NCBI GenBank assembly: GCA_021604725.1
Contig: BQJN01000009.1
Location: 1-60,758, forward strand
DNA from: Lysobacteraceae bacterium
GTDB lineage: Bacteria; Pseudomonadota; Gammaproteobacteria; Xanthomonadales; BQJN01
DNA length: 60,758 nt
Direction of reading: 5' to 3'
Below the pieces are notes generated by a model that saw nothing but the letters and a program-made list of their open reading frames with translations, did not search any database and was not told where the DNA came from. Below are positions 1 through 60,758 of this stretch, piece after piece. How positions within the stretch are numbered: position 1 is the stretch's first letter; every line of letters begins with the position of its first letter. Both the position numbers and the translations under genes were made by a program.

Positions 1-50
1 AATGGCACGCCGCAGGTGGCGAACGACCGCACAGGACGTGCGGGCTGGGG
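1..50 (+). repeat. Structured repeat, copy 1 (cut by window edge)
   Basis: The window opens inside a repeat that recurs at 60407-60536. The first 27 bases are identical to 60437-60463. They are followed by a hairpin with stem CCGCAC/GTGCGG (27-32 and 38-43) around the loop AGGAC, then GGGCTGGGG. The upstream half of the element, including one arm of its first hairpin, lies outside the window. No gene was recognised between here and position 205. Confidence 0.7.
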
Positions 51-204
51 CTACCTACAAAGCTCAATGGTTGCGCCATGGATGGCAACTCCACTCACCC
101 CCTACCTCGGTCATGCCCAGAGCAACTAACCGTCACTACGCAGAGTGAGCGGGCCAGTAGAGCGGTGCCTCAAACCTCACTCAACCCCCGCGTACCGGAC
201 CCCA

Positions 205-819
205 TCATCGCGACCCCGACCGCATCAACAACACACTCTTCTTCCACCCTTGCTTCAAAAACCAGGGCCTGAACGGCAGCATCGGCTTGCGGTAGGCAAA
301 TACTTCCGTTGCTGGCAGATTCCACGGAGGCAATCTCAAATCCAGGCAACGAAACCCGCCGGTCTGGGTGTCTTTGTTGGTGGTGGGACCTGAGGGATTT
401 ACGCAATTGATCAGCAAGGCATGTCGGAATTTCGACAGTTGTGGCAAAAAGCCTGCGATGGCCGTATCGCTCCAGTGCTGCAACACGTCCTTGACGATCA
501 AAAGGTCTGCTCCGGGCAGCTCGAAGCGGTGATCTTCGATCGCCTTGAAGGTCACGCTTGGTGCGCTAAAATGCCGCTGGTTTTTCGCAATCACACTACG
601 TGCTACGTCATAGCCGCGGTAATCAATTCCGGCCCAGTCAACAAGGCTCGAAAACTGCCAGTCACCGCAGCCAAGGTCAACAACCGACCGTATGCCGTGA
701 CGGGACAAGAAGTTTTGCAGGAAGGCTATATAGCCGACATTGTTTATGGCCAGTGAGCCTGCACCTGATCCATAGCCCCACACATTCCTCGCATAGATTT
801 CTTCGAAAATTGCTCGCAT
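205..819 (-). CDS. Class I SAM-dependent methyltransferase
   Basis: Predicted cytoplasmic S-adenosylmethionine-dependent methyltransferase. The sequence shows the SAM-binding motif I as VVDLGCGDWQF near the N-terminus, followed by an acidic strand end (DYRGYDVA) and a motif resembling IVKDVLQHW. This layout fits single-domain class I methyltransferases of about 200 residues that begin with an EIYARNVWG-like segment. The substrate cannot be told. ATG 819 is preceded by GCGGA; an upstream TTG at 840 is in frame but has no clear ribosome site. The gene is last on the minus strand after the heme-uptake genes, separated from the DUF6607 gene by 74 nt. The gap holds no obvious terminator, so co-transcription is possible but unproven. 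Confidence 0.75.
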   Translation of the reverse strand: MRAIFEEIYARNVWGYGSGAGSLAINNVGYIAFLQNFLSRHGIRSVVDLGCGDWQFSSLVDWAGIDYRGYDVARSVIAKNQRHFSAPSVTFKAIEDHRFELPGADLLIVKDVLQHWSDTAIAGFLPQLSKFRHALLINCVNPSGPTTNKDTQTGGFRCLDLRLPPWNLPATEVFAYRKPMLPFRPWFLKQGWKKSVLLMRSGSR

Positions 820-893
820 TCCGCGCTGCAGCCATGTCAATACACGGCTGCAGCGTAGAGCCTGAATCTGAGCGTATCCTGAGAAGCCCTTAA

Positions 894-2024
894 CTACATC
901 GAACTAGTCACTCGCGTATGTTCGCCTAGCAGCCTCTCAATTTGATTTGTTGCCACTTCAGAGCCCTCGCGAAACGCATCCGCCTGCTCAAAGGTCCCTT
1001 CAATAATAGGCATGCCGTCGACCTCCGTATTCAATACCAGAACGTGATCTGATTTCAGTCGATCGTTCCAGGCCTTTCGAACGAGTGCCCAATAGACTTG
1101 AGTGTCGGACCAGTAATCATAGGCAGGCTGGAAGTTGAAGCCGTCAATACGCCGATAATCATTGAAGCCAAACTCGCGTACCAGAGTTTCTGATTGGCCG
1201 TCTTTGCGGACCACCTTGGTGTTGTCTTGCTCATGGGTCCAGCCGTGCGCGGTGACGGTATGGCGGTTCTCGACATTCAAGGCGTTGTAGTCTTCGCGCA
1301 CCGTGTATTCGCGCCGCGGCAGAGGTCGCCAACTGCGGTCGCTGGTCCAGGTCGAAACCCCATATTTGTGCTTCCACTTGCCGGTGCCGCAATACCTTGG
1401 CGCATCCGACACTTCGAATACACACTGCGTCCACTGCCCCGCGACCTTGTCCTGCGGCAGGGACACCATGCTCCAGGTTTGGTCATCGCTGAACTCGAAG
1501 CGCTCGGTTGCTTGATAGTGCCAATCCTGTCGCCAGTGCTTGATCACCATGCCGTGCTCGGAAACCAATAGGTGCTGCAAAATGATCAAATCTGGTTGCT
1601 GCTCGACCACAACCACCGTCTCATAAGCACCGGTGATTTTGGGCTCATGTCGTTGGTAGCCTTGCTTGAGTATGACCGTCTCGTTGAAGTTGAAGTCAAC
1701 GCGGAACTCACCCTGCATGGCCAGTATCGCCAGACGGTCCTTTTCTTGCGCTGTGTTGCCACTGTTGATGGCGTAGAAATGGGTATTAGTGGTTTCTTCG
1801 AAGGACATTGGCGACTTGTTGGCAGCGTAGTCATCGCCGCTCTTGTCCGGCGACACGGTGGCGCAGCCCGCCAGGGTCAAGGAGGCGGCCCAGGCCAGAA
1901 TCGTCATCTTCTTCGATGCGCTTGGCGTGCCCGGTTTGGCGCAGCGTCGCTGCCGGCTTTTTGCACAAGCGAGACAATTTTGGCAAACGTGTTTCGAATG
2001 CGGGGTATTGCTTATTGGTTTCAT
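894..2024 (-). CDS. DUF6607 family protein, probable lipoprotein
   Basis: Resembles the DUF6607 family, envelope proteins of unknown function often found beside TonB-dependent heme receptors (family knowledge, from memory). The conserved part is rich in Trp and Tyr (for example HGWTHEQDN, PAYDYWSDTQVYW). A lipobox LAGC follows a short hydrophobic stretch, suggesting a lipoprotein. The start is uncertain. ATG 2024 lies 5 nt after the receptor stop and adds a 39-residue Cys/Lys/Arg-rich leader (CQNC, CAKSRQRRC). The internal ATG 1907 has a GAAGAAG ribosome site and begins right at the hydrophobic stretch, but without a positive n-region. Close spacing to the receptor indicates one operon, so a role in heme or iron handling is inferred. 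Confidence 0.72.
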   Translation of the reverse strand: MKPISNTPHSKHVCQNCLACAKSRQRRCAKPGTPSASKKMTILAWAASLTLAGCATVSPDKSGDDYAANKSPMSFEETTNTHFYAINSGNTAQEKDRLAILAMQGEFRVDFNFNETVILKQGYQRHEPKITGAYETVVVVEQQPDLIILQHLLVSEHGMVIKHWRQDWHYQATERFEFSDDQTWSMVSLPQDKVAGQWTQCVFEVSDAPRYCGTGKWKHKYGVSTWTSDRSWRPLPRREYTVREDYNALNVENRHTVTAHGWTHEQDNTKVVRKDGQSETLVREFGFNDYRRIDGFNFQPAYDYWSDTQVYWALVRKAWNDRLKSDHVLVLNTEVDGMPIIEGTFEQADAFREGSEVATNQIERLLGEHTRVTSSM

Positions 2025-2029
2025 CAGGA

Positions 2030-4219
2030 TCACCACTGATAGTCGATGGAAATGGAGGCATTAATGCCCGGTGCTTGCAGGCGCTGGACGGTACTTGAAT
2101 TGGCTGGGAGATCCGTCAGGTTGGCCTGGTTGTAATACGTCGTATCGAACAGATTGAAGATGCCGCCGCGCAGTCTTAAGTTTTCGTTGGGTCGCCAAAA
2201 GGCGGCGGCATCGGCCACCACGTAGCCGGGGGCCTGGAATACGTCGCCGTCACTGTTGTCCAGATCGTCGCGGCCAGATGCGCCGCGGGCCAACAGGCTG
2301 AGGCCCCAGTCTCGGTTTGTATCGGTGTAGTCAAAGCCGGCCACGGCAGAAAACGGCTCGACTGAGTTGACCGGTAGTCCGGTGTCCTGGTCTTCGCCAT
2401 TGGCCCAGGCGGCGCTGGACCTGAAACTCAAACCGGCTGGAAAAACCGACGGTGCCCAGGTCAGCGCGAATTCAGCGCCCTTGATATCCACTTGAGTCAG
2501 GTTCACTGACTGAAAGACCAGCAGTTGGTTGACTGGATCGAAGCCCACCACCTGAAACGATTCAATAAAGTTGTCATAGCGGTTGTCGTAAACCGACGCA
2601 CTGAAATCGACAGTTGAGCTACTTGTTCGCAGACCAAGCTCCAGACCCTGGCTTTGCTCAGACTTCAAGTCGGGGTTGGGAATGGCGGTATAGCCGAACT
2701 GGAAGTTGGTGAAACCAACGTTGACATCGTTATAGGGCGGTGCACGAAAGCCCTCGGCATATTGCGCATAGACCTGGGTATTGACGTTGATGTCCCAGAG
2801 CGCAGCCAGCTTTGGTGACAAGGCATCGTCATCCAGTGGCTGTGGTGTGATGCCGGGATTGTCGTCAGCGAAGATGGCGTCATTTTCAGGTGTCAGTTTG
2901 TAACGGTCGTAACGTAGCGCTGGAATCAGTCGAAAGCCTGAGTCGCCAAAAACAATCTCGTCCTGGATGAAGACCCCTAGTTGATCGGTTTCGGAGATCG
3001 GGAAATCGCGCACCGGGAAATTGTCTGGTCCAACCATGTTGCTTGTGTCGCCGGTGACCGGGTTGGTGCTACTGCCGTAGCGAATCTGTTCGGTATCGGT
3101 TCGTTCCCATTCGATACCGTACAACAGGCGATGGACCACGTTTGAACCAAACTCATTGCTGGCCAGCCACTCCAGGCCGGCATGGCGCTGGTCGAATTGG
3201 AAGGTGCGGTCGCGCAGGGTGGGGCTGAATTGTCCAGCGATGAAGGTCTCGCGGTCTTCGAACGTCCTTTGCTCGGTATTGCTGTCCTGCAGGTAAGCAC
3301 GCCAACGCATGTAACTGAAGCCGGCAAGGCCGTCACCGAATGCCTGCTCGAGACTGAGGCGCGTGCGTTGCGTTTGGTCGTCGCCCCTGACCGCATTGGT
3401 GGTGATGAGGTACGGGAAACCAAAGTCTTCGCTGAAGTCCTGAACACCAACCAGCGATTGCACATCCGTGTCAGCATTGCCCTGCAGGTAATCTAGCGTC
3501 AACTCGACTCCACCTTGCTCGGGCGTGCCCCAGATGGTCTTGGCCAACAGGCTGGTGCTGTCGCTATCGACTGGGTCGGCGAAACCGTTGTCGACCTCAT
3601 GGCCCTGACGGTAGTTGAGGCGAATCATGCCTGACAGGTCGTCATTGGCCCCAGCCGCTGTGAAGCTACCGCCGATGCCATCGTCGACCGAGTCGTAGTG
3701 ACCAGACACATCGAAGTATTGGTCCTTATCGGCAAGGTAGTCTTGCGGGTCGCGGGTGACAAAGCTGACCACGCCGCCGAGCGCATCGGAGCCGAACAAG
3801 GCGGATGAAGGACCACGCACCACCTCAACTTGCTTCAACTGATCGATATCAGCAAAGTTTCGGCTGGCGTTGGAAAAGCTGCCGATGGCGAAGGCATTGG
3901 GTACCGGGACGCCGTCCACCTCGGTGCGGACCCGGTTGCCTGACATGCCGCGAATGGTAATGCCCTGCAGGCCAAAGCGACTGCCTTGATAGCTCGACGA
4001 GATGCCCGGTTCGTAGCGAAACAAGTCAGCAATCGATCTTGCCAGCTCGCGGTCTATGCGCTCGCGGTCAATGACTGTCACCGTTGCGGCGATGTCGTCT
4101 TCGGTGGTCGGCTGTTTGGCCGCTTCTACCGTCAGCACCGCGAGCCGAGCAGGTGTTTGAATATGAGTGTCAGCGTCGGTGGCATAAAGCAGCGACGCCA
4201 TTGCAATCCAGTCCAGCAA
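2030..4219 (-). CDS. TonB-dependent heme/hemoglobin-type receptor
   Basis: Outer-membrane receptor for heme or a heme protein, powered by TonB-ExbBD. The sequence shows a plug domain at about residues 40-155 (VTVIDRERIDRE, IRGMSGNRVRTEVDGVPV, VEVVRGPSSALFGSDALGG) and a 22-strand-type barrel ending in the aromatic residue of IDYQW. It carries the FRAP box (FRAPPYNDVN) and NPDL box typical of heme receptors, but no His between them, where one usually lies. The start is TTG 4219: GAAGGAGAG sits 5-8 nt upstream, and the alternative ATG 4201 would remove half of the signal peptide. Fifth in the minus-strand iron locus, downstream of hemP and its Fur box, so Fur repression is likely. The exact ligand is inferred. 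Confidence 0.88.
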   Translation of the reverse strand: MLDWIAMASLLYATDADTHIQTPARLAVLTVEAAKQPTTEDDIAATVTVIDRERIDRELARSIADLFRYEPGISSSYQGSRFGLQGITIRGMSGNRVRTEVDGVPVPNAFAIGSFSNASRNFADIDQLKQVEVVRGPSSALFGSDALGGVVSFVTRDPQDYLADKDQYFDVSGHYDSVDDGIGGSFTAAGANDDLSGMIRLNYRQGHEVDNGFADPVDSDSTSLLAKTIWGTPEQGGVELTLDYLQGNADTDVQSLVGVQDFSEDFGFPYLITTNAVRGDDQTQRTRLSLEQAFGDGLAGFSYMRWRAYLQDSNTEQRTFEDRETFIAGQFSPTLRDRTFQFDQRHAGLEWLASNEFGSNVVHRLLYGIEWERTDTEQIRYGSSTNPVTGDTSNMVGPDNFPVRDFPISETDQLGVFIQDEIVFGDSGFRLIPALRYDRYKLTPENDAIFADDNPGITPQPLDDDALSPKLAALWDINVNTQVYAQYAEGFRAPPYNDVNVGFTNFQFGYTAIPNPDLKSEQSQGLELGLRTSSSTVDFSASVYDNRYDNFIESFQVVGFDPVNQLLVFQSVNLTQVDIKGAEFALTWAPSVFPAGLSFRSSAAWANGEDQDTGLPVNSVEPFSAVAGFDYTDTNRDWGLSLLARGASGRDDLDNSDGDVFQAPGYVVADAAAFWRPNENLRLRGGIFNLFDTTYYNQANLTDLPANSSTVQRLQAPGINASISIDYQW

Positions 4220-4307
4220 AGTATCTCTCCTTCAAAAGAGACGCGGGCTGGCTAGGAAATCCGTTGCTGGCTTGCGTTGGTTATGGAGGCTCGTAGAGCG
4301 AGTTTCG

Positions 4308-4472
4308 TTACTTGGTCAAAATGAGCTTGCCCTGGCGCGTCACACGCAAGGTGTAGACCTGATCTTGATGACGAATAAGTACCCGATTTTCTCCACCCAT
4401 TAGCGACTCTGCGGAGATCACTTTGGGTGGGCGAGTGCTTTGGCCAATCGAATTTTTCCTGGGCTCATTCAT
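4308..4472 (-). CDS. hemP: Hemin uptake protein HemP
   Basis: A 54-residue cytoplasmic protein. Its second half fits the HemP family: a short strand with VLIRHQDQVYTLRVTRQGK, then LILTK at the very C-terminus. HemP-type proteins are small and are encoded directly in front of heme receptors; in some proteobacteria they activate receptor expression (established for HmuP/HemP). It starts 16 nt after a perfect Fur-like palindrome and ends 88 nt before the receptor start. The gene is short enough to be missed by length filters. The ribosome site is weak, so transcription may start very close to the ATG. Confidence 0.88.
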   Translation of the reverse strand: MNEPRKNSIGQSTRPPKVISAESLMGGENRVLIRHQDQVYTLRVTRQGKLILTK

Positions 4473-4488
4473 AGTGCCGGCAGGTTAA

Positions 4489-4509
4489 TGCAAATGATTC
4501 GCATTTGCA
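4489..4509 (-). promoter_or_regulatory. Fur box upstream of hemP
   Basis: A 21-nt inverted repeat, TGCAAATG-ATTCG-CATTTGCA, perfect in both 8-nt arms. It matches the size and the AATGAT/ATCATT style of gammaproteobacterial Fur boxes and lies just upstream of hemP and the receptor, where iron-dependent repression is expected. Fur binding itself is inferred. Confidence 0.75.
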
Positions 4510-4518
4510 ACTGTCGAT

Positions 4519-5241
4519 TCAGAGAGCCTTGGACATGCCTTCGATCTCTGCGGCAATCCTGGCCATATGCTCACTGTCGAAAGAAACATGAGACGGCGGC
4601 ACCAGACCAGGCCAGGCCGTTTTCAGCGTATTTATCTGCTGCAAGGCATGGTCAACAGCAACGTTTTCTGCAGATCCTGCTTCGGCTGAAATGGACTTGA
4701 GGATCTGCTTGGCCACTTCAGTAAAGCCATAGGCATCCTGGTACTCATGCGGCATCGTCGTTACGCCATCGACAATGCCCTCGTTGTACTCGTCGTACGC
4801 TGTGCGCAAAAGCTCAGCGACACGCTGAAACTGCATGCTGGCGAGGGTGTAGCTGGGCGCGCCCTGTTCGGCAACTGATATCGCGTAGACCAACTGTTGA
4901 TAGGCTTCATTGACGACGATCGGTGATTGGTCATCTTCAACAGCAGAGGCCAATTGCTCAAGCTCACTGGCGAAGTCGACATGTCCTCGAGCAACAAATG
5001 CCGGCTCAAGACTGGCGTAGAGCTCACTCTTCGGGTGCTTCATGTGGGTTTTAGATGCCGCACGGAAGCCTTCGTCGTAGAGCGCCTTGCCCACGAACAG
5101 GTGGCCACGCATCAGACCCAACTGAGTCAGATAAGCCAGGTCGTCAATTGCCGGATCGGTGGCTTTTTCGGTGCTGGTGCTGCAGCCGGTGATGGCAAGG
5201 ATGGCCACCCCGAGAACAAGGGCGCGGACGTGGGAAAGCAT
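4519..5241 (-). CDS. Putative lipoprotein of the heme-uptake locus
   Basis: Not recognised as a named family. The protein begins with a lipoprotein signal peptide (ALVLGVAILAITGC, lipobox ITGC) and continues as an apparently all-helical domain of about 220 residues rich in Ala, Glu and Leu. The DNA shows ATG 5241 as the true start; the in-frame upstream codon is only TTG. A GAGG motif lies upstream. It is flanked by Fur-like palindromes on both sides (5283-5301 upstream, 4489-4509 downstream), so it is probably iron-regulated and acts in the periplasm, perhaps in iron or heme binding. That role is inference from position. Confidence 0.6.
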   Translation of the reverse strand: MLSHVRALVLGVAILAITGCSTSTEKATDPAIDDLAYLTQLGLMRGHLFVGKALYDEGFRAASKTHMKHPKSELYASLEPAFVARGHVDFASELEQLASAVEDDQSPIVVNEAYQQLVYAISVAEQGAPSYTLASMQFQRVAELLRTAYDEYNEGIVDGVTTMPHEYQDAYGFTEVAKQILKSISAEAGSAENVAVDHALQQINTLKTAWPGLVPPSHVSFDSEHMARIAAEIEGMSKAL

Positions 5242-5282
5242 GATGAGCAAACCTCAGTGCGAAGAGAAACCTGGACGTTAAC

Positions 5283-5301
5283 GCAATCGATTCTCATTCG
5301 C
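5283..5301 (-). promoter_or_regulatory. Fur-box-like site upstream of the lipoprotein gene
   Basis: On the minus strand this reads GCGAATGAGAATCGATTGC, an imperfect palindrome of the Fur type (GAATGAGAAT core). It sits 42 nt before the lipoprotein start. Together with the site at 4489-4509 it suggests two iron-controlled promoters in the locus. Confidence 0.55.
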
Positions 5302-5327
5302 AACCGAGGCCGCTCACCGAAGCAAAG

Positions 5328-6554
5328 CTATTTGCGCCGCATCGGTTGGCGCTGCCAATAGGTCAAACTGCGCCATAGCCATTCCATTGGTCCGAAGCGA
5401 TATTTGCTCAGCCAAATAGGTGAATAGATGAGCTGCGCAATCCAGATCGCAGCCACCACCAGTATCTGCTGCCACCGCTCCAGTTCACCGATCAGGCCGA
5501 AGCCAACGCCAAAAAACACCAGGCTGCACAGGATCGATTGCATCAGGTAGTTGGTGAACGCCATTTGGCCGACCGCAGACAAGCGCTGTTGCAGCCAGGT
5601 GGCGACACCGTTATTGATCAACAGTGACCACAAGCCAACGTAGGCCAGGGCAACACCGATACTGCCCCAGTAGTTGAATTGGCCGCCACCAAACATGGAA
5701 TCTTGAAGGCGCCAGTCGTGCTCGAAGTTGTACCAGATTCCGTAGGCTACCAGCGGCAAACCTAGCGTAAAGCCAATCACCATCATTTTCTTGTAGGTTT
5801 TTGGCTGCGCCTTGCCCTGCAACACGCCCCACTTGTACAGGGCCATGCCCAATAGCATCATGCCCGCCGCTCGCCACAGGAAGTAGGTCAAAAACACGTA
5901 GCTCTGCAGAAAGGCCGTTTCGGCAGATCGGACCGCCCATTGTTCGCTCAAACTGCCAGTCAAACCGGCAATGGTCGCGGCCATCGCCTCATCGGTGGGT
6001 GACCAGGATTCGGCCATACTCGCAATGGCTTCGTCTGGAAAGTGCGGCAGGGACAGCTGCATGAACATCGACCAGGCAAACGGTATGGACAGTAAGATGA
6101 TGGCCAGGATGACCAGTGTTCGCGGCGACTTGTTACGCAGAGGAAACAACAACATGCCTGCCAGCGCGTAGGTATAGAGAATATCGCCGTACCAGATCAG
6201 ATAACCGTGCATCAATCCGAACAGCAACAGCCAACTCATGCGCCGGTAGTGCAGCCCGCCCGCCTTGCCAAGCTTGGCCTCCGCCCGCTCAGCGAACAAA
6301 CATATCCCGGCACCAAAAAGTAACGAGAAGATCGCCATGAATTTCTGATCAGCCAGCAGGTTGGACAGGTTCCAAACCCACAGGTTGATGCCGCTAAGGT
6401 CGCCGAATGACGTCGGGTTCAGATAGGCCGACGAAGGCATCGCAAAGGACTGGATATTCATCACCAGAATGCCTAGCAATGCAAAGCCCCGAATGATGTC
6501 CAGGTTGTGCAGACGCTGTTGCTGCGCAACCGGCGCAGTCGCTTGATCGTTCAT
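5328..6554 (-). CDS. DUF418 domain-containing membrane protein
   Basis: Multi-pass inner-membrane protein of the DUF418/YeiB family. It opens with the family signature RLHNLDIIRGFALLGILVMN, has about ten hydrophobic segments, and ends with the DUF418 region (FTNYLMQSILCSLVFF, then FGPMEWLWRSLTYW). Members are thought to be transporters or acyltransferase-like proteins, but no activity is established. ATG 6554 is chosen because GGGGAAC precedes it; the in-frame TTG at 6584 is less likely. The Fur-like site between this gene and the lipoprotein gene argues that it may be a separate transcription unit. Confidence 0.85.
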   Translation of the reverse strand: MNDQATAPVAQQQRLHNLDIIRGFALLGILVMNIQSFAMPSSAYLNPTSFGDLSGINLWVWNLSNLLADQKFMAIFSLLFGAGICLFAERAEAKLGKAGGLHYRRMSWLLLFGLMHGYLIWYGDILYTYALAGMLLFPLRNKSPRTLVILAIILLSIPFAWSMFMQLSLPHFPDEAIASMAESWSPTDEAMAATIAGLTGSLSEQWAVRSAETAFLQSYVFLTYFLWRAAGMMLLGMALYKWGVLQGKAQPKTYKKMMVIGFTLGLPLVAYGIWYNFEHDWRLQDSMFGGGQFNYWGSIGVALAYVGLWSLLINNGVATWLQQRLSAVGQMAFTNYLMQSILCSLVFFGVGFGLIGELERWQQILVVAAIWIAQLIYSPIWLSKYRFGPMEWLWRSLTYWQRQPMRRK

Positions 6555-6689
6555 TGTGTTCCCCAGGTTTTTCAGTGTTCCCAAGTACAGTCTGCGGCTT
6601 TTTCCGACTCAGGTCTTGTCCCTAGAGTCACGAAATTCACATTAGATTTGTCATGTCTTGACGCGCTCTGAGCTGTTTATCAACAACGC

Positions 6690-6912
6690 TGATCCGAACT
6701 CTCACTCTCTCCCCCACGTCATTCCCGACTTGATCCAAAGTCTCAGACTCCCACACCTCGTCATTCCTGGCTTCATCCGAAGTCTCACACTCCCCAACCA
6801 CGTCATTCCGGACTTGATCCGGAATCCACGGGCTGCGAGCTCGCAGCCTAAGCTGGCACTGCTTCTGGATTCCGGGTCCAGGCCCGGAATGACAATGGTG
6901 ATAGGCCCGGAA
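6690..6912. repeat. REP-like repeat array upstream of the M48 gene
   Basis: This fills most of the 528-nt gap 6555-7082. It holds short units of the type CGTCATTCCNGACTTGATCC spaced about 41 nt apart, and one complete inverted-repeat element. Inside it, 6791-6893 is a 103-nt segment repeated at 9021-9123 with one mismatch. It contains the 18-bp perfect palindrome GGCTGCGAGCTCGCAGCC. Apparent reading frames here are translations of the repeat and are not genes. Confidence 0.85.
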
Positions 6913-7082
6913 TGACGCAATTGGCGGTTCGTACGACGCATTCGGGCTCATGGATGGCAAGTTGAGGTCCGAATTTTTAGTCGAGCCTACTATCGACAAT
7001 GCGCGCTCACGGTATAGGGCTTGTTCGACCACCCCATGTTTGCTTAATATTAGGCCGAGTCATGGAAGGAGATAACAAACTC

Positions 7083-8939
7083 ATGGAGAACCTGGAAAAA
7101 AGTGCCGCGCGTGCCTCGAAGCTACAACAGCTGGCGCAAACCAACCCTACTCGCTACAAAATTCAGTTGACCCTGTTGTCGGCATTTGGATATGCGTTCA
7201 TCTTGGCCACCTTATTGATTGGTCTGGCCTGTTCCGTTGGCTTGATCGCTGCGATCATATTCACCAAAAATGTCTGGGTTTTGAAATTCGCCGGCAAACT
7301 GGCGTTTGTTCCGCTAGTGCTCTCGTTCGTCATATTCAAGGCCTTGCTCACGCGCATCCAAGCGCCCGAAGGTGAGCGAGTGACGGCCAAAACAGCGCCG
7401 CAATTGTTCAACGCAATTAGAGATGTTGAAAAGAAAGTAGGCTCTAAGAAAGTCGACCGAGTGTTGCTAACCAACGATTTCAACGCAGCCGTCGTCAGCG
7501 TTCCGCGCTTGGGTGTGTTGGGGTGGCATCGGCGCTATCTGCTGTTGGGGGTGCCACTGCTGGCTAGCCTCAGTGAGCATGAATTTCGCTCAGTATTGGC
7601 TCATGAGTGCGGCCACCTTTTGAACAACCATGCGCGCTTCGGCAACTGGATCTATCGTCAGCGCCAAAGCTGGATGCGTTTGATGGTCAGCCTGGAACGG
7701 CAGCGCAGCGCCTTGACTAGCTGGTTTGCGGCGTTTTTTAACTGGTACGCACCGTACTTCAATGCGTACAGTTTTGCGCTGGCTCAGGCCAATGAGTACG
7801 AGGCCGATCGAGCCGCTGCCGAGGCGGAGGGGTCGGCGGTCACTGCCTCGGCTCTAACCAAGGTTTATGTCTTTAGCCATTGGCTGAACCAGCGCTACTG
7901 GCCGTCGCTGTTTGCTACGGCCGCCCATGTCGAACACCCACCGGCGGGCGCCCTGTCAAACTCCATTGCAGAGCTCAAGCATATTGAGCCAGAACAGCTG
8001 GTAGAACTGCATGATCAAACTCTGGCAGAAACTACTGGCACCGAAGATACCCATCCTAGCCTCAAGGATAGAGTGACTGCGCTGGGCGCCAGCAGTACGC
8101 CACCATCGGTTGCTGAGCAAAGTGCGCTTGAGGTTTTGTTGCCGCAGCAGGGGCAGGAACTGCTGAGCAACTACGATGAGGCCTGGGCCGAATCGGTTGC
8201 GCCTGAATGGCAAGCTCACCACCAGCAGATGAAGGAACTTGTCCAAACGCGACAGCGCCTTATCGACAAACAGCAGCAAGCTGCTCTGTCGGTAGATGAG
8301 CTATTGGAGCTGGCCAGTGCGACCGAAGCACTGGACCAACCGGCGGCTGCGGTCGCGGTGTACGAGGAGGTATTGGCTGAGGACAGCAACAATGCCATGG
8401 CCTTGTTCTCCTGCGGCAGGTTGCGGCTCACCGAAGGCGATGAAAGTGGGGTCGAAATGATCCAGCAGGCGGCCACCCTGGACAAGGACGCGCAAGTAGC
8501 CGCCGCCCAGTTGCTGTATGGCTACCATATGAGCCGAGGCGAACACGCAGAAGCACAAGCTCACCTTGATGCGCTGCAGAGTCACGCGGCTTCGCAACAA
8601 GCTCTGCAACAAAAGTGGGCCAAGATCAGCAAGAAGGATCACTTCGAAACGCATGGGTTGGGTTCGCCCGAGGTGACGGCGTTCGCAAAAGATCTAAGTT
8701 CCGTCAAACATCTGAAGAAAGCATGGCTGGCCAGGAAAGTCATCGCAGACCACCCCGACGCCCTGGTCTTTGTTTTGATGATCCGGCTGGGTGGATTTAT
8801 TGTCGACGAAGATGTGGTTTTGAATGACATCGTCGATCGCGCCGGCCAGCATCTCGGGTTCGTGGTAGTGCTTAAGGTCAATGACAATCGCCCCATCTTG
8901 CGCAAGATTATTGATCTTGAGGGTGCGCAAGTGGTTTAG
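7083..8939 (+). CDS. M48 family membrane metalloprotease with C-terminal TPR-like region
   Basis: Zinc metallopeptidase of the M48 (HtpX/Ste24/Oma1-like) class. The motif HECGH at residues 174-178 gives the two His ligands and catalytic Glu, and NEYEAD (238-242) supplies the third ligand, E238. Two hydrophobic segments at about 25-80 precede the catalytic domain, so it is membrane-anchored. The region after about residue 320 is alpha-helical with TPR-like repeats (AVAVYEEVLAEDSNNAMALF). Length is 618 residues, about twice a bare HtpX, because of this tail. Start ATG 7083 follows AAGGAG; in-frame ATG 7062 and an upstream start are possible. It is flanked by nearly identical repeats and lies just upstream of the caspase operon. 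A quality-control role is inferred from the family. Confidence 0.85.
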   Translation: MENLEKSAARASKLQQLAQTNPTRYKIQLTLLSAFGYAFILATLLIGLACSVGLIAAIIFTKNVWVLKFAGKLAFVPLVLSFVIFKALLTRIQAPEGERVTAKTAPQLFNAIRDVEKKVGSKKVDRVLLTNDFNAAVVSVPRLGVLGWHRRYLLLGVPLLASLSEHEFRSVLAHECGHLLNNHARFGNWIYRQRQSWMRLMVSLERQRSALTSWFAAFFNWYAPYFNAYSFALAQANEYEADRAAAEAEGSAVTASALTKVYVFSHWLNQRYWPSLFATAAHVEHPPAGALSNSIAELKHIEPEQLVELHDQTLAETTGTEDTHPSLKDRVTALGASSTPPSVAEQSALEVLLPQQGQELLSNYDEAWAESVAPEWQAHHQQMKELVQTRQRLIDKQQQAALSVDELLELASATEALDQPAAAVAVYEEVLAEDSNNAMALFSCGRLRLTEGDESGVEMIQQAATLDKDAQVAAAQLLYGYHMSRGEHAEAQAHLDALQSHAASQQALQQKWAKISKKDHFETHGLGSPEVTAFAKDLSSVKHLKKAWLARKVIADHPDALVFVLMIRLGGFIVDEDVVLNDIVDRAGQHLGFVVVLKVNDNRPILRKIIDLEGAQVV

Positions 8940-8957
8940 GTGCGCTATTTCTTAAGA

Positions 8958-9123
8958 ACGCTGACCCGAACTCTCACGCTATCCCCAACGTCATTCCGGA
9001 CTTGATCCGAAGTCTCAGACTCCCCAACCACGTCATTCCGGACTTGATCCGGAATCCACGGGCTGCGAACTCGCAGCCTAAGCTGGCACTGCTTCTGGAT
9101 TCCGGGTCCAGGCCCGGAATGAC
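8958..9123. repeat. REP-like repeat array, second copy
   Basis: Second copy of the element at 6690-6912, with one 41-nt unit fewer. Positions 9021-9123 match 6791-6893 in 102 of 103 bases. The outer arms (GTCATTCCGG... and ...CCCGGAATGAC) are inverted repeats, so the transcript can fold into a long hairpin. A reading frame runs through it into the caspase gene but is not part of that gene. Confidence 0.85.
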
Positions 9124-9214
9124 GCAACGGTGCGCCTTCAACGTGACCGGCTGGGCAGTCTGTCTTCCGGTAAAGTTGTATACTTGGTTTTTGTGCCAAA
9201 CGTGGGAGGGCGGC

Positions 9215-12200
9215 ATGAAACCGACACGGTTCATCTGGGGGTGCGTGACGGCGGGAATTTTGGCGTGTTCCAGCAATGCGCCAACGCAGCCGGACACAAC
9301 GGGTCAGCCCGATAGCGGCGGGGTCAAGCGCGCCGTGCTGATTGGCATTGACGACTACCATGACGACTCCAACGTCACCGACTTAAAAGGTGCGGTCAAC
9401 GACGTCGAGTTGATGCAGACCTTGCTGGTCGGCAAGTTTGGCTTCGACCCAGACAATATCGTTGTACTGACCAACGAGCAGGCCACACACCAGGCCATCG
9501 TCTCCACCATCTCCAGTCACCTTGGTCAGTCACAAGCAGGCGACGTGGCGCTGGTCCATTACAGCGGCCATGGCTCACAGATGTTTGATAGCGACGGCGA
9601 TGAGCCCGACCGCATGGATGAAACCATCGTGCCGCACGATTCGCGGCAGGGTGGCGTGTTTGATATCAGCGATGATCAGATCAACGATTTGATGAGTCAG
9701 CTGTCAGTGAAGACCGATAACGTGGTTTTCGTACTTGATAGCTGTCATTCCGGAACGGCAGCGCGCGCAGCCGATGCTTTGGGCCTGGACCGCACCGCTC
9801 GATTCACCCCAGCCGATCAGCGGCCGCCGCCGCAATCAACCACTCAGTCCAGAGGCCAGGAAGGCATCGATGATTTTCGTTTGCCCGGGGCCAACTATGT
9901 GCTGATATCGGGCTCTAAGGCCAACGAGCTATCCAACGAAACGCGTTTTGGGCTGTCAACGCACGGCGCGATGACCTACTACCTGGCCCAGGCAATGCGC
10001 AGTGCCGGACCACAAACCACTTACCGGGATGTGGTTGAGCAAGCACAAGCAGACGTCACCGCTCGCTTCGACGACCAGCACCCGCAGATTGAGGGCACTG
10101 GCATCGATACCGCGGTATTTGGCGTCGAGCAGGTGTTGCCGCAACCGTACTTGCTGGTCAACCCGGTGGGCAACGGCCAGCGCGAAGCGACCATTGCAGC
10201 GGGCGAAGTGTTCGGTCTGTCGGCGGGGTCGGTGCTGGATGTTTTCCCGCCAGGCACCAAGCGCTTTGATGGCAGCATCGCCGCCATTGCCCAGCTCAAG
10301 GTGCGCTCAGTGCAGCCATTTGCCGCCAGCGCCGAGGTGCTGAGCGGGCAGGTGCAAACCGGATCTCGCAGCGTGCTCGATGAAATAAGATCGCCCGACT
10401 TTCAGGTTGGCGTGTTCCTGGACGAGCTGCCTGATGGCTGGCGGCAACGCTTGACGGTCGCCCTGACCGAGTACGAATCGATCCGTTTGCTCGAGCAAAA
10501 CAACGACGCTGATCTCGTCGCAGGCATGGATCAGGCGCAGTCGCACTTCCTGCTTCGCGGTCGTGGTTTGGCGGCTCTGTCGCGGGTGCCGTTGAGCGAT
10601 AGTGGTGCCGAGGTGGAGGCCATCGAAGCGATTGCACACTGGGCGCGCTGGAACGCCTTGTTGGCGCTACGCAATCCATCACCCGATTTGAGTTTCGACC
10701 TCACGCTACGGCGTGTGGATGGCGATACCAACAGTATCGTCGGTGAACAGGTGCCGGCGGGTGCCAAGGTCGAGATCAAGCTCACCAACACCAGTAATCA
10801 GAACGTGTTTCCAGTGCTGCTTGATCTGACTGACAAGGGTCGGGTTGGCGTCATTTATCCACCGGCCAACATCGGCGATCCATTGCCGCCCGGTCAATCG
10901 TTTCGACAGGTCGTCAATGCTTCTGTACCTGAGGGCTCGACAACGGTCACCGATTTCATCAAGGCGATCGTCACCACGCAACCGATCTCTGCCAGTTCAT
11001 TCAAGCTCAATCCATTGCCAAGAGATGTGCCGCCGCCGCAGACCAGTTCTGATGGCTTGCAGCGTTATTTCACGCAGTTCGCTACCGGACAAACGCGTGA
11101 TTTGACGCCGGTGCCGGTGACCGGTTGGGCCACGCAGCAACGTGTACTTCGCGTCACTCGTAGCGATGCACAGGTCGATGGGTTTGCCGCCATCTTTGCC
11201 GACGAGGGTGCGGCAGACCAGGCGCCAGACCGCCTATCTGACAATGGCAGCCGCTCGATATGCGGATCGCCCTTGGCACGAGACTGCTATGAGGTCATCG
11301 ATGCCTTTGATGATGACAGCATGCGCCTGATCGTACCGCCGCAAGTTCGATCCGGCGATCGCAGCCTGGACTCTGTCGGCAATGCATTCGACCAAGCCTA
11401 TGAAATCATGGATGACACCGGGGCGCGCCGAGTAGAACCTTTGTTCGAACTAGAGCTGCCCAGGGCCAGCACCGCGCCAAACCCGGCCGATCCAGGCACC
11501 CGTGGTTTGGGTGGCGACGACCCCTTACCCCGCGCGGTCAACGACGACACCTGGAGCTTGAAGTACGCTCGCGTCCCGGAAGCCTGGGTCAACCTGCGCG
11601 CCGACGGCAAACCAGAAGGCGCTGAAGCCGAAGCGGTCGTCATTGCACACCCGGATACCGGCTATCTCGAGCATGCCGAAATTTGGGGTGAGCCCGACGA
11701 GCGGCCGCTATGGCCAGACAAGGGCTACGACTATCACGACAACGACCACTCGCCGGTCGACGAGCTGGTCGATAGTGGCCTGGCCAATCCAGTCCATGGC
11801 ACCGGTAGCAGCAGCGCCATTATTAGCCCAGCGGGTTGCCAGTTGGCTGACGTCGAAAAATGTCCCACCGGCGTGGCGCAAGGCGCTCATCTGGTGCCAT
11901 TGCGAATCAACGTGTCGGTAGTCAATTTCTCTACACGGCGTTTGGCACAAGCCTTGCTGGATGCATCAGGCACCAATCGTGAACGGGTCAAGGTCGAAAC
12001 CGACCTGGCCTCGATTGCCATGGGTGGGCCGCCGAGCTGGACGCTGTGGCGCACCGTGAAGAAAGCTGAAGAGCGGGGCTACATCATCGTTGCTGCTGCT
12101 GGAAATTACGTTCGAACCGTGGTTTGGCCAGCACGTTTCAAGTCGGTGATCTCCATTGCCGCGGTCAATGCCGAGTGCAGACCCTGGAAACACAGTTCGC

Positions 12201-12880
12201 GTGGCAGCAAGGTCGATATTGCCGCGCCGGGCGAATCGGTGTGGCGCGCCACCATGGCCGGTGACGACCACGATATTCCAATCACCGGCATGGGCACCGG
12301 CACCACCTATGGTACAGCGACCACATCGGGCGTCGTTGCGCTGTGGGTGGCCAAACACAAGGGCAGCACCGAATACGAGGCACTGAAACAGCAAGGCAAG
12401 CTCACGGACGTATTGCTGAGTTTGCTGCAAAGCACCGCCTGGCGTCCCAACGAGGCAAATCAGCCCGATGAGGCCGAGTGCGCTGACGATGCCGACTGGG
12501 ATGATGGCCGCTATGGCGCGGGCATTGTCGATGCCGAGGCCTTGCTGAAGGCATCATTGAGCGATGTCGATACTGGCGGTGATGCAGCCGATGATCTAGA
12601 CCAGTTGCCGTTGTGGTGGTCGATGTACACGGATGGGGAGTCGTTGCAGCAGGCACAACGCGATTTCGTCCGAGTGTTCCCGCAGCGCCCGCCCCTCGCG
12701 GTCGAGGACGTGGCCCACTTCGAGTCGGAAATCATGCATCACTACGCCACTGACGAAGCGACTACCGAAGCTATCGATCAAGTCCGTGCCGGTCGGCGCA
12801 CGGAGCTTGCCTACAGGCACATCCGCATGCGTCTGTTGCAGCTCGATAGCTCCAATCGACTGCGAGCTGCGTTAGATTAG
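9215..12880 (+). CDS. Lipoprotein with caspase (C14) and subtilisin-like (S8) domains
   Basis: A 1221-residue envelope lipoprotein combining two protease folds. Residues 1-18 form a lipoprotein signal (lipobox ILAC). Residues 37-300 are a caspase/metacaspase domain with the catalytic pair H119 (YSGHG) and C177 (LDSCHSG). A middle region (about 470-590) resembles the beta-rich DUF4384-like domains that follow bacterial caspases (LLDLTDKGRVGVIYPP). Residues about 800-1110 are subtilisin-like, with D814 (HPDTG), H861 (HGTGSSSA) and the oxyanion N964 (AAAGN). The expected nucleophile Ser is a Thr, T1031, in GTTYGTATTSG. The start is ATG 9215 after GGGAGGG. It is the first of three coupled genes; the next starts 4 nt after its stop. 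Substrate unknown; a cascade with its neighbours is inferred. Confidence 0.88.
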   Translation: MKPTRFIWGCVTAGILACSSNAPTQPDTTGQPDSGGVKRAVLIGIDDYHDDSNVTDLKGAVNDVELMQTLLVGKFGFDPDNIVVLTNEQATHQAIVSTISSHLGQSQAGDVALVHYSGHGSQMFDSDGDEPDRMDETIVPHDSRQGGVFDISDDQINDLMSQLSVKTDNVVFVLDSCHSGTAARAADALGLDRTARFTPADQRPPPQSTTQSRGQEGIDDFRLPGANYVLISGSKANELSNETRFGLSTHGAMTYYLAQAMRSAGPQTTYRDVVEQAQADVTARFDDQHPQIEGTGIDTAVFGVEQVLPQPYLLVNPVGNGQREATIAAGEVFGLSAGSVLDVFPPGTKRFDGSIAAIAQLKVRSVQPFAASAEVLSGQVQTGSRSVLDEIRSPDFQVGVFLDELPDGWRQRLTVALTEYESIRLLEQNNDADLVAGMDQAQSHFLLRGRGLAALSRVPLSDSGAEVEAIEAIAHWARWNALLALRNPSPDLSFDLTLRRVDGDTNSIVGEQVPAGAKVEIKLTNTSNQNVFPVLLDLTDKGRVGVIYPPANIGDPLPPGQSFRQVVNASVPEGSTTVTDFIKAIVTTQPISASSFKLNPLPRDVPPPQTSSDGLQRYFTQFATGQTRDLTPVPVTGWATQQRVLRVTRSDAQVDGFAAIFADEGAADQAPDRLSDNGSRSICGSPLARDCYEVIDAFDDDSMRLIVPPQVRSGDRSLDSVGNAFDQAYEIMDDTGARRVEPLFELELPRASTAPNPADPGTRGLGGDDPLPRAVNDDTWSLKYARVPEAWVNLRADGKPEGAEAEAVVIAHPDTGYLEHAEIWGEPDERPLWPDKGYDYHDNDHSPVDELVDSGLANPVHGTGSSSAIISPAGCQLADVEKCPTGVAQGAHLVPLRINVSVVNFSTRRLAQALLDASGTNRERVKVETDLASIAMGGPPSWTLWRTVKKAEERGYIIVAAAGNYVRTVVWPARFKSVISIAAVNAECRPWKHSSRGSKVDIAAPGESVWRATMAGDDHDIPITGMGTGTTYGTATTSGVVALWVAKHKGSTEYEALKQQGKLTDVLLSLLQSTAWRPNEANQPDEAECADDADWDDGRYGAGIVDAEALLKASLSDVDTGGDAADDLDQLPLWWSMYTDGESLQQAQRDFVRVFPQRPPLAVEDVAHFESEIMHHYATDEATTEAIDQVRAGRRTELAYRHIRMRLLQLDSSNRLRAALD

Positions 12881-12884
12881 ACCT

Positions 12885-14036
12885 GTGAGACCACGAAACG
12901 CACTACTGTCGCTACTGGTTCTGGCCTTAATGGCCGGATCGCCGCTGGCTTCCGCTCAGCAACAGAAAAAGTATGCCTTGTTGATTGGCATCAACATATA
13001 CACCAGTACCAGCCTGATCAAAAAGGAGTTGAAGTTCGCCAAGGCCGATGCCTTGGGTCTGGAGGAGGTCCTGGAGTCTCGAGGCTGGGACACCGTCGCC
13101 GTGGTCGATGAGGCGGCTGATCGGCGTCGGATTATTCGCGAGCTTCATAAGCTGGCGTTGAAGGCTGGTCCATCGGACAAAGTGCTGATCTATTTTGCCG
13201 GGCACGGTGTTCGCGACCCGAGGGGTAAGGGCACAACCTACTGGGTGCCCACCGATGCAACGGTAGAGAATCTCGTTGCCGATGGAATTCGACTCAATCA
13301 CATTCTTGAGTATGTCAACGAAATCGGTGCGCAAGAGAAAATTGTCATACTCGACCATTGTTACAGTGGCGACTTCGATACGGCGATCAACGTCGTTAAT
13401 GATGACAGTCGTGATGGCATCGGCATTTCAAGCGTCACGGTCAACGAACGCGACCTGTTTCCGGAAGAAATCAAAAGGTTGGAAACCTACTCGGAACCAA
13501 GACTGGTGATCTTGGCGGCAGCACGTGGGCCCGCCTACGAGGACGACGACTGGGAACATGGAATGTTTACCAAAGCGATTTTGGACACTCTAGCCAACCC
13601 GCAATCCGACACATCGCCGGGCGACGGCAAGATCTCATTGGGTGAACTTTGGACGGCGCTAAATGTTGCCATTGAAGCGATGGCTGCTCAGAAAAACGTC
13701 GAACAAAAGGCGCTTTCCAATGCGTTGATCACGCAGATGAACTGGCAACTGTTCGATGCTGCGGTAGAAAACTTCGAAGAAGAAGCCCAGGAGCTGACCA
13801 CGCTATTGGCTCATTTGTTGATGGAGGCCCACCTGGAACCTGCCGTCGTTCAGGTCTATCGCGACGTGATTGCCAACATGGAGGCCGATGTGGCAGGTGG
13901 TGTCGAGCCCACTGAAACGACGCTGAAGTTGATCCAGGTTCTGCGTTCGGCACGAGATCTGGGCGTTAGCCAGGGGTCGGCTCAGGTGCTGAAACAAGAG
14001 GTGGTGCAACTGGGCCTGGTGGAGGGTGAAGTATGA
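12885..14036 (+). CDS. Exported caspase family protein
   Basis: A 383-residue protein with a Sec signal peptide (SLLVLALMAG, cleavage near ASA-QQ) and a peptidase C14 domain at residues 28-290. Its catalytic dyad is intact: H107 in YFAGHG and C159 in LDHCYSG. The C-terminal 100 residues are helical and unrecognised. Bacterial caspase homologues cleave after Arg, Lys or Asp depending on group; the specificity here cannot be read. The start is GTG 12885, 4 nt after the previous stop, and the 3' end overlaps the next gene by 4 nt (ATGA), so translation of the three genes is probably coupled. Export is unusual, because the best known bacterial caspases in defence act in the cytoplasm. Confidence 0.88.
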   Translation: MRPRNALLSLLVLALMAGSPLASAQQQKKYALLIGINIYTSTSLIKKELKFAKADALGLEEVLESRGWDTVAVVDEAADRRRIIRELHKLALKAGPSDKVLIYFAGHGVRDPRGKGTTYWVPTDATVENLVADGIRLNHILEYVNEIGAQEKIVILDHCYSGDFDTAINVVNDDSRDGIGISSVTVNERDLFPEEIKRLETYSEPRLVILAAARGPAYEDDDWEHGMFTKAILDTLANPQSDTSPGDGKISLGELWTALNVAIEAMAAQKNVEQKALSNALITQMNWQLFDAAVENFEEEAQELTTLLAHLLMEAHLEPAVVQVYRDVIANMEADVAGGVEPTETTLKLIQVLRSARDLGVSQGSAQVLKQEVVQLGLVEGEV

Positions 14037-16537
14037 ACGTCGTAGCTCGCCTCGCTGTGCTGATGATGGCTACCTGGTCATCGATCGGACTGGCCATGTA
14101 CCCCTCCGAGTCGGTCAGTCAACGCCAAGCGCTGATCATCAGCGATGAAGCCAATGGCCCGTCGGCAGACCTTGCCAATGTACTGGAGCAGCGCTACGGC
14201 TTTTCTGTGACCGCCTTGCTCGGTCGTGATGCCCGGCTGGCCAATATTGAGCGTGCCATGTTCTCGATGGCCGAGAAGGCCGGCGGCAACGATGAATTGC
14301 TGCTGCATATCTCGTTACCGATTCTACGCTCGCCGGAGCTGGCCTATTTGCCCGTGGGCTCTGCTGCTGAAGATACCTGGGACCATCTGCCATGGGCGAC
14401 GTTGCAGCGCTGGCTCACGCATATGGCGGGCGGACCGATGTTGATCACCTTCCCCGGCTGCAGCAGTCCCAAGGAGTCGGCCTACGGTGATGACGCCTTG
14501 CAGGAGCTGGCCTACCAGGTCGGCAAACAGCGCTATCCGGTCGAGGTTCTGATGCTATGTGACCTTGAATCGGTTCGTGTCCAACGGCGCGACCCTGAAG
14601 CTGGTTTTGTCGGTTGGCGCGGCGAGGAGGTGTCGGCGATGTTGGCTGAAATCCTGGACGATGCGCTCAATCGCCGATCGCTGGACTCACTCAACGCACA
14701 ATCTCTGGATGCGAGTCGAGTGGCATCGATCCTGGATCGGATTGGCGGCGATAGCCTGCAGATCAATCTTGTGACCATTCCTCTGCATCTGAGTGGCCAG
14801 TTTCGTTTCGTACCGGTAGAAAACAACAACGCCTACGAGAGTCGGTATGTTGATGCTGCCTCGGTCACGGTGTTGCAGGAAGTTCTGAAGGATTACGCAG
14901 GCGCGGCTGCTGACACGCCAACACTACAAGACGACTTCATTGCGTTTGCCGCTCAAATCGGACTATCGGCCAATGCCATGGCTGCTGGTGCCGGTCCGTT
15001 GGCGACGGCCGATTCCTTGGGATTGAGGCGCACTGCCATTCGCTCGCTGGTTGCTTTGGGCCAGGACAATCGCGCAGCCCGTGATGCCTTGGTCGACATC
15101 CTGGCCAATGCGGACGATGCTGCTGTGGTGCGTCGCGATGCGGTCAATGGCCTTGCCAGCCTGTTCTCTGACGGCGCCAGGGCCGTTGAAATCGATGCCT
15201 TGAAGGCTGCCGCAGAAGACAGTGACGCTTTTGTCCGTGATGCGGCGATTGTTGGTCTGGCAAAAAGCGGCCAGACGGATATTGCGGATTTCCTGGCCAA
15301 TGCGATGGCCGATGAGCAGGACGCCCGGGTGCGCCGCTCGATCCTGCTGATGCTGACCAACGCCAAACGTGCGCAAGATGCGCCATTGTTTGTGGCCGCT
15401 TTGGCGGACGATGATGCCGGCGTACGTTCGCAAGCGGTGGCTGCCCTGTCAGCACTGCCCGCTGATCAATCGATAAATCAGGCCTTGCTTGGCCGCCTTG
15501 CCCAGGAGCCGGACGCCACGGTGCGCACCAGCCTGGGTTATGCGCTGGGCCATACCGCACCAGAAGGGGCACAAGCGGCCAATATTCAGGCCCTGGTCAA
15601 CAGTCTCGGCAGTGACCCGTCGTCCTACCCGCGTGTGGCGATGGCCAAGTCACTGGGCGAGCTGGGGGGTGAGCAAGCGGTCACCGCATTGCGTGCTGCT
15701 TTGTCAGAGGACAACCCCGCCAACGTCCGCATTGCCAGCGCGCAAGCCCTGGGTGAATTGGCGGCCATAGAGGCCACACCGAATTTAATGGCGGCGACTG
15801 ATGATTCGGAACCGCGCCTGCGCATTGCTGCCATTGAGGCCTTGGCGGCGATCAACACCACCGATGCGGCCAATGCCATCTGGAATCGATTGAGCATCGA
15901 TGAAGACTTAAGGGTTCGAGAGGCCGCTCAACAAGCGTTGAAGACCTTGCCGGTGGATAGCGACCGCATTGCCGATCGCTTAAATAGTGATCAGGTGCAT
16001 GTGCGTCAGGCGGCTGCAGCGCAAGTGGCCAACTCCAGCGACCCGGCCGCTTCGCGCTGGTTGCTGGAGGGTCTGGAGGACAATGACAACACCGTGCAGC
16101 AACTATCCATCTCTGGTTTGACGCGATTGCCAGTCTCTGAGTACCGCGACACCATCCGCGATGTTTTCGACAACGGAACGCGCCAGGCCAAAGTCAATCT
16201 GGTCGATACCCTGGGCCGAATCAGTGGCGACGATGAAAGCTGGGCCACCGATTGGCTGATCCGGGCCGCGAGCAGCGACACCCCGGAAGTCAAAGCCGCT
16301 GCCGTGCGAGCGTTGGGGCAGCAAGGTGGCCGGGAGGGTTTGCAAGTGGCCTTGGAAGCAAGCCGTGACCGCTACGCCCTGGTCCGCGATGCCGCCGCCG
16401 AAGCGCTAGGCCACTACACCCAGCTCGCCGAGGCCACGACCCGCCTGCAGGAGCTGGCCAAACAAGACAAAGACGCCGACGTCCGCGAATCCGCCGTCAG
16501 GGCGCTGAGTAGACCGTCCCGGTTACGCATTCGCTAG
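14033..16537 (+). CDS. Exported degenerate caspase fused to HEAT repeats
   Basis: An 834-residue protein with a signal peptide (residues 1-21, ending GLA). The N-terminal 280 residues follow the layout of the caspase upstream, but where that has YFAGHG this has LLLHISLPI (89-97), so the catalytic His motif is lost. The nucleophile strand reads ITFPGCSSP with C143 still present. Residues about 330-834 are a long run of HEAT-like repeats (for example VRRDAVNGLASL, VRDAAIVGLAKS, VRESAVRALSR), about fourteen by eye. HEAT solenoids bind protein partners, so this is likely a pseudoprotease scaffold, sensor or regulator for the two caspases. It overlaps the upstream gene by 4 nt. Confidence 0.82.
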   Translation: MNVVARLAVLMMATWSSIGLAMYPSESVSQRQALIISDEANGPSADLANVLEQRYGFSVTALLGRDARLANIERAMFSMAEKAGGNDELLLHISLPILRSPELAYLPVGSAAEDTWDHLPWATLQRWLTHMAGGPMLITFPGCSSPKESAYGDDALQELAYQVGKQRYPVEVLMLCDLESVRVQRRDPEAGFVGWRGEEVSAMLAEILDDALNRRSLDSLNAQSLDASRVASILDRIGGDSLQINLVTIPLHLSGQFRFVPVENNNAYESRYVDAASVTVLQEVLKDYAGAAADTPTLQDDFIAFAAQIGLSANAMAAGAGPLATADSLGLRRTAIRSLVALGQDNRAARDALVDILANADDAAVVRRDAVNGLASLFSDGARAVEIDALKAAAEDSDAFVRDAAIVGLAKSGQTDIADFLANAMADEQDARVRRSILLMLTNAKRAQDAPLFVAALADDDAGVRSQAVAALSALPADQSINQALLGRLAQEPDATVRTSLGYALGHTAPEGAQAANIQALVNSLGSDPSSYPRVAMAKSLGELGGEQAVTALRAALSEDNPANVRIASAQALGELAAIEATPNLMAATDDSEPRLRIAAIEALAAINTTDAANAIWNRLSIDEDLRVREAAQQALKTLPVDSDRIADRLNSDQVHVRQAAAAQVANSSDPAASRWLLEGLEDNDNTVQQLSISGLTRLPVSEYRDTIRDVFDNGTRQAKVNLVDTLGRISGDDESWATDWLIRAASSDTPEVKAAAVRALGQQGGREGLQVALEASRDRYALVRDAAAEALGHYTQLAEATTRLQELAKQDKDADVRESAVRALSRPSRLRIR

Positions 16538-16559
16538 GACGCTGGCGCGCAGTGTTGTT

Positions 16560-16908
16560 TCTCGCGAAGGCGCGAAGACCGCGAAGGGAAATCACGTTGG
16601 CGCTTTGAGAAGATGGCCTGAAGGAAACAAGTATGTGCGTGGAGATAGGGGTAGCGAATGGCGATACGTATTCGTACCCGGTTCAATGATCACTGTTGCA
16701 GGGGCTTTTGCCAACGTCGATGGAAGAAGATTCGACCTTGGTCACTAAGGTCCATTCTCAGATCGATCTCAGTCATTTCAATACTTTGCGTTCTTCGCGT
16801 CTTCGCGAGAAACAATCCCCAGGCAAATCCAGTGTGCATTCATCACGAAAGTTCTTTATCGAATCTGCCAATTCCACCCTTCGCGTTCTTCGCGCCTTCG
16901 CGAGAGAC
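16560..16908. repeat. Inverted intergenic repeat (CGCGAAGGCGCGAAGA type)
   Basis: The 485-nt gap 16538-17022 holds three copies of a short repeat. One is at 16560-16588, a near-perfect inverted copy lies at about 16877-16908, and a weaker one is at about 16788-16813. The sequence is of the CTTCGCGCCTTCGCGAGA kind that recurs between genes in many proteobacteria. Two overlapping apparent reading frames here are translations of the repeat. No gene was seen in this gap. Confidence 0.7.
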
Positions 16909-16966
16909 ATCTTCTATTCGTGTTCCGCACTTTCCACATTACGGCTTGGCATAAAGATACAAAGCG

Positions 16967-16983
16967 ATAATTTGCGAAATTAT
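16967..16983. promoter_or_regulatory. Perfect palindrome upstream of the multiheme cytochrome
   Basis: ATAATTT-GCG-AAATTAT, a perfect 17-nt palindrome 39 nt before the cytochrome start, in an otherwise GC-rich context. The position suits a repressor or activator site. It does not match the FNR/CRP half-sites, so the regulator is unknown. Confidence 0.5.
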
Positions 16984-17022
16984 TTCCCAAGAGTATGATG
17001 TTCCCCGGGAGAGGGGATAACT

Positions 17023-19980
17023 ATGATCACATCGATTCAGCTGATTAGCGCCATTGTGTTGGGTACGTCTGGCCTGGCACCGTTTCCACCTGATGAGCCT
17101 TCCGAGTGGGTTTGCCCATCGAATAGTCCACCTAGCGAACAGCAGCTGAAAGACTTCTGCGATAGCTACCAGGGCGGGTCGTCTGATCCCGGTCTGGGCA
17201 TGCCGGCCCCCATTTCCGAGCTCGAGGCCAAGAACGCCTACGACGAGGCACTATTGGCCTTCCTGCAGGCAAAGACCTACCGCAAGCTCGATGGCTGGGA
17301 AGCGGACAAGAAGTGGCGTTTAACTGGCCCGTACGTTGGCGACTTCCCCAATGGCAGTTCTTACGGTGTGCATCCGGCGGTGCGCATCTGGTACTCCGGG
17401 GAGATGGTCGAGTGGATGTGCTCTGATCGCACCATCGATATCGAACCCGGTGCCATGATCATCAAGGAAATGCGTTCCATCGACGCGACTGCCCTGAAGA
17501 TCGACCCCACCGCCGACTGCATGGTGATCGAAGCCGATCCTGACACCATCGAGCCCAGCTCCTGGGCCGTCATGGTGCGCACCAACACTACCCACGATGG
17601 CTGGTATTGGCCGAATCCTGGCCAAAGTGGCAACCCGCCGATTGTTGATCCATCAGCCTTCGCCGAACGCGCCGATGTGCCCGATAGTCCGGTCGACCGC
17701 AATCCGCACTGGTACCCCACCGGCGATCTGTTTTCCGATACCAAAATCGCCAATGTGGTCTCCCCATATAGCCTGTTCGGCGCCTACTGCCTGAACTGCC
17801 ATGCATCGGCAGCCAAGGAGTCGACATTCTCGACGCTGAATAACATCGTCGGCGATGGTCTCAACTACCGCCATTTTGCCGACACCCGCATGAAGGAATT
17901 GATCTTCACACCCGCCTTTGCCGGCACCGCGCACGATGGTGAGATGGTCGAGGCGGCCAAAAAGATCAGCGCCAAGGCCGCGGCACAACCCGGTTGGGCA
18001 TTCACCGAACCCTTGCCCGAACCCGCGCCCGGCTTTGCCGAGTTCTATGGCACTTTGGGGCCCAGCGACTACTCCGGCGTTTGGCCACTTCGTCTGCCCG
18101 GCGAGACCTACGATCACATCACCTCAGGCCCGGATGGCCCAGGGCAATTCCTGACCTCGGACCAATGCATCGGCTGCCATGACGCGACGGTGTCCAACGC
18201 CTCGACACCGAACATGCTGATCACCGATCCCGAGACCGGCAATGCGGTCAATCTGTCGGTGTATTCCGAGTGGCGGGCCTCCCCAATGGGCTTGGCTGGT
18301 CGCGACCCGATCTTCTTCTCGCAACTGCAAAGTGAAACCAACAACCTGCAATCGATGACCGAGTGCATCGAGAACACCTGTCTGCATTGCCATGGCGTGA
18401 TGGGGCAGCGCCAGCAAGCCATCGATACCGAATCGCCGGACGCCGAGTGCAAAGACATATTTGCAATTGCGCCGCCACCCGAAGTGCCGTTCGGCAAGCC
18501 GTTCGCACTGGATCAGGTTACCGAATACCAGGGTGACGGCGCCAAGTATGGTGGTTTGGCCCGTGATGGCATCTCCTGCGCTGTGTGTCACCACATCAGC
18601 GAAGAAGGGCTGGATACCGACGCCACGCACACCGGCAATTTCATCACCGGCCCGCCCGATCAGGTTTACGGTCCGTATGAAGACGACACAATTATCCCTA
18701 AGCCGATGGAACACGCTTTGGGTATCACCCCGGGCTTCGGTGAGCAAACCAAGAGCTCGGCGCTGTGCGGCTCCTGCCACAACATCTTGCTACCTGTGTT
18801 CAATAACGATGGCACGCCGCATCTGGTCGCCACCGTCGATGGGGAAAACCTGTACGCGTCCTATGAGCAAACCACCGCACTGGAGTGGTCGAACTCTGAT
18901 TTCCGTTACGACACACCGTGTCAGACCTGCCATATGCCGAACCATTACAAATCAATGGACCTGGCCGGCACCGAAATCGCCAACATCGAAAGCAGCGCTT
19001 TTGCGCCGACCGACGAGCGCCTGCCGGACGAGGACATCACCCTCACGCCGCGCGACAACTACGCCAGGCACGCTCTGCATGGTCTGAACCTGTTCCTGAA
19101 CGAAATGTTCCAGCAGTTCCCGATGGTGCTCGGCATCCGCCAGATCGACTACATGGGCGATGTCACCAACCAGCCGGCCCTGATCACCTCATCGCGCTCC
19201 ATGCAACGCATGGCCAAAAACGAAACGGCCGAGATCGAGATCGTCAACGCCATCGAAACCGACGACGGCTACAGCGCCCAGGTACTGGTCACCAACAAGG
19301 TCGGCCACTTCCTGCCTTCCGGCGTCGGCTTCCGCCGCGTATTCATCGAGTTCACGGCTCTGGATGCCGATGGCAACTTGTTATGGGCCTCCGGTCGCAC
19401 CAACGACCTCGGCGCCATCCTCGACGGCACCACCGACAACATCCTGCCCACCGAATACGGCAACGATGATTCAACCCAATACCAGCCGCACTACCAGATC
19501 ATCACCGAACAAAACCAGGTGCAGATCTACCAGGAAGTAATCAAGGATTCCGACGGCATCCTAACCACCAGCTTCCTGCGCCGCGCCCAACCGGTCAAAG
19601 ACAACCGCCTACGCCCGAAAGGCTTCGACCCCGAGTTCTACGCCAAAAACCCATCGCCGTACATCCAGTTGCTGGCGCACACCGATGGCCGTGCCGGCGA
19701 AGATCCGTACTACACCGACCCAAGACGAACCGGACAGGATCTCATTGTTTACAACATCTCCTTGCCAGAAGCAGATCGGGGCAAAGTGGCGAAGATGGAA
19801 GTGAAGTTATATAGCCAGTCGATACCGCCATCGTATCTGCAGCAGCGGTTTAATGATGCCTTTGCTGAGAAGGATCAGATTCAACGCTTGTATTACCTGA
19901 CCAGTCATTTGAATGCTGGGGATGGGACGCCTATTGAGTCGTGGAAGGTGTTGGTGGGGAGTGGTGCTCTGAACTTCTGA
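17023..19980 (+). CDS. Exported six-heme c-type cytochrome family protein
   Basis: A 985-residue periplasmic or surface electron-transfer protein. Six CxxCH heme-attachment motifs start at about residues 256 (CLNCH), 382 (CIGCH), 453 (CLHCH), 519 (CAVCH), 582 (CGSCH) and 633 (CQTCH). A short N-terminal hydrophobic segment (residues 5-19) is the likely signal. After about residue 700 comes a beta-sandwich-like domain (HFLPSGVGFRRVFIEF) seen at the end of several large multiheme proteins. No known enzyme active site was recognised, so it may be an electron conduit or an unrecognised oxidoreductase. ATG 17023 follows GAGAGGGG. It stands alone on the plus strand behind a palindromic site; maturation needs the Ccm system, which is not in this window. 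Confidence 0.85.
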   Translation: MITSIQLISAIVLGTSGLAPFPPDEPSEWVCPSNSPPSEQQLKDFCDSYQGGSSDPGLGMPAPISELEAKNAYDEALLAFLQAKTYRKLDGWEADKKWRLTGPYVGDFPNGSSYGVHPAVRIWYSGEMVEWMCSDRTIDIEPGAMIIKEMRSIDATALKIDPTADCMVIEADPDTIEPSSWAVMVRTNTTHDGWYWPNPGQSGNPPIVDPSAFAERADVPDSPVDRNPHWYPTGDLFSDTKIANVVSPYSLFGAYCLNCHASAAKESTFSTLNNIVGDGLNYRHFADTRMKELIFTPAFAGTAHDGEMVEAAKKISAKAAAQPGWAFTEPLPEPAPGFAEFYGTLGPSDYSGVWPLRLPGETYDHITSGPDGPGQFLTSDQCIGCHDATVSNASTPNMLITDPETGNAVNLSVYSEWRASPMGLAGRDPIFFSQLQSETNNLQSMTECIENTCLHCHGVMGQRQQAIDTESPDAECKDIFAIAPPPEVPFGKPFALDQVTEYQGDGAKYGGLARDGISCAVCHHISEEGLDTDATHTGNFITGPPDQVYGPYEDDTIIPKPMEHALGITPGFGEQTKSSALCGSCHNILLPVFNNDGTPHLVATVDGENLYASYEQTTALEWSNSDFRYDTPCQTCHMPNHYKSMDLAGTEIANIESSAFAPTDERLPDEDITLTPRDNYARHALHGLNLFLNEMFQQFPMVLGIRQIDYMGDVTNQPALITSSRSMQRMAKNETAEIEIVNAIETDDGYSAQVLVTNKVGHFLPSGVGFRRVFIEFTALDADGNLLWASGRTNDLGAILDGTTDNILPTEYGNDDSTQYQPHYQIITEQNQVQIYQEVIKDSDGILTTSFLRRAQPVKDNRLRPKGFDPEFYAKNPSPYIQLLAHTDGRAGEDPYYTDPRRTGQDLIVYNISLPEADRGKVAKMEVKLYSQSIPPSYLQQRFNDAFAEKDQIQRLYYLTSHLNAGDGTPIESWKVLVGSGALNF

Positions 19981-19990
19981 CGGCGTCAAT

Positions 19991-22426
19991 TTGAACATAG
20001 ACTTAAGTAGTTGCTATAACCTTCAAGGTTTGGCAGCAAAGATAATGGAACTGGGGCTCGTCACTGTCGAAGAGCACCTCGGAGTTGGTTGTTCCAGACT
20101 CGGGAATTTTCGGGGCAGGGAACTCACGCTGACGCTGCCGGATCCACCGGAATTCGTCCAGCCGCAAGTGCCAGCCTATATCGCCTGTTTGATTCGCGCA
20201 TTAGCTGCAGACAACAGTGTTTCTGTGATCAAGATTCAAAGCATTAGCGACGGCACCCGGAGGCTCCTAGAGCAGCAACGTTTCTTCTATTTATTTGATG
20301 GATTTGAGAACGTAAATCTGGAGACAATAGAGTCAAGACGAAACATCAAAAGGTCGGCTGAGGAGCGTGAAGAGACCATTATTGAGAGAGTGGGGCCACT
20401 CTCATGGATCGAGGCTCATCATTTCGATTTCGAAACGGACGCTACAACAGAAAGCCTTGAGCTCCACCTCCCGGATGCGACGCCTTTACTGAGGCAAGTC
20501 TTCTTTGAATGTCTGAACAACCTTCAAATAGAAGAACCGGAAGTTGTTAGAGAGGTGCTTCAGGGCTATCTCACAGAAGTGGGTTGGAATGCAATTCAAC
20601 ACTCAAGGAATGGCACGGAGCCTGGATTCGCCATTTTCGGGGCCCACAAACATTCTCAGGAGTACGGGTTCGACCTGTTTTTGTTGGACTCAGGTCTCGG
20701 AATTCCACTTACGATCTCAAGGCATTACTCGGAAATCAAGGCTTCCTACCATAGTCGTACAGAGTACAGCAGAAAATCTGGGAGGTTGCACCTAGCGTGT
20801 ACTAAAACGGGTACAAGTAGGGCTCAGTACCGAAACAAGGCTCACAAAGAGCAACCGAGGGGTTTACATTACGTTGCCGGAAAAGTATCCGGCCGAGGAG
20901 TCCTTGAGGTCAACTCAGACGGTGCGACATTACGCACTTTCGTGAATGGTAGCTCGTGGGGTTTGCGCCCACTTGAGGACTGGAGCGCTCCGCTTCCGGG
21001 AACCCAAATTACTGCCAAGCTCCACAGGGAGGTGAGAAAAAACGTTCTCAAGGAAGCGCGAGCGGCGCGTACCCGCAAAAGACTCCAAGCTGATCTAGAA
21101 GAGTATACATGCGTAGAGTATTTTCGCGTGCGATCTAGGGAGAGTCTATCGGCGCTGGTGCAGGAAACAATTAGAAATCGAGGGCGCGGAAAAGAGTTGC
21201 TGTTCGTGGGGTTCGACGGAGCATGGATGACATCTCGCGAAGAGTTTCAAAAAATATCTGAAAGACACTCCGCTCCATTCTCGATGCTCTCTTCAACAAG
21301 ACAAAGGTGGACATTCAATCCAGATGGGACGAAGCCTCGGCCAGTTCAAAGTGAGGTCCTGTCAAATGAGGGCTTATTGTTCGGTTTGCTTTACAAGAAC
21401 AACACCGAAAGGCTCGCAAGACAGGGCTGCTTAGAATCCTCAAATGGCCTGTATTCAGGGAGCTTTCCTCATCGACGCGGCGAAGTCATAACCTTTTTCT
21501 CTTTCCGAGAGACCCTGCTAGACCCGATAGAGAACGATCGCTGGCTTTTTTCTTTTTCAACGGCTGCGCTATTCGCCATACAGCAAAAAAAGATTGAACT
21601 AGCGGTCGCATTTTCCTACCCCGCAATATCAATGCTTAGCGAGTTCGGTGACCTAAGTTCTAAGGGATGCGCGTTGGCCTATGTCAATTGTATAGACAAG
21701 CCATCACACGAAGAGGTTGCCGAATTAGTCAACGTCGGTCAAAAAGTACTTCTCGTCACTGATGTAATCGGCACTGGCGGATTCGTGCGGGATATGATCG
21801 ATTGCGTTGAAAGAAACGGAGCGATCGTTTCGGGCATTTTGTGTATGGTCGATGGGCGGAGTCACCCTGAACGAGTTGAATCAGAAGTAGGGCCTTTCGG
21901 ATATGGTGCAGAAGAGTATACGCTATATCGTTGCGCAACGATTCCAGATAGCCCTACAAGTATTTCACCGACGGCACATGGAAAGGTGTATATATCCGAC
22001 CCAGTAACTTATGCGCCGAAGGCGGTTTCAAGTGACCATGCGGATGAAGGCTTCCCTCGCTCATTGGAGTCATCTATACGTCTGCTCGAAGAACATGCAC
22101 ATGCAATATTTTGTGGGCATTGCAGGACTGGTGGAAAGTCGACTCCTCTTAGGATCGATACTGATGCGCTTGTAATCGCTGCGGCGGAACGTATCGCGGA
22201 AGATGTTCGTAAGCTAATGTCTGACGTAAGGGATCTCACGGATTGGAAGGATTTCCAACCTGGTGCAATCGTGTTTCCAAGGTTGGGTGGTCGTACTGGA
22301 AAAATTGATAGTTGGATTGGGGAAAGTGAATACGTAAGGTTGGTGTCCAAGGTCACGAGCATTAAAAACAGGATATCTGAATCATCCTGGACATCCAGCC
22401 TATGGGAATTTTCGCCTAACTGTTGA
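19991..22426 (+). CDS. GHKL ATPase - phosphoribosyltransferase fusion
   Basis: An 811-residue cytoplasmic protein with two recognisable parts. Residues about 180-350 show GHKL (HATPase_c) motifs: the N box E196-VGWN200-AIQHS and the G1 box LLDSGLGIP with D233. Residues about 520-680 look like a type I phosphoribosyltransferase, with the PRPP loop VLLVTDVIGTGG (D591) after a hydrophobic strand. No histidine-kinase DHp domain or membrane segment was seen. Base and codon use looks more AT-rich than the neighbours, suggesting transfer. The start is uncertain: TTG 19991 lacks a clear ribosome site and ATG 20045 is the next choice. A Y1 transposase and toxin-antitoxin genes follow. GHKL and PRTase modules both occur in bacterial conflict systems, so a defence role is inferred, not shown. 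Confidence 0.75.
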   Translation: MNIDLSSCYNLQGLAAKIMELGLVTVEEHLGVGCSRLGNFRGRELTLTLPDPPEFVQPQVPAYIACLIRALAADNSVSVIKIQSISDGTRRLLEQQRFFYLFDGFENVNLETIESRRNIKRSAEEREETIIERVGPLSWIEAHHFDFETDATTESLELHLPDATPLLRQVFFECLNNLQIEEPEVVREVLQGYLTEVGWNAIQHSRNGTEPGFAIFGAHKHSQEYGFDLFLLDSGLGIPLTISRHYSEIKASYHSRTEYSRKSGRLHLACTKTGTSRAQYRNKAHKEQPRGLHYVAGKVSGRGVLEVNSDGATLRTFVNGSSWGLRPLEDWSAPLPGTQITAKLHREVRKNVLKEARAARTRKRLQADLEEYTCVEYFRVRSRESLSALVQETIRNRGRGKELLFVGFDGAWMTSREEFQKISERHSAPFSMLSSTRQRWTFNPDGTKPRPVQSEVLSNEGLLFGLLYKNNTERLARQGCLESSNGLYSGSFPHRRGEVITFFSFRETLLDPIENDRWLFSFSTAALFAIQQKKIELAVAFSYPAISMLSEFGDLSSKGCALAYVNCIDKPSHEEVAELVNVGQKVLLVTDVIGTGGFVRDMIDCVERNGAIVSGILCMVDGRSHPERVESEVGPFGYGAEEYTLYRCATIPDSPTSISPTAHGKVYISDPVTYAPKAVSSDHADEGFPRSLESSIRLLEEHAHAIFCGHCRTGGKSTPLRIDTDALVIAAAERIAEDVRKLMSDVRDLTDWKDFQPGAIVFPRLGGRTGKIDSWIGESEYVRLVSKVTSIKNRISESSWTSSLWEFSPNC

Positions 22427-22500
22427 GGGATTTTTCCGCTAGCAAATGCGGCGTTCCGGCTCCACAATTGTTTCAGGATATGAACGACAGGATGTCGACT

Positions 22501-23520
22501 ATGGGTTACGCAAGGAGCCACACGATAGAGCCAGGAGAGCCTGGCGCATTTCATCTGATCTGTCGCTGTGTGAGACGCGCATTTCTGTGCGGTGAAGACG
22601 CGGCAACCGGGGCCAACTACGACCATCGAAAAGCATGGATAGAGCGTCGGATTATTGAGTTGGCTGAGTATTTCGCGATCGATGTCTACGCGTATGCGGT
22701 GATGTCCAACCACTATCATGTCGTGGTCTGGGCTGACCCGAGGCGGGCTAAAGCCTGGAGCGATGAGGAAATCGCTCGACGTTGGGTCCGATTGTTTCCA
22801 CCGGTGGTCAATGGCGAGGTCAAAGAAGGCATGTTTCCGCTGGCTGAAGAGCGTCTGTTGTCAACACCTGAGCGAATCAGGGTGTTGCGAGAGCGCCTGG
22901 GTTCAGTCAGTTGGTTTATGCGCCTAGTCAATGAGCCGATGGCGCGTCGTGCAAACAAGGAAGACTGTGTCTCTGGACGGTTCTGGGAGTCAAGGTTCAA
23001 ATCCCACGCTCTACTCGATCAGGCGGCACTTATTAGCTGCATGGCCTACGTAGACCTCAACCCAGTTCGCGCTGCGATTACCGAACGTATCGAACAGTCG
23101 GATCACACGTCGATCAAGAAGCGGGTTGACGAACTCGAAGCGATTACTGAAGAGGTTGAAAGGAGGGCAATGGCCGGCAGGTCGCTGCTGCCCATTGGCC
23201 AAACCGCAGATACCGAAGATGGGCTGGCCATGATGCAGTTAGATCACTACATCGCATTGGTGGATTGGACCGGAAGGATTCTTCGCAACGACAAACGCGG
23301 CTACATTCCACCGAATGTAGTTCCCGTTCTTCAGCAACTCGGTATCGAGCAGGCCTCATGGCGCTCTATGGTGATGCGCTATCGTGACTCGGGTTGGGCT
23401 TTCGGTGCAATGCAGTCGCTGGTGGAACACGCTGAACGTATCGGCAAGCATTGGCTGCAGGGTTTACGAAAGGACATCATCGACATATCGCCACCGATCA
23501 GTGTTCGAAGACTGCTCTAA
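22501..23520 (+). CDS. Y1 (HUH) transposase of the IS200/REP-associated superfamily
   Basis: Single-strand DNA transposase or REP-associated transposase-like protein. The HUH motif appears as SNHYHVVVW at about residues 75-83, after an N-terminal RCVRRAFLCG segment usual in this group. Length (about 340 residues) exceeds IS200 TnpA (about 150) and typical RAYTs (about 200), so it belongs to the longer Y1_Tnp group without an accessory TnpB. ATG 22501 is preceded by AGGA at 8 nt; ATG 22480 and 22492 are in frame. No terminal hairpins typical of a complete IS200 element were identified. The gene is single-copy in the window, whereas short palindromic repeats are scattered nearby, so it may be a domesticated enzyme that spreads them (inference). 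Confidence 0.82.
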   Translation: MGYARSHTIEPGEPGAFHLICRCVRRAFLCGEDAATGANYDHRKAWIERRIIELAEYFAIDVYAYAVMSNHYHVVVWADPRRAKAWSDEEIARRWVRLFPPVVNGEVKEGMFPLAEERLLSTPERIRVLRERLGSVSWFMRLVNEPMARRANKEDCVSGRFWESRFKSHALLDQAALISCMAYVDLNPVRAAITERIEQSDHTSIKKRVDELEAITEEVERRAMAGRSLLPIGQTADTEDGLAMMQLDHYIALVDWTGRILRNDKRGYIPPNVVPVLQQLGIEQASWRSMVMRYRDSGWAFGAMQSLVEHAERIGKHWLQGLRKDIIDISPPISVRRLL

Positions 23521-23744
23521 ACAGGCCAGATAGAAATCTCAATCAGCCCTGCCCAAATGGGCGGCTTTCGGCTGCGCCCGCTTTCATAAGGTTGTGCAAA
23601 GCACCAATCTGCGCGCCATTTTTCAATTGTTAACCCCACAAAAGTGCTTGAAGAGTGGTCATCGTGCAACGCAAAGGACGTTTTCGGAAAAGAATGGCTG
23701 GATGTCCACGACCCCACTGCACGACCCCACACACGACCCCACAT

Positions 23745-23773
23745 TTGAATCGAGTTCACACCAATAGTATGAT
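23745..23773 (+). promoter_or_regulatory. Sigma70-type promoter of the parDE operon
   Basis: TTGAAT (23745-23750), a 17-nt spacer, then TATGAT (23768-23773). Both hexamers match the consensus in at least four of six positions, and the -10 lies 27 nt before the parD start. Upstream, 23708-23742 carries three copies of ACGACCCCA in tandem. The rest of the 280-nt gap 23521-23800 shows nothing else recognisable. Confidence 0.65.
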
Positions 23774-23800
23774 GATGCACGCATCCGTGTGAGGTCGAGA

Positions 23801-24058
23801 ATGGCTACGAACCGAAAAACGATTACTCTGACTGAGCAACAGAATCAGTGGGTCAAAGCTCAAATTGCTTCAGGCGATTTCACCAATGACAGCGAATATA
23901 TTCGCGACCTGATTCGTCGGGACCAGGCTCGCAAAAAACAAATTGATGCTCTGCGTGCCGAGTTGCTGCTTGGAGAAGAGAGCGGCGAACCGCAACGATT
24001 TGATATCGACGAGTTCAGGACAAGGATGGCCCTAAAGTATGCAAGAGACGAAACCTGA
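23801..24058 (+). CDS. parD: ParD-family antitoxin
   Basis: An 85-residue antitoxin of the ParD/CC2985 group. The N-terminal part is a ribbon-helix-helix DNA-binding domain (TITLTEQQNQWV, then FTNDSEYIRDLIRRDQ); the C-terminal helix (DEFRTRMALKYARDE) would wrap the toxin. It should repress its own promoter alone or with ParE. Start ATG 23801 is preceded by GAGG at good spacing; a GTG at 23789 is in frame. It overlaps the toxin gene by 20 nt, as is common in such pairs. Confidence 0.9.
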   Translation: MATNRKTITLTEQQNQWVKAQIASGDFTNDSEYIRDLIRRDQARKKQIDALRAELLLGEESGEPQRFDIDEFRTRMALKYARDET

Positions 24059-24341
24059 AGCTCGATTAACGCCCAAATCAATTGAAGACCTGGAGTCGAT
24101 ATTCCAGTACACGGCAGATAGGTGGGGTCTAGACAAGGCTGACAACTACACGGCAAAGTTGAAAAACGGATTTCAAACGCTCGCAGAGAACCCATATTCC
24201 GGATACGACTGTTCGATTCTCCGACCTGACCTTCGTTGTGCGCACATCGGGCATCACATTGCCTTCTATCGTCCGGCCAGTTATGGCGTCGCCATCATTA
24301 GGGTTTTGCACGAACGCATGTATGCTCGATCTCATCTTTGA
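24039..24341 (+). CDS. parE: ParE-family toxin
   Basis: A 100-residue toxin of the RelE/ParE superfamily. Typical features are an N-terminal LTPKSIEDLESIFQYTADRWG, a middle LAENPYSGYDCSILRPDLRC and a C-terminal HIAFYRPASYGVAIIRVLHERM. ParE toxins poison DNA gyrase. The frame is intact and full length, in contrast to the two damaged ParE genes nearby. Co-expressed with and neutralised by the upstream ParD. Confidence 0.9.
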   Translation: MQETKPEARLTPKSIEDLESIFQYTADRWGLDKADNYTAKLKNGFQTLAENPYSGYDCSILRPDLRCAHIGHHIAFYRPASYGVAIIRVLHERMYARSHL

Positions 24342-24485
24342 GGAGATGCGATAGCAAGCAAAAGATCGAGCAAGCAAGATCAGGACACCCTTGATCTGGA
24401 AGCTCATACTCGCCTGATTGATTCCGTGCCGAGCCATTGAATTCCTCCCTGATCTCCTTGACCTCCCTGTTCAATATTCTTCTTC

Positions 24486-24540
24486 GAAACTCGCAGCGCG
24501 AGCCTCGCAGAATTCTCAGCGAACTCGGCGGTTACACTTC
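24486..24540. repeat. Degenerate dispersed repeat, copy A
   Basis: About 55 nt alignable by eye with 29465-29519 at roughly three quarters identity. The shared pattern is CTCGCNGNGCGAG, then AGAATTNTCAG, then GGCGGTTNCACT. CTCGC/GCGAG can pair as a short stem. Function unknown. Confidence 0.45.
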
Positions 24541-24577
24541 CAAAACGGCGACTGCCCCGAATACCCTTTCAAGTTTC

Positions 24578-24595
24578 AAGTTTCCGCGGAAACTT
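24578..24595. repeat. 18-bp perfect palindrome 1
   Basis: AAGTTTCCGCGGAAACTT, perfectly self-complementary. It shares the 12-nt core TTTCCGCGGAAA with 24708-24725, while the flanking three bases differ in a compensating way. Confidence 0.7.
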
Positions 24596-24707
24596 CCCGC
24601 CGTATCGCCGTGGTCGATTTCCGTTTCGGATGGAACGAAATGGGATAAGACCCAAGAACGGACCGAAGTTGAGTGCACCACGCCACAGTCGCAACTCAAA
24701 CGGCGCG

Positions 24708-24725
24708 ACGTTTCCGCGGAAACGT
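24708..24725. repeat. 18-bp perfect palindrome 2
   Basis: ACGTTTCCGCGGAAACGT, perfectly self-complementary, 130 nt after palindrome 1 and with the same 12-nt core. AAACGGCG precedes both at a variable distance. Confidence 0.7.
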
Positions 24726-24867
24726 TGGTGACGCCTTCGAGTTCGGATTCCGCTTCCTCGCCGTTTTCACGCAGCGTATCCACAGTCGTATTACAGCTAG
24801 TCCAGCTAGTCCTGGACATCCAGAAAAGTGGGTGTCCAACTTCCCTGCGCTGAGATATTCGATAAAT

Positions 24868-25023
24868 ATGAAAACGCCTGGTAGTGCTGATACGTTGGAC
24901 CGTGCCAGCCGCCAATGCACTCAGCATGATCTGCCCTACGTTGTCCCGTACCGAATCAAGGGGCAGGAAGTTCACATTCTCAGCGTATACCATACCTAAC
25001 GGCAATGGTCGGAGGTGCTCTAG
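24868..25023 (+). pseudogene. ParE/RelE toxin relic (C-terminal part)
   Basis: From 24868 the plus strand encodes a typical ParE C-terminus, LPYVVPYRIKGQEVHILSVYHT, then a TAA (24997-24999), then in the same frame RQWSEVL and a final TAG (25021-25023). RelE/ParE proteins end with a segment like HTxRxWPE, so the TAA replaces one internal codon. No matching N-terminal half or antitoxin was found upstream. This is the remains of a third toxin-antitoxin pair. Confidence 0.7.
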
Positions 25024-25199
25024 TAAGTAGGGTGTACTGCGGGGTCCAGGCCGGGATCTGCGGTTTTCCATTCTCCATGCTCAATTGCTCAATTTGGGTG
25101 TCCGGACCCTTCACCTGACTTTCATCGTCCAACATGATTGGTGAGACATCAAAGTTGCAGCCGCAATTTCAACTACGAGCGCACCGTCAGAGGCTCTGG

Positions 25200-26087
25200 T
25201 CATCGTCGGCTTTGAAGCTCTATTAAGGCATTGCGCTGTTGTTCTGTCATATGCATTCCGCGAACAAAAGTAATGAAGTTCAGAAAATCCTCGGGCGTCA
25301 TGAACCCTCGGACTGGCGTGACTATTTCGGCGCAATAGAGTTCACTGGGTCTTGCCAAAAAGTGCAGCTTCCACCCCATCCTAACGCCCCGTGTAAATTT
25401 GTACACACCTCCGTACTTAGAGGGCTTTATGTCCGCTGGACAGTCAACGATGTTGCTCATCCAGCCCGTTGTTTCCATGATCCGTCCGCATTGGGCTTCA
25501 TAGATATAGCGGATGAAGTCCTCATAAGATCGAACGTTTGAGAAGGGTGTCAGTGTCTCTGGAATTGATTCTTCCTCACAATCTGCCAAGCCATATCGCC
25601 AGACTTCATCGGTTCGCGTTCGAACATTGTTAGTCAGGTCCATACGTTCCAGGAACAATGATTGAATGTGTTGTTTCTCCGCTTCTGTCCAGTCATGGCC
25701 GACATGGAAACCAACAATTTGACCATACTCCTGAGCATCCGGCAGGCCAGCGATGGGTTCGAAGAACTCATTGCACGCTATCGTTTCAAATCCATATTCA
25801 ATGACATGGGTTTTCCAGACCATTTGATATTGGCCTAGCGTCGTTTCATCCCAGGCTCCATCTCGGTCCCCGAGCGAAGGTAGATCTGGCGGGCATGTCA
25901 CTATGCCTTTCAACACTGCGGGATTGACTCGATCGCCTTGAATAGCGCTGATGCGATCAACAAAATCCTTAAATGACTGGAGGTCGTCGAGGTAGTCGAG
26001 GCTGGGAACAAACGCCTCAGAGGCTGTGGCATTAAGGCTTGCTAACGCTACAGCTATCGCAAGTAACAGTCCGTCGAAAAATTTCAT
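25200..26087 (-). CDS. Secreted protein with an internal domain duplication
   Basis: Family not recognised. A signal peptide is clear (FFDGLLLAIAVALASL, cleavage near ATA-SEA) and sets the start at ATG 26087; the frame extends upstream only through a REP element. The mature part contains two related halves of about 120 residues. SFKDFVDRI / CPPDL / VWKTHV / ACNEFFEPIAG / WTEAEKQHIQSL in the first match SYEDFIRYI / CPADI / GWKLHF / YCAEIVTPVRG / MTEQQRNALIEL in the second. Each half keeps two Cys, so disulfides are possible. Probably periplasmic or secreted. It stands alone on the minus strand among toxin-antitoxin genes. Confidence 0.65.
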   Translation of the reverse strand: MKFFDGLLLAIAVALASLNATASEAFVPSLDYLDDLQSFKDFVDRISAIQGDRVNPAVLKGIVTCPPDLPSLGDRDGAWDETTLGQYQMVWKTHVIEYGFETIACNEFFEPIAGLPDAQEYGQIVGFHVGHDWTEAEKQHIQSLFLERMDLTNNVRTRTDEVWRYGLADCEEESIPETLTPFSNVRSYEDFIRYIYEAQCGRIMETTGWMSNIVDCPADIKPSKYGGVYKFTRGVRMGWKLHFLARPSELYCAEIVTPVRGFMTPEDFLNFITFVRGMHMTEQQRNALIELQSRR

Positions 26088-26193
26088 GGTGAGCTCGTTC
26101 CATGTCCGCGCATTCGTTTCAAATCTACCTGATTGCAGGAGCGGCTGCACTGAGGCTTTCTCCTTTAGCCCATTTCCTTTTGGGCGCAGCGCG

Positions 26194-26226
26194 CTTCTGG
26201 ATCCCGGGTCAATGCCCGGGATGACG
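26194..26226. repeat. REP-like hairpin
   Basis: Short element CTTCTGGATCCCGGGTC-N-GCCCGGGATGACG, with the stem ATCCCGGG/CCCGGGAT or a near form. The same unit recurs at 27122-27154, 28878-28898 and 30138-30170, and as the right arm of the long elements at 6791-6893 and 9021-9123. Confidence 0.8.
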
Positions 26227-26250
26227 TGGGGGGTGGCTGTCATGGTGCTG

Positions 26251-26269
26251 AGTACCAATAATTGGTACT
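26251..26269. promoter_or_regulatory. Palindromic operator of the second parD
   Basis: AGTACCAAT-A-ATTGGTACT, a perfect 19-nt palindrome 30 nt before parD. A TACTAT hexamer at its right end (26265-26270) could be the -10 box, so a bound repressor would block the promoter. ParD-type ribbon-helix-helix proteins autoregulate through such sites; binding is inferred. Confidence 0.7.
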
Positions 26270-26299
26270 ATGAGAGGGCGGTGAAATAGGAGTCAACGC

Positions 26300-26536
26300 A
26301 TGGCACGAAATACCAGTATTTCTTTGGGCGACCACTTCACGGACTTCGTCGATGAGCGTGTTCGTTCGGGTCGCTATGCCTCAGCTAGCGAGGCGGTTCG
26401 GGCTGGCATGCGCTTGCTGGAGCAAGAAGAAGCAAAACTAGACCTATTGCGCAGAACACTGGCGATTGGCGAGGCTGAGCTTGATCAGGGCAAAGGTATG
26501 GATGGCGAGACGGTGATGAATCGGCTCATTGATTGA
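26300..26536 (+). CDS. parD: ParD-family antitoxin (partner toxin disrupted)
   Basis: A 78-residue type II antitoxin of the ParD group. It has the strand-helix-helix start TSISLGDHFTDFVDERVRSG and the family signature YASASEAVRAGMRLLE, then an acidic tail. The frame is intact, with TAGGAG before the ATG. Its stop overlaps the toxin start by one nucleotide (TGATG). Because the downstream ParE gene is broken, this antitoxin is now an orphan. It may still repress its own operator or neutralise related toxins. Confidence 0.9.
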   Translation: MARNTSISLGDHFTDFVDERVRSGRYASASEAVRAGMRLLEQEEAKLDLLRRTLAIGEAELDQGKGMDGETVMNRLID

Positions 26537-27094
26537 TGGCGAAATATGTCCTTTCGCCTCGCGCTGAACGGAGCCTGATTCAAATCAGCGAATACACCCT
26601 CCAGAACTTTGGGCGAGTTCAGAAAAACAAATACCTTCGGATTTTGAGGGAGGAAATGCGTTAGGGAAGCTCTGATTAATTCGAATGCGGCTCTGCTTGA
26701 CCTGAAGCGTGCAGCTGCTAGGCGCATTCCGCAGGCAATGGCCATAGCCCTTGGCAAGGGATGGAACAACGCAGATGTGCGCTTCAGGCCAAGCCCTTCG
26801 GGGCCTGCAGAGCAGCCCACACTCTTCGTTATTCCTTCTCACCAGGCAGAGAGCATGCTGTCGAAGGAAGGTCTCGATTGCGAACTGCTCTGTAGGCCAG
26901 AGTCATATTCGAATTAATCAGAGCTTCCCTGGGCTGCGGCTAGTCCTGCGACTGGCAAAGCACGAAACGAGATCAAGAAGGGATATCCCAGTGTGCAGGC
27001 TGGACAGCATCACATCTACTATCGAATGGCCTATGGCGGGATTCAAGTTATTGACGTCCTGCACCAATCCATGGAGCCAGACCTGCACTTGTAG
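26536..27094 (+). pseudogene. parE: ParE toxin gene split by a MITE
   Basis: The first part (26536-26661) encodes a ParE N-terminus, AKYVLSPRAERSLIQISEYT, continuing to REEMR. A TAG then arises at the insertion edge (26662-26664). The second part resumes after the insertion at about 26930 with WAAASPATGKARNEIKKGYP and ends HIYYRMAYGGIQVIDVLHQSM, then DLHL and a TAG at 27092-27094. Joining the halves restores a normal ParE of about 96 residues. The lesion is the 266-bp element at 26664-26929. Toxin activity is almost certainly lost. Confidence 0.88.
26664..26929. mobile_element. 266-bp MITE with 23-bp perfect terminal inverted repeats
   Basis: The element begins GGGAAGCTCTGATTAATTC... (26664-26686) and ends with the exact reverse complement (26907-26929). 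It has no transposase gene, so it is a miniature inverted-repeat element moved in trans. Flanks read TTAG at the left and CTGG at the right (overlapping the ends), so any target duplication is imperfect. The GGGAAGCTCTG end resembles those of IS5-like elements, but that assignment is a guess. No related transposase lies in the window. Confidence 0.85.
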
Positions 27095-27121
27095 TTGTGA
27101 CTGGGCCTTACGCGCAACGTG

Positions 27122-27154
27122 CTTCTGGATCCCGGGTCGAGGCCCGGGATGACG
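27122..27154. repeat. REP-like hairpin
   Basis: Copy of the CTTCTGGATCCCGGGT...CCCGGGATGACG unit, with an 8-bp perfect stem. It lies 28 nt after the ParE pseudogene stop. Confidence 0.8.
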
Positions 27155-27233
27155 ATCTGACTCCTCCTTGCTTTCCTTGTGCCTACTTCTACAATCAACA
27201 GCCGAGAGGCTGCCGATATTTCCTACTGCGCCC

Positions 27234-27860
27234 CTAGTCAACACCAAACTGCAGCAGTTCGACCGGCGTTGCCTCTGGCATGTCAATGTTCATAAAGCTG
27301 CCGACAGTGCCTGTTGCCGTCACCGTGATTTGAAACCCCCTCACATCGTCTGGTGCCATGGTGCAGGAGCCGCCGCTAAAGGGCAGTTCGACTTCACCAA
27401 CTGACGTCACTGTCGCTGACGTGATGCAGGCATCACCCGCATAATCCCTCGTGTTGAGAGTAATGCTCCCGGTCGGGCCAAGGAATCCAGTGACCATAAT
27501 CGTCAGTTTGGTGTTCCCGCTATCGACAAAGTCGATTCCGCCGCCGAGCATCCCGGTGCCCAGAACCCCTGTGTTGATATCCCCAGCGCCATTGTTGATT
27601 CCGTCGTAGACCAGCCGGCACTGTGCCAGGTCACCGAAGATCGTTCCGGCAGCACATTGAAACTGACCACCGGAAACCATCGGCGTCCCGAAACCGACCA
27701 TGCTGCCGTTGTCATCCATAAAGCGAACGACATCGATCGCTCCGGCGACTGTGCCGATCTCGCCCATCGTAAGCTGGTCGGTTTCAAATGTATCGATCAC
27801 CGGAGCCGATACAACCGAAAAAGACATGCCCATACCTATCGCGCACAGCAAAACCCTCAT
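27234..27860 (-). CDS. Secreted protein of unknown function
   Basis: A 208-residue protein with a signal peptide (VLLCAIGMGMSFSVVSA) and a Gly/Thr/Asp-rich mature part with alternating hydrophobic residues, suggesting an all-beta sandwich. Cys occurs in spaced positions (FQCAAG, AQCRLV, DACITS, GSCTM), which may form two disulfides. No PEP-CTERM or other sorting tail is seen. ATG 27860 follows GGGGAAG. It is divergent from the outer-membrane barrel gene at 28180; whether they share regulation is unknown. Confidence 0.65.
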   Translation of the reverse strand: MRVLLCAIGMGMSFSVVSAPVIDTFETDQLTMGEIGTVAGAIDVVRFMDDNGSMVGFGTPMVSGGQFQCAAGTIFGDLAQCRLVYDGINNGAGDINTGVLGTGMLGGGIDFVDSGNTKLTIMVTGFLGPTGSITLNTRDYAGDACITSATVTSVGEVELPFSGGSCTMAPDDVRGFQITVTATGTVGSFMNIDMPEATPVELLQFGVD

Positions 27861-28179
27861 TTTCTTCCCCTATCGCCGAACCGGCGTGATTGCGATTGTT
27901 GACATTGAGTCTAGTTTGGGTGGTGGCAAAGCGCAAACCGCCAACGCATAGACATCAAAGCACCCATGAGGTGAACTCCACTCTCTAGGACCAAGGAACT
28001 CGCGCGCGTTGCAACGCGGGTCGAGAGTGCCGTTGAGGCTTTCACCATGGAAGGAAAAAGTTCCAATTCCGCAGCGTTTGTCAATATCCCTTAAGTGGTA
28101 TTGTTGGTGCCTCGGCGCCGCCTCAGAATATCGCGATCTGGAGTGCGATTGTCGCACCGGAATAGTGGAGAAATCCAAC
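27861..28179. other. Divergent intergenic region
   Basis: A 319-nt gap between divergent genes. It presumably carries both promoters, but no clear -35/-10 pair or long palindrome stood out. A reading frame that extends the barrel gene upstream to 28009 lacks a signal peptide and is not accepted. Confidence 0.4.
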
Positions 28180-28773
28180 ATGACTTTGCAACGTTCTTTT
28201 TGCGCCGGTCTGGTCCTGTGCATCGGTGCCGGTACCGCGGCTGCCGAGAGGAATGAGGGCTTTTACCTTGAAGGCCAGTATGCGCCCCGAACCAGTTTTG
28301 ACCTGGGCCCTCGCCCGCCGACGGTCGGTACGGTGACTGTCCACGACGACGATACCGATTCGGGCTTTCTGATTAGCGGTGGCTATGGTTTTAACCAGTA
28401 TTTTAGCGTCGGCCTTGGCTGGACCGATCTTGGTAGTGCGTCGCGAACCCTGCGGGACTCGGCTACCAACACGACAACAACATTCACCGCATCCGTCGAT
28501 GTGATCAGTGCCTTTGGGCAGGGGTTTTTGCCGATAGGTGATGATTTCTACCTGATGGGCAAACTCGGATACGCTGATGGCGATATTGATGCTCGGGCCA
28601 GCGGTGCCACAGTGGTCCCGTTCAATGCCAGCAGCTCTGACTCCGGTGCTCTGTTCGGGGTCGGTGCCGGCTACTACTTCAGCGACAATTTTGCCGTCAC
28701 AGGCGAATGGTCTCGCTACAATTTGGCAGACGACATCGACTACGTTGGCATCGGTGCCAAATTCAGCTTCTAA
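28180..28773 (+). CDS. Outer-membrane beta-barrel protein
   Basis: A 197-residue porin-like protein of the OmpA-barrel/OMP_b-brl type. A signal peptide (residues 1-22, ending AAA) is followed by about eight amphipathic strands (GFYLEGQYAPRTSF, GFLISGGYGFNQYFSVGLGW, YLMGKLGYADGD, ALFGVGAGYYFSDNFAVTGEW). It ends in Phe (GIGAKFSF), the signal for Bam-mediated insertion. ATG 28180 follows GGAG. A strong terminator follows 10 nt after the stop. Small size suggests a structural or adhesion role; the exact function is unknown. Confidence 0.85.
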   Translation: MTLQRSFCAGLVLCIGAGTAAAERNEGFYLEGQYAPRTSFDLGPRPPTVGTVTVHDDDTDSGFLISGGYGFNQYFSVGLGWTDLGSASRTLRDSATNTTTTFTASVDVISAFGQGFLPIGDDFYLMGKLGYADGDIDARASGATVVPFNASSSDSGALFGVGAGYYFSDNFAVTGEWSRYNLADDIDYVGIGAKFSF

Positions 28774-28783
28774 CGCTGACTTT

Positions 28784-28814
28784 CCGGGGCGGATTTTCCG
28801 CCCCGGTTTTTTTT
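28784..28814 (+). terminator. Rho-independent terminator after the barrel gene
   Basis: Perfect 9-bp stem CCGGGGCGG/CCGCCCCGG with loop ATTTT, followed by eight T residues. Confidence 0.95.
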
Positions 28815-28877
28815 GTATCGGGATTTGAATTCAACTCCTCCATGATCTCCCCGACCCGACGCTCGTACGAGCTCTCT

Positions 28878-28898
28878 GGGTCCAGGCCCGGGATGACG
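28878..28898. repeat. Partial REP-like hairpin
   Basis: Only the right part of the dispersed unit remains: GGGTCCAGGCCCGGGATGACG. Confidence 0.65.
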
Positions 28899-28923
28899 TT
28901 GGATGATGTGGCTGAACGCGAAA

Positions 28924-29346
28924 TCAATCGACCACAGAGATTCCTTGTTCTTCGCACCACGCTCGCAGTTCCAGGTCTACTTGCTGTTGTTCGTAGTCGA
29001 ACCACTGTTCCAACATGCCGCGCCGTTCCAGCAGGTCTTTGAAGCGGCTATAGGCCCCGCGCTTGCGAAAGTACTCCCAGACCGTGTCCTCGTCGTCCGG
29101 CAGATAAGTCGAAGCGAACCTGGTCGCCAGCGGTCTGCCCAGCTCCAATTCGGATTTGTTGGGAACCTCCAGGTAGCGAGTTTCGTCGTCGACATTGTCG
29201 GGGAGGGGTTGTTCATCTCCAAATAACCCATCGACATAGGCATCTCCAGTTTCCATGTCGAGATAGACCGTGAATCCGCCCAACTGGCCAGCACTTGCCA
29301 GGTCGAACGCGTCCCGAAGCCATTCAAGTTTGATGCTCTTGCTCAT
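28924..29346 (-). CDS. UPF0158 family protein
   Basis: A 140-residue cytoplasmic protein resembling UPF0158, a widespread family of unknown function. Shared features are an early FTVYLDMETGDAYVD strand pair, a central RYLEVPNKSELELGR segment and the diagnostic C-terminal RGAYSRFKDLLERRG followed by WCEEQGI. No enzymatic motif is visible. The ATG at 29346 follows a GAGAAC stretch. It stands alone on the minus strand, convergent with the barrel gene. Confidence 0.8.
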   Translation of the reverse strand: MSKSIKLEWLRDAFDLASAGQLGGFTVYLDMETGDAYVDGLFGDEQPLPDNVDDETRYLEVPNKSELELGRPLATRFASTYLPDDEDTVWEYFRKRGAYSRFKDLLERRGMLEQWFDYEQQQVDLELRAWCEEQGISVVD

Positions 29347-29464
29347 GTTCTCTGTCGCCGACTCTGTTGTCGCTTCCTATTGTCGGTTTCGGACATGCTC
29401 GGCGTAAAGTCTGTTCGGTTTGCGCGGCTACATTATACGCGCATCGTTTCGTAGACCTTTCTGC

Positions 29465-29519
29465 TTCGCCGCTCGCGGTGCGAGTCTGAAGAATTTTCAG
29501 AAAACCTGGCGGTTGCACT
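29465..29519. repeat. Degenerate dispersed repeat, copy B
   Basis: Partner of 24486-24540. Both contain CTCGCNGNGCGAG, AGAATTNTCAG and GGCGGTTNCACT in the same order. It lies within the 291-nt gap 29347-29637, which otherwise shows no feature. Confidence 0.45.
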
Positions 29520-29637
29520 GTTCGTTCGTTGTCTCTAGAAAGCATCGCTTGCGTGTTGAGGGCCAGGCCACGAGGTATGTTTCGCATGTGTTAGCATCAA
29601 AGCTTCCCTAGTAAAAAAGAGCAAACGGGAGGGTGAG

Positions 29638-30126
29638 ATGGGCACACGTTTATTGAAGATAGTGCTGGTGGTATTTGTCGGGCTTCAGGGCTGGCTATAT
29701 GTCGCTGGAAATATTGCCAACTGGGACGCCGGGCTAGCGGCAGTAGGCTATGTGCTGGGCCAACAGGGGCATGAGGTTTATGGCGCGCATATCTTCCCCG
29801 CCATCACCAATCAAGGCCTGATCACGATGGCTTTTGTGCTGATTATTGCTGGCGAATTTCTGGTCGGCGCGCTGTCGATGAAGGGGGCATGGGACCTTTG
29901 GCAAAACCGTAACCGTAGCGCCGTTGATTTCAACCGTGCCAAGACGTTCGCCATTCTGGGCGCGGGTATGGCATTGGTGGTCTGGTTTGGAGGGTTTGTG
30001 GTTATCGGTGGCGCATTGCTTCAAATGTGGCAAACGGAAGTCGGTTCGAGCTCGTTCAATGGTGCCTTCATTTATGCCATGACAAGCGGGCTGGTACTGC
30101 TGTTCGTCAATAGTCAGGACTCGTAG
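29638..30126 (+). CDS. DUF2165 family small integral membrane protein
   Basis: A 162-residue inner-membrane protein matching DUF2165 (predicted small integral membrane proteins). Four hydrophobic segments are visible at about residues 5-25, 60-80, 103-125 and 142-158, with the conserved short NIANWDAG and HIFPAITNQ stretches between the first two. Function unknown. The start is well supported by GGGAGGG 5 nt before the ATG. A REP-like hairpin lies 11 nt after the stop. Confidence 0.82.
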   Translation: MGTRLLKIVLVVFVGLQGWLYVAGNIANWDAGLAAVGYVLGQQGHEVYGAHIFPAITNQGLITMAFVLIIAGEFLVGALSMKGAWDLWQNRNRSAVDFNRAKTFAILGAGMALVVWFGGFVVIGGALLQMWQTEVGSSSFNGAFIYAMTSGLVLLFVNSQDS

Positions 30127-30137
30127 CAAATACAATG

Positions 30138-30170
30138 CTTCTGGATCCCGGGTCCAGGCCCGGGATGACG
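30138..30170. repeat. REP-like hairpin
   Basis: Complete copy with perfect stem ATCCCGGG/CCCGGGAT. The rest of the gap 30127-30319 shows nothing else. Confidence 0.8.
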
Positions 30171-30319
30171 TTAGGGAGGGTGCGGGTAACGTCGCGGACG
30201 AGGCAGCATGACGATGACGCAGGGGGCGACATGAGCAATGGCCCGAACTGCTGCAATATTGGCGAGTGAGTTGGTGCCTTTCCCCAAACTGCTTAGCCGC
30301 TATCCGCAGCTACCTACGG

Positions 30320-32293
30320 TCAATCGCCAAAGCCACTATCGAATATAAAGTCTTCAATTGTCACAATAAAATATCCGAGCTCGGTAGTGGTTGCAGTGGC
30401 GCTGTTGGTCCCAGCATCGGCGGCTGTAGGTAAGCTGGTCCATGGTCCGGCAGGGCTGGACGAGTACGCAATTTCAACTAATTGTCCGTTGAAACCAGGA
30501 GCTTCACTGGGCAGGTATTTGAGCCGGACGTTGGCCTCGGTCCATCCGGTTCGGTCACTGCTGATCTTCCACATCACACTGGCTGGCACGCCAGGCGGCG
30601 TTCCACCAATCATCGAACCTGTTCGATGAAGTTCTACAGTTTCATTTGAGGCCGGACCAGCGTCGAAACCAATCCATACCCGAGAGTCTGGTGACCCATC
30701 CATGCTTCCATCGCCAGCGACACCAATGGGATAGTTTCTTTGGTGTTCTCCAGGTGGTGTTGTACCGCGGTATGTGGCTTCATCGGGCGCGGACTCCGGA
30801 CTGAAAATGACATAATTTTTGCCGCTACCGTCTGCGAACAAGGGAGCGCTGACGACTATGTCTGGCAAGCCGTCCTGGTTGGAATCACCGATACTGGAAA
30901 CACCGGCGGCGGCACTGTCGTAAAGGCCCTCGCCGAGCATAGAAAAGCCACCGTCGTCGAGCACGCTCAGAAGTACAGTCGCATCGTCGGCCTTGCCGAA
31001 AACCACGTAAGCTTCGCCCTCATCAACGATTGGTGGTCCTCCCCAGGAATCGCCGGGGCCAACAGCGCCGAGGATTACATCAGATAAACCATCTCCATTG
31101 ATGTCTCCGGCAGCGGCGACTGCTCGGCCCAAGTAGTCGTAGGACTCGCTTGACTTAATTCGGAAACCCTTGGTGCTCAGATTGCCCAGCGCAACGGTCG
31201 AGGTATCGGCCTTCCCGAATACTACGTAGCTCTCACCATGATAGCCGTAGCCGTAGTTCTGACCGACCCCAGGGGCACCAATTACAAGGTCAGCGAGGCC
31301 ATCACCATTTACATCGCCGGCACCAGACACAGAGCTGCCCGAGTAATCGACGTCGTCAATTCCGTGAATCGCAAAACCATCATCGCCAAGCGCGTCAACT
31401 AGGACTTTGGCTTCGTCAGTCTTGCCGAAGATGACATAGCTGGCTCCAACTCGGAAGCCGCCCGCAGGTTCAACGTAGGGTGCGCCAATGATCACGTCAT
31501 CCAGGCCATCGCCATTCACATCGCCGGCCCCAGAGACTGAAAATCCTGACTGGTCGCCAGCGGCCGCGCCAAAAATCGCAAAACCACCCACCAAGGTGCT
31601 GAGGTCAACCGGGTCTGAGTCTGTTTTGCCAAATACAACATATGACATACCGGCTGCAGCCCGGTCATACGGGTCTGCCAGATGCGCCCCAATGACAATG
31701 TCGGCAAGGCCGTCACCATTGACATCTCCGGCACCTGAGAACGATCGGCAGGCGCGGTCTTGTTCGCTAGCGCCGCGAATTGGGAAACCACCCTCTCCTA
31801 AATTGTCCAGGTCAACAGGTGATGCATCTGTTTTGCCAAAGACAAGGTAACACTCCCCCGCGTTGTAGAGTCCCAAAGCGTCGGCAAAAGGTGCCCCAAC
31901 AATCAGGTCCGCGAGGCCATCACCGTTAACGTCTCCGGCGCCCGATACAATGCTTGCTGCGTCGCTTGCGAGTGCGCGATTGAGCTGAAATCCATCCCAG
32001 AGTTCGCTAGCTAGATCGACTGGGTCAGGTGAAGGGCGACCGAACACTACGTAGTTCTTGCCTTCGGCGCTCGCTCCCCTACCGCCAAGAATCAGGTCGC
32101 CGATACCATCGCCATTGACGTCGCCGGCACCCGACACGGAAGCACGAAGCCCATCGGTTGCCTGCCCTGTGATTGTGTAACCCTGGTCGCCTAGATTGCC
32201 TAACTTGATTTGGCCACCTGAGACAACTGTGGCTAGCGAAACTCCCAGGCCAAATTGGATTGCGGAAAACAATCGAGCACGTCGCCATGACAT
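30320..32293 (-). CDS. Secreted seven-repeat FG-GAP (integrin alpha-like) protein
   Basis: A 657-residue exported protein. After a signal peptide (RLFSAIQFGLGVSLATVVSG) come seven repeats, each with a calcium-binding core like SGAGDVNGDGLADLVIGAP and a YVVFGK segment, matching the seven-bladed beta-propeller of integrin alpha N-termini. The seventh core is weakest (SSIGDSNQDGLPD). A C-terminal beta region (about 540-640) ends in IFDSGFGD, similar to the short FxxGFE-like tails on secreted proteins of some gammaproteobacteria. ATG 32293 follows GGAG; an upstream start at 32380 would bury the signal. Likely a surface or secreted adhesin-like protein; partner unknown. Confidence 0.85.
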   Translation of the reverse strand: MSWRRARLFSAIQFGLGVSLATVVSGGQIKLGNLGDQGYTITGQATDGLRASVSGAGDVNGDGIGDLILGGRGASAEGKNYVVFGRPSPDPVDLASELWDGFQLNRALASDAASIVSGAGDVNGDGLADLIVGAPFADALGLYNAGECYLVFGKTDASPVDLDNLGEGGFPIRGASEQDRACRSFSGAGDVNGDGLADIVIGAHLADPYDRAAAGMSYVVFGKTDSDPVDLSTLVGGFAIFGAAAGDQSGFSVSGAGDVNGDGLDDVIIGAPYVEPAGGFRVGASYVIFGKTDEAKVLVDALGDDGFAIHGIDDVDYSGSSVSGAGDVNGDGLADLVIGAPGVGQNYGYGYHGESYVVFGKADTSTVALGNLSTKGFRIKSSESYDYLGRAVAAAGDINGDGLSDVILGAVGPGDSWGGPPIVDEGEAYVVFGKADDATVLLSVLDDGGFSMLGEGLYDSAAAGVSSIGDSNQDGLPDIVVSAPLFADGSGKNYVIFSPESAPDEATYRGTTPPGEHQRNYPIGVAGDGSMDGSPDSRVWIGFDAGPASNETVELHRTGSMIGGTPPGVPASVMWKISSDRTGWTEANVRLKYLPSEAPGFNGQLVEIAYSSSPAGPWTSLPTAADAGTNSATATTTELGYFIVTIEDFIFDSGFGD

Positions 32294-32655
32294 ATTATTA
32301 TCTCCATTACTTGACGGTATTTGTAGACCGCCGATCCTACTTGTGCGTCCTTTTTTAGCACGTTGATCGGAATAGAGCAATCGGCAGGCTGGCCGGTTAT
32401 ATTGCGACGTGGATGTTAGCTCAAGTTCCCTACGGCATGTTGGTCGGATCTAGAGGTAATGGCGGCGAAATCGCGGCCCTGCTGCCGAGGTAGTAAGGGA
32501 GAATGATGGCAACAACCGTCACTGGACCTCGCGAAACGCCTTCATGTCGAAGGAGACTCCAGCCCCAGGCCAGCATGTCCGCACTCAACCTTCTTTTGGG
32601 CCGATCAGTATAATCACCAGTCAACATTAACCATGATGATGAGTGGGGCTAGCAG
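32294..32655. other. Intergenic stretch without recognised genes
   Basis: A 362-nt gap between the divergent FG-GAP gene and the oxidoreductase pseudogene. A 65-codon minus-strand frame at 32430-32627 has no domain or ribosome site. Promoters for both neighbours are presumably here, but none is clear. Confidence 0.4.
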
Positions 32656-33345
32656 GTGATTGAAGCTGTGCAACGACATGCACTGATCTTTGGTGCCACC
32701 GGTGCGGTCGGGCGCGAGCTGTTGGGTCTGTGCCTCGAAGGGGACAGGTAGTCAAAGGTTTTGGTGATTGCGCGACGACCCACCAAAATAGAACGCGAAA
32801 AGTTGCACTGGGTCGAGTCTGAGTACGATACTTTGGATCGCCTGGATGCCATTTCCGGGATAAGTGGTGGGGACGCGTACTGTTGTCTCGGTACGACGAT
32901 CAAGGCAGCCGGAAGCAAAGCGGCATTTCGACGGGTCGATCATGACTTTGTGCTGAACGCTGCCGAGTTTGCACTTCGCTGTGGCGTGAAGCGGTTTAGC
33001 TTGGTCAGCTCGATTGGGGCCAATGCTCAATCGCGATCTCTATACACTCGCACAAAGGGTGAAGTCGAAGCGGCGCTGATCGCGATGAAATTCCGTTCGC
33101 TGCAGATCTTTCGCCCATCGTTACTAAAGGGAGAGCGCGACGAATTCAGGCTCGCTGAGAGTATCGGAAATTCGGTGGCGGTCCTGATGAAACCGTTGTT
33201 TTTCATAGGGCTGCGCAAGTATCAGCCGGTTGAGATCTCGAAGCTAGCTAAAGCCATTTATGACAGTGCTGACCAAGAAGGCGCAGCTGCTGTCCGCGTT
33301 CTCGAAAGTGACGAGATTCAGTCGTATTGGGACGCAGGAGGGTAG
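32656..33345 (+). pseudogene. NAD(P)-binding oxidoreductase with one in-frame stop
   Basis: Resembles the NAD(P)H-binding/atypical short-chain epimerase proteins of about 220 residues. The Rossmann motif ALIFGATGAVGREL is intact after GTG 32656. Translation meets TAG at 32749-32751, and the same frame then continues as SKVLVIARRPTKIEREKL through CCLGTTIKAAGSKAAFRRVD, YTRTKGEVE and VRVLESDEIQ to the normal end. Relatives usually have RYSKV at this place, so a single TAC/TAT to TAG change explains the break. It is either a recent nonsense mutation or a sequencing error. Substrate unknown. Confidence 0.75.
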
Positions 33346-33363
33346 GGGATGACGTGGCAGCGG

Positions 33364-34152
33364 TCATCCGCTCATTTTCTCACGAAGCTGTTTCCTGCCT
33401 TCACGGCTCACCCTTCTTACCACACCATCGCTTAGCCGGACCTGCCAGTAGCCGCGCTTGTGGCGTGACAGTTGTTCGATGTGGTTTACGCGGACAAGTG
33501 TCGATCGGTGGACTCGAACAAAGCCTCGCCTTTTCAGTGCCTCGTGCAAATCAGTCAGCGACTCTCGCAGCAAATAGTCGCCGGCATCTGTGTGCAGACG
33601 GGCATAGTAGCCTTGGGCTTCGACCCAGTGAATGGTGTCGGCCTTGACCCAGTGCCGGTCGCCGTTTTTCATTACGCTCCAGCCTTCCGGTGAGCACGGT
33701 GCGCTGGCCACTGCCGAGGCCGTTGCTGGCTGCTGTTGCGCTTGTCGCACGCGGAAGACGGCCAGGACAATGGCGTAAAAGGTCAGATCTATTAGTGTCC
33801 AGAACAGGAAGAAATAGGCGAAGACGCCATAGCGTGTGTCGGCGTGGCCAACGAATGGGCTGATGTCACTGCTGACCCCGCGAAACCACAAGTAGTGCAG
33901 AGCGATCAGTACCGAGCCCAGCAACAGGTGAATGAACCACGGACGATATCTGGCGGCCCATATCGACGGAATGATCGCAATCCAGGGTGACCAAACGAGA
34001 AGTTGCCAGTACAAGGTATGGCCAAAGGAGACGTTGATGTCATCCCAGCTGGCACGTTCCCAAATTAACACCGCCATCAACACGGCCACCAAGGCGACTG
34101 CAACGACGGTTACGAATGTCTCGACGCGTTTTGTCTTGAGGGCGATAACCAC
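33364..34152 (-). CDS. Membrane-bound LytTR-type transcriptional regulator
   Basis: A 262-residue regulator with four membrane segments at about residues 12-30, 50-66, 75-90 and 108-132, followed by a LytTR DNA-binding domain at about 160-260. The domain signature is seen in HWVKADTIHWVEAQGYYARLHT, LRESLTDLHEAL and FVRVHRSTLVRVNHIEQL. LytTR domains bind DNA direct repeats; having no receiver domain, this one may sense a membrane signal directly. The start is GTG 34152, with AGGAG about 14 nt upstream, which is long, so the start is not certain. It is divergent from nothing and convergent with the oxidoreductase pseudogene. Confidence 0.87.
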   Translation of the reverse strand: MVIALKTKRVETFVTVVAVALVAVLMAVLIWERASWDDINVSFGHTLYWQLLVWSPWIAIIPSIWAARYRPWFIHLLLGSVLIALHYLWFRGVSSDISPFVGHADTRYGVFAYFFLFWTLIDLTFYAIVLAVFRVRQAQQQPATASAVASAPCSPEGWSVMKNGDRHWVKADTIHWVEAQGYYARLHTDAGDYLLRESLTDLHEALKRRGFVRVHRSTLVRVNHIEQLSRHKRGYWQVRLSDGVVRRVSREGRKQLREKMSG

Positions 34153-34206
34153 ATGCGTATATTACGCTCCTGTCCCAGGTTAAGCGTGCGCAGGTCGTAA
34201 TGCATT

Positions 34207-34893
34207 CTAGTCAACTTCAGGCAACTGGTATTTGTCGTCGCTGACATCCACTTTGCGATAGGTAAATCGCCAACCGCCGTCGACTGCAGTGCCTCCCTCC
34301 GGGAAATTGATGACGCCGTAACTAACCACCGGCATGTACAGGTATTCCAGGGGCTCGTTGTCGTACATCGTTCCCCAAATCACGGGTTGTCCCGTATCGT
34401 CAATGACCCACCAGCCCAGGGCGGTACCGCCCTGATCGTCAACGTACACCTTGTTCGGCTGTTGCCAGCGCAGCACCAGGTCACTATCCTTGATCGCCAG
34501 ACGTCGAATCATGGTGTAGAAATCACGTGGCCAGAATTCATTCGATTGCTCGACTTCTTCAGCCGATAGGTCACGCCGCACGCTATCGCGTTTATGCCAT
34601 CCGGCCGATCCATCGAATACGCGTTCAAACGAGCCGGTGCGTCGTTGGTAGCGCATGTGTTCTCGCGGTTCGGTCAGATCTCGCCACGCGTACTCGACTA
34701 CGGGCTGCGCCGGGTCCAGGCTCCATGCATCGTAAACCAGATACAAGGTACGGGTTCGCGACCAAACCGCAGCACCGCCCAGCCGTTCAACCATCAGTTC
34801 AACGCGTTCGAGCGCTTCCGAATCACCGCTCATTTGCGCGTTGGCGGGTACTGAGAGAAGCAATACGCAGGCGGTTAGGGCATGGCGAATCAT
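34207..34893 (-). CDS. Periplasmic protein, possibly LolA-like fold
   Basis: A 228-residue exported protein with a signal peptide (residues 1-19, ending ANA). The mature part has the pattern of periplasmic LolA-like or DUF6503-like proteins: an initial helix (ALERVELMVERLGGA), then Trp/Tyr-rich beta strands (YLVYDAWSLD, WWVIDDTGQPVIWGTMYD) and a VINFPEGGT segment. The assignment is by overall pattern only and may be wrong. It lies upstream of the LytTR gene on the same strand with a 54-nt gap, so the two may be co-transcribed. Confidence 0.6.
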   Translation of the reverse strand: MIRHALTACVLLLSVPANAQMSGDSEALERVELMVERLGGAAVWSRTRTLYLVYDAWSLDPAQPVVEYAWRDLTEPREHMRYQRRTGSFERVFDGSAGWHKRDSVRRDLSAEEVEQSNEFWPRDFYTMIRRLAIKDSDLVLRWQQPNKVYVDDQGGTALGWWVIDDTGQPVIWGTMYDNEPLEYLYMPVVSYGVINFPEGGTAVDGGWRFTYRKVDVSDDKYQLPEVD

Positions 34894-35259
34894 TGTCGGC
34901 TCCAGGCGGTGTAATGACGCTAGCTTGCCTATCGGGGCGCTGTTTGCGGCGCGCTATTCAGCGAACCGTCCGATTCATGCAGCCAATCGACATTGGGTTG
35001 ATGGTGTCGCGGAAGGCTATCTGACAGCTATGGGGTGGGAGATGATGAGGATGATGTTTTACGGCCTATTTTCAGGCGCTGTCCTGGTCGGAAAGCGCGG
35101 CGGAGGTGAAGTGGTGTACGATTTGGCATTCAGCACTGCGTATTCGAATTGATCACAGCTGAGTCGGCAGGTGGGAGGAATCTAGTTTGCTAGGCACCTA
35201 GTCGGTATGAGCCCGTCACCTGAAACGGCGCCAATTCGACCAAACTGGGAGCTGCCGCA
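34894..35259. other. Divergent intergenic region without recognised genes
   Basis: A 366-nt gap between a minus-strand periplasmic gene and the large M64-like gene. A plus-strand frame (34841-35152) overlaps the upstream gene in antisense and shows no domain. No hairpin or clear promoter stood out. Confidence 0.4.
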
Positions 35260-38200
35260 ATGAATCGACCTTTCTGCTGTTACCGCACATCCGTTATCAA
35301 CCTTTTGGCTGGACTTGTTTGTCTTGTTATTGGCGTGACTTTGTCGGCGGAAGAGGCCGACAGATCAAATCACCCTGCAGTCGCGGGCGGATTGCAATTG
35401 ATCCTGCAGCTCGATGGCGAGGTGCTACATGAGCGAAGCGTGATGGCCATTTCGAAAGCGCCGCAAGCAAATATGGCAGCTGATGGCTGGTCGTTCGCGC
35501 TGGTGCACGACGGCAAGGACGTTGGCTTGACCTCACGCGTCCACTTGAGCCCGCCAGCAGATCCCTCGCGACTAGTGACGATTCGACTGGCCTGGCCGAG
35601 CGTCGGAATGATCGGAGAGCTTCGCGGCGCGGATGGTCGTACGATTTATCGAACGGTGTTTGATGCCGAGACGCTTGAGCGCGCAATAACCAAGTCCGAT
35701 CGGTTGCGGCTAAAGGCATCGTCAAAAACTGGCGGCAACAACGACACGGCAGCAGCTCAACGCTTGCAAAGACAGTTGCAGTGGCAGAACGACTCACTAC
35801 AAGCTGAAGTGGAAGCGCATCACCATGCCGATGGTTTCGTTCCGCCATTGAGCGATCAACTAGGGGCCTTGCCCAGCGTTGATCGCGACGATCTGAAGCT
35901 GCAACAGGCGTTCGACGACTTCCTGCGCCATCGAACGCCAGGTACCGATCCGAAGGACGTTGACCCGCGCCACCTGTTCTCTGGTCCCTATCGCGACAAA
36001 GGCGCTGCCATTTATCAGTCCACGGGAACCACGATCAATGGCCAGCTTCTGGACTCTGATGGCGCTCCAGTCATGCATACCTGGGTGAATTTCTACGATA
36101 CGAATTACAACTATCAGGGCGGGTTTTACTCGGGAGACAACGGCCATTTGCAGGTTGATTTGCCCACGGGTGAGTACCTGCTATACATCTATGGACCCGC
36201 GCCGCTGGTGCCCATGGCAGGGCAACCGTTCGATTTATCCGAGGACGGGTTTGAGATCGTGTTGGATATCGGCGTGACGCTGGATGTGGTGTTGCGCCAA
36301 CCCAATGGTGCTGCCGCCAGTTTCAATCCGCCGCCATGGGTGTGTGTCTTCCCGGCCTGGGACCAGGGATTGGAAATGACCTATGTTGGCGGCTCGTGCG
36401 TCAATGCCAACGCCGGCACGCTGACCTTGGCCGCGGACCGGCCTTACAGAACCCATGTCAACGACTTGCCGCACCCGTGGATTTCGACGCCTGTTGAGGT
36501 GACCTTGAGTGAGTCCTCGACAATGGATGTTCAAGTCATTCGTGGCCGCACCGTCACCCTGCTGGGCGAGGGTGGCGACCCATTGCCATTCGTGGATTTA
36601 TGGATGTATGACGACAACGACGACTATCTGGGCTATCGCCGCACCGATGATCTTGGCCGATTCGTGGCTGACTTGCCGACAGGCCAGTACGCGCTGGCCA
36701 TTTCACCACCGGCACCGTACCTGCGCTGGTCGCGCAAACAGGTATCTATTGACGGCCCAGGCGACATATCGATTGAGTTGCCAAAAGGGGCAGTGATCGA
36801 GCTGGACTTTGCTGGCATTGAGCCACCCGCGGAAGGTTGGATATGTGTCTATTTTCAGCAAACGCCGACAGGTGCCTACGCCGGACTTGGAGGGAGCTGT
36901 AGCCACGTTGCCGCCGATGATCCGCAGTTGATCCTGCGCAAAAGCTGGCCGTATCGAACGTACAGTTCCAGTTTGCCAGTTCCTTGGCTATTACTGCCCG
37001 AAACACTATTTTTTGCTGGCGACGGCACCTACCAGGCGCCGTTGCAGCTCGGTGTTGAGGTCCCGATTTCGGTGCAAGCCCACAATGGTGGCGCCTTGAG
37101 CTTCAATGCAAATGGTCGTTGGCCAGCCGGTGCTTCCTATCATCAAAGTCTGCAGGCGCTGGTTTTGCCGCAGGGCCACGATCCTTTGGTGGTCGACATT
37201 GATCCGCATGACCCGGCCTATGGCTACTACTCAGCGCCGCCAAGGGTCTACGCCGAGGGCGATGCCATCGACGTGACTTTGCGGCAGAAGGGGCAACTGA
37301 CTGGCACCATCACCGGTGATGATGGGCAAGCAATATTCGCCTATGTTCGAGCCTATAAGGCCGGGCGGTACGTCGCCGGAACCAGGACCAGTTCCAGTAC
37401 GGGCGAGTATGAACTCTACCTGCCGAAGCAAACGTACCGTATCGATGTGATCCCTATCGTTGGCCGGTGTTGCGAGCTTTATTTGCCGACGCAGACCTAT
37501 AGAAACATCCAGGTGACAACAGGCTCGGAACTTGATGCCGTTGTTGAAAAAAACACCGTCGACCTGAATCTGAACGGCCCGAATCAACGTCGTCGTGTCG
37601 AGGTACGTCAAGACGACACATTGCTCAGCGTCGGTTACTACCAATATTGGGAGACGCCGAAAATTGCCCCTGGCATCTACGACTTGACCATTGAGGTGGT
37701 CGGTTATCGTCCGAAAGTTTTCAGTGACTTTGATCTAACTCGAAACCGCACAGTCAACTTGAGTTCTGCGACACCGCGAACATGGTCCGGCACACTCAAG
37801 ACCGCTGATGGCCAGGTTGTTGAAGGCGTACAAGTGTCCGCATTTGACGAGGTCCAGCAGAGGCGGTCGGCCGTGCTCACCGATGCTGCAGGTCGCTTCG
37901 ATGTGCCGATTGGCAAAGACTATTCGGTTCGTTTCAACCAGCCAAGGACCGGCCAGTCAATACGATCGTTGCAGAAGGTCGATCGCCTCGTCTCTCGTGA
38001 GCAGGATGTGATTCTGAAAGACCTTCAATTCGAGTCGATGGACGGCGATTTTGGCCGAGTCTACACATCGAATTCACCCGATCCATACAAGGTCATTATC
38101 CTGGCCGAGAGCTATCACGAGAACGCCGAGTCGTATACCGATGAGAACGGGAACGGGGTTTGGGATGGCATCTTTTTTATCGATACTAACGGCAATGGTC

Positions 38201-39939
38201 TGTGGGATAACGGCGAAAGTTTTTCGCGCTATGGCGATGTTGATTACCCGGTCAGTGGTGAAAATCCCACGCTTCAAAACGAGCCGTTTGATGATGCCAA
38301 CGGTGACGGCTATCTGAGCTTCGGTGGGCGCCAGGTGTTTGAGCAGAACGTCAGAACTTTTGTGCGTGATTGGCTGGCTGCAGATTTTTGGCGCGATAAC
38401 CAGGACAAATTCGAAGTCTATGCCTATTTCCAGGATTCACCGGAAGAGGGTATGGATCTGATTTCTGTAGACAACCAGGTGTTGGTCGATCGCGATACAC
38501 CGCTAGGTGCGGTCTTTCGCCTAAACCGTCACCTATTGGGCGTCGATTACACGGCGGCGCTTGAGTTGGCAACATCGGTCATGCCCGATTTTGACGGCAT
38601 TGTTGTGATGATCAATCAACCGGTGCCGGCCGGGCGCGCCAATTCGTTTCAGCTTTACAACGGTGGCGTCAATCAACCGGTCAATTCGAATACGCCTTCG
38701 CATGAGTACGGGCACTCGGTCGGCGGGCTTGCCGATGAGTACTCAGAATTCCCAGGAAACTATGATGGGCCAGAGCCGTGGGCCAACAACGTGACGAAGT
38801 TCAATGAAGCCGATCACCTGCCATGGACGATGGATGAAGGCGCAACGCTGTTCTCTGTTCCATTTTCCAAGGGCCAGGGTCACTTTGAAGGTGCATCTTA
38901 CCGTCAAGGCAGTGTATTTCGACCTACTTACGTTTCAAAGATGAGTTCCAATAGAGACTACTTCAATCAAGTGTCGATCGATCAGCTTTGGGACAACGCA
39001 CCTCGTCTCGGCATGACAAGAACGCTTGATGCGGATCTTGATGGCGACGGCATGGATGAATGGGTGTTGAGGTCTCGGCGGCCAGATGCTCTGTTTGTTG
39101 GACAGCATCTTCAGCACGACTCGCTTTCGGCCGGGTTGAGCAATGCGGTGTGGAGCCCTGACTGGCAGATCGTGGGCACGGGAAATGTTGATGGCTTGAG
39201 CAGTGAGGTCATGTTCGCGCGACACCAAGGCACTGGAAAATATCGAACGTTTGTCGTCGGCGAGCAATTGGTCGCGTCGTCGCCTCTTGCGGGGTTGCCG
39301 ACCTCATCGGCAATGCAGGCAATAACAATCGCTCATTTCGACTCGGACGGTCAAAGCGACCTGTTGGCCCGCAACCGCAGCACCGGCAAATGGAAACTGT
39401 ACTTGTCCGGCAACGGACGTTGGACCGATGCCGGGGTATTGCCATTCCTGTTCCGTTCGACCGCATGGCGTTTGGCAGGACATGGCGATTTCAATGGAGA
39501 TGGTATAGAAGACGTCGTGTTGCGCAACGCGAACGGTAAATGGAAGCAGTACATACTCAATGGTTCGAGCTTCATCTCAAAGCGCAATACCAACTTGCCG
39601 CGCAACACACAGGTCCAGTTGGTTGCGACAGGTGATTTCAACGGAAATGGCCGTGACGACGTTGTTCTGGTCGACAAACAAAGCGGTGACTTTTTGGTGG
39701 CTACCAGCAACACCAGCGGCGGTATTGGCCGTGCCCGTACGGTTTCTGGCTTGCAAGGCCTGGCCAACGCCTGGAGTGTGCGGGGGTCAGGTGATTATGA
39801 CGGCACTGGCCGCGATCAGGTCCTGTTACGAAACAAGACCGATGGTAGCTGGCAACAAGTGAGCTTCGAGGGTGGCGCCGCAGGTCGGGCCACGCTTGCG
39901 TCAGTAGACTTGCCCGATAGTGGACGGTATAGCCACTGA
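35260..39939 (+). CDS. Large secreted M64-like metallopeptidase with Ig-like and FG-GAP regions
   Basis: A 1559-residue exported protein. After a signal peptide (LLAGLVCLVIGVTLSA) come at least four carboxypeptidase-regulatory-like beta domains between residues about 250 and 890 (INGQLLDSDGAPV, LTGTITGDDGQAI, WSGTLKTADGQVVEGV). Residues about 925-1240 form an IgA-peptidase M64-like domain with the zinc motif HEYGHSVGGLADEY (H1148, E1149, H1152) and Asp/Asn-rich loops (DENGNGVWDG, DTNGNGLWDN, DDANGDGYLS) likely binding calcium. Residues about 1250-1555 carry FG-GAP/VCBS-like repeats (GHGDFNGDGIEDVVLRN, ATGDFNGNGRDDVVLVD). Start ATG 35260 follows GGGAG. Probably a secreted or surface protease; the substrate is not evident. 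Confidence 0.83.
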   Translation: MNRPFCCYRTSVINLLAGLVCLVIGVTLSAEEADRSNHPAVAGGLQLILQLDGEVLHERSVMAISKAPQANMAADGWSFALVHDGKDVGLTSRVHLSPPADPSRLVTIRLAWPSVGMIGELRGADGRTIYRTVFDAETLERAITKSDRLRLKASSKTGGNNDTAAAQRLQRQLQWQNDSLQAEVEAHHHADGFVPPLSDQLGALPSVDRDDLKLQQAFDDFLRHRTPGTDPKDVDPRHLFSGPYRDKGAAIYQSTGTTINGQLLDSDGAPVMHTWVNFYDTNYNYQGGFYSGDNGHLQVDLPTGEYLLYIYGPAPLVPMAGQPFDLSEDGFEIVLDIGVTLDVVLRQPNGAAASFNPPPWVCVFPAWDQGLEMTYVGGSCVNANAGTLTLAADRPYRTHVNDLPHPWISTPVEVTLSESSTMDVQVIRGRTVTLLGEGGDPLPFVDLWMYDDNDDYLGYRRTDDLGRFVADLPTGQYALAISPPAPYLRWSRKQVSIDGPGDISIELPKGAVIELDFAGIEPPAEGWICVYFQQTPTGAYAGLGGSCSHVAADDPQLILRKSWPYRTYSSSLPVPWLLLPETLFFAGDGTYQAPLQLGVEVPISVQAHNGGALSFNANGRWPAGASYHQSLQALVLPQGHDPLVVDIDPHDPAYGYYSAPPRVYAEGDAIDVTLRQKGQLTGTITGDDGQAIFAYVRAYKAGRYVAGTRTSSSTGEYELYLPKQTYRIDVIPIVGRCCELYLPTQTYRNIQVTTGSELDAVVEKNTVDLNLNGPNQRRRVEVRQDDTLLSVGYYQYWETPKIAPGIYDLTIEVVGYRPKVFSDFDLTRNRTVNLSSATPRTWSGTLKTADGQVVEGVQVSAFDEVQQRRSAVLTDAAGRFDVPIGKDYSVRFNQPRTGQSIRSLQKVDRLVSREQDVILKDLQFESMDGDFGRVYTSNSPDPYKVIILAESYHENAESYTDENGNGVWDGIFFIDTNGNGLWDNGESFSRYGDVDYPVSGENPTLQNEPFDDANGDGYLSFGGRQVFEQNVRTFVRDWLAADFWRDNQDKFEVYAYFQDSPEEGMDLISVDNQVLVDRDTPLGAVFRLNRHLLGVDYTAALELATSVMPDFDGIVVMINQPVPAGRANSFQLYNGGVNQPVNSNTPSHEYGHSVGGLADEYSEFPGNYDGPEPWANNVTKFNEADHLPWTMDEGATLFSVPFSKGQGHFEGASYRQGSVFRPTYVSKMSSNRDYFNQVSIDQLWDNAPRLGMTRTLDADLDGDGMDEWVLRSRRPDALFVGQHLQHDSLSAGLSNAVWSPDWQIVGTGNVDGLSSEVMFARHQGTGKYRTFVVGEQLVASSPLAGLPTSSAMQAITIAHFDSDGQSDLLARNRSTGKWKLYLSGNGRWTDAGVLPFLFRSTAWRLAGHGDFNGDGIEDVVLRNANGKWKQYILNGSSFISKRNTNLPRNTQVQLVATGDFNGNGRDDVVLVDKQSGDFLVATSNTSGGIGRARTVSGLQGLANAWSVRGSGDYDGTGRDQVLLRNKTDGSWQQVSFEGGAAGRATLASVDLPDSGRYSH

Positions 39940-40192
39940 GGCTGATCAGGCCAGAGCGGGTTGATTGGATGGACCGGCATTTTCAAACCATGGAAAATGA
40001 AGACCTTTCATAACCGCGCTTCTGAAACTTCGTGTCCGCGTTAGCCATGGATGGTTAATCGTGGACTTCCTCTAACTAGTGCACGGCTAAATGATGGGTC
40101 TTGGGGTGAAGTCAACGGCCAAGGTGTGCCAATTGTGCATAATCAAAAGTATTACTTACTTTCGTGTCTGTAGGTCCTGAGGTAAGGCGCTT

Positions 40193-40717
40193 GTGATCAG
40201 GTCAACAACTGAGGCGTATTCGCTGCTGCACCGCTTGGGCGCGCCGCATAGTCTACTGAAGCATGTGAAGCTGGTCGGCGAGGCTGGTGAAGCACTGTTG
40301 CTCGAACTGGAGGCAATGGGTGTACGGGTCGATCAACGCCTGGTGCGGTTGGGGATCGCGTTGCACGATGCTGGCAAAATTGTCTATCCGCATGAGTTGG
40401 CCGATCGCGGTCGGGAGCATGAGCAGGCAGGGGAAGAACTGCTCCTTCGCTACGATGTTCAGCCTGAGATTGCGCGCTGTTGCCTTTCCCATGCGCGGTT
40501 CAATTCCATGCAGGTAACTCTCGAAGAGTTGTTGGTGGCATTGGCTGATAAACTCTGGAAAGGACATCGTCTGGCCGAGCTGGAGCGCCGTGTGGCCGAT
40601 GGGGTTGCGCAGCGATTGGATCAGGAGCGGTGGGATGTGTTTTGCCGATTGGACCCGGTGTTTGCGGCCATTGCCGCAGAAGGGCCTGAGCGTCTGATGC
40701 GGAGCCATTCGGCCTAA
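40193..40717 (+). CDS. HD-domain phosphohydrolase
   Basis: A 174-residue cytoplasmic protein with the HD signature: an N-terminal His (LLKHVKLV), the HD pair in GIALHDAGKIVYP (about H58-D59), a further His in REHEQAGEELL, and ALADKLWKGHRL supplying the last Asp. The family removes phosphates from nucleotides or related substrates; the specificity cannot be read. The start is GTG 40193 with GAGGTAAGG upstream. It is convergent with the TetR gene. The gap before it (39940-40192) has no recognised feature. Confidence 0.85.
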   Translation: MIRSTTEAYSLLHRLGAPHSLLKHVKLVGEAGEALLLELEAMGVRVDQRLVRLGIALHDAGKIVYPHELADRGREHEQAGEELLLRYDVQPEIARCCLSHARFNSMQVTLEELLVALADKLWKGHRLAELERRVADGVAQRLDQERWDVFCRLDPVFAAIAAEGPERLMRSHSA

Positions 40718-40785
40718 TGCTCAAGGTCAAGCGCGGCGCGGTTAACCGCTATGGCTCGCTCGATCTGGCCACATTCACCAATCGC

Positions 40786-41445
40786 TCAGCTTTCCTGGAT
40801 TGGCCCAACCTCAGGCCCACACATCGATCGAAAACCAGCGCAGATAAACGGCACCAATCGCTTGTGGACTTCATCGAAGTCGGTTGACTTGCACAGGCCA
40901 TTTGACAGGCTATCGATACGACCGGTGGCGGCGAAAGTCAGCGTTAGCGCGCCAGATAGAAAGTGGTAGCACCACATTAGATCGGCCTCATCGGCTTCCG
41001 GCAGTGTCGCTCTTAGCGCATCAAGAAAGCGGTGCACCAGGGGGTCGAAGAACTGGGTCATGATCGAGCCACCGAACTCGGGCGTGTTGTTGATCTGTCC
41101 GAGTAGCGCAAAGTAATCGCGCCATTCCTGACCGCCGGTCTGGGCGCGGTTCAGCAAGGCGTGGGTGAAGGCATCGATGATTTCATCCAGTGGGGCCGGG
41201 TTGGGGTGATGTCGACGCAACACAAAGTCCAAAGCCTGCTGGCGCTCATTGTTGAGCACTTCCGCGCGGCGCAGCATGACCGCGTCGAACACCGCGCGTT
41301 TGTTGCCGAAGTGGTAGTTCACCAATGCCGGGTCGACGCTCGCTGAACGGGCGATATCCCTGGCCGAAACGCCATCGAAGCCATGCCTGGCAAATTGCGC
41401 TTCGGCGGCATCCAGAATCTTGTCTTTGGTCGACTTCTCAGTCAT
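40786..41445 (-). CDS. TetR family transcriptional regulator
   Basis: A 219-residue repressor. The N-terminal helix-turn-helix is typical (ILDAAEAQFARHGFDGVSARDIA, then VDPALVNYHFGNKRAVFDAV); the C-terminal two thirds form a helical ligand-binding domain. It is divergent from the TonB receptor and the 3-hydroxybutyrate operon, and the shared intergenic region holds an 11-nt palindrome just upstream of a strong promoter. Control of that operon by a pathway intermediate is inferred. Confidence 0.92.
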   Translation of the reverse strand: MTEKSTKDKILDAAEAQFARHGFDGVSARDIARSASVDPALVNYHFGNKRAVFDAVMLRRAEVLNNERQQALDFVLRRHHPNPAPLDEIIDAFTHALLNRAQTGGQEWRDYFALLGQINNTPEFGGSIMTQFFDPLVHRFLDALRATLPEADEADLMWCYHFLSGALTLTFAATGRIDSLSNGLCKSTDFDEVHKRLVPFICAGFRSMCGPEVGPIQES

Positions 41446-41524
41446 TTAATCTTGCTGCTCGGCGCGGCCCGTCAATCGACTTGGCATGATACACGCGAAG
41501 CCGCGCGGTTTTCATCTTTGTAGA

Positions 41525-41535
41525 ATGAAATTCAT
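41525..41535. promoter_or_regulatory. Candidate TetR operator
   Basis: ATGAA-A-TTCAT, a perfect 11-nt palindrome ending 6 nt before the -35 box of the receptor promoter and about 80 nt from the TetR start. It is short for a TetR site, so the call is tentative. Confidence 0.4.
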
Positions 41536-41541
41536 CACGTG

Positions 41542-41571
41542 TTGAAAAAGTTTTAACAATAGATGTAATAT
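41542..41571 (+). promoter_or_regulatory. Sigma70-type promoter of the receptor/3-hydroxybutyrate operon
   Basis: TTGAAA (41542-41547), an 18-nt spacer, then TAATAT (41566-41571), in a locally AT-rich stretch. It lies 85 nt before the receptor start. Confidence 0.65.
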
Positions 41572-41656
41572 GTTTCGCCTTGAATGAAATCAGGCAGGCT
41601 TTGAAAAGCAATAGACCTGGTTCGGGGACATGCGAAACAATCTAGAGGACCACGGC

Positions 41657-43987
41657 ATGAATAGCGAACAGCGAGACCCATGTGAATGGCGAGTTCGCCC
41701 AATCGTACTGGCCATTGCAATGGCAGTAGCGTCGGGTGTGACGTTTGCACAAGAGAGCAGCGACGACGAAGAGGAACAGGTGGCGACTGAGGAAGCGGTA
41801 GAAGAGGCGGCCAACCTCGGCAGCGTAACGGTCACGGCGCGACGCCGAGAGGAGTCGTTGCAAGAGGTGCCGATCGCGGTCACCGCGCTGGGCGAAGATC
41901 AGTTGCAGGAGTACGGCGTGCAAACGCTGGAAGATCTCACGGCGCTGGCGCCAAACGTCAAAATCAACGCTGGCCGTGGCACCAACAGCACGATCAATGC
42001 GTATATTCGCGGCGTCGGGCAGAACGACCCACTTTGGGGTTTTGAACCCGGTGTCGGCTTGTATATGGACGATGTCTACATCGCGCGTCCTCAAGGCGCC
42101 TTGCTTGATGTTTACGATGTCGAGCGCGTTGAAATTCTTCGCGGTCCGCAGGGCACCTTGTATGGCAAGAACACGATTGCCGGTGCCATCAAGTACGTGT
42201 CACGCGACATCGTTGGTGATTCGACCTACAAGGTGACCGGCGTGGTTGGGACCGACAGTCAGGTCGATTTGAAGGTTTCCGGCTCGATGCCAATCAACGA
42301 GAACGTCTATATTGGGGGTGCGGTCGCCCGGTTCCTGCGCGATGGCTACGGCAACGTGGTCGATGACGGCAGCCCGCAGCAGTACAACCGGGTTGGCGAT
42401 GAGGTGTCAGACAAGGATGTACTGGCCGTGCGCGGCAGCATTGCTTTCCTGATTGGCGATAGTGGCCGTTTCTCGATCATGGCCGACGCGCTGCGCGACG
42501 ATTCGAATATTCGCGGCGCGCAGCGGCTCAACGACGACTTCGGCAATCGTTTGCCGAGCCGCTATGACGTCAGGAACGACACGCCGGTGGGCAATGAAGA
42601 GGTGGTGATGAATGGCTTCGCGGCCAACTACACGCAGAACCTCAACAACAACTGGGACATGAAGTTCATCGCCTCGTGGCGTGAGGGCAAAACCAAGTCA
42701 TTCATTGACTTCGAGACCCTCAATACCAACGCGTTCAATGTTCCTGCCCGTTACGATGATTCGCAATCCAGTCTGGAAGCGCAGTTCAACTATCAAAGCG
42801 ATGATGGACGCTGGTCTGCAGTCACCGGTCTGTATGGCTTCGATGGCGATGCCTGTGGTGCCTTCGACGTGGTCCTTGGTGCAATCAATTTCACCAGCCT
42901 GACCCAAGGCTGCGTTTATACGCGAAGCTACGCCGCTTATGGCGACGTCACCTTTGCGTTGAACGAACGGGCCAATATCAGTATTGGTGGTCGCTTCAAT
43001 CGTGATGACAAGGAAGCTAGCGTCTTCGTTGGCCAGTATCTCGGCGCATTGCCGGGCAATGGCACGTTCTTCAACCCCAACCGGCCACCAGAGGGCTTCA
43101 CCTTGTTGGCGGTGCAGACCGATTACCAGAATGCGCGCGAGTACGATGACTTCACGCCCAAGTTTTCCTTTGACTATGCTTTTACCGATTCGGTGATGGG
43201 GTACGCCAGCTATACCAATGGATTCAAGAGTGGTGGTTTCGACATGCGCGGCAACGAAGCGGTCAACCCGGACACGCGCAATGGCTATGACTCGGAAACC
43301 GTCGACAATTACGAGATTGGTTTGAAATCGGTGCTGGCTGACGGCCGCCTGGTGTTGAATGTCACCGCATTCTCGGCACGCTACGAGGATGTGCAGGTGA
43401 CCACGCAGCAATTCGTTGACGTCGGTGGTATTCCGACCAACGTCACCGCAGTCCTCAACGCCGGTGAACAGCGCAACAACGGCCTGGAATTCGAAGCGTT
43501 CTGGCAGATCACCGACAACTTCCGCCTCGATACGGTGCTCGGTTATCTGGATGCTGACTTCACAGAGTTCAAAACCTCTGATCCGAACAATCCGGGGCAG
43601 ATCATCGACATCTCCAATACGGTCTCACCGATCAATGCGCCGGAGTTGACCGGCTACATTTCCGGTGAATATGTCTGGCCGATGCGAGATGGCGATTTCT
43701 CTGCGCGGCTCGGCTATCAGTACCGAGATGACACCAAGACAGCCAACATTACGCCGAGTGTGACTGACCAGAAGGCCTACAGCCTGGTCGATGCGACCAT
43801 CGCCTACACCACCTATGATGGGCATTGGCGCTTCTCGCTGGATGGACGAAACCTGACCGACGAGGAGTACATCACCTCCGGTTATGACTTCGGTCCTGCC
43901 GGTGCCGGTTTGTTGGGTGGCTTGAGCCAGTTGGGCTTCTATGGAGCTCCACGCAGCATCTTCTTCACCGCCAGCTACCGGTATTGA
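41657..43987 (+). CDS. TonB-dependent receptor of the 3-hydroxybutyrate locus
   Basis: A 776-residue outer-membrane receptor. A signal peptide (VLAIAMAVASGVTFA) precedes an acidic linker, the TonB-box-like LGSVTVTARRREESLQEVPIAVTAL and a plug (VERVEILRGPQGTLYGKNTIAGAI). The barrel ends with YGAPRSIFFTASYRY, a classical aromatic C-terminus. This is the subtype common in sphingomonads and marine gammaproteobacteria that take up diverse organic substrates. ATG 41657 follows AGAGGA; an in-frame ATG at 41630 is possible. Its place before a permease and 3-hydroxybutyrate enzymes suggests that it imports 3-hydroxybutyrate oligomers. That substrate is inferred. Confidence 0.88.
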   Translation: MNSEQRDPCEWRVRPIVLAIAMAVASGVTFAQESSDDEEEQVATEEAVEEAANLGSVTVTARRREESLQEVPIAVTALGEDQLQEYGVQTLEDLTALAPNVKINAGRGTNSTINAYIRGVGQNDPLWGFEPGVGLYMDDVYIARPQGALLDVYDVERVEILRGPQGTLYGKNTIAGAIKYVSRDIVGDSTYKVTGVVGTDSQVDLKVSGSMPINENVYIGGAVARFLRDGYGNVVDDGSPQQYNRVGDEVSDKDVLAVRGSIAFLIGDSGRFSIMADALRDDSNIRGAQRLNDDFGNRLPSRYDVRNDTPVGNEEVVMNGFAANYTQNLNNNWDMKFIASWREGKTKSFIDFETLNTNAFNVPARYDDSQSSLEAQFNYQSDDGRWSAVTGLYGFDGDACGAFDVVLGAINFTSLTQGCVYTRSYAAYGDVTFALNERANISIGGRFNRDDKEASVFVGQYLGALPGNGTFFNPNRPPEGFTLLAVQTDYQNAREYDDFTPKFSFDYAFTDSVMGYASYTNGFKSGGFDMRGNEAVNPDTRNGYDSETVDNYEIGLKSVLADGRLVLNVTAFSARYEDVQVTTQQFVDVGGIPTNVTAVLNAGEQRNNGLEFEAFWQITDNFRLDTVLGYLDADFTEFKTSDPNNPGQIIDISNTVSPINAPELTGYISGEYVWPMRDGDFSARLGYQYRDDTKTANITPSVTDQKAYSLVDATIAYTTYDGHWRFSLDGRNLTDEEYITSGYDFGPAGAGLLGGLSQLGFYGAPRSIFFTASYRY

Positions 43988-43997
43988 TCCTGCATTT

Positions 43998-44017
43998 GCC
44001 CGCCCTGCGGGGCGGGC
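43998..44017 (+). promoter_or_regulatory. GC-rich intercistronic hairpin
   Basis: GCCCGCCC-TGCG-GGGCGGGC, a perfect 8-bp stem between the receptor and permease genes. No T run follows, so it is more likely an mRNA-stability or partial-termination element that lowers downstream expression than a true terminator. Confidence 0.6.
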
Positions 44018-44035
44018 ACTAATGAGCGAGTCTTT

Positions 44036-45337
44036 ATGAGCGAGCTGGGCCTGATCGCGGGCATTGGATTACTGGTCTTCCTGGCCTTGCGCGGCATGAA
44101 CCTGTTGATTGCCGCGCCCTTGTGCGCGCTGTTGGTGGCGTTGTTCGCCGGCATCAATGTCTTTCCAGACGACGGTGGCGAAAGTTTCGTCACCAGCTAC
44201 ATGTCGGGCTTTGCCGGCTTTGTCACCGACTGGTACCTGATGTTCTTGCTCGGCGCGCTGTTCGGCAAGGTTATGGAGGACTGTGGTGCGGCCGAGGCAG
44301 TGTCGAAGTGGGTCACAGATCGATTCGGGGCACAAAGGGCGCTGCTGGCAACGGTCGCTGCCTGCGCCATCCTGACCTACGGTGGGGTGAGCCTATTCGT
44401 CGTGGCATTTTCGGTCTTCCCGATGGCCCTGGCCTTGTTTAAACAAGCCAATTTGCCACGACGCTTTCTCCCTGCAACTATCGCTTTTGGGTCAGTCACG
44501 TTCACCATGACCTCGGCCGGTTCGCCGGAAATTCAAAACTGGATTCCGATTCAATACCTGGGCACCACGCCCTACGCCGGATGGCAAGTCAGCCTGGTGG
44601 TCGCGATATTCATGGCTTCGGTTGGTTATTGGTGGCTGAAACGAATGGTGGGTCGGGCGGTGGCCAATGGCGAGTGTTTTGAGAACAGAGCCAGCGACCC
44701 GGAAACGCATGACAAGGCGTTACCAAACCCCTTGGTCAGCATGTTGCCGCTGGCAGTTGTTCTGGTCTCTTCGCTGGTTCTGCACGATGCATTGGGCAAA
44801 TGGGCGCTGTTGGTGGCCTTGCTGTCCGGTATTGCCGCAGCCGTCATTCTCAATTGGCGCTACTTCCTGACCCCAGCCAAGGCAATCGAGGAAGGTACTC
44901 TGGGCTCATTGTTGGCGATCGGCAATACCGCGGCGGTGGTGGGTTTTGGCGCGGTGGCCAAGACCTCACCGGCGTTTGCTGTCGCTGTGGAGATGATGAC
45001 GGCGGTGCCGGGCAGCGCCTTGATTGGTGCTGCCATTGCCGTGACCACCATCGCCGCCTTGACCGGCTCGGCCTCCGGAGGGCAATCCATCGCCCTGCCG
45101 ATTTTGGCCCCGGTTTACCTGGATCAAGGCGTCGACCCAGAGCAACTGCACCGTGTGGTAGCGATCTCATCAGGGGCGCTCGATACCTTGCCACACAATG
45201 GCTATGTGGTGACTACCATCCGCGCGATTTGTGGCGAAACTCATCAGGCCGCCTATGGCCCAATGGCAGCGTTGACCCTGGTGGTGCCGCTGGTGGGCAT
45301 GGCATTGGCGATTTTGTTGTTTGTGACTGTGGGCTAG
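44036..45337 (+). CDS. GntP-family permease, probably for 3-hydroxybutyrate
   Basis: A 433-residue inner-membrane transporter with about twelve hydrophobic segments. It matches the GntP/anion:proton symporter group: GALFGKVMEDCGAAEAVSKWV, YGGVSLFVVAFSVFPMALALF, NTAAVVGFGAVAKTSPAF and GALDTLPHNGYVVTT. GntP relatives beside ketone-body genes often carry 3-hydroxybutyrate (family context, from memory). The start is ATG 44036 with only a weak ribosome site, possibly coupled to the receptor transcript across the hairpin. It sits between the outer-membrane receptor and the oligomer hydrolase, so import of monomers or short oligomers across the inner membrane is the inferred job. Confidence 0.85.
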   Translation: MSELGLIAGIGLLVFLALRGMNLLIAAPLCALLVALFAGINVFPDDGGESFVTSYMSGFAGFVTDWYLMFLLGALFGKVMEDCGAAEAVSKWVTDRFGAQRALLATVAACAILTYGGVSLFVVAFSVFPMALALFKQANLPRRFLPATIAFGSVTFTMTSAGSPEIQNWIPIQYLGTTPYAGWQVSLVVAIFMASVGYWWLKRMVGRAVANGECFENRASDPETHDKALPNPLVSMLPLAVVLVSSLVLHDALGKWALLVALLSGIAAAVILNWRYFLTPAKAIEEGTLGSLLAIGNTAAVVGFGAVAKTSPAFAVAVEMMTAVPGSALIGAAIAVTTIAALTGSASGGQSIALPILAPVYLDQGVDPEQLHRVVAISSGALDTLPHNGYVVTTIRAICGETHQAAYGPMAALTLVVPLVGMALAILLFVTVG

Positions 45338-45588
45338 CCCGGACTATTCATGAATAACGCCAAGACTGTATGAATTATCATGAAAATCAATTCTTTACCA
45401 AGATTTGCTGAAAAGCAGTGTGTCCCAGCGGCACGCTTCCGGTTTCTCGTCCAAGCTGGCGGCGAATCCTGTCCGATCTCGCTTAAGCCATTGAATCACA
45501 TGGCTTTGCGCGAGCATCGAATAGCCTTCACCCACCAGCTTGACCGAGAACTCCGGACATTCACGAATAGTCCAGGCGAGGGGGCGTT

Positions 45589-47625
45589 ATGAAACCTATC
45601 AGACCGATGAAACAATCGTTCAGAATAGCCCACGTCGTGGCCATCACTTTGGTCGTGATGTCAGCTTGCAGCGCCGTACCTAAACAACCCCGCCTGGATG
45701 GCTGGCAACATGAGCAGGTTTCTGCAATAGAGTTGGATGGGGCGAGCGATGACCTGCTGACCGCGGGACTGGGTCTCGACGGATTGCGTAACCCTATGCC
45801 GCCAGCGTTTGCTGATCCCCTTGCTCCAACCGCTCAAGAGTTACGACGGCTGGCCTACCACAATAACTACCGCGCCCTGTTGGATCTGACCGACGCCGGC
45901 GGCTTCTCGCGGTTGTATGGATTCGGCAGTGATCAGGAAGCCGTTCCGGGGCGCGAGTACCTGTTGCTGGGCAGCAATCCGGCAATCGGATTGAGCCACG
46001 TGATGGTTTTGCAGGTGCCCGATACGTTTGCAAGCGATCAGCCTTGCCTGGTGGCCGCGCCGTCTTCCGGATCGCGTGGCGTTTATGGTGCAGTCGGCAC
46101 GGTTGGGCCTTGGGCTCTGCATAAGGGCTGCGCGGTGGTCTACACCGACAAGGGCACCGGCAATTGGGCGGCCGGACTGGCTGATGGCCAGGTAATGCAT
46201 GTCGATGGTCGCATGATGCCAGCTGAACAGGTCGATTACGCTGAACCGTTTTCGAGCAGTGCCATTGAGCCAATGTCACCGTTGCTGGCGTTAAAACATG
46301 CACACAGCGGCGTTAACCCAGAAGCCTATTGGGGCGATATGGTGCTGCATTCCATCGAAGTTGCGATGCACCTGTTGGCCGACCAGGGTCATCGCATCTC
46401 GCATGATGATCTTACGGTGGTGGCAGCCAGCGTATCCAACGGCGGTGGGGCTGTTCTGCACGCCGCGGAGCTCGACGAGGCGGACTGGATTGATGGCGTG
46501 GTCGCTTCAGAGCCGATGGTGATCACCGCAGCATCAGACTGGAATTTGTACCAAACCGCGACGCATGCGGCGATTTATGAGCCGTGTGCGGCATTGGCGA
46601 TGCCAGGCGCCCCAATGGCGGCAGCGCTGGCTTTGGCGCGACCGTTGCTTGAAGCGCGATGCAGGGCATTGGTCGATCTGGGGATGCTTGAGGCTGATCG
46701 CACTAATGTCACCGCCATGGCCGAAGCCGCAATGCAGCAGATGGCGCGGGTCGGGCGTCATCCGTCGGCAGCTCCGGCCATGGCATTCAACACCTACGCC
46801 AACCTGTGGGGCAGTATCGCTGGCGTTTATGGCAATGCCTACGCGCGCGCTTCGTTCGAAGAACAGCTCTGTGGTGTCGGCATTGCAGCAGTCGGGCCCA
46901 CAGGGCAGGCGACGCGTTGGCCGGAAGCAAGCCAGGTTGGCTTTGCCGGGTCCGGCAGTGGCATCCCACCCACTTCGGGGCTGGAGATGGTAGCGATTTC
47001 TCCAAGTGGCGTCAGCCGGCTGCTATTGGCTCCCGGCGTGGTCGACGGTGCTTTCGATTATGGGCTAGGGCCGACACTTTGCCTGCATGCGCTGGGTGGA
47101 AATCCATTGCCTGAGCAAGCGCAAAACTTCGCTCCAAACCCGGCCTGGCTCGCACGCGCAGCATCAGGCCAAGCCGCCGTGGTGCGCAGCGGCGACCCGG
47201 GCGATCGACCCGTCATCATCGTGCACGGCCAGGCCGATGGTTTGGTCTATGCATCCAATACCTCGCGGCCCTATGTTGAAACGGCATGGCGAGCTGGCCG
47301 CAATCAAGTGGTTTACATCGAAGTGGCCAACGCACAGCACTTCGACGCGCTGCTGGCCCTGCCAGGGTTCAACACACAGTATGTGCCGCTCAGTCCTTAC
47401 TTTGATCACGCCCTGGAGCAGATGTGGACCCATTTGCTGACAGCAGAGCCGCTGCCGGCCAGTCAATTGATCGATACGACGCCGAGGGCTAGCGATGCGT
47501 CAGGCGCAGAAGCATTGAACGCAACACACGTGCCGCCAGTTGGCTCGGACCCAGGAGAGTCTGCCATTTACATGGCAACGGACGGACTGTATGTGCCATC
47601 GCGAACGAGGCAAGGAAATGAGTGA
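45589..47625 (+). CDS. D-(-)-3-hydroxybutyrate oligomer hydrolase
   Basis: A 678-residue esterase of the 3HBOH family, which splits 3-hydroxybutyrate oligomers from PHB breakdown into monomers. Distinctive segments are GLGLDGLRNPMPPAF, RRLAYHNNYRALLDLT, SSGSRGVYGAVGTVGPWAL and the likely nucleophile region VAASVSNGGGAVL, where Ser replaces the usual first Gly of the lipase box. It ends with VIIVHGQADGLVYASNTSRPYV. A leader with VVMSAC suggests lipoprotein export, so hydrolysis may occur in the periplasm. ATG 45589 follows GAGGGGG. The 8-nt overlap with the dehydrogenase gene indicates translational coupling. The 251-nt gap before it contains only a doubtful 70-codon frame. Confidence 0.9.
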   Translation: MKPIRPMKQSFRIAHVVAITLVVMSACSAVPKQPRLDGWQHEQVSAIELDGASDDLLTAGLGLDGLRNPMPPAFADPLAPTAQELRRLAYHNNYRALLDLTDAGGFSRLYGFGSDQEAVPGREYLLLGSNPAIGLSHVMVLQVPDTFASDQPCLVAAPSSGSRGVYGAVGTVGPWALHKGCAVVYTDKGTGNWAAGLADGQVMHVDGRMMPAEQVDYAEPFSSSAIEPMSPLLALKHAHSGVNPEAYWGDMVLHSIEVAMHLLADQGHRISHDDLTVVAASVSNGGGAVLHAAELDEADWIDGVVASEPMVITAASDWNLYQTATHAAIYEPCAALAMPGAPMAAALALARPLLEARCRALVDLGMLEADRTNVTAMAEAAMQQMARVGRHPSAAPAMAFNTYANLWGSIAGVYGNAYARASFEEQLCGVGIAAVGPTGQATRWPEASQVGFAGSGSGIPPTSGLEMVAISPSGVSRLLLAPGVVDGAFDYGLGPTLCLHALGGNPLPEQAQNFAPNPAWLARAASGQAAVVRSGDPGDRPVIIVHGQADGLVYASNTSRPYVETAWRAGRNQVVYIEVANAQHFDALLALPGFNTQYVPLSPYFDHALEQMWTHLLTAEPLPASQLIDTTPRASDASGAEALNATHVPPVGSDPGESAIYMATDGLYVPSRTRQGNE

Positions 47626-48382
47626 GTCGATACTGATCACCGGTGCAGGATCAGGCATAGGGGCTGGTCTTGCCAGGCAGCTCGCGGGCGACAAACGAGT
47701 GATTGTGGTGTCGGACGTCAACCTTGAGGCTGCGGAAGAGGTAACAGCAGAAATCTCGCAGGCCGGGTACGAAGCGCATGCGATGTCACTGGATGTCACC
47801 GATGAAAACGACCTCGACGCGCTCGCCAAGTGTGCTGATGAGTATCAGTTGGATGTGTTGATCAACAATGCCGGCGTCCAGCATGTCGCTCCGCTGGAGG
47901 ACTTCGATGCCGAGCGCTTTCGCTTGTTGGTCGATGTTCTATTAAATGGCGCCGCAATGTGCTGCAAGGCCGTACTGCCGGTGATGCGGCGCAAAGGCAG
48001 CGGTCGGATCATCAATATCGGCTCGGTCCATTCGCTGGTTGCCTCCCCCTACAAGTCGGCCTACGTGGCAGCGAAACATGGATTGCTGGGGCTGTCCAAA
48101 GTGTTGGCATTGGAACTGGCTGATGTCGACGTCACCGTTAATACCGTTTGCCCCGGCTACGTTGACACACCGCTGGTGCGCGCCCAGGTAGCCGATCAGG
48201 CGCGCCACCACGGCATGGATCCCTCGGACGTGATCGAGCGCATTATGTTGAGCTCGACGCCGAAACGAAACTGGATCAGCATCGAGGAACTCACCGCAGC
48301 GGTGTCCTTTCTTGCCAGTCCATTGGCGCGCAACATCACCGGGCAAACTTTGGTGATTGACGGCGGCTGGACGGCGCAGTAG
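47618..48382 (+). CDS. bdhA: 3-hydroxybutyrate dehydrogenase (SDR)
   Basis: Cytoplasmic NAD-dependent short-chain dehydrogenase oxidising (R)-3-hydroxybutyrate to acetoacetate. It has the cofactor motif TGAGSGIG at about residues 8-15, NNAGVQHVAPLEDF with the family-typical VQHVAP, and the catalytic triad in SVHSLVASPYKSAYVAAKHG (Ser, Tyr, Lys). VCPGYVDTPLVRAQ and the C-terminal TGQTLVIDGGWTAQ also match the 3-HBDH subgroup. Length (254 residues) is normal. ATG 47618 follows AAGGAA and overlaps the hydrolase stop, so the product of the hydrolase is passed directly into this step. Confidence 0.92.
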   Translation: MSESILITGAGSGIGAGLARQLAGDKRVIVVSDVNLEAAEEVTAEISQAGYEAHAMSLDVTDENDLDALAKCADEYQLDVLINNAGVQHVAPLEDFDAERFRLLVDVLLNGAAMCCKAVLPVMRRKGSGRIINIGSVHSLVASPYKSAYVAAKHGLLGLSKVLALELADVDVTVNTVCPGYVDTPLVRAQVADQARHHGMDPSDVIERIMLSSTPKRNWISIEELTAAVSFLASPLARNITGQTLVIDGGWTAQ

Positions 48383-48387
48383 TTCCG

Positions 48388-49545
48388 TTACTGATTACGG
48401 TCGCGACGCGCGACGTAGCCGTGCAGCTCGGGCGAGTCGGGATCAAGAATGCGCAGGACATCGACCATTCCGGCTATGCCTGCAGCGTTTGGAGCGTTGA
48501 GTAGCACGATCAGCCCATCTCGGCTTGCTTCGTAGTAGTAGGCCACGGTGACCACGGACCAGTCAGATCCGCGGTGCCCAATGACTTTGTTGCCTTCAAG
48601 TTCGGTGATGTTCCAGCCTAGGCCATAGCCGGTTTTGAGTGGACATTGCGCATCCGGTACCACGCTGCAATCAATACCATCTTGAATGGAGAGCAGCGAA
48701 TTGCGTTGCATCAACAGATCTTCGGACAAACCATCGCCGCGCATGGTTTTGATCAGGAAGCGGGCGTAATCATCCAGGTTGATCACCATACTGCCGGCCG
48801 ACGAAAAGCTGCCTTCCTGACGGCACCAGCCTTCGGGGCGACAGTAGTATCCGGGGAACTGACCTTCGGCGTCCAATGACTGTGCAATGCGCGGGAAATT
48901 GGCCGAGTCCATACTCATCGCCGCGCTGGTCATCGCGTAGGGTTCAAATACATATTCACGTGCCAGTGTTTCGAATGAGCGCCCGAGTTTTGCTTCGGTG
49001 AATTTCGCCAAATATTCGAACCCTTCGCCAGAGTAGCCGAACGTGCTGCCAGGGTCGTTGATGAAGGCCAGCTTTCGATCCTCGGCGAAAAAACGCCAGT
49101 TCATGAAACCGCTGGTATGTGACAGCGCCATGCGCGGGGTCAGCTGCTGATGACGTGGATCATCCTCGATGTCCGGGTCCAGCCAGTGCAGATACATCGG
49201 TTCATCCAGCGATAGTTTGCCCTGTGTCGCCAGCCGCAAAACGGTCTCTGCAGTGACTGTCTTGGTGATTGAGCCGAGGTCGTATAGCGTCTGGGCAGAC
49301 GCGGCAACACCAGGCGATTGCTGACCATAGTGGTTGCGCCAGACGACTTGGCCATGCTTGATAACGGCGATGCCAGCGGTGTTTATTTGGTAGCGTGCCA
49401 TCACCTCCGACAATGAGGTATGCAAGGATTTGCTGCGCTCCGAATCAATCACCGGAATATCGTTCCGGCATCCTCTGTCGCTGAGAGCAAGAATGGGGAT
49501 GAGTATCAGGCCGGCGACAACGGCACCGATGAGTTTGTACGTCAT
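48388..49545 (-). CDS. Beta-lactamase-fold serine hydrolase
   Basis: A 385-residue envelope protein of the serine beta-lactamase/class C/esterase family. The nucleophile motif SxxK is SITK (in YDLGSITKTVTAE), the second motif reads YSGEG in place of YxN, and the third is HRG. An N-terminal hydrophobic segment (LIGAVVAGLILIPILAL) serves as signal or anchor. ATG 49545 fits that signal; ATG 49557 and 49578 are in frame. Such proteins act as esterases, peptidases or penicillin-binding-like enzymes; true beta-lactamase activity is unlikely to be the main role. It lies downstream of the sulfatase on the same strand, and convergent with the dehydrogenase 5 nt away. Confidence 0.85.
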   Translation of the reverse strand: MTYKLIGAVVAGLILIPILALSDRGCRNDIPVIDSERSKSLHTSLSEVMARYQINTAGIAVIKHGQVVWRNHYGQQSPGVAASAQTLYDLGSITKTVTAETVLRLATQGKLSLDEPMYLHWLDPDIEDDPRHQQLTPRMALSHTSGFMNWRFFAEDRKLAFINDPGSTFGYSGEGFEYLAKFTEAKLGRSFETLAREYVFEPYAMTSAAMSMDSANFPRIAQSLDAEGQFPGYYCRPEGWCRQEGSFSSAGSMVINLDDYARFLIKTMRGDGLSEDLLMQRNSLLSIQDGIDCSVVPDAQCPLKTGYGLGWNITELEGNKVIGHRGSDWSVVTVAYYYEASRDGLIVLLNAPNAAGIAGMVDVLRILDPDSPELHGYVARRDRNQ

Positions 49546-49645
49546 GCTTGTGATCATCCTTTTTTTGTTCGAGATCATGACTGCAATTTGTGTACCAGGT
49601 CTTGTCGATGAAGGTGGTGGCGCGCTTCTGACCGGGTCGCTCGGC

Positions 49646-51082
49646 TTACGAGGCTTCGAAGGATGCAATGAAAAGCTTGTCAGCCAATGCGGCAGCAAGA
49701 TGTCTTCGTTGTTGTTCCAGTTGCTCAATGACCGTTGAGTGGTCGGGTGAATCGATCAGGTTGAACGTTTCGTCCGGGTCGTTCGCCAAGTCATACAACT
49801 CGGCAAAATCGTGGTCGGTATACACGATGTATTTCCACCGCTCGCTTCGAACGCCATCATAGGCTGGAATTTCGGCCCTGTTTGGTGCGGGGTTGTAAGT
49901 GTGCTCTATATAGAAGGTTCGATCGGAATGCAGCAGGACAGGATTGAGCAGCGCCGGGGACAAAGAATTGCCATGACTCAGACAGTTTGGAGGCAATCCG
50001 GCAAGTTCAATGATCGTCGGTGCAATATCTAACAGGGTCGCAATATAGGATTCGTGGTGGCGTGAAAGTAGGTCAGCGTGATGAACAATCAGTGGCACTC
50101 GTAGGGAAACGTCGTGACCAAGCCATTTGCCCCCAAATCCGCGGTCGCCCATGAAAAAGCCATTGTCACTGGCAAGGATGATCCAGGTGTCCTGACCCCG
50201 GCCATTGGCTTGCAGTGCTGAGACAATGCGGCCGACGGCGTCATCAAGGCCGGTGATCATGGCAAAGTAGCGGCGGGACATCACGTCATAGACATCGTTG
50301 GCCCACCACAGACCGAATTGCTCGCGATTCAACGATTCCTGCAGAAACAAGGGAAAGCCATTGAACAGATCATCACCCCACGTCGCCGGTCTGGGGAAGA
50401 CGATAGGGTCATATAGCCCATCAAAACGTTTCGGTGGAACAAACTGTTCAGGTATTCGGGTGTCGGCATGCGGGGCCCAAAACCAGACGTTTAGTACCAG
50501 CGGCTGCGAGCGAGGCGTTTGCTCAATGAAAGAGACAGCGGCATCGGCCATACGGTCGGTGTAATGCGAGCCAATCAGGCTTTGATCAATAGGGGTGAAT
50601 GAGTCGAATTGCTGATCAATCCTCGGTTGATCGAAATTTGCACCATTCTTGCCGACGAACCCACTCCGGTACCCTGCATCTCTAAGGCGCTTCGCAAAGC
50701 TGTAGTTGAGCAAGTCGGAATCAACCAACGGCTGATCGAAGGTGTAACCATGCATGCGTTCGTACAAGCCGGTGAGCAGTGAGATGCGACTCGATGGACA
50801 AATGGGACTAGTGGCGAACGCCTGGTCGAATACCACGCCGTCGCCAGCAAGGAAGTCGATATTGGGTGTTTGCAAGTCGGGTGTGCGAAAACCCATCGCA
50901 TCGAAGCGCTGGTCATCGGTAAACAAGATGACGAAATTAGGTTGTGCTGCGACGATGAAAGGGACGAATACCGCCAGCATGTTAAAGCACACACATAGCG
51001 CTGAGCGTTTTGTCTTCGCTCGGCCGGTGAGCAATGGATTCGCAGATACAGTGCGGTTTGAAGCGTGTGCGGGCTTATTCAT
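49646..51082 (-). CDS. Sulfatase family protein
   Basis: A 478-residue exported type I sulfatase-like protein. Metal-binding residues appear in ILFTDDQRFDAMGF, and the formylglycine site reads SPICPSSRISLLTG. Its Cys aligns with the modified Cys of CxPSR, but Ser occupies the usual Pro/Ala position. Further motifs are WFWAPHADTRIP, ASDNGFFMGDRGFGGKW and ERWKYIVY. A signal peptide lies behind a long basic leader (RAKTKRSALCVCFNMLAVFVPFIVAA). The C-terminus FIASFEAS resembles the short FxxxFE tail also seen on the FG-GAP protein. ATG 51082 is chosen; GTG 51103 is possible. Formylglycine formation would need a maturase; the radical SAM gene nearby is better assigned to the peptide cluster. Confidence 0.87.
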   Translation of the reverse strand: MNKPAHASNRTVSANPLLTGRAKTKRSALCVCFNMLAVFVPFIVAAQPNFVILFTDDQRFDAMGFRTPDLQTPNIDFLAGDGVVFDQAFATSPICPSSRISLLTGLYERMHGYTFDQPLVDSDLLNYSFAKRLRDAGYRSGFVGKNGANFDQPRIDQQFDSFTPIDQSLIGSHYTDRMADAAVSFIEQTPRSQPLVLNVWFWAPHADTRIPEQFVPPKRFDGLYDPIVFPRPATWGDDLFNGFPLFLQESLNREQFGLWWANDVYDVMSRRYFAMITGLDDAVGRIVSALQANGRGQDTWIILASDNGFFMGDRGFGGKWLGHDVSLRVPLIVHHADLLSRHHESYIATLLDIAPTIIELAGLPPNCLSHGNSLSPALLNPVLLHSDRTFYIEHTYNPAPNRAEIPAYDGVRSERWKYIVYTDHDFAELYDLANDPDETFNLIDSPDHSTVIEQLEQQRRHLAAALADKLFIASFEAS

Positions 51083-51416
51083 TCTGCTTGGGATGTTACA
51101 CACACAGCATCGCTTGTCCTAATTCTTGGGGGCTGCACGTGGTTAAGTAGACATCACTCTGCCGGCCCCTATCGCGATCACCGCGACCCCGCCCGTATTG
51201 GCAGACTACCGTGCCGTATGTCGAGTCGTGCCTTGTTTCTGTGGGCCTCGGGCACTGTACAAGACCATCGAACAATGGTAGGTTTTGCAAACAATGCCAC
51301 AAAGTATACTTCTCTACAGCATTCTCGACTGGCATTGTGACTCGCCGAATTGTGCAGCCATCTTAGACGGTGGGGCGCAGTTCATTCCACTTCACTACTG
51401 AAGAAGGAGTTCAACC
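51083..51416. promoter_or_regulatory. Divergent region between sulfatase and RiPP cluster
   Basis: A 334-nt region with promoters for both sides. The best visible element for the peptide genes is a -10-like TATACT at 51305-51310, with only a weak -35 (TTGCAA at short spacing). An excellent ribosome site, AAGGAG, lies 8 nt before the first precursor gene. No regulator gene is adjacent. Confidence 0.4.
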
Positions 51417-51563
51417 ATGGCTAATGTATTGGCCCATGAGCACAAGGAGAGAATCCTTGAAATGATTGCTCAGGAAATCAAAGCCAATTTTGAGGACCAG
51501 GTCAAAACTGATGAAGACCTGAAGAAGATCTCGGCTGAAACGTTGCTCTATATACGCTTCTAA
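51417..51563 (+). CDS. RiPP precursor peptide 1
   Basis: A 48-residue peptide gene with a strong AAGGAG ribosome site. The leader is helical and charged (KERILEMIAQEIKA), then a linker, then KKISAETLLYIRF at the C-terminus. Its sister at 51617 shares KERIL-MI--E-KA and KKI--E-LLYIRF. A conserved leader with an identical, aromatic C-terminal end next to a radical SAM/SPASM enzyme is the hallmark of ribosomal peptides modified at the C-terminus. The core is probably the last six to ten residues, containing Y45, I46, R47 and F48. It is short enough to be overlooked by gene callers. Modification sites are inferred. Confidence 0.88.
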   Translation: MANVLAHEHKERILEMIAQEIKANFEDQVKTDEDLKKISAETLLYIRF

Positions 51564-51616
51564 CGAATCTCATTTTCTCAATACATTTTTAATCAAGTGA
51601 CCTAAAGGGAACGACT

Positions 51617-51760
51617 ATGAATACTGATACAAGCAGAAACAAAGAACGCATCTTGCAGATGATCTCCAAAGAGGTGAAAGCCACGATGGAACAAAATGCT
51701 CAGCCGCAAGGCGCGGTCAAGAAGATCAATAAGGAAGCGTTGCTTTATATCCGCTTCTAA
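51617..51760 (+). CDS. RiPP precursor peptide 2
   Basis: A 47-residue twin of the first precursor, 53 nt downstream, with AAAGGGA before the ATG. The leader reads KERILQMISKEVKA and the C-terminus KKINKEALLYIRF; the middle linker differs completely (QNAQPQGAV). Conservation at the two ends and divergence in the middle is what a recognition leader plus a modified core predicts. Both genes end in TAA directly after Phe. The 140 nt to the HExxH gene hold a weak GGGCA/TGCCC stem and a ribosome site. Confidence 0.88.
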   Translation: MNTDTSRNKERILQMISKEVKATMEQNAQPQGAVKKINKEALLYIRF

Positions 51761-51900
51761 GCACTGAAAATGCATTGTCCTGGGGGGCAGTCAGCGGGTA
51801 CTGGACAACAAGTTCACAGCTATCTCAAAGATTCGCAAACTTGCTTGAAGACTCGCCACCTGACCCTCGGGGCAAAGCATCGCTGCCCTAAAGAGAGAAA

Positions 51901-53010
51901 ATGATGCTTGCTCAGTCAAACCCCACTCTGGAACCGATTTACCAAATGTTCTCTGGCCCGGTCACAGGGTTCGACGAGGAGATCGCCAGGGTAATCGTTA
52001 ATTCGCATGTTGCAGATGCGCTGACGAAAACTGCCAATGAACTGGCCAGGCAACAGCTGTGGTTTGCGCCCCTAGTGGTGCAATGGCAGCAACAGGAACA
52101 TCCTCTTGCCGACCTCTGGCGACCTGCTTTTGCTTCCCTGGAAGAAAAAACACAGCGTGGCGTCATTGAGGACAATGATTTGATCGCTGCCGCACTGGCG
52201 ATGCATGAGTCAATCTCACCCAGAAGTTGGCAGTCCGCGGCAACTGGCGACAACCACTTTCGGCTTCATGGCCATAGTTTGCCGCCCTGCGCCCACATTC
52301 GTTGGGATTGCGATCAGGTTCCACCTCGCCTTTACTGTGACGGTAAACCCATCTCGAGCAACGATTGCAAAGGCGCAAACCACTCGCCGGTCTTCGAGTT
52401 CGAGATCTATCCAGATACCTCCACTTTGCATGCTGACTTCCCGGTGTCGTCGACCGGCTGGAATCAAAGTTCGGTGTGGTCCGAAGCGATTGATCTGCTA
52501 CATCGCACCAGTCCGGAATATGCACAGTGGGCTTGTCGACTGGTCAACACGATCGTGCCGCTGGACGCCCCCAGAGGCCACCAAATCAGCGCCAGCCATC
52601 GCCATCGTCGAGGTGAGGTCTTGATGTCGTGGGATCTGAGTCCCTCGCAGCTGGCTGAAAATCTGGTTCATGAGGCCAGCCATCAACATTTTTTCATGGC
52701 CACCATGTTGGGCGATTGTGACGACGGCACTGATCGTACGTTGTATTTCTCACCGGTGGTAAAAACCGAAAGACCATTGAGCAAGATTCTGTTGGCCTAT
52801 CACGCATTTGCCAATGTCATCTTGTTCTTTCGCCAGGCTCGTGACTTGTTGCCGGTTGCAGAACGCAATGAGGTGGATTTCAGCTCGAAAAAAATCATGG
52901 ATGAGCTGGAGCTGTTGGAACGCCCGCTGCGCGAATCGAGTTCGCTAACCATCCTGGGTCAACAATTGTGGTGCCCTCTGGCCGCCCAACTAAAGGAGAC
53001 GAATGCATGA
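51901..53010 (+). CDS. HExxH-motif peptide-modification protein
   Basis: A 369-residue cytoplasmic protein whose one clear motif is HEASH at residues 257-261, inside a helix (LAENLVHEASHQHFF). Proteins of this type are annotated beside radical SAM/SPASM cyclophane maturases; some act as 2-oxoglutarate-dependent beta-hydroxylases of peptide residues (family knowledge, from memory). The N-terminal 200 residues show no known domain. A metalloprotease that removes the leader is the alternative. The start is ATG 51901 or 51904 behind AGAGAG. The stop overlaps the radical SAM start by 4 nt (ATGA), so the two enzymes are made together. Confidence 0.8.
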   Translation: MMLAQSNPTLEPIYQMFSGPVTGFDEEIARVIVNSHVADALTKTANELARQQLWFAPLVVQWQQQEHPLADLWRPAFASLEEKTQRGVIEDNDLIAAALAMHESISPRSWQSAATGDNHFRLHGHSLPPCAHIRWDCDQVPPRLYCDGKPISSNDCKGANHSPVFEFEIYPDTSTLHADFPVSSTGWNQSSVWSEAIDLLHRTSPEYAQWACRLVNTIVPLDAPRGHQISASHRHRRGEVLMSWDLSPSQLAENLVHEASHQHFFMATMLGDCDDGTDRTLYFSPVVKTERPLSKILLAYHAFANVILFFRQARDLLPVAERNEVDFSSKKIMDELELLERPLRESSSLTILGQQLWCPLAAQLKETNA

Positions 53011-54131
53011 GTGTCAACGCCGTAGTCATCAAGATCGCCTCACGATGCAACCTAAATTGCAGCTATTGCTACATGTACAACCATGCAGATCAGAGTTACT
53101 TGCGCCAGCCCAAGATCATGAGCGAATCGGTATATACGGCGGCGATGGAAACGATGCTAAATCACAGCAAGCAGCAGGGTACGCATCACAAGTTTGCATT
53201 GATCATGCACGGCGGGGAGCCGACCTTGGTCGGCGTTCGCCGGTTTCGCTGGTTCGTCGAGACCGCTCGATCCATTTTAGGAGAGCGTTTGATGCTGGTC
53301 GCCATACAGACCAACGCACTGCTGTTGAATCCGAACTGGGCTCAACTCTTTCAGGAACTGGAGGTGACAGTCAGCGTCAGTCTGGATGGAACAGCCGAGC
53401 AGCACGACGCATTCAGAGTTGATCATCAGGGCAAAGGATCGCATCAGCGAACGGTTAATGGAATTGACGTTTTGCATGAACAGGGCGTACAAACGCGCAT
53501 TATTTGCGTGGCCAATCCAGCGGCTCGTGGCGATCTGACCTACCAGCATTTTCGACAGCTGGGCATCACCAAGATGGACTTTTTGTTCCCCGACATCACG
53601 CACGATACCAAGCAAGCCTGGTACGGCTCGTATGGTGAGACGCCGGTAGCTGATTTCATGATTCAGGCGTTCGATGCGTGGCTCGATGAAGACAACCGCG
53701 ACGTCAAAGTACGCATTTTCTACAACCTGTTGCGCAGCTTTATGGGCGACTCACCCGGTTCAGAAGCGTTTGGGAATCCGCTGCTGAACTATTTGATCGT
53801 CAATACCGATGGTGCCATCGAAGGCACCGATGCACTGCGAGTTTGCGATGAAGGGCTGGTCGATACCGGACTGAACGTTTTGAGCAACGAGTTCGATCAG
53901 TTGGCACAAGGCAATTCCTTGCTGTTCCAGGCATCCGAAGCCGGTCTTCCCTTGTGTGCCAAGTGTCAGGCGTGCTCAGAGGTAGCGATCTGTGGTGGCG
54001 GCCAGTTTCCACATCGTTACCGCAAAGGATCGGGCTTCGACAATCCCTCGGCGTGGTGCGATGACATCAAGAAGCTGTTCCACCACGTTCGGAACAGGAC
54101 GGGCCTGTTTGACGTCCGCAAATCAGCCTGA
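53007..54131 (+). CDS. Radical SAM/SPASM peptide maturase (cyclophane type)
   Basis: A 374-residue radical SAM enzyme. The cluster motif CNLNCSYC (C14, C18, C21) is followed by the family-typical YMYNHAD, and MHGGEPTL and VSVSLDGT match the SAM-binding core. C-terminal Cys residues (LCAKCQACSEVAICGGGQFPHRY, then SAWC) form a SPASM domain for auxiliary Fe-S clusters. The whole resembles the FxsB/GrrM/XyeB group, which joins an aromatic ring to a nearby side chain within a three-residue stretch. The likely target is the YIRF end of the precursors. ATG 53007 has AAAGGAG at ideal spacing. Radical chemistry and target site are inferred from the family. Confidence 0.9.
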   Translation: MSVNAVVIKIASRCNLNCSYCYMYNHADQSYLRQPKIMSESVYTAAMETMLNHSKQQGTHHKFALIMHGGEPTLVGVRRFRWFVETARSILGERLMLVAIQTNALLLNPNWAQLFQELEVTVSVSLDGTAEQHDAFRVDHQGKGSHQRTVNGIDVLHEQGVQTRIICVANPAARGDLTYQHFRQLGITKMDFLFPDITHDTKQAWYGSYGETPVADFMIQAFDAWLDEDNRDVKVRIFYNLLRSFMGDSPGSEAFGNPLLNYLIVNTDGAIEGTDALRVCDEGLVDTGLNVLSNEFDQLAQGNSLLFQASEAGLPLCAKCQACSEVAICGGGQFPHRYRKGSGFDNPSAWCDDIKKLFHHVRNRTGLFDVRKSA

Positions 54132-54163
54132 GTGAAAACAAGCAAAACAGAGGTCCAAGTTGG

Positions 54164-55150
54164 ATGCCAGCTCAGCTAAGTCTTGAACAGCGAAATTTGC
54201 CGAAGGATGCTGCTGAAAGAAGTCGACTGTTGCAGCGCTATTTTCAGCGCCAGGATGTCGATGCACGCAGAACCGACCAAGGTTGGGCGGTACAAACCGA
54301 TTGGACGGCTAATGCGGAGTATTACATTGATCCAGAGCTAAGCTCCGGTCTGGACATGTGGCCGACGCCATTGGCAACTAAATCAATCCCTCTCGCGGTA
54401 CAACAAGAAAAAGATTTTCTTCTGGGGCTAAACGACTGCTGGTCATTGTTGGGCTGGAGTTTGAAACTCGCTGAACGCCCTGATACACAACGCATCAACT
54501 TGATTCATTTGGATAGCCACACCGACCTTGGCAGCCCGCGCGTTGGTTTGACTGCCGACAGTCGATGGGTTGATCTTCTATCAGGCGATGCTTTTGATAT
54601 TGGCGACCCAATGTCGGTGGCCAATGCGATCAAGAGCGGCGCCATAGGTATAGGCAGCTTCATATGCCCGCTGATTGCGTCGGGAGTTGAGGTCGACCTC
54701 TACCATCTTTCTCCAAGGCAGCATTTTCGATACTCCCCGGACCGCTATAGCCTCGCTTTGGGCCTTGAACGAAACGATCCCATTTTTCCTTCCGCTATTC
54801 GCCCGTTCCTTGAAGTTGGGCGTGAGGAGTGTGCGTCAAATTATGTATTGACCGACAAGCTGGCGGAGATTTGTCAGGCTATCGACCGACGCTTTCCAAC
54901 TTTTTTGCATATCGATTTGGATTATTTCAACAATCGCTTCGATGGCCGGCCTGATTGGCGTGGAAAGCAATCGAGACATGATCCATCGGTCACTGAGGTC
55001 CTGGACAACATCGACAAAGTGTTCGCCGAACTCAAAGCGCGGGAAATACCGATCGCAGACCTTTGCGTTGGTGTGTCACCAGGCTTTTTCCCCGCCGAGT
55101 ACTGGCATCCAGCATTGCAGCAAATTCGCAAACAGGCGCAAGGTCTGTGA
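54164..55150 (+). CDS. UPF0489 arginase-like (peptide arginase) enzyme
   Basis: A 328-residue protein of the UPF0489 family, which has the arginase/ureohydrolase fold. Two manganese-binding motifs are visible: HLDSHTD at H115, D117, H119, D121 and HIDLDYF with D251 and D253. UPF0489 proteins in RiPP clusters, such as OspR of landornamide, convert peptide Arg to ornithine (established for that group, from memory). The C-terminal core of both precursors holds one Arg, in YIRF, giving a direct predicted substrate. Start ATG 54164 is 32 nt after the radical SAM stop; the stop overlaps the next gene by 4 nt (GTGA). No other arginine-metabolism gene is nearby. Confidence 0.85.
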   Translation: MPAQLSLEQRNLPKDAAERSRLLQRYFQRQDVDARRTDQGWAVQTDWTANAEYYIDPELSSGLDMWPTPLATKSIPLAVQQEKDFLLGLNDCWSLLGWSLKLAERPDTQRINLIHLDSHTDLGSPRVGLTADSRWVDLLSGDAFDIGDPMSVANAIKSGAIGIGSFICPLIASGVEVDLYHLSPRQHFRYSPDRYSLALGLERNDPIFPSAIRPFLEVGREECASNYVLTDKLAEICQAIDRRFPTFLHIDLDYFNNRFDGRPDWRGKQSRHDPSVTEVLDNIDKVFAELKAREIPIADLCVGVSPGFFPAEYWHPALQQIRKQAQGL

Positions 55151-56148
55151 TTGCTGCTCAGGCTCTGCAGCAACCCAATAGCGTAACCACTGACGCGTTG
55201 GCCACAGCGCGCAATCCGGTATTGATGTTTGCCAACGGCTATGGCGATCACTATTTGAACCTGCCCGCGATTCGGGCACTGGCCAGGTTCTATCAAGGGC
55301 GGCTGACATTGGTCGGAATCGATCCGGCGATCACGGATATTGCCCGTGGGCTCCCTTTGGCCAGGGTGGTTGCATTGCCAATGCAACATACGCCGACGGG
55401 GCGGCTATTCGATGTCCACAAGGCGCTTGAAGAGATCGGTCAGTGTGATGCCTTTCTGTCGTTGAATCCGTGGATGAATGAGCCGTTACTTCAGCTAATC
55501 ACCGGCCTCGGTCCCAAGGTGAGTGTCGGTTTTTTTGAGCCCTTCGATATTCGTCTGCAGCGAGACTACAGCAAACATTCCTGCGACCTGGCCTTTGATA
55601 TGGTGCACTTGCTTCGCCCGGATTGGTCGCCGGAACAGTTTGCGCAAGCTCCGACCTATGCAAGATCGGACGTCGAACTGGCTGAGCGAATTCACGCCGC
55701 CTTGCCATCAGAATGCAGGGTGCTATGTATTCATCCAGATACTTTGCCAGAGAAAATGTGGCCGGAGCATTGCTGGGTGGAACTGATCGATCAGCTAGTG
55801 GATCGTTATCCCGACTGCCGGGTAGTGATTGTGGGATTGCGAGGCATCGATGTGGAGCGTTGTCGACACCACGAGGCGGTGATTCCGGCGTATGGATTGC
55901 CGATTTCGGTCAGCGGCGTACTGCTGTCGAAAGCCGGTGTGTTCGTCGGGGTCGATTCGGTTTTCCTGCACATAGCAGATCTTTTCAGGGTGTTCGCCGT
56001 CGGCCTTTTTGGCGCTACCGACGCTAGCGAGTGGGGCGTTCGCTTTGGCCCTGGGCAGGCGGTTAACGCGGACTCAATGCAGGGTATTGAGGTTGGGCGA
56101 GTTTTCGATGCGGCCGTTTCTGCATTTGAGCGCAGAAGGACCGATTAA
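55147..56148 (+). CDS. Glycosyltransferase family 9-like protein
   Basis: A 333-residue cytoplasmic GT-B enzyme similar to ADP-heptose:LPS heptosyltransferases. It has an N-terminal VLMFANGYGDHYLNLPAIRAL (in place of RxGALGDvl), a central LCIHPDTLPEKMWPEHCWVELI nucleotide-sugar loop, and VGVDSVFLHIADLFRVFAVGLFGATDASEWG near the end. It starts at GTG 55147, overlapping the arginase stop by 4 nt, so it is the last cistron of the peptide operon. The obvious inference is glycosylation of the peptide, but UPF0489 and GT9 could also have been brought together for another reason. No LPS genes are nearby. Confidence 0.82.
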   Translation: MIAAQALQQPNSVTTDALATARNPVLMFANGYGDHYLNLPAIRALARFYQGRLTLVGIDPAITDIARGLPLARVVALPMQHTPTGRLFDVHKALEEIGQCDAFLSLNPWMNEPLLQLITGLGPKVSVGFFEPFDIRLQRDYSKHSCDLAFDMVHLLRPDWSPEQFAQAPTYARSDVELAERIHAALPSECRVLCIHPDTLPEKMWPEHCWVELIDQLVDRYPDCRVVIVGLRGIDVERCRHHEAVIPAYGLPISVSGVLLSKAGVFVGVDSVFLHIADLFRVFAVGLFGATDASEWGVRFGPGQAVNADSMQGIEVGRVFDAAVSAFERRRTD

Positions 56149-56372
56149 AACATAGTTGTCGGCGATCGCAGCCACGCTCGTAGCCTTCGAAGAGCTTCCT
56201 TGGATCAAAACAATGAGTACGATGCTTATCGGCTCAGCACAAAGCGCGCCTGCTATCCGGAATGATCATTGCAACCTGCATTACCAAGGGTCACAATGCA
56301 GTACAGTGAACGTGTGCTGGGGGGCATCAATGATCGCATCGAGTAACGCTACTGTCCGGTTCATGCCTTGAG

Positions 56373-59324
56373 ATGAACAAGGAACCGAGACAGCCAACAC
56401 AGCTTATGGGTCGAGCTTTTCAGGTGGCCTTCGCGCTGCTGTGTTTCAGCGTCGCACCCGCTCATGCTCAGTCGCCAGACCTGGACCAATCGGTTCGGGA
56501 TGAAACCGGCTATCCGATCACGACAGTTCACACCCGTGATGATTACGGACAGCACGATCAAAACTGGGACATCATGCAGGCCGACAATGGGCTGATGTAT
56601 GTGGCCAATGGCTACGGTTTGATGGAATGGGATGGAGAGCGGTGGCGGACCTATTTCACGCCCAGCAGAACGCGGCTGCGCGCGATCACGCGGTGGCGTG
56701 ACGGTCATATCTACACCGGCACCACGAATGACCTGGGCTATTACCGACCAACCGAAGTAGGCGGTCTCGAGTACGTCAGTTTGATTGCGGACTGGGCCGA
56801 AGAGGAAAAGAATTTCGGTGAGGTCTGGGCGCTCGCTTCGAACTCAAATTGGGTGGTGTTCTCATCGATTGATCGGCTCTTTGTCTACGACGGCGACAGT
56901 ATTCGAGTCGTTCCTGATTTTGAACCAGGCACCTACCGGGTGTTTTCGGTCAATGATCGCATTCTGATCAAGCAACAGGAGTCACCCAATCTGCTGGAAT
57001 TAATCGGTGATGGCGACAGCCTTCAGATGGAGGTGGTGTCCAATCAATTGCCGGCCGAATCATTTCCAATGGGCATTTATGCGGTGGCCGACGGTTGGGT
57101 TGTGGTCACCGGAGAACAAGGGGTGATTCGGATCGATGCCCAGTCCAGATCGGTTTTGCACGAAGCCAGTAGTTTTGGCGATGGCGTGGTGCTTTTCAGC
57201 AGCCACCTTGGTGCGGATGGTTACCACTATATTGGCAGCTTGAAACATGGCTTGTTCGTGATAAATCCGGAGGGCCAGTTGATACGGAATTTTCAACAGG
57301 CTCATGGTTTGGGAACAAATACGCTTCTGGCCATCAGCGACGACAATCAGGGCAACATCTGGCTGGCGGGTGCGCCCGCGATCACCCAGTTGGTCCCCAC
57401 CCATCGGTATAGTCGGCATGTTACCGAGGACAATTCTCAAGCCCTGAATTTCGTCATGCGACATCAGGGCAAGGTGTTATTGGGTGGCTTTGGGTTTTAC
57501 GTGATGACTGAGAATGAGAACCCCTTGCTACCTCCGGTGTTCAGGGTCATCGAAGGCACGATAAACAACCAGGTGTGGGATGCTATCGGCATTGGTGATG
57601 AGATGCTTTTGGCGACCAACCATGGGGTCGTTCGGGTGGAATTGAATGACGATGCACAGATGATCACTGAACAGGTGATCGCCGAGTCGGCCTTTGCCTA
57701 TGACGTTGACCAGGTCGGTGACAGCAATGTCTTTTTCGCCGCTACGCATGATGGTTTGACGCGCATTGAGAGAACAGCTGGCGGCGTCTGGCAGGAAACG
57801 CGGCTGCAGGGCGTAGACCGTGCGATTCGACAGGTTGTGATCGAGAATGCAGACACCATCTGGGCGTCAGCCGAGGACAACAAACTGTTTCGAGTAAGCG
57901 GCGTCAACGCGGAAACTGGCGAGGCGTCAATTCAGCGGTTCGATGGAAGTGATGGTATTGGTGACAGTGAGGTCTTTCCGGTGATGCTCGATGGCGAGAT
58001 CCATTTTGGCTCTCCCCAGGGCTTGCTCGATTACCAGGCCGAAGCGCAACCGCCTTTCGACATAAGTCCAGACTTTGCCCCTTTGTTCGAAGATCCGGTG
58101 GCAGACGTCGATCTGTTTTGGCCTGACTCGCAGGGGCGCATCTGGTATCAGGCTGATGAGCGGCGGTTTCTGGCCGTGCCAAGCGGCAAGGGCTGGGACA
58201 TCTTCCACCAGTTTTTTACCGACTTGCCCAACCGAACCTTGCAGTCTGTATTTGAATACGATCAGGACAGTGTGTGGGTAGTGTTTGAAGAAGCTGGCGT
58301 GCTTACCGTCAGCGCTGCCAGTCTCGGTCGAACTGACGCGGCGGCCACCTTGCATATCAGATCAGTTCGCGACCTGGCAAGCAATGAGGCCTATTACCTG
58401 GGCTATGGGCCGGCAACGCTGCCGGAACTGACGCAACAAAACAACTCGATTCGAATCTCGTTCGCTCTAGCAGATTTCTCGAGTAATGCCGACAATGAAT
58501 ACCGAACGCGGCTATTGGGCAGTAGCGCTGACCAGTGGTCGGATTGGAGCGGAGAGAGCAGCAAGGACTATACCCTGCTCGGCGGTGGTGATTACGAGTT
58601 TCAGGTACAGGCCAAGGACCGGTCAGGCCAGTTGAGCGCCCCTGCCGGCTTTGCTTTCGTGGTCAGTCCGCATTGGTATTTGAGCCGAGCAGCCATCTCT
58701 TTGTATTTGCTTGCCGGGCTATTTGCGCTGGCTCTGTCGGTGTTTGCCGGTTCCAAATGGCGCAAGCGCAAGACGCGGGCGCAGCAGCAGAAGTTGACGG
58801 CATTGGTGACAGAGCGGACGGCCGAATTGGCTCGCGCCAACGAAAAACTGGAGATTCTGGCCAATTCTGATGGCCTGACAGGACTGGCCAATCGCCGTCA
58901 GTTCGATGCCTACCTTGAGGGCCTAATCGGTCGTGGTACAGAGGTCACTTTGGTCCTGTTGGACGTCGATCACTTCAAGCAGTTCAATGACGCCAAAGGC
59001 CATCTGGCGGGCGACGATTTGTTGAAGTCTCTGGCCCAGCTTTTGCGCGAGCAGCGCTTGCCGGAACAATCTCTTGTGGCACGCTATGGTGGCGAAGAGT
59101 TCGTGATCGTTTTGCCAGCTATGGATGCCAAACCGGCTGGCCAGATGGCCGGGCAGTTGCGAGGCGCGGTACAAGAGCAATTGGGTGTGACCGTGAGCAT
59201 TGGCGTGGCTCAACAAGGCCTGAACACTCAGCAGGATATCAAGGCCTTGATTGAAGCTGCCGACAACGCGCTGTATTCGGCCAAGCAGGCTGGGCGCAAT
59301 CGAGTGGTTTCTTTGGCGTCGTGA
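56373..59324 (+). CDS. Periplasmic propeller sensor diguanylate cyclase
   Basis: A 983-residue inner-membrane signalling protein. A signal peptide (QVAFALLCFSVAPAHA) leads into a large beta-propeller sensor region (two-component-regulator propeller type, about 45-680), a Y_Y_Y-like domain (about 690-770), one membrane helix (about 773-795), a short coiled coil, and a GGDEF domain. The active site GGEEF is at residues 906-910 and the nucleotide site includes DVDHFKQFND, so it should make cyclic di-GMP. The RxxD product-inhibition site before GGEEF is missing (PEQS instead). ATG 56373 has only a weak ribosome site. It lies 224 nt after the peptide operon and is probably separate from it. Ligand unknown. 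Confidence 0.9.
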   Translation: MNKEPRQPTQLMGRAFQVAFALLCFSVAPAHAQSPDLDQSVRDETGYPITTVHTRDDYGQHDQNWDIMQADNGLMYVANGYGLMEWDGERWRTYFTPSRTRLRAITRWRDGHIYTGTTNDLGYYRPTEVGGLEYVSLIADWAEEEKNFGEVWALASNSNWVVFSSIDRLFVYDGDSIRVVPDFEPGTYRVFSVNDRILIKQQESPNLLELIGDGDSLQMEVVSNQLPAESFPMGIYAVADGWVVVTGEQGVIRIDAQSRSVLHEASSFGDGVVLFSSHLGADGYHYIGSLKHGLFVINPEGQLIRNFQQAHGLGTNTLLAISDDNQGNIWLAGAPAITQLVPTHRYSRHVTEDNSQALNFVMRHQGKVLLGGFGFYVMTENENPLLPPVFRVIEGTINNQVWDAIGIGDEMLLATNHGVVRVELNDDAQMITEQVIAESAFAYDVDQVGDSNVFFAATHDGLTRIERTAGGVWQETRLQGVDRAIRQVVIENADTIWASAEDNKLFRVSGVNAETGEASIQRFDGSDGIGDSEVFPVMLDGEIHFGSPQGLLDYQAEAQPPFDISPDFAPLFEDPVADVDLFWPDSQGRIWYQADERRFLAVPSGKGWDIFHQFFTDLPNRTLQSVFEYDQDSVWVVFEEAGVLTVSAASLGRTDAAATLHIRSVRDLASNEAYYLGYGPATLPELTQQNNSIRISFALADFSSNADNEYRTRLLGSSADQWSDWSGESSKDYTLLGGGDYEFQVQAKDRSGQLSAPAGFAFVVSPHWYLSRAAISLYLLAGLFALALSVFAGSKWRKRKTRAQQQKLTALVTERTAELARANEKLEILANSDGLTGLANRRQFDAYLEGLIGRGTEVTLVLLDVDHFKQFNDAKGHLAGDDLLKSLAQLLREQRLPEQSLVARYGGEEFVIVLPAMDAKPAGQMAGQLRGAVQEQLGVTVSIGVAQQGLNTQQDIKALIEAADNALYSAKQAGRNRVVSLAS

Positions 59325-59543
59325 TTAGAGCCAACCAGCTCGCCAGGTTCGACTGTCATTGAGGTCACGCCAGTCAATGGCATAGCTTCGCTGGGTATAA
59401 ACCGCTTCCAAAACACAAAGGATGACTGTGCCTGAGTCGTCGTGATCGACTTCGACAACAACGAAATGTTTTTCTTTGTTTTCCGGCTTGACCGCCGTCC
59501 ATTTGCTACGCAGCAGTTTTTTCGGTGACAGCGCGCGACTCAC
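59325..59543 (-). CDS. TIGR02450-type small Trp-rich protein
   Basis: A 72-residue protein with the family pattern LLRSKWTAVKPENKEKHFVVVEV, then LEAVYTQRSYAIDWRDLNDSRTWRAGW. The role of the family is unknown. It starts with GTG 59543, one nucleotide after the stop of the upstream gene, so it depends on that transcript and probably on translational coupling. Confidence 0.85.
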   Translation of the reverse strand: MSRALSPKKLLRSKWTAVKPENKEKHFVVVEVDHDDSGTVILCVLEAVYTQRSYAIDWRDLNDSRTWRAGWL

Positions 59544-59544
59544 T

Positions 59545-59931
59545 TCAGTTCTCGCAATTGTCGCTGGTGGTCAGTTGCTGTGCTACCAGTAGCCGGATGC
59601 GGCTGATACGGCCCAACCCGTTTCGATAGGGCTCCAGTGCCATGGTTTGTACACGCGGTGGTTTGTCGGTCAGCATTTCAATGCTGTATAGCGCCTGGCC
59701 TGCGGTGATGACGACGTAGATCAACTCGTCCTTGTCCACCACCTCATGCAGAACAAAGGTAGTGTCGGGGTCGATGCCATTGGCCCCAAGCGCTTCACGA
59801 AGTGCTGCTAAACGCGGCAGTGATTTCAGCCGCTGATTGGCCTGTAACAAGGCCTGCTGACTGCTGGCCAGCTCCTCATCCGTGGCCTTGAGCAGCATTG
59901 ACTCACTCAAGGAAGAAGTAACGGTAGGCAT
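59545..59931 (-). CDS. Conserved hypothetical protein
   Basis: A 128-residue cytoplasmic protein of unrecognised family. The first 55 residues are helical with coiled-coil character (ATDEELASSQQALLQANQRLKSL); the rest alternates strands and ends in a second helix. ATG 59931 has GGAG at 9 nt and overlaps the upstream gene by 29 nt; ATG 59898 would avoid the overlap. It lies in a three-gene operon between the L7/L12-like and Trp-rich proteins. No function can be proposed. Confidence 0.6.
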   Translation of the reverse strand: MPTVTSSLSESMLLKATDEELASSQQALLQANQRLKSLPRLAALREALGANGIDPDTTFVLHEVVDKDELIYVVITAGQALYSIEMLTDKPPRVQTMALEPYRNGLGRISRIRLLVAQQLTTSDNCEN

Positions 59932-60349
59932 AGACTATCGCTCCGACAATAACCAGTAATGTGACCAGCTTTCCGACCAATTGGTGTCTACCCTCACTGA
60001 CCGCAGCCTGGTAGTCATCATTCAGTTTTGGGTTGGATTCAAGGTAACGGTCAACTCGGTCTTTAGCGTCTTTTAGTCCGAGCGTTGAACGCTTGCGGAC
60101 ATGTTTGACCGCATCCACCATGCGGCCTTTGCGCAGCGCTTTGATCGCGGCGCCGGGCATTTCGACCTGTTCTTGCTGGCTGCTTGCCTGAACCGACTCA
60201 GCGACCGGGTGCCCCCGTTCATAGGCTTCAACCAAATCTTTGGCTTGCTTCAAACCGAGTCCGAGCTTCTCGCGCACAGTCTTGATCGCCGCAATTTTAC
60301 GACCTTGGGCTAGCTGCTCGGCGGCTTCTGGTGGGATTGGTTGGTGCAT
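59903..60349 (-). CDS. Tail-anchored protein with two L7/L12 C-terminal-like domains
   Basis: A 148-residue protein with two copies of the ribosomal protein L7/L12 C-terminal-like helix pair: AIKTVREKLGLGLKQAKDLVEAY and DAVKHVRKRSTLGLKDAKDRVDRYL. In L7/L12 this face binds translation factors. A single membrane helix at the very C-terminus (LVTLLVIVGAIVYAYRYFFLE) would anchor it in the inner membrane with the domains in the cytoplasm. ATG 60349 follows GGGAGC; an extended start at 60382 is possible. First gene of a three-gene operon. Function unknown. Confidence 0.78.
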   Translation of the reverse strand: MHQPIPPEAAEQLAQGRKIAAIKTVREKLGLGLKQAKDLVEAYERGHPVAESVQASSQQEQVEMPGAAIKALRKGRMVDAVKHVRKRSTLGLKDAKDRVDRYLESNPKLNDDYQAAVSEGRHQLVGKLVTLLVIVGAIVYAYRYFFLE

Positions 60350-60406
60350 TCTAAGCTCCCGGTGAGATTTCTCATGATACACAGGAAGAGCGGGTTAGAT
60401 GGGCGT

Positions 60407-60536
60407 GGGTGAGCCACCGTAGTGCGGGGTGCCTTGAATGGCACGCCGCAGGTGGCGAACGACCAGCCACGGATGGCTGGGCTGGGGTCTCCTAACGAAG
60501 AAATTTGGCCTCGCCAGGGATGGTGGCTCAGTACCC
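60407..60536 (+). repeat. Structured repeat, copy 2
   Basis: An element with two hairpins bounded by inverted flanks (GGGTGAGCCACC at 60407-60418 and GGTGGCTCAGTACCC at 60522-60536). Hairpin 1 is TGCGGGGTGCC/GGCACGCCGCA around TTGAAT (60423-60450), with one mismatch. Hairpin 2 is CCAGCCA/TGGCTGG around CGGA (60463-60480). Positions 60437-60463 equal 1-27. Apparent reading frames across it are not genes. The stretch 60537-60690 has two CACCCGGCGNAGTGCCA fragments and nothing else. Confidence 0.8.
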
Positions 60537-60690
60537 ATCGCAGAATTCCTCACGATGGGGCACTCGTCCTTTGATCCGCTTCACCCGGCGGAGTGCCAAT
60601 CTTCAGGAGAGCAACAAATAAAAAAGCCCCACCCGGCGCAGTGCCAGTAGGTAAGCATGTTCCAAGTAGCCGTCCCTGGGACCCACCCGG

Positions 60691-60747
60691 CCTGCACGTC
60701 CATGTGCAGGCGTCTACCACCTGCGGCGTGCCTTGGGGCACCCCGCA
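60691..60747 (-). repeat. Structured repeat, copy 3 (inverted)
   Basis: Read on the minus strand, hairpin 1 is TGCGGGGTGCC/GGCACGCCGCA around CCAA (60722-60747) and hairpin 2 is CCTGCAC/GTGCAGG around ATGGAC (60691-60710). The first hairpin and the linker GGTGG are nearly the same as in copy 2; the second stem has a different sequence but the same shape. Confidence 0.8.
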
Positions 60748-60758
60748 CTGTGCGGTGG

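What the first reader, a model, noticed from the sequence alone, without database searches (positions are those of the whole stretch)
51417..56148. Six-gene RiPP cluster combining twin LLYIRF precursors, HExxH protein, radical SAM/SPASM enzyme, peptide arginase and GT9
The sequence shows two short genes with the same leader and C-terminus, followed by four coupled enzyme genes (ATGA overlap between HExxH and radical SAM, GTGA overlap between UPF0489 and GT9). Each family is known from peptide modification, but I do not know this full combination as a described product. Prediction: a small C-terminal peptide with an aromatic crosslink, hydroxylation, one ornithine and possibly a sugar.
Basis: partly seen in the sequence, partly recalled or inferred. 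Interest (0 to 1): 0.93.

Follow-up and report, generated by a model that had tools for sequence, protein, structure and literature searches.

The report
Crosslinked peptide cluster with arginase-like enzyme
Six neighbouring genes look like a small factory that makes a ring-locked peptide from two short precursors ending in Tyr-Ile-Arg-Phe; its parts are known kinds put together in a way not seen elsewhere, and one of them, an arginase-like enzyme, turns out to accompany a family of known crosslinked peptides in other bacteria.

Summary
Two paralogous short genes (both ending LLYIRF) precede a HExxH protein, a radical SAM/SPASM protein, an arginase-fold protein (R) and a GT9 protein, with the stated overlaps. 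It is very probably a RiPP cluster. The radical SAM protein is a cyclophane-type (YhhB/FxsB-like) maturase, below both family cut-offs and outside the YhhB clade. R is the informative part: a scan of one large genome collection found 44 related loci. In 41 of 44, R follows a YhhB-type maturase; 40 of 44 encode a C-terminus Y-x-R-M... (YhhA). YhhB is reported to join Tyr or His to the beta-carbon of Arg two residues on. The window core Y-I-R-F fits, so I predict a Tyr-Arg cyclophane whose Arg is processed by R, probably to ornithine. R has the peptide-arginase (OspR) fold and keeps the DxHxD and DxD metal motifs, but has Asp where UPF0489 has a motif His. Hydroxylation (probably Phe) and glycosylation are less certain. 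No close relative of the precursors or of the six-gene arrangement was found in the collections searched. New variant of a known kind; no chemistry was tested.

The parts
51417..51563 (+). Precursor peptide A1, 48 aa, C-terminus LLYIRF
   Evidence: AGAAGGAG Shine-Dalgarno-like sequence before the ATG
51617..51760 (+). Precursor peptide A2, 47 aa, C-terminus LLYIRF
   Evidence: AAAGGGA before the ATG
51543..51563 (+). Putative core of A1: L-L-Y-I-R-F-stop (Tyr45-x-Arg47 crosslink site proposed)
   Evidence: Y-x-R reasoning
51740..51760 (+). Putative core of A2: L-L-Y-I-R-F-stop
   Evidence: two of six codons differ synonymously from A1
51761..51900 (+). Spacer between A2 and the enzyme genes, folds strongly as RNA (possible attenuator or processing element)
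   Evidence: -49.3 kcal/mol, shuffles -37.8 sd 3.8, z -2.99, 2 of 200 shuffles as good; one of four stretches folded (the others z -2.44, 0.83, 1.18); no terminator-like site called there
51901..53010 (+). alphaKG-HExxH-type peptide beta-hydroxylase (stand-alone; HEASH)
   Evidence: TIGR04267 7.7e-26, above cut-off; HExxH kept in alignment; phmmer match to 22nu/22ob, E 1.1e-4
53007..54131 (+). Radical SAM/SPASM cyclophane-type maturase (CNLNCSYC; C-terminal Cys cluster)
   Evidence: tree places it outside the YhhB clade, with two Rhizobium plasmid maturases
54164..55150 (+). R: peptide-arginase-fold protein (HLDSHTD; HIDLDYFNN)
   Evidence: family profile hits only 8BRP in the PDB, E 3.1e-8; AlphaFold2 pLDDT 95.6; Foldseek top 8BRP E 4.6e-9; invariant residues
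55147..56148 (+). GT9-family glycosyltransferase (GTG start overlapping the stop of R)
   Evidence: PF01075 33.4 bits, cut-off 22; homologues beside rSAM genes

Best explanation
A ribosomally made, post-translationally modified peptide of the three-residue-cyclophane kind. The KERILxMI..E.KA part of A1/A2 acts as leader, the C-terminal Y-I-R-F as core. The radical SAM/SPASM enzyme joins a ring carbon of Tyr45 (A1 numbering) to the beta-carbon of Arg47 (-2 Da). R hydrolyses the guanidine of that crosslinked Arg to give ornithine (-42 Da). The HExxH enzyme beta-hydroxylates Phe48 or Ile46 (+16 Da). The GT9 enzyme may attach a hexose or heptose to the new hydroxyl or to the Tyr phenol. Shown: gene content, families, paralogy of A1 and A2, predicted fold of R, and the tie between R, YhhB-type maturases and Y-x-R precursors elsewhere. 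Inferred: every chemical step, its site and its order. Own estimates: RiPP cluster 0.92, Tyr-x-Arg cyclophane 0.65, Arg to Orn by R 0.6, hydroxylation of Phe/Ile 0.5, glycosylation 0.4.
For: A1/A2 are paralogues far beyond chance and keep LLYIRF while the middle diverges. The maturase's two best models are both cyclophane-forming families. Homologues of R on 5 plasmids lie by YhhB genes. In a scan of genome contigs with R (44 loci), 41 of 44 have R after a YhhB-type gene; 38 of those 41 are one frame of 652-742 aa matching the rSAM-HExxH fusion of L014 along its length (L014 scanned). 40 of 44 encode a C-terminus Y[DS]RM[HY][HN][RK]H[NS]RS. R shares one open frame with rSAM-HExxH on one plasmid (1046 aa) and with GNAT in two loci. 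YhhB links C3(Tyr) and C2(His) to C-beta(Arg) (passages of PMC11002830). R is related to OspR by profile and fold. In biphenomycin A the C-terminal aromatic residue, which follows Arg-derived ornithine, carries a beta-hydroxyl, and BipH is an HExxH-type hydroxylase (passages of PMC12707348). Weak support: candidate precursors that I picked by eye in 7 comparison loci without R (L009-L012, L063, L064, L086) show no aromatic-x-Arg in the apparent core or repeat unit, though spacers of the L063 and L064 repeat proteins do hold such triplets.
Against: The maturase is below the YhhB and FxsB cut-offs, and its nearest relatives in the tree (41% identity) lie beside HDQTHSEG-repeat proteins, not Y-x-R precursors, so its site cannot be inferred by orthology. 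R lacks the His of the UPF0489 motif (Asp in 38 and Glu in 2 of 40). The precursors were not found again in other sampled genomes or in plasmids. No clear peptidase or exporter gene was recognised among nine neighbours scanned. The 40 Y-x-R precursors with R are one homologous family and some loci are near-duplicates, so the correlation is not 40 independent events. In one of the 40 (L052) the second triplet is H-H-K.
Confidence: 0.6

Rival explanations
1. RiPP cluster with the Tyr-Arg cyclophane, but R is not an arginase: with its motif His changed to Asp it does other hydrolysis on the crosslinked Arg, or only binds the modified peptide.
For: R and the six relatives scanned fall below the UPF0489 cut-off; R and the four of five relatives with a match fall below the NF052474 peptide-arginase cut-off, the fifth has no match; position 91 is Asp or Glu in 40 of 40 where a UPF0489 protein has His.
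Against: HxDxHxD (115-121) and HxDxD (249-253) are invariant in 40 of 40, the OspR chains are the first three of 626 fold matches, and the first core triplet of the partner peptides is Y-x-R in 40 of 40 (which searched for it).
Confidence: 0.22
2. RiPP cluster in which the radical SAM enzyme makes a different bond (for example at Ile46, Leu or Phe48), Arg being processed independently.
For: The maturase groups with Rhizobium enzymes that lie beside HDQTHSEG repeats; A1/A2 do not match the YhhA model.
Against: With the aromatic-x-X rule of the family, Y-I-R is the only triplet in LLYIRF that starts with an aromatic residue (Phe48 is last).
Confidence: 0.13
3. The radical SAM protein is an anaerobic sulfatase maturase for the sulfatase gene at 49646-51103, and the short genes are unrelated.
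For: TIGR03942 scores 188.4 bits; a sulfatase gene (PF00884) starts about 300 bases before A1, on the other strand.
Against: Cut-off 349 not reached; YhhB and FxsB models score over 300; overlap with the HExxH gene; R is tied to cyclophane maturases elsewhere.
Confidence: 0.03

Closest known systems
YhhA/YhhB cyclophane RiPP systems (NCBIfam NF041705/NF041707; triceptides)
   Same: Y-x-R in the core, SPASM maturase, HExxH hydroxylase, R as neighbour
   Different: Window maturase and precursors fail the YhhB/YhhA models; rSAM and HExxH are separate genes; one Y-x-R instead of three aromatic-x-Arg triplets; GT9 instead of GNAT and GT2
Biphenomycin clusters bip/bpm/pbs (PMC12707348, PMC12257519; passages only)
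   Same: Arginase, HExxH hydroxylase (bip/bpm) and a radical SAM crosslinker on a short core containing R-F
   Different: Biphenomycin uses an MNIO for ortho-tyrosine, a B12-dependent rSAM for a biaryl bond, a JmjC hydroxylase and a TldD protease; none of these was found here
Peptide arginase OspR (PDB 8BRP; landornamide) and FlmR/OhkR
   Same: Fold, DxHxD and DxD motifs
   Different: No EEH(N/H)E motif; Asp at the position of its His; different partner enzymes
Fused rSAM-HExxH protein ChlBH (named in PMC12636437)
   Same: Both belong to the HExxH hydroxylase family (TIGR04267 for the window)
   Different: Stand-alone gene here; I did not compare the two sequences (that 22nu/22ob is such a protein is presumed)
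rSAM + ABC transporter + GT9 clusters of one genome of the same order (L010, L086)
   Same: GT9 homologue at 29-30% identity near a cyclophane-type rSAM
   Different: Precursors with Gly-Gly leaders, C39 peptidase-ABC gene (Pfam in L010; by eye in L086), no R; L010 has a HExxH gene, L086 only a protein that resembles one by eye and lacks the motif

Membership tests
YhhA/YhhB system | Precursor matches YhhA model NF041705 | tested here: not met
   A1: 0 families; A2: one unrelated, E 0.12; a true YhhA scores 60.9 bits, cut-off 36
YhhA/YhhB system | Maturase above YhhB cut-off and inside the YhhB clade | tested here: not met
   314.5 against 445 bits; outside the 43-row clade, support 100/100
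YhhA/YhhB system | R protein beside the maturase | tested here: met
   (a regular neighbour found here, not a published criterion that I saw)
Triceptides (three-residue cyclophanes) | SPASM radical SAM resembling cyclophane-forming subfamilies beside a precursor with an aromatic-x-X core | tested here: met
   best two models, though below both cut-offs; Y-I-R
Triceptides (three-residue cyclophanes) | C-C bond between aromatic ring and beta-carbon of residue i+2 | not testable with these tools
   needs co-expression, MS/MS, NMR
alphaKG-HExxH hydroxylases (TIGR04267) | Model above curated cut-off and HExxH present | tested here: met
   91.2 against 40 bits; HEASH
alphaKG-HExxH hydroxylases (TIGR04267) | alphaKG/Fe-dependent hydroxylation | not testable with these tools
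   needs an assay
Peptide arginases (pfam12640) | Pfam cut-off | tested here: not met
   18.2 against 27 bits
Peptide arginases (pfam12640) | Arginase fold like OspR | tested here: met
   Foldseek rank 1, E 4.6e-9, TM 0.55/0.58; profile E 3.1e-8
Peptide arginases (pfam12640) | DxHxD and DxD metal motifs | tested here: met
   invariant in 40 of 40
Peptide arginases (pfam12640) | His of EEH(N/H)E motif | tested here: not met
   Asp91; aligned to His of one UPF0489 protein (hhalign probability 64%, E 6.6e-5)
GT9 glycosyltransferases | PF01075 above cut-off | tested here: met
   33.4 against 22 bits
Biphenomycin pathway | MNIO and B12-dependent rSAM | tested here: not met
   Pfam finds only Radical_SAM and Fer4_12 in the maturase; no MNIO family in the hits for the six genes or nine neighbours

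The most novel reading that the evidence does not exclude
R founds a separate class of ureohydrolase-fold enzyme that acts only on an Arg already locked in a cyclophane, with an Asp-altered metal site. It is a regular but unassigned part of YhhB systems in at least four phyla, so their true products carry cyclophane-ornithine (or another Arg derivative) rather than Arg. The near-invariant YhhA core across phyla, with no exporter named in four annotated plasmid stretches (gene tables incomplete), would then point to an internal, cofactor-like role; the window is an independent lineage that took up the same enzyme for a Y-I-R-F peptide.
Probability: 0.2. Interest if true: 0.78.

Novelty: new variant of a known kind. 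Interest (0 to 1): 0.52.

Why it matters
If R turns crosslinked Arg into ornithine, the reported Tyr/His-to-Arg cyclophanes of YhhB systems are intermediates, not end products. That can be tested by adding one gene to an existing co-expression. The window cluster offers a minimal version (a single Y-x-R in a four-residue core, separate enzymes), convenient for working out order and need of each step.

Tried and rejected
Searches for close relatives of the whole cluster. HExxH protein: 1 of 369 class genomes (its own); 6 of 398 order genomes, the 5 others at 22-36% identity; in these five loci (L008-L012) a rSAM gene is adjacent, but no R was found, and candidate precursors, where found, are unlike A1/A2. 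HExxH in plasmids: 1 of 72,556 records, a Rhodococcus plasmid with an adjacent rSAM gene and no R hit. rSAM in plasmids: 176 records, of which I fetched 7 regions; no real R match in any (best E 0.48, inside a rSAM frame). Own family: one genome held. R: 1 of 398 phylum genomes, its own. PF12640 itself: 1 of 150 phylum genomes, not its own, and 0 of 14 controls. Precursor model: 2 of 259 order genomes at E 0.01, its own and one partial match (positions 7-34 of 48, E 0.0096) inside an 880-aa open frame, taken as chance. Viral contigs with HExxH: none. Phages with R: none. The R scan of genome contigs used two short peptide patterns, so relatives without them are missed.

Anaerobic sulfatase maturase reading: rejected on scores. 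Promoter and terminator scans found no more than shuffles give (1 against mean 3.7; 6 against mean 5.3, sd 2.3), so no operon claim rests on them. phmmer of R alone found no arginase; only the family profile did. phmmer of a Mucilaginibacter R found nothing. R tree: the window row is a very long branch and its place is unsure; I draw nothing from it. GT9: 15 of 398 order genomes have a match at E 1e-6, but only 3 places besides its own are nearly full length, at E 1.4e-31 or better; 2 of these 3 are near rSAM genes in one genome (L010, L086), the third (L087) is not.

Rows left out. R alignment A2 has 40 rows: the window and 38 of the 44 loci, L024 twice. Left out by me: L030 (GNAT fusion), L035 (truncated), L049 (split), L039, L053 and L056 (close to other rows). 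The rSAM tree left out L022, L035, L053, short overlapping loci, and matches aligned over fewer than 300 residues (such as the cut rSAM frames of L059 and L060). The comparison precursors were picked by eye; for L008 I found none.
Full report
What is there. The window (contig 9 of a 4.68 Mb, 210-contig assembly) holds six genes in a row on the plus strand: A1, A2, HExxH, rSAM/SPASM, R and GT9. A1 and A2 are 49% identical and end in the same six residues; their alignment score is about 14 standard deviations above shuffles. The LLYIRF-stop pattern is found twice, never in 100 shuffles of the window.

Enzyme families. HExxH passes the curated cut-off of the alphaKG-HExxH beta-hydroxylases, and the rSAM protein is closest to the cyclophane-forming YhhB and FxsB families but below both cut-offs. 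GT9 passes PF01075 but not the heptosyltransferase models. R is only hinted at by UPF0489 (18.2 bits, cut-off 27) and the NF052474 peptide-arginase model (16.5 bits, cut-off 350).

R decides the reading. tblastn of R found five plasmid records (Rhizobium 4, Novosphingobium 1). Four have gene tables. L014 and L015 list yhhA, yhhB, a hypothetical protein (R), GNAT and a glycosyltransferase; in L018 the order is the same, R being part of the frame listed as GNAT; in L017 an insertion element lies between yhhB and a separate HExxH gene, followed by R, GNAT and GT2. In the unannotated L016 the same order was found by BLAST. Of these 44 loci, 41 have R after a YhhB-like gene: in 38 it is one frame of 652-742 aa matching the rSAM-HExxH fusion of L014 along its length, in two Firmicutes loci a stand-alone YhhB-like frame of 376-379 aa, and one (L035, the same record as L017) is broken by the insertion element. 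GNAT homologues lie in 39 of 41 and GT2 homologues in 28 of 41, within the DNA held; GT9 was found in none of the 44. A frame ending Y-x-R-M plus 6-9 residues was found in 40 of 44 (not in L022 and the three Mucilaginibacter loci); the last 12 residues are SYDRMHHRHNRS in 20, SYDRMHHRHSRS in 13 and variants in 7, one of them (L052) with H-H-K as second triplet. The loci come from Pseudomonadota, Cyanobacteriota, Bacteroidota and Bacillota. Some are near-duplicates (L022 like L014, L053 like L021, L035 the same record as L017), so these are not independent events.

What YhhB does. A review states that YhhB (WP_013448981.1) crosslinks C3 of Tyr and C2 of His to the beta-carbon of Arg (passages of PMC11002830). 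The original paper (10.1021/jacs.2c00521) is not held and was not read. The usual YhhA core thus carries three aromatic-x-Arg triplets (YDR, HHR, HNR), and the window core has one (YIR). Candidate precursors in seven comparison loci without R, picked by eye, show none in the apparent core or repeat unit; spacers between the repeats of L063 and L064 do hold such triplets. I conclude that R most likely acts on the Arg of an aromatic-x-Arg cyclophane.

Is R an arginase? A profile of 40 R proteins finds one sequence in the PDB copy at E 10 or better: 8BRP, peptide arginase OspR, E 3.1e-8. The AlphaFold2 model (pLDDT 95.6, pTM 0.92) matches the three 8BRP chains first (best E 4.6e-9, TM 0.55/0.58), then mostly arginases. 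HxDxHxD and HxDxD are invariant. The His of the EEH motif is not: a profile alignment with one UPF0489 protein of unknown function (probability 64%, E 6.6e-5) puts Asp91 opposite His, and the column is 38 Asp, 2 Glu. That this His is the sixth metal ligand follows from the motif description in PMC12703449 (abstract, introduction and passages seen) and from position; it is inference. Arginase activity is therefore likely but not secure.

Not a YhhB member. A1/A2 fail the YhhA model, the maturase fails the YhhB cut-off, and in a 61-row tree it stands outside the 43-row YhhB clade (100/100), joined with two Rhizobium plasmid maturases (L063, L064; 41% identity) with support 100/99; the tree tool warns that long branches meet there. 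Those two lie beside a stand-alone HExxH gene and a repeat protein with MHDQTHSEG-like units, without R. The window HExxH matches those of L008, L009 and L069 better than those of L063 and L064, and GT9 has nearly full-length homologues near rSAM genes at two places of one genome of the same order. The cluster looks like a mosaic of parts known from separate systems.

Published precedent for the combination. Biphenomycin clusters combine arginase, HExxH hydroxylase and a radical SAM enzyme on an F-R-F core (passages of PMC12707348 and PMC12257519). There the radical SAM enzyme is B12-dependent and an MNIO makes ortho-tyrosine. Six paper searches listed no paper that, by title, abstract start or the passages I saw, ties an arginase to YhhB systems; the library lacks most subscription papers.

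Mechanism and limits. Best reading: Tyr45-Arg47 cyclophane, Arg to ornithine, beta-hydroxylation of Phe48 (by analogy with the C-terminal aromatic residue of biphenomycin A) or Ile46, optional sugar. Among nine neighbouring genes scanned none is a clear peptidase or exporter; a beta-lactamase-family serine hydrolase (PF00144, 48388-49728) and a GntP-type permease (44036-45337) are there and cannot be excluded. The four annotated YhhA/YhhB plasmid stretches name no exporter either; two list Mov34/MPN/PAD-1 proteins, and such tables are incomplete. Of four non-coding stretches folded, the spacer between A2 and the enzyme genes has the strongest RNA fold (z -2.99) and the stretch before A1 is next (z -2.44); either could set expression. 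No chemistry was tested.

Noticed in passing
L063:5415-6863 and L064:4974-6884 (Rhizobium lusitanum and R. ruizarguesonis plasmids): Frames of 482 and 636 aa (annotated as 380 and 632 aa) with many MH(D/G)QTHS(E/S)GG-like repeats directly before a stand-alone cyclophane-type rSAM and a HExxH gene, with a NAL1-like protease-type gene behind (Pfam in L063): looks like a giant multi-core RiPP precursor.
   Followed up: partly
L019-L062 (YhhA C-termini): The YhhA core SYDRMHHRH[NS]RS is almost unchanged across four phyla (33 of 40 exactly this), unusual for an antibiotic-type peptide.
   Followed up: partly
L016:5832-8972; L018:7998-9470; L030:8001-9497: One open frame of 1046 aa holds rSAM, HExxH and R together in L016; L018 and L030 have R and GNAT in one frame.
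   Followed up: no
L058-L060: Mucilaginibacter R homologues stand between ~1010-aa lantibiotic-dehydratase-like genes (label recalled, not scanned), with 60-61-aa peptides ending ...LRM...LRI or ...VRI about 6 kb away and rSAM genes about 5.5-6 kb away on the other strand.
   Followed up: no
window 12885-16537: Two adjacent large genes whose starts resemble caspase-like proteins, inside a 14-kb run of large plus-strand genes (label recalled, not scanned).
   Followed up: no
window 49646-51103: Sulfatase gene (PF00884) with CPSSR where the usual modification motif is C-x-P-x-R (recalled).
   Followed up: no
L086:11485-12771: Protein that by eye resembles the L011 HExxH protein but lacks HExxH (no NCBIfam hit at 1e-10), beside a GT9 homologue, a cyclophane-type rSAM and a candidate precursor with a Gly-Gly leader and W-V-K.
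   Followed up: partly
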